From positions 1 to 23,198 of IMG/VR virus record IMGVR_UViG_3300043773_002549: 23,198 nucleotides of DNA. One strand, given 5' to 3'. Both the position numbers and the translations under genes were made by a program. Shown here piece by piece: positions 1-23,198 of the stretch (the first letter of the stretch is position 1; every line of letters starts with the position of its first letter). The stretch is from a virus. Under the pieces are notes generated by a model that saw only the letters and a program-made list of their open reading frames with translations, searched no databases and was not told the origin of the DNA.

Positions 1-771
1 GATTTTCAGTGATCCGCTGACTGTCGCGGGGCTTTCGCCGCGGGCGAAGCGCTTCATCGCTTGCGCTTCGATGCGCGCGAGTTTTTCCAGAATGATCGCA
101 TCCTGTTCCTCAGCCGTCAGGGGGCGCGCTTCGGGTTCGGGTGTGCTGGTCGCCAGGGTGGGGCGTGGCCTGGCTACTGGCCTCGTTTTTGGTTTTGCGG
201 GCAAGCGCAGGATGCCGCGGCTCGGAATGTCGAGGGACCTGGCGGCGTTGCGCACGGTTTTAATGCTTGGGATCGGTTCGCCGGCCATGGCTTGTAGGGC
301 ATCAAGCAGCTCGGCTGGCCGAATGCGGCCATAGTTTTCGCGCAGATATGTCCGGCGTTCATCGGTCCAGACTGTGGGTTGCGGGCCGCGTCGCTGGGGC
401 CGTTCCGCCAAATAGCCCGAGCGCTGAGCGCGTTCCCGCATGGCGCGCGTGTTTTTTACTGCGGCGCCGGGCAAGGCATTGATGCGTTCAAGCGCATCCG
501 CGTCCGGGATTAGATTGATGAGGTCGCGCAGTAGTTCCTGCCGGGCGGGTGTCCAAAGTCGGGGCGTGAAGCGCCAGCCTTCGCGGCGCTTGAGGCCAAG
601 ATCGGTGGCTTTACGGCGAACCGACCGCGCGGAAGAAACTGGGTATTCGCACGGTAGCGCGTTCAAGCGCTCCGCGATTTCTTGCGCGTCCACGCCCGCT
701 TCCCAATCGGCTTTTAGCGCTGCCAAGCGCGCGGGCGTGAAGACCGCATGGCCATTGCAGGGGTGAGTCAT
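1..771 (-). CDS. Triple SANT/GcrA-like repeat DNA-binding protein (3' end outside window)
   Basis: The minus-strand frame from the ATG at 771 is open to base 1, giving at least 257 residues; the stop lies outside the window. The start overlaps the previous stop as ATGA (768-771). I see three related segments, at about residues 11-60, 73-120 and 135-182. Each begins with an aromatic residue then T..R (FTPAR, WTPAR, WTDER), continues as a helix, and ends in a helix with a basic start (VRRKATDLGL, MRERAQRSGY, VRNAARSLDI). This is the layout of GcrA/SANT-like helix-turn-helix units. A Pro/Arg-rich linker (about 188-218) follows, then a charged helix (about 219-242). Function is inferred only: DNA binding, perhaps regulation of phage or host genes. 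It is the last visible gene of the leftward operon. I am sure of the frame and less sure of the fold. Confidence 0.8.
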   Translation of the reverse strand, partial: MTHPCNGHAVFTPARLAALKADWEAGVDAQEIAERLNALPCEYPVSSARSVRRKATDLGLKRREGWRFTPRLWTPARQELLRDLINLIPDADALERINALPGAAVKNTRAMRERAQRSGYLAERPQRRGPQPTVWTDERRTYLRENYGRIRPAELLDALQAMAGEPIPSIKTVRNAARSLDIPSRGILRLPAKPKTRPVARPRPTLATSTPEPEARPLTAEEQDAIILEKLARIEAQAMKRFARGESPATVSGSLKI

Positions 772-1049
772 GCGGCGCCCCCGTGGTGGATGGGGATGTG
801 CCGCGCGCGGCGGATCGGCACCACATTCGCCGGCAGATTTGCGTAATCCAGCCATTGCGGGCGCCAGTGCGCGGGCACCGGCTGCGCTTCAAGTTGCGCT
901 ACGCGATCTGTTGGTTCTTCCATCGCTTCCAGCGCGTGCGCCAAGCGGGACAGGTGGTGCCTTATTGTGGCGTAATCTGGCGCGCGCCAGGCGCAAAGCA
1001 GCGCATCATATGCTACGGCAATCGCGCCGCGAATATCGGGCGCGATCAT
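768..1049 (-). CDS. Hypothetical protein, 93 aa, leftward early operon
   Basis: The frame begins at the ATG at 1049, whose ATGA overlaps the stop of the 43-residue gene upstream, and ends overlapping the next start by the same 4 bases. Longer in-frame starts exist upstream (1061, 1121) but would run through the 43-residue gene, so 1049 is preferred. The N-terminal half is predicted helical (about residues 1-55); the C-terminal part is rich in Pro and Arg and ends with several His residues. No recognised domain. It may be a small phage accessory or host-takeover protein, judging only from its place in the operon. Confidence 0.7.
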   Translation of the reverse strand: MIAPDIRGAIAVAYDALLCAWRAPDYATIRHHLSRLAHALEAMEEPTDRVAQLEAQPVPAHWRPQWLDYANLPANVVPIRRARHIPIHHGGAA

Positions 1050-1177
1050 GCCAGCCACCATGCGGCGAAGATCAGGCCCATGCTGATGGTGGCGCTGGCT
1101 GCCATGGCGGCGATGCCCCAAAGGGGGATGGGGTCTCGTGCGGGCAGATCGCCTGGGTAGAAGCCGCCGGTGATCAT
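1046..1177 (-). CDS. Small single-pass membrane protein, 43 aa
   Basis: This short frame starts at the ATG at 1177 and stops at 1046-1048. Both ends overlap the neighbouring genes as ATGA, which is strong support for a real gene in a chain where every junction has this form. Residues about 18-42 (starting PLWGIAAMAA and ending FAAWWLA) form one hydrophobic segment of membrane-spanning length with two Trp near the end; the N-terminal 15 residues are polar with acidic and basic residues. There is no signal-peptidase site. Possible roles, none shown by sequence: superinfection exclusion, inner membrane depolarisation or modulation of a host membrane complex. Confidence 0.72.
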   Translation of the reverse strand: MITGGFYPGDLPARDPIPLWGIAAMAASATISMGLIFAAWWLA

Positions 1178-1488
1178 GCTTGTGCCTCCGGGTCTGCGTA
1201 GAATTCCAGGTCGCTGATGATGTCGGCCAGATCGGTCAGGAAGGCTTCATCATAATGATCCAGGGGCTTGGACTGGTCTTGGCTGATCAGATCATCCTGC
1301 GCCTGGCGCAGTAGCGTCAGGGCCATGTGGGCCATGCTGCGCGGTGTGTTGCGTCCGGCGTAGTGAGTGATGAAGCTGGTGGCGTCCTGAGTGACCGCGC
1401 ACACCACCACGCCGCCGCCTTTGGTGAGGGTGTTGCGGATGATATCGGGGGTCATTTCCATAACGCTGGCGGTTGATTCCGGGTTCAT
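1174..1488 (-). CDS. Hypothetical protein, 104 aa, leftward early operon
   Basis: ATG at 1488 overlaps the upstream stop as ATGA, and its own stop overlaps the 43-residue gene. The protein has a short N-terminal segment, a hydrophobic beta-like stretch (GGGVVVCAVTQDA, about residues 24-36), then a long helical part and an acidic C-terminal third with many Asp and Glu. The acidic, small character resembles phage anti-host or DNA-mimic proteins in a very general way only. No family recognised. Confidence 0.75.
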   Translation of the reverse strand: MNPESTASVMEMTPDIIRNTLTKGGGVVVCAVTQDATSFITHYAGRNTPRSMAHMALTLLRQAQDDLISQDQSKPLDHYDEAFLTDLADIISDLEFYADPEAQA

Positions 1489-1904
1489 GAATGCACCTCA
1501 TGGCCCGCCGGGCCGGTGCCGGTTTCCGCTTCGGAGAAATCCCAGGGGATGGCGATGGTGATGGCGCCAAGTTCGGCGCCGGCTTCAACAATGGTGCTTT
1601 CGCAGGTGAAGCTGCGCCATGCGTCCGGCGGAACAAACATCACGGTCAGGCAGGTTTTGGCGCGGCCGAGCCGTTTGAGAATGCGCCCACCTTCACGTTT
1701 GCTCAGGCGCAGGAAGCCTGTATTGCGCCCGGTGCCTATGGACAGCGCCAGCGTATCGCCCTCAGCAAGGCCGGCGGCGCGAAGTTTGTTATTCGGAAGG
1801 GTCACCCAAAGCACATCGCCGCCTTTGTTGTTGCCAAGGCGCATGCGCGCTTCGCCACGTGTGCGGTGATGCCCAAGGGTCTGCGGAACTTCGGCCCAGG
1901 TCAT
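1485..1904 (-). CDS. Hypothetical protein, 139 aa, leftward early operon
   Basis: ATG at 1904 overlaps the stop of the upstream 87-residue gene as ATGA; a second in-frame Met lies at residue 21. The middle reads as a set of beta strands, including LPNNKLRAAGLAEGDTLALS (about residues 36-55), which faintly recalls the swapped-hairpin AbrB/MazE fold with its 'aGL..GD.l' turn. A basic helix (KREGGRILKRLGRAK, about 69-83) follows, then a hydrophobic strand (LTVMFVPP). The C-terminus is acidic and Gly-rich. The AbrB resemblance is weak, so I do not assign function. Confidence 0.78.
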   Translation of the reverse strand: MTWAEVPQTLGHHRTRGEARMRLGNNKGGDVLWVTLPNNKLRAAGLAEGDTLALSIGTGRNTGFLRLSKREGGRILKRLGRAKTCLTVMFVPPDAWRSFTCESTIVEAGAELGAITIAIPWDFSEAETGTGPAGHEVHS

Positions 1905-2164
1905 GCCGCCGCCCTCCGTTCAAACAGGGGCGCGGCTTCGCGGGCCAGGTTGGCCAGGGCGCGCCAGTCATTCGTCGTGGCGTGGCTGATGGCATCCAGT
2001 TCCCGCGCCGCTTCATCGGCGGCGTCGGCCAGAATCAGCGCGGCGTCCGGCATGGGGTGCGCGGTGTTCAGGAAGCGCAGCGCAAAAGCCGCGATGGGCG
2101 GCTGCAGGTCTTCGATCTTGGCTTGAATTTCCGCCCAGGTGGGCGGGGGTAAAAGCGTGAGCAT
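1901..2164 (-). CDS. Hypothetical protein, 87 aa, first gene of leftward operon
   Basis: The ATG at 2164 has a very good ribosome site on the minus strand (GGAGGGG, six bases before the start). The stop overlaps the next gene as ATGA. The product is almost all alpha-helical and Ala-rich (many AADEAARELD-like stretches), acidic overall, with no Cys. It lies directly downstream of the leftward promoter with its two operators, so it is probably repressed in the lysogen and made early in lytic growth. No family recognised. Confidence 0.78.
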   Translation of the reverse strand: MLTLLPPPTWAEIQAKIEDLQPPIAAFALRFLNTAHPMPDAALILADAADEAARELDAISHATTNDWRALANLAREAAPLFERRAAA

Positions 2165-2193
2165 TTCGGCCCCTCCGATGTTGGATGGGGCGT

Positions 2194-2222
2194 AAATTAG
2201 CGAAATGCGCTAACCTTGTCTA
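2194..2222 (-). promoter_or_regulatory. Leftward early promoter (PL-like)
   Basis: On the minus strand a -35 box TAGACA (plus-strand 2217-2222) and a weak -10 box TAATTT (2194-2199) are separated by 17 bases. One operator fills the spacer and another overlaps the -35 box. The first gene starts about 30 bases downstream with a strong ribosome site. The architecture is the same as that of the rightward promoter at 2667-2696, which supports both. Confidence 0.6.
2197..2213. promoter_or_regulatory. Operator OL1
   Basis: TTAGCGAAATGCGCTAA, an inverted repeat with 6-base arms. It lies between the -35 and -10 boxes of the leftward promoter and is one of four related 17-bp sites around the repressor gene. 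Confidence 0.75.
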
Positions 2223-2236
2223 GCGATATTCGCTAA
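2220..2236. promoter_or_regulatory. Operator OL2
   Basis: CTAGCGATATTCGCTAA; the inner 15 bases (2221-2235) are a perfect inverted repeat with a 3-base centre. It overlaps the -35 box of the leftward promoter. Centre-to-centre distance to OL1 is 23 bp, about two helical turns. Confidence 0.75.
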
Positions 2237-2246
2237 GTCTTTTCGC

Positions 2247-2576
2247 TCATTTTTGAGACTTGGGCAGAAACTGGCCAGATGCCAGCCAGGCCTTCACTGC
2301 TTCCGGGTCGCGGCCTGTGATGATGCTGTGTGCTTCTTTAAGTAGTGCTGGGGTTGCGGTATCGCTTGGCGGAAAAAACAGCCGGTCCGCAGTTACCCCA
2401 TAAACTTTTGCAAGTAATTCAAGGTCTTCGACCGTCACGCGCGACTCTCCCGTCTCCCATTTGGCCAGGGTCGCTTGATCAATAGGGGGTACGACCTCCG
2501 GTAACATTAACAATCTGTTCACTACTGCGGGTCGTGACAAGCCCAAAGCTTCACGCCAAGCGCGAAGGTAAGGCAT
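2247..2576 (-). CDS. XRE-family phage repressor (CI-like)
   Basis: From Met at 2576 the product is 109 residues. Residues about 3-65 form an XRE helix-turn-helix: LRAWREALGLSRPAVVNRL, then the recognition region with ATLAKWETGESRVTVEDL and LAKVYGVTADRLF, which is the classic end of this domain. There is no LexA-type peptidase domain (no S/K protease part), so SOS-triggered self-cleavage is not expected; the tail (about 70-109) is short and helical. Earlier in-frame Met codons at 2609 and 2645 give Arg-rich extensions; none has a good ribosome site, so the start is uncertain. The gene is divergent from the Cro-like gene and is bracketed by two operator pairs, the layout of a lysogeny switch. 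Confidence 0.85.
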   Translation of the reverse strand: MPYLRAWREALGLSRPAVVNRLLMLPEVVPPIDQATLAKWETGESRVTVEDLELLAKVYGVTADRLFFPPSDTATPALLKEAHSIITGRDPEAVKAWLASGQFLPKSQK

Positions 2577-2652
2577 TGGGCGGCGGGTGGTTCGGCGTGA
2601 TTGTCGCATGGGTTGATTTGCGCAAAGTGCTCCTGGCTTAGCCATACCGCAT

Positions 2653-2669
2653 TTAGCGAAATACGCTTG
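2653..2669. promoter_or_regulatory. Operator OR2 (degenerate)
   Basis: TTAGCGAAATACGCTTG matches OL1 at 14 of 17 positions; the left half-site is intact and the right half is degraded. It abuts the -35 box of the rightward promoter and lies just upstream of the repressor's possible starts. Confidence 0.62.
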
Positions 2670-2696
2670 ACACGATTTAGCGATATTCGCTAAATC
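2667..2696 (+). promoter_or_regulatory. Rightward early promoter (PR-like)
   Basis: A perfect -35 box TTGACA (2667-2672) is followed by 18 bases and a weak -10 box TAAATC (2691-2696). A transcript would begin at about 2703-2704, on or next to the ATG of the Cro-like gene. The strongest operator fills the spacer and the -10 box, so repressor binding should block polymerase directly. Confidence 0.65.
2677..2693. promoter_or_regulatory. Operator OR1
   Basis: TTAGCGATATTCGCTAA, the best copy: the symmetry extends to 23 bp (2674-2696) with 10-base perfect arms around TAT. Centre-to-centre distance to OR2 is 24 bp. Confidence 0.8.
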
Positions 2697-2703
2697 ATGC
2701 GTC

Positions 2704-2904
2704 ATGAAGCTCACCGATTTCCTTGCCTCTCAGAAAATGACCCGTGCGGACTTTGCGTTTCGCATCGGTGTTCATCCCGTCACTGTCTCCAAATGGTGCA
2801 GCGGGGCGATGCGGCCCGGTTGGGGAGTGATGGAGCGCATCCATGCGGTGACGGAGGGGCAAGTTACCGCGCAAGATTTCATGGCGCCCAAGGTGGCTGC
2901 TTGA
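2704..2904 (+). CDS. Cro-like helix-turn-helix protein, 66 aa
   Basis: A short protein with a Cro/YdaS-like helix-turn-helix across residues about 3-45: LTDFLASQKMTRADFAFRIG, then HPVTVSKWCSGAMRPGWGVM, where TVSKWCSG matches the recognition helix of Cro-type proteins. Size and position (divergent from the repressor, right after operator OR1) fit Cro. No ribosome site precedes the ATG, and the predicted transcription start falls on it, so the message may be leaderless. An ATG at 2697 opens another frame that has no family likeness. Confidence 0.85.
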   Translation: MKLTDFLASQKMTRADFAFRIGVHPVTVSKWCSGAMRPGWGVMERIHAVTEGQVTAQDFMAPKVAA

Positions 2905-2920
2905 TGTCATCTTTGGACAG

Positions 2921-3331
2921 TCAGCTTGCCCCGTCATGCTTGGATTTCTCCTTGCGCAGTTTTTCCTGCGCTGCCAGGGCAAGTCGGCGTTGCCGGTCCC
3001 GTTCCGCGGTGCTGGCTAAATCTGCTGGCCGGTCCGTATCTGGCTTGGCCAGCATGGCCAGGCCAAAGCCCAGCGTGATCAGCGTGGCCAGCCCGAAGAA
3101 CCCGGCCACGCCCATGCGCGCGACCACGAAGCCGCTTTCGGGTTGGATTCTGGCGCAGGCAAGTTGCGCGTCGAAGGTAAGGGCCTGCGCGTTGCAGCCA
3201 ATGCGGCGCAGATCGGCGAGTGCTTTTGCTTCTGCCGGCGTTGTGCGCGCTTCCATCACGGCGAAGATCGTCAGCAGGATAAACACCCCGCAAAGCGCCA
3301 GCGCCAATTTGCCGATTGTTGTGCGTTCCAT
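2921..3331 (-). CDS. Two-helix membrane protein, 136 aa, possible lysogenic cargo gene
   Basis: The start at 3331 is fixed by an excellent ribosome site on the minus strand (AGGAG, eight bases upstream). Longer frames that include upstream bases are antisense to the next gene and lack this. Two membrane segments are visible: about residues 8-26 (LALALCGVFILLTIFAVM) and 73-95 (GVAGFFGLATLITLGFGLAM). The loop between them has two Cys (46 and 59) that could pair if it faces the periplasm. The C-terminal 40 residues are charged with many Lys/Arg, which suggests a cytoplasmic tail. It is opposite in direction to the early rightward genes and converges with the Cro-like gene (16-base gap), as cargo genes in immunity regions often do. 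Superinfection exclusion is a possible role, not shown. Confidence 0.82.
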   Translation of the reverse strand: MERTTIGKLALALCGVFILLTIFAVMEARTTPAEAKALADLRRIGCNAQALTFDAQLACARIQPESGFVVARMGVAGFFGLATLITLGFGLAMLAKPDTDRPADLASTAERDRQRRLALAAQEKLRKEKSKHDGAS

Positions 3332-3382
3332 GCGAATTCTCCTGCTCCGCCAGAATATGGGCAAGGCTGCGTCTGTTGTCAT

Positions 3383-3397
3383 GCGGAATAATTCCGC
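3383..3397. promoter_or_regulatory. 15-bp palindrome between divergent genes
   Basis: GCGGAATAATTCCGC is a perfect inverted repeat (7-base arms, one central base) in the 81-base gap between the membrane-protein gene (start 3331, minus) and the CII-like gene (start 3413, plus). Its sequence is unrelated to the TTAGCGA operators, so a different regulator may bind. On the minus strand ATGACA/TATTCT could serve as promoter boxes for the membrane-protein gene, with the palindrome next to the -35 box; this is tentative. Confidence 0.45.
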
Positions 3398-3412
3398 GAT
3401 TGGGGCGCGCCC

Positions 3413-3865
3413 ATGCACCTGACCACAGATGCCGAAAGGCGCGGGCTGAAAACCGGCTTCCGCGCGTTGATCCAGGCCAGCGGGGGTTTGGAAGCTTCCG
3501 CCGCTGCTACTCGGGTAGCGAAGACTGTGCTGGCGCTTGGGTATGACCAGGCGGCGGTGGATAGGTTCCCCGCGATTGATGTGGTTGCCGATCTGGAACG
3601 CGCATCTGGTGAACCTGTGGTGACCAAGCTTCTGGCTTCCATGCAGGGTTTGGCGCTGGTGCGTGTGCAGCCAATCAATGACTGCGCGCTGCGGGCCATT
3701 GCATCCGTGGGTGAGAATTCCAGCACTGTATTCGCGGCCTTCGGGCGCGCTTTGGCTGATGGCGCGATCACGGAAGAAGAACGCGCGCTGCTGCAGCGTG
3801 AGATGTTGGATTTGGTGGCGGCGGCCACGGAAGCCGCTGCGATTTTGGCCGGAGGAAAACGGTGA
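3413..3865 (+). CDS. CII-like phage regulatory protein, 150 aa
   Basis: The protein resembles the small phage regulators annotated as CII / CP76-type. The N-terminal part (residues about 8-70) reads as a helix-turn-helix-like block: GLKTGFRALIQASGGLEASA, then TRVAKTVLALGY, followed by FPAIDVVADLERASGEPVVTK, a segment shared with many alphaproteobacterial phage regulators (an 'iDVvadLE...gePvVt' signature). The C-terminal half is helical with a conserved-looking TEEERALLQREMLDLVAAATEA. It is the first plus-strand gene after the immunity region and is followed by coupled early genes. Family assignment is from pattern memory; DNA binding and a role in the lysis-lysogeny decision are inferred. 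Confidence 0.72.
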   Translation: MHLTTDAERRGLKTGFRALIQASGGLEASAAATRVAKTVLALGYDQAAVDRFPAIDVVADLERASGEPVVTKLLASMQGLALVRVQPINDCALRAIASVGENSSTVFAAFGRALADGAITEEERALLQREMLDLVAAATEAAAILAGGKR

Positions 3866-3978
3866 TGCGGGCAAGATTTTGGCGCGGGATTGAACGGCTT
3901 TTGTGCAGGGCCGGTTGTGCGCTGCTGGATGCTTCGGATTGGGCGCGCGGCCAAATGCGGAAGGCGCGGCGCGCATGA
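3865..3978 (+). CDS. Small basic ORF, 37 aa
   Basis: An ATG at 3865 overlaps the stop of the CII-like gene as TGATG, and the stop at 3976-3978 overlaps the gcrA start as ATGA. A purine-rich GGAGGAAAA (3851-3859) precedes it at good spacing. The product is strongly basic with an amphipathic helix (MRARFWRGIERLLCRAGCAL) and no acidic run. No family known. The coupling at both ends argues for translation; it may simply be a link that carries ribosomes into gcrA. Confidence 0.5.
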   Translation: MRARFWRGIERLLCRAGCALLDASDWARGQMRKARRA

Positions 3979-4598
3979 TGGGCGAAAAATGGCCCCAGGC
4001 AAAGGATGATCTGCTGCGCAGCCTTTGGCAGCGCGGGGATAGTAGTTCCCAAATTGGGCGGGCGATGGGTATTTCGAAAAACGCCGTGGTGGGCAGGGCG
4101 CATCGGTTGCGCCTGCCTGCGCGCGCTTCGCCGATCAAGGCGGGGCAGCGGCAGTATAGCGCGCCGCGCCATGGGGGTGTTGTGGTGCGGCGCGCGGCGG
4201 CGGGTGTTGTCATTCCTCCGGCGCCCGCCGCCAGAACAAGCTTGGGCGCCACAGGTGCCCCAAGGCCGGGCGCGGCGGCTTTTTCTGCGCAGCGAGACGT
4301 TTCCTTCCTGTCCAACTTCCCTGCGCTGGCGGCGCGCTTAACGAACCCGTCGCCAGCGCGGGGCTTTTTGGATGGGGCGGAGGTGAAGCGGGAAAAGGTG
4401 GCGGCGCAGCCCAGGCCGCAGGTGTTCCCGGTGCGGGGCTGTCAGTTTCCGCTATGGCCGCATGGGCCGCGTGTGGCGCTGGAAGATATGCGGTTCTGTG
4501 ATGCGCCCGCGCGGCGCAACAAGGAAGGCCGGCAGGATAGCGCGTATTGCCCAGCGCACCAGGCGCTGTGCTTCCAGAAGGTGAGGGAAGCGGCGTGA
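3975..4598 (+). CDS. gcrA: Phage-encoded GcrA-like cell cycle regulator
   Basis: GcrA is an alphaproteobacterial transcription factor that acts with sigma70 RNA polymerase at promoters carrying methylated GANTC sites. Residues about 6-55 match its N-terminal helix-turn-helix: WPQAKDDLLRSLWQRGDSSS, then QIGRAMGISKNAVVGRAHRL. The C-terminal 55 residues match the family's polymerase-binding end: CQFPLW, then MRFCDAPA and AYCPAHQALC (C156, C175, C192, H195). The middle is a long Ala/Pro/Arg-rich linker, so at 207 residues it is somewhat longer than typical host GcrA. Starts at 3975 or 3978 are both possible; 3975 forms the ATGA overlap. A phage copy could redirect host cell-cycle genes or drive phage promoters. 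Confidence 0.87.
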   Translation: MMGEKWPQAKDDLLRSLWQRGDSSSQIGRAMGISKNAVVGRAHRLRLPARASPIKAGQRQYSAPRHGGVVVRRAAAGVVIPPAPAARTSLGATGAPRPGAAAFSAQRDVSFLSNFPALAARLTNPSPARGFLDGAEVKREKVAAQPRPQVFPVRGCQFPLWPHGPRVALEDMRFCDAPARRNKEGRQDSAYCPAHQALCFQKVREAA

Positions 4599-4747
4599 TG
4601 GGGGGTGTTGCCATGACTGAAACGGAAAAGGCGAAGCTCGCCACCCTGCGGACCTTGGCGGAGGTGTATCTCAAGATCGGCGCGATCAAGGATGTGCAGC
4701 GCGCGCTTGAAGATATGCGTGAAGTGCTGGAAGGCCGTGCTGCGTGA
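4598..4747 (+). CDS. Small helical protein, 49 aa
   Basis: The ATG at 4598 overlaps the gcrA stop as TGATG; a second ATG at 4613 (44 residues) is an alternative. The stop overlaps the next start as GTGA. The protein is a single helical hairpin: LATLRTLAEVYLKIG and VQRALEDMREVLEGR, with heptad-like spacing that suggests dimerisation. No family recognised. It is translated as part of the early operon. Confidence 0.65.
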   Translation: MGGVAMTETEKAKLATLRTLAEVYLKIGAIKDVQRALEDMREVLEGRAA

Positions 4748-5241
4748 GCGCCGCGTTAGCCTTGCCCGATCAGCGCCCGGTGCATGGTCTGGATACCGGC
4801 ATTTATGCGCCGCTGCCCAAGCGCGGCACGCAAGCGGGTGAGCGGATCGCGTTTGAATTTGCGGAAGAGCTTGCCTTGCATGATGCGGGGCATTTGGCGC
4901 GCGCGTTGGCGGCCATGGGGCTTACGCGCCGCATTATGACAGCGCCGCGTGCTGGTACGCCGCTTTGGTATGAAAGCCGCCTGCGCGGGCGGGGTTTGCG
5001 GGGTGCGGTGCTGGAATGGCCGGTGCTGCTGATGGCTACGCCGGAAGGGGTGGTGGATGCGCATCAAGTTTGGCTTTGCGTTGCATCGGGCGATTGGTTG
5101 ACCGCTTCCGGTGGTGCGCGCGGGCGCGGTGTTGTCTCCCTTGGGCAATTTGTCTGGGGTGTTTCGGAATATGAAGCGGCGCGCAGGCTGTGCCGCGCCA
5201 ATGGCTGGAAGGGGGTGCTTCGTGTCGGCGACCTTCGATGA
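4744..5241 (+). CDS. Hypothetical protein, 165 aa, early operon
   Basis: The start is a GTG at 4744 that overlaps the upstream stop as GTGA. The protein has a mixed alpha/beta pattern: a helical part (about residues 34-60, FEFAEELALHDAGHLARALA), then several strands (LRGAVLEWPVLLMATP, VWLCVASGDWL). The last 20 bases overlap the next gene. No motif for nuclease, primase or methylase could be seen. Its position just before the ATPase gene suggests a link with replication, but this rests on context alone. Confidence 0.72.
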   Translation: MSAALALPDQRPVHGLDTGIYAPLPKRGTQAGERIAFEFAEELALHDAGHLARALAAMGLTRRIMTAPRAGTPLWYESRLRGRGLRGAVLEWPVLLMATPEGVVDAHQVWLCVASGDWLTASGGARGRGVVSLGQFVWGVSEYEAARRLCRANGWKGVLRVGDLR

Positions 5242-7045
5242 TGGGTTTGACAAGGCGCTTGCGGATGCTTCCCGCCAGTTGAAAGTGGTGGAAGGCGGCA
5301 AGGGCAAGCGCCGGGGTGGGGGTGGTGATGCTCCGCCGCCCGAATCGCCCCCGCCTGAGGATTTGGATTGGTCCGCCGCGCCGGTCGAATGCCTGGGCGT
5401 GAATGGGGAGACGTGGTGGTTTGTGGATGCGTACCGGCAGATCATCGCCATCCAGGCGGGCAAGCTTTCCGCGCGCGGCGCGTTGAATGCGCTGCTGGGC
5501 GGTGATGCCACGGGTTGGGCCGCGCGCTACTTCCCGGAATTTGACAAGGAAGGGAAGAAAACCGGGGATTACAGCCCGCGCAAGCTGCATAAGGCGCTGG
5601 CGGAGCGCATGACGGAAGTGGGCTTGTTTGACCCTGCCACGCCGCGCCGCGGGCCTGGGGTTTGGCTGCATCAGGGCAAGCCCGTGGTGCATGCCGGCGC
5701 CAATGTTTTCTTTGCCGATGGGGCGCGCAAGCCAAGCTTCATTCGGGATGGCATTGCGTATATCGCGGCGCGCGCCATAGCGCAGCCGCATGATGGGCAG
5801 GATGGCCGGCCGGAAGCGGGCAGCGCCGCGCTGGCGGAAGAAGCCGAAGCGATGTTCCGCCAATGGAATTGGGAAAACGGCGCGTCAGATCGGATGCTGT
5901 TGGGCTGGTGGGTGATTGCCAATTTGGGCGCGCTGGCGCCGATGCGGCCCCTTGCGATGATTGATGGGCAGGAAGGCGCGGGGAAATCCACTCTGTTGGA
6001 AATTCTGGCAGCGCTTTGCCCGGCTGGTGAAATGACAAATGACACCACGGAAGCGGGCCTGCGCCAGCGCATGAATCAGCGCGCGGCGCCGATGATCCTG
6101 GATGAATTCGAAGGGGAAGAATTGCTGCGCGTGCTGGCCATGCTCCGGCGGATTGTGACCGGGGAAGGCAGCCGGTCCTTCCGTGGGCAGGGCAGCCAAA
6201 CCGCCGTGGTGACAGAAGTGGTGGGCACGGCGGTGATGGGCGCCATTGGCGCACCTGTCGCCAACAGTGCGGAAACCACGCGCATTCTGCGCCTGATGCT
6301 CTGGCCCCGCGCCCCCGGTGTGCCAAGCCTGGAAAAATCGGGCTTGCTATCCTGGTGCCAGAAGGAAGCGCCGGCTTTGTGGGGCCGCGCCATCGCCGCC
6401 TGGCCGCGCATCCACGCCAATGCGGCCATGATGCGTCTGGTGCTGAACCGCGCGGGCTGTTCGCCCCGATACGCGGATATGCTGGGCTGGCTCATCGGCG
6501 CGCGGGAAGCCATGGTGGCTGATCTGCCCTTGACGGAAGCGCAGGCGGAAGAAGCCTTGCAATGGGCTTGGGGTTGGGTGGTGACGGAAGCCGAACAGGC
6601 GGAAGACACCACGGCGGCGCGCTGCTTGCAGCATCTGATGTCATGCCCCGTGCTGACCGGTCCCGGCCATTCGGAAACCGTGGCGGTATTGGTGGAGCGC
6701 ACCTTGCGCGAACCTGATGCGCCGGCGGCGAAGCTATTGGCCGAGATAGGGCTGAGACTGGCCCCGTACCCCATAGATGGTGGGGATACGGCGCGGGTTG
6801 GGCTGTATGTGGCAGCCGGGCGAAGGCCATCGCTGGCCAGGCTGTATCAGCAAACGGAATGGCAGGGCGGGCGCTGGGGCACGGTGCTGGCGCAGCTCCG
6901 GGCCAGGGTGGCGGATGCTGAGATACGCGCGCAGCCGATCAAGACGCGCGTGCGGTTTTCTGGGGAGAATGACAGGGCTCAGGCAGTGTGGCTTGGGCCA
7001 GAATTACTGCCTTCGGGCGCGGCAAAGGGGTTCGGGATGGATTGA
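5222..7045 (+). CDS. Putative phage replication ATPase/helicase, 607 aa
   Basis: The GTG at 5222 is chosen because GGAAGGGGG precedes it at the right distance and the overlap with the previous gene is only 20 bases; an ATG at 5111 would overlap far more. A P-loop GQEGAGKST lies at residues 249-257 (Lys255), and a Walker B-like ILDEFE (Asp294) follows at about residue 292. A later segment TTRILRLMLWPR is like the arginine-containing segment after motif C in SF3/D5-type phage helicases. The N-terminal 200 residues contain Gly/Pro-rich linkers and no zinc finger that I can see. The gene ends 3 bases before the first copy of the origin-like repeat, which fits an initiator or helicase acting at an adjacent origin. 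The ATPase is certain from the motifs; the helicase role is an inference. Confidence 0.75.
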   Translation: MSATFDDGFDKALADASRQLKVVEGGKGKRRGGGGDAPPPESPPPEDLDWSAAPVECLGVNGETWWFVDAYRQIIAIQAGKLSARGALNALLGGDATGWAARYFPEFDKEGKKTGDYSPRKLHKALAERMTEVGLFDPATPRRGPGVWLHQGKPVVHAGANVFFADGARKPSFIRDGIAYIAARAIAQPHDGQDGRPEAGSAALAEEAEAMFRQWNWENGASDRMLLGWWVIANLGALAPMRPLAMIDGQEGAGKSTLLEILAALCPAGEMTNDTTEAGLRQRMNQRAAPMILDEFEGEELLRVLAMLRRIVTGEGSRSFRGQGSQTAVVTEVVGTAVMGAIGAPVANSAETTRILRLMLWPRAPGVPSLEKSGLLSWCQKEAPALWGRAIAAWPRIHANAAMMRLVLNRAGCSPRYADMLGWLIGAREAMVADLPLTEAQAEEALQWAWGWVVTEAEQAEDTTAARCLQHLMSCPVLTGPGHSETVAVLVERTLREPDAPAAKLLAEIGLRLAPYPIDGGDTARVGLYVAAGRRPSLARLYQQTEWQGGRWGTVLAQLRARVADAEIRAQPIKTRVRFSGENDRAQAVWLGPELLPSGAAKGFGMD

Positions 7046-7047
7046 AT

Positions 7048-7310
7048 TGTCCCGCCAAGTGTCCCGCTAAAGGTGTGATTTGTCCCGCTGGCGCGGGGTA
7101 AGTCCTTGAAAACACTGATAGCGGGACAGCGGGACAAGCGGGACAGGGCATTCCCTCATGTGTGCGCGTGTGTGCGTCGCGCGCATTTATGAAAACAGGT
7201 GTGTCCCGCATGTCCCGCATGTCCCGCTGAATAAAATAATAAATAATAACAGATAGATAGATAGATAGATAAGGGACAAAGGGCGGGACAGTTTTCGGGC
7301 GAGCGGGACA
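7048..7310. repeat. Iteron-like cluster, candidate replication origin
   Basis: Eleven exact copies of TGTCCCGC occur in this 290-base gap. Six are in the plus orientation (starts 7048, 7060, 7081, 7202, 7211, 7220) and five are inverted as GCGGGACA (starts 7121, 7129, 7138, 7283, 7303). They fall in four blocks: 3 forward, 3 inverted, 3 forward, 2 inverted. Within blocks the spacing is 8-12 bases apart from one 21-base and one 20-base step. The inner blocks (7121-7145 and 7202-7227) are inverted and could pair across 56 bases. An AT-rich tract lies beside the third block. Iterons next to an AT-rich tract, downstream of a replication ATPase, are the usual features of an origin; a binding array for a regulator is the alternative. 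Confidence 0.7.
7228..7272. repeat. AT-rich tract with GATA tetranucleotide repeat
   Basis: About 45 bases of very low GC (ATAAAATAATAAATAATAAC followed by five tandem GATA units at 7252-7271) in an otherwise GC-rich window. It sits between the third forward and second inverted repeat blocks and is the natural candidate for the duplex-opening region. Confidence 0.7.
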
Positions 7311-7333
7311 AATCGGGCGAAAGGGGTGGCGAA

Positions 7334-8056
7334 ATGGCGGATATCAGGAAGATGCAGGGGCTCTATGACGCGATTGGCGTTGTGCAGCCTGGGGTCTCAT
7401 GGGTGACCGGGGATGGCATGGCGCGGCGGGTGGTGGAAACGGCCCATGCCCGTGCAATGGCCGAAGAAGCGCGCGCGCTGGCTGCTCAGTGCCGTCCAGA
7501 CCCGATGTTCAGGCTTCCGGTGGATTATGACCCTGAAGCGGCTGTGCGGGCTGCGGAAGGGCTGGCGCGGCGGGTGGATCGGCAGCGCGTCATGCGGGCG
7601 GATAAGCTGGCGGGGCTCAGGGATGCGGGGCGGATCACGGCGGCAGAGCATCGGGCGGGGCAGGAAATCCGGCTGGTGGTGGAATATCTGGATGGCGGGC
7701 GCATGCCGATGGTGCGCAGCCAGTTCGCCGAACGCTTGGCCAGCGGGTCTGATGGCACGGGGGAGCTTCTGGGTATCGAGGAAGCGGAGCGTGAGCGCTT
7801 CGGCCCCTGGCGCGCCTGGGCAAGGCGGCATCCAGCGCGGCGGCTGCCTCGGCGGTCTGATGAAACGCTGGAAGACCTGACGCGCCTGGTGGTGGTAAAG
7901 GGCAGGGGCGTCCAACAAGTGGCAGATGCGCTGGCGATTGATAGGCGCAATGCCCTGGTTCGGCTGCGCCAAAGCCTGGGCTGGTATGCCGAAAGAGCTG
8001 GCTGGGCAGGTTGTGAAAATAGCCGCTTGACTTCCCACCCGGTTTCGGTGCTATGA
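7334..8056 (+). CDS. Putative phage regulator, 240 aa
   Basis: The ATG at 7334 has AAAGGGG at good distance. The N-terminal 110 residues are mostly helical, with several Arg-rich stretches. The segment ITAAEHRAGQEIRLVVEYLD (about residues 101-120) recalls small alphaproteobacterial phage proteins that precede the terminase genes. Residues about 180-222 (LEDLTRLVVVKGRGVQQVAD, then DRRNALVRLRQSLGWY) look like a sigma-region-4-style or simple helix-turn-helix: a 'gv.qvAdalaidrr.a..rLr.sL' pattern. It lies between the origin-like repeats and the late genes, which would suit a late transcription activator. Family not firmly recognised. Confidence 0.72.
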   Translation: MADIRKMQGLYDAIGVVQPGVSWVTGDGMARRVVETAHARAMAEEARALAAQCRPDPMFRLPVDYDPEAAVRAAEGLARRVDRQRVMRADKLAGLRDAGRITAAEHRAGQEIRLVVEYLDGGRMPMVRSQFAERLASGSDGTGELLGIEEAERERFGPWRAWARRHPARRLPRRSDETLEDLTRLVVVKGRGVQQVADALAIDRRNALVRLRQSLGWYAERAGWAGCENSRLTSHPVSVL

Positions 8057-8117
8057 ATACCTATCGCTCAGAAGTGTGCCAGCCGCCTTCAAGCTTTCAG
8101 AAAATCCTTCTATCAAC

Positions 8118-8158
8118 TTGGCACGCCGCTTGCGCATTGCGTTGGCACGGCGCTTGCG
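8118..8158. repeat. Tandem 17-base direct repeat
   Basis: TTGGCACGCCGCTTGCG at 8118-8134 and TTGGCACGGCGCTTGCG at 8142-8158 differ at one base and are spaced 24 bases start to start. They could be binding sites for the small terminase or a late activator. Confidence 0.6.
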
Positions 8159-8247
8159 TTGCGCCTGCCCGCGGGTCCTCCCGGCCCAATTTGTATGCGG
8201 GCGGCTTTGCGCGCCCGAGTTTTCTAGTCGGGAAATTGAAAAAAAGG

Positions 8248-8283
8248 GTTCATTTTGGTTCACAGAACCGCCCTGAAGTTCAC
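8248..8283 (+). promoter_or_regulatory. Helically phased GTTCA repeats
   Basis: GTTCA occurs at 8248, 8258 and 8278 (the last two as GTTCAC), spaced 10 and 20 bases, so all three lie on one face of the helix. The middle copy is part of the palindrome at 8257-8269. A regulator that binds in phase upstream of the late operon is plausible. Confidence 0.4.
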
Positions 8284-8326
8284 CAGGCAAGAATGATTTT
8301 CTCCTGTTTTTCAGGAAAAACGCGAC

Positions 8327-8848
8327 ATGGCCGCTGAAGCCAAACTGACGGTTGGCAGTAAGGCCCAATATGCCGAGCATCGCGGGTGTTCGAAGGCTTA
8401 TGTTTCCAAGCTGATCCGCTTGGGTAAGCTGGCGGCGCCAGCGCTGATGGCGGATGGGCGCGTAAATTTCATTCTAGCGGATCAGATGATCGGCGCGCCT
8501 GGTGCTGCTGATGCCGAATCGCTTTTCGCCGCGGCAGATGTTGGTGTGCCGAATTATTCCGCCGAACGCGCCCGGCGCGAAGCGGCGGAAGCGGCCCTGG
8601 CTGAGATGCGCCTGCAGGAAAAGCAGCGCGAATTGGTGAAAACTGACGCGGTTTCCCAAGCCGCCACCAGTGTTTTTGGTCGGGCCATGGCTAGGTTTGC
8701 CGAAGCCTGGCCCGAATTAGCCGTGAACTTGGCCGCAATGACAGATCCAGCCGTCATCGCGGACCGCCTAGCTGATGAACAGCGGCGCATCATGGCCGGC
8801 CTACACAAGGAATTCATGGAGGATGCCGCCCGCCGATCCGCCACGTGA
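8327..8848 (+). CDS. terS: Terminase small subunit (Nu1-like)
   Basis: The small terminase subunit recognises phage DNA and hands it to the large subunit. Residues about 10-45 form an N-terminal winged-helix-like DNA-binding region as in lambda Nu1: GSKAQYAEHRGCSKAYVSKL followed by RLGKLAAPALMADGRVNF. A long helix (about 78-110, RARREAAEAALAEMRLQEKQ) could make the oligomer. The C-terminus is helical. The gene comes immediately before, and overlaps by 26 bases, the large terminase gene. Its ribosome site (AGGAA, 9 bases before the ATG) lies in the arm of a small hairpin CCTG/CAGG (8303-8315). Confidence 0.87.
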   Translation: MAAEAKLTVGSKAQYAEHRGCSKAYVSKLIRLGKLAAPALMADGRVNFILADQMIGAPGAADAESLFAAADVGVPNYSAERARREAAEAALAEMRLQEKQRELVKTDAVSQAATSVFGRAMARFAEAWPELAVNLAAMTDPAVIADRLADEQRRIMAGLHKEFMEDAARRSAT

Positions 8849-10865
8849 TGTGGAAGCGCTGCTGCTGGAAGCGGTAGCCGCCGCCTGTCGCGTAGCGCCC
8901 CCCCGCAACGTGGCTGAATGGGCCGAAGCGGACCGCATTGTGGCGGCCGAATCGGGAAGTCCCTGGCCCGGCAAGTGGCGCACGGATCGCGTGCCTTATT
9001 TGCGTGAGATTATGGAGGTCATGACGCTGAGCCACCCGGCCAGGCGCATCACCTTCCTGAAATCGGCGCAGATCGGCGGTTCTGAAGCGGCGCTGAACAT
9101 GATCGGCCAGGTCATGGCGGAAACGCCCGCGCCGGTGCTGGTGATGTTGCCCAGCATTGACATGATGCGCGGCTATAACCGGCTAAAGCTGGACCCGATG
9201 ATCACGGCCAGCCCGGCATTATCGGCCCGCGTGGAAGAAGTAACCGCCCGATCAGGGGAAGAAAGCACCGCCACCTTTAAGCGTTTCCCGGGCGGCTATC
9301 TGCAGTTGCTGACGGCCAATTCATCGGCCAATTTGCAGATGCGTTCCGCCCGCGTGCTGGTGATGGAAGAAGTTTCAGACTACCCGATGGATGCTGATGG
9401 CCGTGGTGATCCGGTCAAGCAGCTTGAAGCCCGCGCCATCATCTACGCCGGGCGCGAGAAAATCCTAAAGGTATCCACGCCGGCGGAAGAAGGTTCTTGC
9501 CGCGTGACGGCCGCTTATGAGCAAAGCAGCCAGGGCCGGTTTCTGGTGCCTTGCCCGCATTGCCAGCATGCGCAAACCCTGGAATGGGAGAGCCTGCGCT
9601 GGCCAAAGGGGCAGCCGCAGCGCGCATTGTACCATTGCAGCGAATGCGGCACCGGCATTGAACCATCCGCCCGCCCGGCCATGCTGGCGGCAGGCGAATG
9701 GGTGCATGCAAAGCCGGAACTGATCACCGAACATGCTGGCTATCAGATCAATGCGCTGTATTCGCCCACGCTTTCCTGGGGCGATCTGGCAGCGGAATTT
9801 GAAGAAGTTAAGGATGACCCCGAAGGCCTGAAAACCTTCACCCAACAGAAGCTTGGCCGCGCCTGGCGCATCGCCGGTGAAGCGCCGGAATGGCAGCGCC
9901 TTTATGACCGCCGCGAAACCTGGGGGCCTGGCACCTTGCCGGCGGGCTGCCTGAAGCTGACAGCCGGGGTGGATGTGCAGCGCAGCCCGGGTCGCGTGGA
10001 AGTGTTTGTGTGGGGGTGGGGGCGCAACCGGCAAAGCTGGCTGGTGGATCATGTGGTGGTGATTGGTAGCCCCTTCGCTTGGCGCACTTGGGAACAGGTG
10101 GCAGCGGTATTGGAAACCATCTACCCGCATGCCAGCGGCGGCGCCTTACCCATCAGCCTTTCGGCGGTGGATTCGGGTGACGGCACCACAACCGCCGAGG
10201 TTTATGCTTTTGTGCGCAAGATGGGGCAGCGCAAAGTGATCGCGGTGAAGGGCCGCGATAATCTGCCGCAGGCCATCGTGCCGGGCGGCAAGGTGGATGT
10301 GAAGCGTTCCGGCAAGCGCCTTGGGCATTTGAAACCTTGGAATGTCGGTGCCAGCTACCTAAAAGGCGAATTCTACGGGCAGTTGAGGCTGGAAAGGCCC
10401 ACCTCCGAAAGCGGCGCGGCGTATCCGCCAGGCTATGTCTTCCTGCCCGAACACCTCGCTGGCGAAGAAGTGTGCCGGCAGTTGGTTTCGGAAGAAATCC
10501 GCCGCCATAAAGTCCGCGCCGGGGTCTTCCGGCAGGAATGGGTGAAGACCCGCGAAAGAAACGAAGCGCTGGATTGCCGCGTTTATGCCCGCGCTGCCGC
10601 CGCCTTGCTGGGCATTGACCGCTGGCAGGAAGCGGAATGGGAACGCGCCGCCCGCGAATTGAAACAGTATCAGGCCAGCCGCCGCGCCTTGCAGCCCGCG
10701 CTGGATATTGAAGAACAGGCCGATGACCTGGCCGTGCCGGATGCCTTGCCAGAAGATGAGGCGCCGGCAGAAACCGAACCGATGATGAAGATGCCGGCGC
10801 CTGCAAAGCCCGGGCGCAGCCGCTTCTGGAAACAGTCCCGCGCAGGCTTCGCCGCGCGCTTCTAA
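8823..10865 (+). CDS. terL: Terminase large subunit (lambda gpA family)
   Basis: This is the packaging ATPase and endonuclease. From Met at 8823 (AAGGAA ten bases upstream) it is 680 residues, near the 640 of lambda gpA. A P-loop-like FLKSAQIGGSEA (Lys80), with the variant form seen in the gpA family, is followed by LVMEEVSDYP, the Walker B region. A zinc-binding pair CPHC (244/247) and CSEC (272/275) sits mid-protein as in many gpA relatives. The C-terminal nuclease part contains AVDSGDGTTTAEVYAF and a late RNEALDCRVYARAAA, the family's last conserved block. Acidic/Pro-rich tail. A longer start at 8775 would lie well inside terS. Confidence 0.95.
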   Translation: MPPADPPRDVEALLLEAVAAACRVAPPRNVAEWAEADRIVAAESGSPWPGKWRTDRVPYLREIMEVMTLSHPARRITFLKSAQIGGSEAALNMIGQVMAETPAPVLVMLPSIDMMRGYNRLKLDPMITASPALSARVEEVTARSGEESTATFKRFPGGYLQLLTANSSANLQMRSARVLVMEEVSDYPMDADGRGDPVKQLEARAIIYAGREKILKVSTPAEEGSCRVTAAYEQSSQGRFLVPCPHCQHAQTLEWESLRWPKGQPQRALYHCSECGTGIEPSARPAMLAAGEWVHAKPELITEHAGYQINALYSPTLSWGDLAAEFEEVKDDPEGLKTFTQQKLGRAWRIAGEAPEWQRLYDRRETWGPGTLPAGCLKLTAGVDVQRSPGRVEVFVWGWGRNRQSWLVDHVVVIGSPFAWRTWEQVAAVLETIYPHASGGALPISLSAVDSGDGTTTAEVYAFVRKMGQRKVIAVKGRDNLPQAIVPGGKVDVKRSGKRLGHLKPWNVGASYLKGEFYGQLRLERPTSESGAAYPPGYVFLPEHLAGEEVCRQLVSEEIRRHKVRAGVFRQEWVKTRERNEALDCRVYARAAAALLGIDRWQEAEWERAARELKQYQASRRALQPALDIEEQADDLAVPDALPEDEAPAETEPMMKMPAPAKPGRSRFWKQSRAGFAARF

Positions 10866-10875
10866 GGAAACCCGT

Positions 10876-11442
10876 ATGGCAACGCTGGATGCTCCGCCGC
10901 TCCGCGCGACGGCGGGCGATACATGGTCTTGGCGCTGGGCAAGCGCCGATTACCCGGCAAGCGCGGGTTGGGCCAATGCGTGGCGCCTGGTGGGGACCGG
11001 TGTTGCGCTTTCCGTCAGTGCTGTTGCGGAAAATGATGGGTTTGTTGCCACGGCTTCGGCAGTGGATACTGCAGCGCTTACCATCGGGGCGCGCGGCGTT
11101 CCGGTGACGTTGATTGGCTGGGTAAGCAAAGCCGGTGAACGCTTCCAGGTCTATAGCGGCGGGCTGTTCATCCTGCCCAATCCGGCCACCATCACGGGTG
11201 ACCTGCGCGGGCATGCCACGCGCACCCTGGCCGCGATTGAAGCCATGCTGGAAGGCAGCGCCAGCAAGGATCAGCGCAGCATCAAGATTGGTGATCGGGA
11301 AATCGCCCGCATCCCAATCCCCGAATTGCTGAGCCTGAAAGATTATTACGCCGGGGAAGCGCGCCGCGAAGCGGAAGCCGCCGCGCTGGCTTCTGGCCGC
11401 CCGCGCCGGCGGATTGTGCTGACACGCATGGGAAGGGCCTGA
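10876..11442 (+). CDS. gpW-like head-tail connector with N-terminal extension, 188 aa
   Basis: It occupies the position of lambda gpW, between terminase and portal. The C-terminal 85 residues resemble gpW: LAAIEAMLEGSASKDQRSIK, then IPIPELLSLKDYYAGEARRE and a basic end, i.e. a helix, a beta hairpin carrying the GDREIARIPI strand and a second helix. The N-terminal 100 residues (including GDTWSWRWASADYP and several strands) look like a separate beta domain not found in lambda gpW, which is 68 residues. Start ATG at 10876 with AAGGAAA. The fold match is by pattern and context only. Confidence 0.7.
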   Translation: MATLDAPPLRATAGDTWSWRWASADYPASAGWANAWRLVGTGVALSVSAVAENDGFVATASAVDTAALTIGARGVPVTLIGWVSKAGERFQVYSGGLFILPNPATITGDLRGHATRTLAAIEAMLEGSASKDQRSIKIGDREIARIPIPELLSLKDYYAGEARREAEAAALASGRPRRRIVLTRMGRA

Positions 11443-11443
11443 C

Positions 11444-12964
11444 ATGGCGCTGCTGGATTTCCTCCGCCGCCGCAAAAGCGCCGCGCCCATTCTGCGCAGC
11501 CCCGGCGCCCAAGCGGCCTGGTCCCCGATTGGGCCAAAGCAGCGCGGGCAAAGCGGCTGGATGGCAGCGCAGCCTTCGCGCCTTTTGGCGGATTTGCCGG
11601 GCGGGCATGGCTTTGCGCCGAATCGCGATATTCGCTGGCAGTTGGATACGCTGCGCAACCGTTCGCGTTGGCTGGCGCAGAATGAAGGCTATACGGCCGG
11701 CTTCCTGAAAAGCCTGCGCCGCAACGTGGTAGGGCCCAAGGGCTTCACGCTGCAGATGCAGGTGATGAATGATCGCGGCACCGGCAAGGATGAAAACGCC
11801 AATCAGCGTATCGAAACTGGCTTTTGGCAATGGTCCCGCCGCGGTGTGTGTGACGTAACAGGCCGGCATTCCTGGCTGGATATGTGCGGCCTGGTGGTGC
11901 TGGGCGTGGCGCGGGATGGTGAAGCCCTCATCCGCCTGCATAAGGGCGGCAATCCATTTGGTTTTCAGCTTGAAATGCTGGACCCATCGCAGCTTGAAAC
12001 CGATGTAAATGGCCGGCCGGAAGGCACCGCCAGCGGCAATGTGGTGCGCGCCGGGGTGGAACTGACGCCCTTCAACCGCCCCGCCGCGTATTGGATGCGC
12101 GCCCATGTACCGAATGATGACCCTGCCGCGTTGAATGTGCCGCTCCGCCAGCGCGTCCGCATCCCGGCAGAGGAAATGATTCATCTGTTCCTGCCGGAAT
12201 GGCCGCAACAGATCCGTGGTGTGCCCTGGATCAGTAATGGCATTCGCGCTTTGGCGATGTTGGATGGTTATGGCGAAGCAGAATTGACCGCGGCGCGCGT
12301 GGCCGCCGCAAAAATGGGCTTCTATCGCATAGATGCGGATGCCGAACCCGATGGCGAATTGGCCGATGATGGCGCGCTGGTGCAGGAAGCTTCGGCCGGC
12401 ACGTTTGAACTATTGCCCAAGGGTGTGGATTTTCAGCAATTTGACCCGCAGCACCCGACCACTGCCTTCAAGGAATTCGTTTCCGCCATGCTGCGGCCTG
12501 TCGCGGCTGGTGCGGGTGTTTCCTACAACGCCTTCGCCAATGACGCGGAGGGCATGAATTATTCCGCGCTGCGCGCCACGGCATTGGAAGATCGCGATGA
12601 ATTCCGCACGCTGCAACACTGGATGATTTCGGGCCTGTGTGAGCCGGTCTTCACTGCTTGGCTGCGCGAAGCACTGATCACCGGCGCGCTTGGCTTGCCT
12701 GCCGGCAAGATGTGGAAGTTTGACGCGCCCAATTTTGTGCCGCGTGGCTGGCAATGGGTGGACCCGCTGAAGGAAGTGGCCGCGGTGGAAAAAGCCGTGG
12801 CGCTTGGCATTAGCAGCCGCACCGCCACGGTGGCAGCGCAGGGTGGCGAATTTGCTGAAACCATCGCTGAACTGAAGGCCGAGAAAGCCCTGATGGGCGA
12901 TCTGATACCGCCCGCCGCCGCGCCTGCCGCGCCGACGGAACCTGACGCAGACGACGAGGATTGA
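11444..12964 (+). CDS. Portal protein (lambda gpB family)
   Basis: The portal dodecamer forms the DNA channel at one capsid vertex. At 506 residues it is close to lambda gpB (533). Family marks: LAQNEGYTAGFLKSLRRNVV (about residues 77-96), the ExxIHLFLPEWPQQIRGVPW block (about 242-263), and YSALRATALEDRDEF (about 372-386), all conserved in this family. The C-terminal 20 residues are Ala/Pro/Asp-rich. The start follows the connector's stop by one base, and GGAAGGG lies upstream. Lambda's portal gene is followed by the S49-type protease gene C; here an HK97-type protease follows instead. Confidence 0.93.
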   Translation: MALLDFLRRRKSAAPILRSPGAQAAWSPIGPKQRGQSGWMAAQPSRLLADLPGGHGFAPNRDIRWQLDTLRNRSRWLAQNEGYTAGFLKSLRRNVVGPKGFTLQMQVMNDRGTGKDENANQRIETGFWQWSRRGVCDVTGRHSWLDMCGLVVLGVARDGEALIRLHKGGNPFGFQLEMLDPSQLETDVNGRPEGTASGNVVRAGVELTPFNRPAAYWMRAHVPNDDPAALNVPLRQRVRIPAEEMIHLFLPEWPQQIRGVPWISNGIRALAMLDGYGEAELTAARVAAAKMGFYRIDADAEPDGELADDGALVQEASAGTFELLPKGVDFQQFDPQHPTTAFKEFVSAMLRPVAAGAGVSYNAFANDAEGMNYSALRATALEDRDEFRTLQHWMISGLCEPVFTAWLREALITGALGLPAGKMWKFDAPNFVPRGWQWVDPLKEVAAVEKAVALGISSRTATVAAQGGEFAETIAELKAEKALMGDLIPPAAAPAAPTEPDADDED

Positions 12965-12967
12965 ACC

Positions 12968-14755
12968 ATGCCCTTGCCGAAGAATTTTGACCGCCGCGGC
13001 TTCCGCACGGTGGCGCTGGAACGCGCCAGCCTGAATGAGGAAACGCGCAGCATTGAATTGGCCTTTTCGTCTGAAGCGCCGGTGGAACGTTCCTGGGGCA
13101 TTGAAGTCCTGGGGCATGCCGAAGGCGAAATGGACCAAGCTTGGATCGGCGGCGGCACCGCGCCGCTGCTGTTGGATCACAACCCCCGCGAACAAGTGGG
13201 GGTGGTGGAAGGCGTCACCCTTGGCGAAGACCGGAAGGCCCGGGCTGTGGTGCGCTTCGGAAGAAGCGCACGCGCCGAAGAAGTGATGCGCGATGTGGCG
13301 GATGGCATCCGCACCAATGTGTCGGTTGGTTATGAATTGCTCGATATCCGGGAAGAACCCGCGAAAAAGGGCGAACCCCAAACCTACCGCGCGGTGCGCT
13401 GGCGCCCGCTGGAAGTGAGCCTGGTTTCCATCCCTGCCGACATGACCGTTGGTGTGGGGCGGGAAGCGCCGGCCTCTGTTTTACCTCAACCCAAAACACA
13501 GGAGAGTGCCGGCATGGAACCGGAAGTGAAAGAAGCGCCCGCCGCGCGGGCGATTGATGATGGCGCTGAAGCGCGCCGTCAAAAGGAAATTATGGACCTG
13601 GCCACGCTGGCCAATGTCCGCGACATGGGCATTGAAGCCGTGCTGAAAGGCGATACGGTGGAACTGTTCCGCGGCAAGGTGCTGCTGGCCCGCCAGGGTG
13701 AAGCCAAGCCGCTTGGCGTGGCGCCTGCCCAGTTGGACATGACGCCGAAGGAAGTGGCGCGCTACAGCGTGTTCCGCGCCATGAAGGCGGCGGCTGAAAA
13801 TGACTGGTCGGAAGCCGGCTTGGAAATGGAAGCGCACAAGGAACTTGCCAAGCGCTTTAATGGGCAGCGCGGCAAGCGCAGCTTCTTCGTGCCGCTGGAT
13901 ATCCAAAAGCGCGACCTTTCGGCGGTGACGGCTTCTGCCGGTGGCCGCTTGGTCGCAACCGACAATATGTCCTTCATTGACATCCTGCGCGCGCGCAGCG
14001 TGGCGATGCGCATGGGCGCGACCAGCATGTCTGGCCTGGTTGGTAACGTGACGGTGCCCACGCAAACCGGCGCTGCCACGGCGGCCTGGTTGGCTAATGA
14101 AACCGCGGCTGCTTCGGAATCTGACCAGACTTTTGGCCAGATGGCACTCAGCCCGAAGAATGTTGCGGCCTATACGGAAATTTCCCGGCAATTGATGCTC
14201 CAAAGCTCGCCTTCGGCTGAAATGATCGTGATGAACGATCTGGGGGCGGTGGTTGCGCTGGCGGTGGATAGCGCGGCGATCAATGGCTCAGGCGCCAGCG
14301 GCCAGCCGCTTGGCATTGTCAACACAGCCGGTATTGGTTCCGTCACCGGCACCACGCTGGCCTATTCTGGCGTGTTGGAATTCCAGACCGATGTGTTGGC
14401 GGCTAATGCGTTGGTGAACCCAGCATCCGCCGGTTACGTCAGCACCCCAGCGGTGGCGGCGCTGCTCGCCGGGCGTTCGCGCTTCACCAATACAGATACG
14501 CCGCTGTGGCAGGGCAACCTGTTGGATGGCAATGTCGCGGGCTTCCGCGCCATGACTTCCACGCAGATCGCCGCCAGCCGCATGCTGTTTGGCGATTTCA
14601 GCCAGCTTGTCATTGGTGAATGGGGCGCGCTGGAACTGGATGTGAATCCTTATGCCAACTTCCCGGCTGGCATCACCGGTGTCCGCGCCTTCTACACGGT
14701 TGATATCGGCGTGCGTTATGCCGCCGCGTTCAGCTATTCCACGGCGATCACCTGA
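12968..14755 (+). CDS. HK97-type prohead protease fused to major capsid protein, 595 aa
   Basis: Two proteins that are usually separate are in one frame. Residues 1-166 match the HK97 prohead protease (peptidase U35): PLLLDHNP with His71, TNVSVGYEL with Ser119, and RPLEVSLVSIPAD with Glu149. A Pro-rich link (about 166-182) leads to residues 183-595, an HK97-fold capsid protein. This part has a helical delta-like region (about 183-290), then GRLVATDNMSFIDILRARSV and YTEISRQLMLQSSP, the standard capsid marks, and ends near IGVRYAAAFSYSTAIT. The start at 12968 has GAGGA. A second start at 13514 is listed separately. The protease domain should free itself and trim the capsid. Confidence 0.92.
   Translation: MPLPKNFDRRGFRTVALERASLNEETRSIELAFSSEAPVERSWGIEVLGHAEGEMDQAWIGGGTAPLLLDHNPREQVGVVEGVTLGEDRKARAVVRFGRSARAEEVMRDVADGIRTNVSVGYELLDIREEPAKKGEPQTYRAVRWRPLEVSLVSIPADMTVGVGREAPASVLPQPKTQESAGMEPEVKEAPAARAIDDGAEARRQKEIMDLATLANVRDMGIEAVLKGDTVELFRGKVLLARQGEAKPLGVAPAQLDMTPKEVARYSVFRAMKAAAENDWSEAGLEMEAHKELAKRFNGQRGKRSFFVPLDIQKRDLSAVTASAGGRLVATDNMSFIDILRARSVAMRMGATSMSGLVGNVTVPTQTGAATAAWLANETAAASESDQTFGQMALSPKNVAAYTEISRQLMLQSSPSAEMIVMNDLGAVVALAVDSAAINGSGASGQPLGIVNTAGIGSVTGTTLAYSGVLEFQTDVLAANALVNPASAGYVSTPAVAALLAGRSRFTNTDTPLWQGNLLDGNVAGFRAMTSTQIAASRMLFGDFSQLVIGEWGALELDVNPYANFPAGITGVRAFYTVDIGVRYAAAFSYSTAIT
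13514..14755 (+). CDS. Nested major capsid protein from internal start, 413 aa
   Basis: Within the fusion gene the Met at residue 183 (13514) is preceded by AGGAGAG (13500-13506) at nine-base spacing to the ATG, as strong a ribosome site as any in the late operon. It falls just after the Pro-rich link and just before the helical delta-like region, where a separate capsid gene would be expected to begin. If used, it would give excess capsid over protease, the ratio a head needs, like lambda's nested C/Nu3 pair. The site is read from the sequence; its use is an inference. Confidence 0.6.
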   Translation: MEPEVKEAPAARAIDDGAEARRQKEIMDLATLANVRDMGIEAVLKGDTVELFRGKVLLARQGEAKPLGVAPAQLDMTPKEVARYSVFRAMKAAAENDWSEAGLEMEAHKELAKRFNGQRGKRSFFVPLDIQKRDLSAVTASAGGRLVATDNMSFIDILRARSVAMRMGATSMSGLVGNVTVPTQTGAATAAWLANETAAASESDQTFGQMALSPKNVAAYTEISRQLMLQSSPSAEMIVMNDLGAVVALAVDSAAINGSGASGQPLGIVNTAGIGSVTGTTLAYSGVLEFQTDVLAANALVNPASAGYVSTPAVAALLAGRSRFTNTDTPLWQGNLLDGNVAGFRAMTSTQIAASRMLFGDFSQLVIGEWGALELDVNPYANFPAGITGVRAFYTVDIGVRYAAAFSYSTAIT

Positions 14756-14988
14756 TGCCCAGGGCTGATAAGGCCGCGGCGCTGGTGGCGGGGGCGGAAG
14801 CCCCCGCCGCCGAAGCGCCGGTACTGCCGGATGGCGCGCAAGTGCGCGTTCTTCGTCAGTTTTCCGCATGGGGTGAAATCCATGAAGTGGGCAAGATCAT
14901 GATCGTGCCGGAAGCTTTCGCGCGCATCCTGATCAATGCGCTGAAGGCTGAACGCGCGGCTGAAGCTGTGGAAGGCGAAGGCGAATGA
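14755..14988 (+). CDS. Small head protein, 77 aa
   Basis: The ATG overlaps the capsid stop as TGATG, and the end overlaps the next start as ATGA. The first 25 residues are Ala/Pro/Glu-rich and probably flexible; residues about 27-68 contain strands around VRVLRQFSAWGEIHEVGKIM and a helix. Position after the capsid suggests a decoration or head-completion protein, but no family is recognised. Confidence 0.68.
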   Translation: MPRADKAAALVAGAEAPAAEAPVLPDGAQVRVLRQFSAWGEIHEVGKIMIVPEAFARILINALKAERAAEAVEGEGE

Positions 14989-15362
14989 CCGCGCTTCAAG
15001 ACCCGAATGGTTCTTGCGATATGCTGATCTTGGATGCGCTTACTGCCCGCTCGACGGGCGCTGAGGCATTCACATCTGCGCTGGATGTGCGGACTTATGT
15101 GGGGATCACCACGGCCATTCTGATGGCTATCGCAACGACGGCGGGCACATTGGCGGTGAAGCTGCAAGATAGCGCTGATGGTTCCACTGGTTGGGCAGAT
15201 GTTTCGGGAGCGGCCTTCACATCCGTCACTGCTGGCCCTTCTGCGCAGCGCTTGGCGTTCAATGTCGGCGCCTGCCGTGGGTTTGTGCGGCTTTCCATCA
15301 CTGTGTCTGGCGCCAGCGCGGCCTATGATGTGGGCGTTGTCGCGCTGGCAAAGCGTACTTGA
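14985..15362 (+). CDS. Putative head decoration/structural protein, 125 aa
   Basis: ATGA overlap with the previous gene. The sequence is rich in Ala, Thr, Ser and Val with alternating strands (TLAVKLQDSADGSTGWADVS, then FVRLSITVSGASAAYDVGVV), i.e. a beta-sandwich of the type used by capsid-surface proteins in many phages; the LQDSADG phrase recurs in such proteins. No Cys-rich or catalytic pattern. It lies between the capsid and joining genes, the place of head decoration genes. Confidence 0.68.
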   Translation: MTALQDPNGSCDMLILDALTARSTGAEAFTSALDVRTYVGITTAILMAIATTAGTLAVKLQDSADGSTGWADVSGAAFTSVTAGPSAQRLAFNVGACRGFVRLSITVSGASAAYDVGVVALAKRT

Positions 15363-15363
15363 A

Positions 15364-15687
15364 ATGACTGTATGGGATGACGCTTTCCGCACGATCCTGA
15401 ATGATGATGATCTGGCGGAAAGCGCCACCTATTACGCCGGCGGCGCCGGGCCCGGCCAGGCGCTGCGCGTAATCCGCTCAGCGCCTATCGCGCCAGCCTT
15501 TGGTCCGTCTGGTGGCATGGGTAGCCTGCAGCCCGCCTGCGTGGTGGATATGCTGATTGCCGATGTGCCGACGCAGCCTTCGCCTGGCGACCTGTTGCTG
15601 ATGGGCAGCGAAACCTTCCGCGTTGAATCGACGGAACGTGACGATCTGCGCCTGACCTGGCGCCTGATGCTGGCGGAAGAAGCCTGA
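15364..15687 (+). CDS. Head-tail joining protein (gpFII-like), 107 aa
   Basis: The start at 15364 (MTVWDDAF) is chosen because it follows the previous stop by one base and the product begins like members of the gpFII family; an earlier Met in the same frame at 15178 would overlap the previous gene. The length (107) is close to lambda gpFII (117). A beta-rich core with a late strand ETFRVESTERDDLRLTWRLM fits the family's end. gpFII binds the connector and accepts the tail. The gene overlaps the next as TGATG. Confidence 0.78.
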   Translation: MTVWDDAFRTILNDDDLAESATYYAGGAGPGQALRVIRSAPIAPAFGPSGGMGSLQPACVVDMLIADVPTQPSPGDLLLMGSETFRVESTERDDLRLTWRLMLAEEA

Positions 15688-16130
15688 TGCCAACCCCCAT
15701 TCGTGAAGCCGTGCTGGCCGCCGTAGCCCTGCGGCTGAAGGCGCAGCTTTCCGGCGTGACCGTGCTGCGCGCCCATCGCGCGCCCCTGGACCCGCGCCAA
15801 TGCCCCGCCGTGATTATTACCGGCGCCGGCATGGATGCCGATGAAGATACATCCTTCGGTGAAACGCAATGGCGCATCGGCTTCACCGTGGCGGGCTACA
15901 TCACGGCCGCAAATGACCTGGCGGCGGAACAGGCGCTTTCCGCGCTGCATGCGCGCCTGGTGGCCGCGCTGCAGGATTATGATCTGGGCCCGGCCACCAT
16001 CCAGCCCAACCTGACCGGCGCGGAATTTGAACTCTACAGCATCGAAGAATCCGCCGCTCCGGCGGGTGAATTCAACGCAAGCTTTGAGGCCTTGGCAATG
16101 ACGCCGGCGGCCAGCCCCTACGCACCCTGA
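15687..16130 (+). CDS. Putative tail terminator protein (gpU-like), 147 aa
   Basis: It overlaps the joining gene as TGATG. The N-terminal helix (IREAVLAAVALRLKAQLSGV) is followed by LRAHRAPLDPRQCPAVIITG and a pattern of strands and a helix (about residues 75-100), which is how tail terminators (lambda gpU and relatives) read. Its place, directly before the tail tube gene, is the usual one. gpU caps the finished tail and joins the head. Assignment is by order and length more than by residues. Confidence 0.72.
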   Translation: MPTPIREAVLAAVALRLKAQLSGVTVLRAHRAPLDPRQCPAVIITGAGMDADEDTSFGETQWRIGFTVAGYITAANDLAAEQALSALHARLVAALQDYDLGPATIQPNLTGAEFELYSIEESAAPAGEFNASFEALAMTPAASPYAP

Positions 16131-16147
16131 CCTTGAAAGGATAGAGC

Positions 16148-17326
16148 ATGAGCACGAATTTGGTGCGGCTGCGCAACGCCGCCGTGGCGGTAAAAATTGA
16201 GGCAACGCCCGGCACTGATGCCATTCCGGGCACGCCTGCCAATGTGGATTGGATCGGCGCTGACTGCCAAGTGCAGTTTGATCAAAACGCGGTGCCGAAC
16301 AATGAAATGACCGGCAGCTTGGACCGCGCGCCCGCCATTGTGGGTGGCCTGCGGCCCCGGCTGCGCCTGACCATGCCGCTGCGCGGTTCCGGTACGGCTG
16401 GCACCGCGCCGGAATGGGGGCGCCTGATGCAATGCGCCACCATGCAGGAAACACTGACCGCCGCCGCCGTGCCCGCCAGCCCGCTTGCGCTGACCGCTGG
16501 CGGCGCTTCCGCCGTGACGCTTGGCGCCACTTTTGGTAGCACAGCGCAGCAATATCGCGGTATGCCGCTGGCGCTTGGTGCCATTACGGGCGACCAGCCC
16601 GCGCTTAGCGCCATTGCGGATTACACGGCGGGCCGCGTGGCTTCGCTGATCCACACGGTCAGCACCGCCTTCACGGTGACCCAAACCGCGCAAATCCCGA
16701 TCAATCAGCGCTACAGCCCAACCAGTGATGAAGCGGTGTTCAAGACTTGCACCATCTACTTCTTCGCCGATGGCATGCGCTGGCGCTTTACGGGCTGCCT
16801 TGGCACGTGGTCCCTGGACCTTACCACGGGCGGCATCGGCCAGCTTTCCTTTGACCTGGTGGGCACCTTCCTGGATTACAGCGCAACCGCGCTGCCCACA
16901 GGCTGGAACACGGTTATTCGCCCAACCGCGCCGCGCTTTGTGGCCGGCGCCTGCCGCATGAATGGCGCCATTGCCCGCGTGCGCGCGCTTTCGGTGCAGG
17001 CCGGTGTTACCACGGTGCTGCCGGAAAACCCGGAAGCAACCGAAGGCTATGACCCCGCCGTTCCAGTGGAACGTGATGTGTCTGGCAGCCTTGATCCGCT
17101 GATGGACACCACGGTTTCGGTCAGCCGCTTCAACAACTTCCGCAACGGCACCAACATGATCCTTGGTGCCATCCTGGGTAGCACGCCAGGCAATCGCTTT
17201 GCCATTGTGCTGCCTTCCATCCGCGCAACCGCCATGAACCCTGGGGATCGCGGTTCCTTGGGTGTGGATAGCATCGGTTTCCAGGCCGATGGCGCGGATA
17301 GCCCGGCCTTCTTGACCGCCTTCTGA
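16148..17326 (+). CDS. Major tail tube protein, 392 aa
   Basis: The ATG at 16148 has AAAGGAT upstream. The N-terminus (LVRLRNAAVAVKIEATPGTD) matches the opening of many phage tail tube proteins, with a 'vkvEaTpGTd' signature, followed by a loop with PVNA-like strands. A beta-rich body follows, including FFADGMRWRFTGCLGTWSLD (about residues 202-221). At 392 residues it is longer than lambda gpV (246), so extra domains may project from the tail. Immediately downstream is a 125-base gap with hairpins, then the chaperone genes. Confidence 0.85.
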   Translation: MSTNLVRLRNAAVAVKIEATPGTDAIPGTPANVDWIGADCQVQFDQNAVPNNEMTGSLDRAPAIVGGLRPRLRLTMPLRGSGTAGTAPEWGRLMQCATMQETLTAAAVPASPLALTAGGASAVTLGATFGSTAQQYRGMPLALGAITGDQPALSAIADYTAGRVASLIHTVSTAFTVTQTAQIPINQRYSPTSDEAVFKTCTIYFFADGMRWRFTGCLGTWSLDLTTGGIGQLSFDLVGTFLDYSATALPTGWNTVIRPTAPRFVAGACRMNGAIARVRALSVQAGVTTVLPENPEATEGYDPAVPVERDVSGSLDPLMDTTVSVSRFNNFRNGTNMILGAILGSTPGNRFAIVLPSIRATAMNPGDRGSLGVDSIGFQADGADSPAFLTAF

Positions 17327-17330
17327 TCCG

Positions 17331-17348
17331 TTCCGCCCGACAGCGGAA
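17331..17348 (+). other. Small hairpin after the tail tube gene
   Basis: TTCCGC-CCGACA-GCGGAA: a perfect 6-bp stem with a 6-base loop, four bases after the tail tube stop. It is the first of two hairpins in this gap and has no U-tract. Confidence 0.45.
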
Positions 17349-17396
17349 TAAGGCCGCGCGCGCTGCGCTTTCTGCCGGCGCGGCGTGCGTTGCACC

Positions 17397-17422
17397 GGCG
17401 CAGGGGTGTCGGCCCCTGCGCC
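17397..17422 (+). terminator. Strong hairpin, attenuator or mRNA-stabilising structure
   Basis: GGCGCAGGGG-TGTCGG-CCCCTGCGCC is a perfect 10-bp GC stem with a 6-base loop. It is followed by ACCCC rather than a run of T, so full intrinsic termination is not certain. Its place between the abundant tail tube gene and the low-need chaperone genes suggests partial termination or protection of the upstream message. Confidence 0.5.
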
Positions 17423-17451
17423 ACCCCAAACCCCTCCGACAAGGGATTCCC

Positions 17452-18009
17452 ATGAAAACCGAAGAACCTGTTTTGTCCCGGCGATCCGCGCGAAAGGTGG
17501 ATGGCAAGCGCGGCATTTATGAAGTGGCGCCGCTGACCATCCGTGAACGCGCGGCCTACCGCGCTGATATGGCGCGCGAAGGCTGCCGCCTGCCCATGCG
17601 GGCAGAATTGCTGGAAGGCCTGGCCAGCGCCATGAAGGAATTGGCGCCAGACAATCTGGCTGATCTGCTGGCCGTGATTGCCCGCGCTGAAGCGGCGCTG
17701 ACCGATGGCGCGGACCCGATGGCGAAGGCAGATGAAGATGCGCTGCGCGTGATGGAATCCGCGGCACGTGCCGTTCCTTCCTATGCCGCCATGTTGGCGG
17801 ATCAGGTGCGCTGGTTTTCCATGATGCCATTGGTCACAGCCCGCCACGCCTTGCGCGGCTGGAATTCTGATTTGCTGCCCGCCTTCAGGCGGGAACGCGG
17901 CCTGGTGCCGGATGAATTGCTGGAAGAATGCGGCGAAGAAGACCTTTCCATCATCGCCGCCGCCGCGATTGACCTGATGCAGGTATCCAGGGCCCAGGAA
18001 AAAAACTGA
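17452..18009 (+). CDS. Tail assembly chaperone (gpG-like), 185 aa
   Basis: This is the upstream protein of the G/GT chaperone pair that guides the tape measure and tube. It lies between tail tube and tape measure, and it ends at a frameshift heptamer next to its stop. The N-terminal part (LTIRERAAYRADMAREGCRL) resembles alphaproteobacterial tail chaperones. The rest is helical with repeated acidic runs (DELLEECGEEDLSIIAAAAI). The last codons are GAA AAA AAC then TGA, so a -1 slip avoids the stop. The ribosome site is AAGGGA. In lambda, about one ribosome in 30 shifts; the ratio here is not known. Confidence 0.87.
   Translation: MKTEEPVLSRRSARKVDGKRGIYEVAPLTIRERAAYRADMAREGCRLPMRAELLEGLASAMKELAPDNLADLLAVIARAEAALTDGADPMAKADEDALRVMESAARAVPSYAAMLADQVRWFSMMPLVTARHALRGWNSDLLPAFRRERGLVPDELLEECGEEDLSIIAAAAIDLMQVSRAQEKN
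18000..18006 (+). promoter_or_regulatory. -1 frameshift slippery heptamer A_AAA_AAC
   Basis: In the gpG frame the heptamer is positioned exactly as X XXY YYZ: gaA AAA AAC, with stop TGA at once after it (18007-18009). Six bases after the heptamer a stem GCGCC/GGCGC (18013-18017 with 18039-18043), containing an inner stem GCCG/CGGC (18021-18024 with 18032-18035), could stimulate slipping. Confidence 0.82.
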
Positions 18010-18314
18010 AAGGCGCCCTTGCCGCGCTTCACGGCATTGGCGCTGGCGAAGGCCGATTCGCTTCCGATGGGGGCGCGTTTCTGATCGGCGATGAAGAAGT
18101 AGCAGAAAACCCGCGCATCACTACGCCGCGGCCATTCATTGAATTTGTGCAGCTTTGGTTTGCCTGCCGCGCCGGCATGGGTGGCTACAGCACCTGGCCG
18201 GATGCAGGCGGCGTGGCGGACCAGGCGGCCTGGGTTTTCGATGCCTTCCGCACGCTGGGCGGCATTGAAGCGGAACTGGACGCGGCGAAGAAACGGCGAA
18301 GGGGTGGTGAATGA
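18006..18314 (+). CDS. T domain of the G-T chaperone fusion (reached by -1 frameshift), 102 aa
   Basis: This frame has no start codon near its beginning and is open from before the heptamer to the TGA at 18312-18314. Read after a -1 slip at 18000-18006 it adds 102 residues to the 185 of gpG, giving a 287-residue GT-like product. It contains GRFASDGGAFLIGDEEVAEN, then PFIEFVQLWFACRAGMGGYS and WVFDAFRTLGGIEAELDAAK, ending in KKRRRGGE. In lambda the T part binds the tape measure. The stop overlaps the next gene start (ATGA at 18311-18314). An isolated Met at residue 58 of this segment is not a likely start. Confidence 0.85.
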   Translation: MKGALAALHGIGAGEGRFASDGGAFLIGDEEVAENPRITTPRPFIEFVQLWFACRAGMGGYSTWPDAGGVADQAAWVFDAFRTLGGIEAELDAAKKRRRGGE

Positions 18315-19042
18315 GAATCCTGGCGAAAGCTGACAAGCTGATTTCCGATGAAATCAAGCAGCGCCAGGAAATTTTGGCGTCCGGCTTGCGGGATGGCATC
18401 CATCGCACGGGTGAAGTGCTGCAATCTGAACTGCGAAGCCAGGTGCGCCGCGCTAATTTGGGGGAAGGGCTGGAAAAGGCCTGGCGTTTGGACAAATTCC
18501 CCAAGCGCCGATCGAAGACCAATCTGGACCCGGCGGCGGTGGTGTATTCCAAAAGCACCATTCTGCACCGCGCCTTCGATGAAAGCCGGAACATCCGCGC
18601 CAGCCGCGCGCAATATCTGGCCATTGCCTTGCCGGCTGCCATTCATCTTGGTCTTGGGTATTCCAGTAAAAGCCGTAAGGGTAGCAGTGTGCCGGCTGGG
18701 CAGCGGCGTAAGGTTTCAGAAATTGATGTGGCGGCCAAAAAACTGCGCGCCGTGGTGGTTTCCGCCACGCAGGGTAAGCGCGGGCCGCGAATTACTAAGG
18801 CCAAGCCCAAAGGCCGTAATGCGCCGCTGCAGGGCCGCCGCATTGTCATTATGAAGGCCAAGAAGGGCGATGGCCTGACGGCGGTTTTCTACGCGCCAGA
18901 CATGAAAAAGGGCCTGCCGCTTTTTGCCCTGCGCCGCCAGGTGGCGGGGCGGAAACTATTGGATATTGCGGGCCCCGCTGAAGCGGCCAAGCAAGCCGTA
19001 AAGCGTGAAGTGAATGCAGCAATAGCAGGAAGATTGGCATGA
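18311..19042 (+). CDS. DUF6441-like minor tail protein, 243 aa
   Basis: ATGA overlap with the chaperone frame, and another with the tape measure. The sequence follows the DUF6441 pattern I know from alphaproteobacterial phages: an N-terminal helix (KLISDEIKQRQEILASGLRD), a LRSQVRRANLGEGLEKAWRL segment, a strand region with AVVYSKSTILHRAFDESR and a fully basic C-terminal half. Tail-related by context, in the slot before the tape measure; may serve as a tail completion or tube factor. Residue detail beyond the family pattern could not be judged. Confidence 0.77.
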   Translation: MRILAKADKLISDEIKQRQEILASGLRDGIHRTGEVLQSELRSQVRRANLGEGLEKAWRLDKFPKRRSKTNLDPAAVVYSKSTILHRAFDESRNIRASRAQYLAIALPAAIHLGLGYSSKSRKGSSVPAGQRRKVSEIDVAAKKLRAVVVSATQGKRGPRITKAKPKGRNAPLQGRRIVIMKAKKGDGLTAVFYAPDMKKGLPLFALRRQVAGRKLLDIAGPAEAAKQAVKREVNAAIAGRLA

Positions 19043-22000
19043 GCGGTTCGGCAGATCAGCGCCTTTCCATCCGGCTTTCCTTTGAAGGCGCGCAGGAAGC
19101 GCGCGCGCAGCTGGAACAGCTTGGCCAGGCGGGTGATGTCGCCATGCGCAAGCTGGAAGTGGGTGGGCAGGCCGCAAGCCGGGGTGTGGCTTCGGTGGCC
19201 GATGCTGGCAGCGCGCTGCGCGCCGGGCTTGGGCAGGTTAATGGTGATTTGGCTGTCACGCAGCGCCAGTTTGAAGCCTTGGCCAATTCCACTTTGGCCT
19301 TGGCCACTTCAATCCGTAGCGGTGTGGGTCTGGTTGGTAGCATTGGCCTGGTGGTTACAGCGGCCACGGCCGCGTATGAGATTTTCAGAAATTGGGATTC
19401 AATCAGCGATAAATTTGGCCGATCCATTGATTGGTTGACTGGCCGCTTTCGCGATAACGCGACCGAGCTTGGCAAGGTCAATGACATCCTGCTGGAATTT
19501 TCGCGCCTTTCGGAAACCGCCGCAGAGGCTGGTGTTCGCGCGCAGGTTCGCACGCTGCAGGCGCTGGCAACGGCGGGGCAGGCATCGCGTGAAGTGTTGG
19601 CCGGCGAAATCACCAATGTTCAGGGCGAAATTGACCGCCGCATTGGCCTGAGCGAAAGCAGGCTGCAGGCTGCGCGGCGTGGCCCCGGCGGCGCGGCACT
19701 GTCCGAAGAAAGTGAACGCATCCTGCAAATGGAAATTGACCGTGTGCGAGAGCGCGCGGCAACCAATCCAGAAATCATTCGGCTGCAGGGGGAAGTTTCA
19801 CAGCGCCAGGGCGCGATCCGCGACCTTGACAATCGCCTGCAATTTCTGCGTGCGCAAATCGCCGCCTATGGTGAAGCCACAGGTTCCGTCCTTAACACCC
19901 CGCCTGGAACCACAAACAATAATGGGCGCGGCGGTGGCGCCGGTGGTGGCCGCACCGCACGCGCTGAACTGAATGAAGCTGAACGCGAATATCAGCGCCT
20001 GGTGCAATCCGGCATTTCGCTGGCCGGCAATGCCGCCACGGAACAGCAGCGCTACGCTGAGCAGGTGATCGCGCTCGATGCCGCTTTGGGCGCTGCGCGC
20101 ATCACCCAGGAACAGTATAACCGCGCCGTGGCCGCGCTGGACCCCGCCGCGCGCGCCGCGCGTGAAGCGCAGGAACAGGCCGCGCGCCAGGCGGAGCAAT
20201 TCGCCCGCCGGTCCCGTGATGCCCTGGCGCAGATCGGCGAAAACGCGCTGGACCGGATTGGCACCGGCCTGGTGAATGCCTTCGTCATGGGGGGCAAGGC
20301 AGCGCTGGACTTCCAAAGCCTGACCAAGGCCGTGATTGCCAGCATCGCGGCGGATTTACTGAAACTTGCCGTGGTGACACCCATCACCAATGCTGTCTTC
20401 GGCACCAGCCGCCCCACGCTTTATGGTGCTTTGCCGCAAGGCGGCGCCAGCGCGGGTGGCGGCGGCATTGGCTTGGGACAGATTTTCCAGGGCGCCAGCA
20501 GCCTTTCCGGTATGGGCGGCGGTGGCGGTGGCTTGATGAGCATGCTCGGCCTTTCCGGCATGGGTGCTGGCATCAGCAATTTTTTCGCGACGCCGATCTT
20601 TGGTCAGTCCGCCTTGGCTTCTTCCACCAATAGCGCGCTGGCGGCCATGCCGGGGGGCATGCTTGGCCCGGCAACGCCTGCGTCCGTTGGCTTGCCTGGG
20701 GTAACCATTGGCCAGGCGCTTGGCGCTGGCACAGCGGGTTTTGGCCTTGGCATGCTTGGCGGCAATATCTCAGGCGGTATTCGCGGCACGGCCAACCCAC
20801 AGGTTGGTTCGGCCATTGGTGCTGGTATTGGCACTGCGGCAGGGTTTTTGTTCGGCGGGCCGCTTGGGGCCGTGGCGGGCGGCGCCATCGGCGGCACCAT
20901 CGGCGGGTTGTTTGGCCCGACCACAAGCGGCAACGCATCCCGCGCGGGTGGCGATGTGTTCCTTGGTGTGGATGCGAATGGCCAGCTTATCATCACAAGC
21001 GCGCGCGGTAAGCGCTGGGACCAAGGTGGCGCCACGCAACAGGTCCAGGCGCAGCTAAACGCGATCAACCAGCAAATTTCAGCGCGCGGCCTGACCTTCG
21101 CGGCGCCAGGGCAGGCAGCAGTCGGGTTCGGCGCGGCTTCAGGCTCGCCGCGTGAATTTCAGCAGGCGGCATTCATCTCGCAGCTTCGCAGCTCCAACGC
21201 CAATCAGATGACCGCCTTCGGCACGCTTGCCGCACGCGGTGGGACATTCGACCAAGCCTTCGCGGCGGCGGATTTCGTGACGCAGGTTTTCGATCCACTC
21301 ACGAAGGCGGCAGAACAAACCAGCGCCTTCAAGGCGGCGATGGAAGCCCTGACCAAGACTTATGATGAGGCCATCACCAAAGCCAAGGATTTGGGCCTGG
21401 CCGAGACAGACTTGCAAACCCAACGCGCTGAACGTGTCGCCAAGCTTGAAGCCGACCGCGCGCGGGACTTGGACATTATCGACCGCACCTTGGCCGCGCG
21501 CCGCATGGCGCTGTCTGGCGACAATCGCAACGCCACGTTGACCCAATTCGATCTGAGGGCGGAGGCGGAGTTGCGCGCCTTCCGGGATCAGCTTTTCCAA
21601 TACGGCTTGGAAGAAACCGGCGATGAATACCGCCGCCGCGTGGTGACGCTGGAACAGACAATTGCCGATGAACGTCTTGCCGTCATTCGTCAGTTTGACC
21701 AGCAAATGCGCGGCATTTCGCAGGGCTTGCTTGAAAGCCTGACGCTTGGCGATTTGGGCGGCCTGCCGCTTGAAGCCCGCTATGGCGCGGCGCTGTCTTC
21801 GCTTTCGGCGGCGCAGCGGCCCTTGCTGGATGGTGCCACGCCGGAAGAATTGGCGGAATTCTCACGCGTGGCGCAAATTGCGCTGCCCATCGCCAAGGAA
21901 TTCTTGGGCGTGTCCGGTTCCTTTGCGGAACTGGTGGCGGACGTTGCCCGCACGCTCCGCACCGCCGCGCCGGGCAGTGACCCGGCCAATCTTGGCGCGC

Positions 22001-22152
22001 TGTTGGAAGCCCAGGTGGCGGGTTCTGACCGGCTGGAATTGGCGGTGATCAGCACCGGCAACATGCAGACCGAAGTGCTGCGCAACCTACTGACGGAATT
22101 GCGCCGCTTGACCGCACAGAATGAAGCCTTGCTGGCCCGCGCCAGCGTCTAA
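19039..22152 (+). CDS. Tail tape measure protein, 1037 aa
   Basis: The tape measure sets tail length and is ejected with DNA. It is the longest gene here and lies in the expected place. It has a coiled-coil-prone N-terminal part (residues about 1-90), a hydrophobic segment (VGLVGSIGLVVTAATAAYEI, about 96-115), more helical heptads (to about 390), then a lambda-tape-measure C-terminal signature (RDALAQIGENALDRIGTGLV, then IASIAADLLKLAVVTPITN, about 392-455). A glycine-rich hydrophobic stretch (about 470-635) could insert in the host membrane. At about 0.15 nm per residue, the tail would be near 150 nm if the protein is not trimmed. Confidence 0.93.
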   Translation: MSGSADQRLSIRLSFEGAQEARAQLEQLGQAGDVAMRKLEVGGQAASRGVASVADAGSALRAGLGQVNGDLAVTQRQFEALANSTLALATSIRSGVGLVGSIGLVVTAATAAYEIFRNWDSISDKFGRSIDWLTGRFRDNATELGKVNDILLEFSRLSETAAEAGVRAQVRTLQALATAGQASREVLAGEITNVQGEIDRRIGLSESRLQAARRGPGGAALSEESERILQMEIDRVRERAATNPEIIRLQGEVSQRQGAIRDLDNRLQFLRAQIAAYGEATGSVLNTPPGTTNNNGRGGGAGGGRTARAELNEAEREYQRLVQSGISLAGNAATEQQRYAEQVIALDAALGAARITQEQYNRAVAALDPAARAAREAQEQAARQAEQFARRSRDALAQIGENALDRIGTGLVNAFVMGGKAALDFQSLTKAVIASIAADLLKLAVVTPITNAVFGTSRPTLYGALPQGGASAGGGGIGLGQIFQGASSLSGMGGGGGGLMSMLGLSGMGAGISNFFATPIFGQSALASSTNSALAAMPGGMLGPATPASVGLPGVTIGQALGAGTAGFGLGMLGGNISGGIRGTANPQVGSAIGAGIGTAAGFLFGGPLGAVAGGAIGGTIGGLFGPTTSGNASRAGGDVFLGVDANGQLIITSARGKRWDQGGATQQVQAQLNAINQQISARGLTFAAPGQAAVGFGAASGSPREFQQAAFISQLRSSNANQMTAFGTLAARGGTFDQAFAAADFVTQVFDPLTKAAEQTSAFKAAMEALTKTYDEAITKAKDLGLAETDLQTQRAERVAKLEADRARDLDIIDRTLAARRMALSGDNRNATLTQFDLRAEAELRAFRDQLFQYGLEETGDEYRRRVVTLEQTIADERLAVIRQFDQQMRGISQGLLESLTLGDLGGLPLEARYGAALSSLSAAQRPLLDGATPEELAEFSRVAQIALPIAKEFLGVSGSFAELVADVARTLRTAAPGSDPANLGALLEAQVAGSDRLELAVISTGNMQTEVLRNLLTELRRLTAQNEALLARASV

Positions 22153-22166
22153 GGGGAAATCGCACC

Positions 22167-23198
22167 ATGCCTATTCCGGCTTTTCGGGCCAAACAATCGA
22201 CGGACACCGCTGGCACCGGCACGCTGGTGCTAAACGCGGCGGCGACCAATGCGCGCAGCTTCAACGCCGCCTTTGGCGCATCCGCCCGGCGCATCATGTA
22301 TTGCATCTCATGGTCCACGGGCTTCGAGATTGGCTATGGCGATTTCGACGGCGGCACGCCTGGCAGCCTGACGCGGGCGACCGTGCTGGCATCTTCCAAT
22401 GCCGGTTCACTGGTGACGCTGCCCGCTGGCACCAAGGATGTCTTCGCCGTGTTTGAACCCGCCGCGCGGGAAGTGGTGGCCATTTCCGGCACGGCAACGC
22501 TGGCGCTGGCAGATTTGGGCAACACGGTGGTGTTCAGCGGCGCTTCCGTTGCAACGCTTAATCTGCCCGCCGTGGCGACCGCGCCGACCGGATCGGGCTG
22601 GATGGTCCGCAATGCTGGCACGGCGGCGCTGACGATTGATCCAAGCGGCGCAGAGACGATCAACGGCGCGAACACGCTGGTATTGCAGGCTGGCCAAGCG
22701 GCTTTCATCTTCGATGGCGGCGCGGCTTGGGAGTGTATCATTGCCGGTCAGCCTGCCAGTAGCGCGGTTATCGCTGACAGCGCCAGCGGTGCGCCGGTGG
22801 ATATTGCCAGCGCCGCCACCACGAATATTGGCGCAGCGGCTTCGCCGAATGTGCGGGTAACCGGCACCACAACCATCACCAGCCTTGGTACGGCCCCGGC
22901 TGGTGTGCGGCGCTTTCTGACTTTCGCGGCGGTGCTGACCATTACCTATAACGCGACCAGCCTTCAAACGCCGGGCCTTGCGAACATCACCACGGCGGCG
23001 GGCGATACTGCGGTGGCGCGGTCGCTCGGTTCGGGTAATTGGGTGATTGAAAGCTTTACGCGCGCGGCGGGCTTGCCGATGTCTGCTAGCGCGACCGGCG
23101 CTGCGCTGGTTGCGGCTGCGGATGCTGCGGCGGCGCGGACGGTTATTGGCGTTTCTGATCAGTGGGTTCAGCTTGCCAGCGCGAATATCACGGCGGTC
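22167..23198 (+). CDS. Tail fibre-like structural protein (3' end outside window)
   Basis: The ATG at 22167 has AAGGGGA upstream. The frame is open for 344 codons to the window end. The N-terminal 100 residues contain a pattern common in phage tail proteins: STDTAGTGTLVLNAAATN, then RIMYCISWSTGFEIGYGDFD and LTRATVLASSNAG (a 'WEiGyG..t...LtRatVlaSSN.G' type domain). Later repeats are Ala/Thr/Gly-rich beta strands, and MSASATGAALVAAADAAAAR near the end is typical of fibre shafts that precede a receptor-binding end. No enzyme motif is visible. Baseplate genes of the usual kind are absent between tape measure and this gene, so they may follow. Confidence 0.78.
   Translation, partial: MPIPAFRAKQSTDTAGTGTLVLNAAATNARSFNAAFGASARRIMYCISWSTGFEIGYGDFDGGTPGSLTRATVLASSNAGSLVTLPAGTKDVFAVFEPAAREVVAISGTATLALADLGNTVVFSGASVATLNLPAVATAPTGSGWMVRNAGTAALTIDPSGAETINGANTLVLQAGQAAFIFDGGAAWECIIAGQPASSAVIADSASGAPVDIASAATTNIGAAASPNVRVTGTTTITSLGTAPAGVRRFLTFAAVLTITYNATSLQTPGLANITTAAGDTAVARSLGSGNWVIESFTRAAGLPMSASATGAALVAAADAAAARTVIGVSDQWVQLASANITAV

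Follow-up and report, generated by a model that had tools for sequence, protein, structure and literature searches.

A twelve-site array of short repeats behind an AAA+ helicase gene as a probable phage replication origin

In this work we have analysed a stretch of 23,198 bases from an IMG/VR virus record, referred to as the window, and we conclude that its positions 7048-7310 are very likely a phage replication origin which is directly bound by the helicase encoded immediately upstream. Judged by sequence comparison, the best reading is that of a SaPI/PICI-type origin, very probably one which operates in real phages and is read by the initiator helicase. By computation we found the array itself, its conserved position directly behind the helicase gene, its four blocks of three sites with an AT tract, and a covariation of the repeat word with C-terminal residues of the helicase. 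The features concerned are as follows.

5222-7045, plus strand: replicative (initiator) helicase of 607 residues, AAA+, D5-SaPI5-NrS-1-like (phrog_21086, structural model, Foldseek)
6644-7045, plus strand: C-terminal domain of the helicase, putative reader of the array (helices and a beta hairpin in the model; column covariation in relatives)
7048-7088, plus strand: block 1, three copies of TGTCCCGC starting at 7048, 7060 and 7081, wide spacing
7121-7145, minus strand: block 2, three inverted copies of TGTCCCGC starting at 7121, 7129 and 7138, tight spacing
7202-7227, plus strand: block 3, three copies of TGTCCCGC starting at 7202, 7211 and 7220, tight spacing
7228-7270, no strand: AT tract, 84% AT with GATA repeats, candidate unwinding element
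7271-7310, minus strand: block 4, a degenerate copy TGTCCCTT at 7271-7278 and TGTCCCGC at 7283 and 7303

The preliminary description of this DNA had reported eleven exact copies of an octamer in 7048-7310, and our recount agrees: TGTCCCGC occurs 12 times in the window, 11 times here and once on its own at 945. When the whole window was shuffled with its dinucleotides preserved, the mean was 1.24 copies and the maximum five against the actual 12, and a composition-based Poisson estimate puts the chance of 11 copies within 7048-7310 at about 1e-27, so the array is statistically certain. A scatter of the octamer throughout the genome, against which the same description had cautioned, was found neither in the window nor, for its own word, in phage 16-3. 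The reported alternation of the blocks also stands, whereas the count of 3/3/3/2 has to be amended, since the degenerate twelfth copy TGTCCCTT on the minus strand completes block 4 and gives a layout of 3/3/3/3 (>>> <<< >>> <<<). The start-to-start spacings within the blocks are 12,21 / 8,9 / 9,9 / 12,20, that is wide-tight-tight-wide, and blocks 2 and 3 pair as a 19-nt inverted repeat. Close relatives conserve the array and its orientation (+++---+++---). The P-loop ATPase gene noted directly before the array proved to be that of the 607-residue AAA+ helicase, whose stop codon (7043-7045) lies 3 nt upstream of the first repeat, and the AT-rich stretch noted beside the array could be located between blocks 3 and 4, where the AT content is 84% versus 43-50% in the other spacers.

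The longest open reading frame of the helicase gene begins at 5111. In PHROG the 607-residue protein matched phrog_21086 (7.8e-84) and, over its helicase part, phrog_35358, annotated as 'DNA primase' (1.5e-23). Searches of Pfam and of PDB sequences gave no match to families of the NrS-1, SaPI5 or D5 type, and the sole sequence-level match in the PDB was a designed-looking 'phosphate-loop protein'. The predicted structure (pLDDT 88, pTM 0.78) has as its best Foldseek matches the C-terminal region of NrS-1 (1.6e-7), the SaPI5 primase-helicase (8e-7), ASFV PrimPol, poxvirus D5/E5 and MCM; the TM-scores are 0.3-0.4, so the AAA+, D5/SaPI5-like placement holds at the level of the class. On this structural model, the protein appears to be an initiator of the AAA+/D5/SaPI-Rep class. 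In sister proteins, zinc-ribbon and Toprim primase domains precede the same helicase.

To the right of the array the window encodes terminase, portal, major head, tail and tape-measure proteins, and to the left of the helicase lie regulator genes (repressor-like, CII-like and GcrA-like). The structural genes together with the regulators mark the window as a phage or prophage, and with its genes for portal, major head protein, tail and tape measure it is a phage and not a satellite. The GcrA-like cell-cycle regulator (3903-4598; Pfam GcrA, 1.1e-13) points to an alphaproteobacterial host. A protein of 240 residues encoded downstream of the array (7334-8056) is kept in close relatives and had no match in Pfam, PHROG or NCBIfam; nothing found here singles it out as a protein that binds the array. 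The Rfam search for structured RNA also gave no match. The GC skew, a check suggested in the preliminary description, makes no turn at the array, which is uninformative as the window is a fragment, a partial contig.

Is the place of the array a peculiarity of this phage? We fetched loci by helicase sequence alone, with no selection for a motif, kept 132 representatives below 80% identity and sought words de novo. In 89 of the 132, the best 6-mer had at least six copies between 50 bases before and 350 bases after the helicase stop codon, in both orientations in 87. Control windows gave 4/132, 3/132 and 2/132 in the gene body, 2/119 upstream and 3/110 at +1000; a mixed-orientation array of short words thus marks the helicase 3' end in 66% of representatives versus about 2% of control windows. 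About one third of the relatives had no detected array, and in the wide family to which the window belongs (A6) it was found in 20 of 41, i.e. about half are without it. Among named phages, the word after the helicase stop codon is TGTCACG in Rhizobium phages 16-3 and RHph_X2_25, TGTACC in Idiomarinaceae phage 1N2-2, TGTTACC in Bdellovibrio phage phi1422 and TGTCCCG in the Dhillonvirus phages EP23 and TheodorHerzl of E. coli/Shigella; the region past the stop codon was without an array in Optimus, Trine, ZRG1, a Bordetella phage, Dolphis and Acjo_20. The place is constant and the word varies: lineages use TGTCCCG, TGTCACG, TGTTACG, CCTAACG and GTGTGA, among others, and on one strand many words are TGTNNCG or CCTNACG/TCTNACG, with some consensus frames uncertain as the words were called automatically. 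Three loci whose helicases are about 26% identical (L510, L519 and L521) combine a word of the GTGTGA type with the same layout of four blocks of three, and their AT content again peaks between blocks 3 and 4.

The preliminary description had proposed to look for the octamer elsewhere in the phage and in related phages; in Dhillonvirus, TGTCCC forms a second cluster. EP23 has 12 copies of TGTCCC in a second array among its tail genes (L557, 12057-12318) and TheodorHerzl has its counterpart (L558, record positions 11145-11394); in these genomes the second array occupies a gap ahead of the tape-measure gene. Part of this second array is a near copy of the one behind the helicase, suggesting a duplicated origin element. 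Given the second 12-copy array of EP23, the presence of an array does not necessarily point to one unique origin.

Could the array be a packaging signal, that is, a cosB-like site bound by terminase? Terminases of the lambda type use repeated binding sites, and in the window terS (8327) and a lambda gpA-type terL (8775) lie about 1 kb downstream. In complete genomes of other phages, however, the two part. In EP23 the terminase genes are at 56-2013 and the array is at 39.2 kb of 44.1 kb; in 16-3 terS is at 46 and the array at 56.2-56.6 kb of 60.2 kb. Even on circular maps a gap of about 3.6-4.8 kb separates array and terminase, so that neither phage has the adjacency to terS of a lambda-type cosB. 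Most arrays adjoin a helicase and no terminase, and the word follows helicase residues, as described below. Since distant phages keep the array with the helicase and not with the terminase, we reject a packaging site, to which we give very little chance.

Somewhat less improbable, yet still unlikely, is a regulatory role, in which the repeats would be operators, used by the helicase or another phage protein to control the late operon downstream or its own mRNA. Iterons frequently serve as operators as well, and the array is intergenic, between early and late genes. Against this, the genes downstream are wholly different between phages which have the array in common, the AT tract and twelve-site layout exceed what an operator needs, and no promoter or terminator consensus was found in 6900-7500, with the proviso that host promoters may differ.

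The reading as an origin bound by the helicase can also be approached from the word. A scan of viral contigs with TGTCCCGCNTGTCCCGC as the sole criterion returned 115 stretches. Dense arrays of mixed orientation were present in 47 of these 115 contigs versus 0 of 120 for the reversed word. Chance or GC-rich repeats were considered as a source and rejected: the reversed word gives many two-copy matches and one-direction repeats, but no mixed-orientation array. Dense TGTCCC arrays faced the 3' end of a helicase gene within 1.5 kb in 46 of 58 cases, the window included; 26 of these helicases belong to the family of the window helicase (c0) and 20 to a RepA/RecA-like AAA_25 family (c1), some members of which have a recognisable Prim-Pol or Toprim primase. 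When a stricter pattern was applied to bacterial and archaeal genomes, it picked out 20 stretches, among them some from alpha- and betaproteobacteria, Synergistaceae, Paenibacillus, Chloracidobacterium and Bacteroidota. About half of the 20 carry a c0- or c1-like helicase, in one case a weak match, and the remainder are short or truncated pieces. On a plasmid of Xanthobacter dioxanivorans (L293, 2569-2670) a TGTCCCG array directly follows a gene for a RepA-like AAA ATPase, and the array design is therefore not confined to phages. Three further contigs, two of about 95 kb and one of 38 kb, hold 58-68 copies of TGTCCC each, about 25-30 per 600 bp (L028, 9132-9708; L049, 1516-2095; L058, 7965-8554). 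Their arrays adjoin c34 and c9 genes with a weak FtsK/SpoIIIE-like match and no recognisable primase.

Indications that the helicase reads the word come from its C-terminal domain. Between helicases with TGTCCCG and those with TGTCACG, about 70% identical to p101 of 16-3, 22 of the 26 separating columns fall in the last 100 of 760. In the A3 family (15 proteins, three words), the excess of same-word pairs at matched core identity is 0.14-0.32 over the last approximately 110 columns and at most 0.06 elsewhere, and the final segment exceeds all 100 label permutations. One locus (L308) has a C-terminal domain like that of 16-3 with FQRA for FNRA in the recognition helix, and TGTCCCG for TGTCACG; FQRA pairs with TGTCCCG and FNRA with TGTCACG. 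In A5, a sister family within c0, the residue ahead of a conserved F-[KR]-G close to the C-terminus fits the word type in 58 of 58 proteins, the next best column in 50. The 38 proteins with GTTAC/GTCCC words all have R at this place, and the 20 with other words all have W, Y or H. With the words set out as YXTNNCG, an R accompanies X=G, a W or Y accompanies X=C, and an H occurs with X=A or C. An arginine-guanine pair is a classic base contact. A lysine two residues earlier accompanies a C as fifth base (TGTCCCG, and TGTTCCG at L411), and V, P, A or T accompanies an A. The counterpart of the word-tracking residue in the window is R578 (codon 6953-6955), which lies in V-R-F on a beta strand of the model.

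Related helicases are not independent, and the strictest test of the covariation is made on five pairs. In a tree built from columns 1-700 of A5, residue and word each change seven times, and all five well-supported independent pairs agree (sign test, p 0.06). In the wider A6 family the relation of residue and word is looser, and in A4 the covariation is not clean and adds little, as same-word pairs are mostly close relatives. We also considered whether the C-terminal residues are merely encoded by copies of the array; for the key columns this is excluded, as the A5 key codon overlaps an exact word copy in 0 of 58 cases, and five synonymous arginine codons are in use. Locus L353, compared with L325 and L333, has a similar C-terminus with GTCCC versus GTTAC and a different putative recognition helix, and forms a natural swap pair. 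From the covariation we infer that the C-terminal domain of the helicase binds the words of the array directly. The origin next to its initiator proposed in the preliminary description gains support from the arrays 3' of helicase genes and from this covariation.

More questions are raised by the identity of the word in unrelated helicases. TGTCCCG is used by both c0 and c1, in hosts of several phyla, and hhalign detected no homology between the C-terminal domains of the two families. Might the sites then serve a host protein or a third phage protein, for example one of partition or a host initiator, the helicase gene being a mere neighbour? The shared word speaks for this, but the 16-3-type family alone has TGTCCCG, TGTCACG, TGTCTGG and TGTATGG, changes of word track the C-terminal residues and not the remainder of the helicase, and no further common gene cluster was found beside the arrays. 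We regard such a protein as highly improbable in the place of the helicase. Both families may have converged on TGTCCCG as a favourable word, or the word may be shared on account of a second reader.

An origin bound by the adjacent helicase has close counterparts in satellites and mobile elements. In PICIs, the initiator gene is followed by an AT-rich region with a set of iterons on either side; ori function was tested for an E. coli PICI, and this organisation was described as unique to PICIs (PMC6092414). The alternating design of the window does differ from single-direction iterons, as first noted, but given these two flanking sets it is not without precedent. The likeness to SaPIbov1 Rep, SaPI5 and EcCICFT073 lies in a short-repeat origin, putative in the window, directly behind the gene of the initiator helicase and in blocks 3 and 4, which flank the 84% AT tract; the SaPI5 primase-helicase also ranks high among the fold matches for the window helicase. 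The window differs in having four sets of three sites in alternating orientation, blocks 1 and 2 being additional, and in its terminase, portal, head and tail genes, whereas a PICI is a satellite without most structural genes. SaPI Rep and Cch2 bind, by their C-terminal domain, iterons just 3' of their own gene, and for the D5-type self-loading helicase Cch2 of SCCmec the isolated C-terminal domain binds AAGTG iterons just downstream of the gene (PMC7581432). Cch2 has three direct iterons and another word, in contrast to the twelve sites in alternating blocks of the window.

Other systems are more distant. The core of the c1 family resembles RSF1010 RepA (1g8y, E 5.4e-12; 1nlf as top fold match). 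In RSF1010 a separate protein, RepC, binds the iterons, whereas in c1 the helicase itself carries the array-tracking residues, in a winged-helix-like C-terminal domain; the window helicase belongs to another superfamily than RepA. Lambda O, P4 alpha and classical plasmid iterons also have repeats that adjoin the initiator gene or lie inside it, together with an AT-rich melting region. These iterons are mostly single-direction and lambda O is not a helicase, unlike the alternating blocks and helicase initiator of the window. Nor does the window resemble the tandem plasmid iterons of about 17-22 bp, as its word has 8 bp, alternates, and is irregularly spaced by 8-21 bp within blocks. RepA_N of PLE was set aside as a counterpart, being an initiator of a different family. 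In the open literature, the matches listed for the octamer and its complement held nothing relevant, and phage helicase iterons were not found beyond the work on SaPI, PICI, SCC and PLE.

How might such an origin work? The C-terminal domain of the helicase would read each word of 7-8 bp as a monomer, and the twelve alternating sites would position the helicase as two hexamers with six sites each, a loading step drawn by analogy only. Melting would then set in at the AT tract that separates blocks 3 and 4, each ring would be loaded onto a single strand with no need of a separate loader, and replication would start with primase and polymerase. Words specific to a lineage would hold each helicase to its own origin. 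A bolder generalisation, which we offer as speculative and think rather unlikely in full, is that of a phage origin design spread over many phyla. The helicase would read a 7-bp YXTNNCG by a partly predictable code of residue to base, in which for example R would read the G of TGT and W or Y would substitute when that base is C, and the D5-like AAA+ and RepA/RecA-like superfamilies would have converged on TGTCCCG, perhaps via a second reader such as the primase.

The type of origin is itself known; what is new is the broad distribution of the arrays and the covariation of residue and base. An organisation called unique to PICIs probably extends to phages with structural genes and to two helicase superfamilies. 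The region just past the helicase stop codon may offer a sequence-only route to the origins of many uncultivated phages. The natural swap pairs (R versus W/Y, FQRA versus FNRA) make the putative helicase-origin code testable, including in Dhillonvirus of E. coli K-12.
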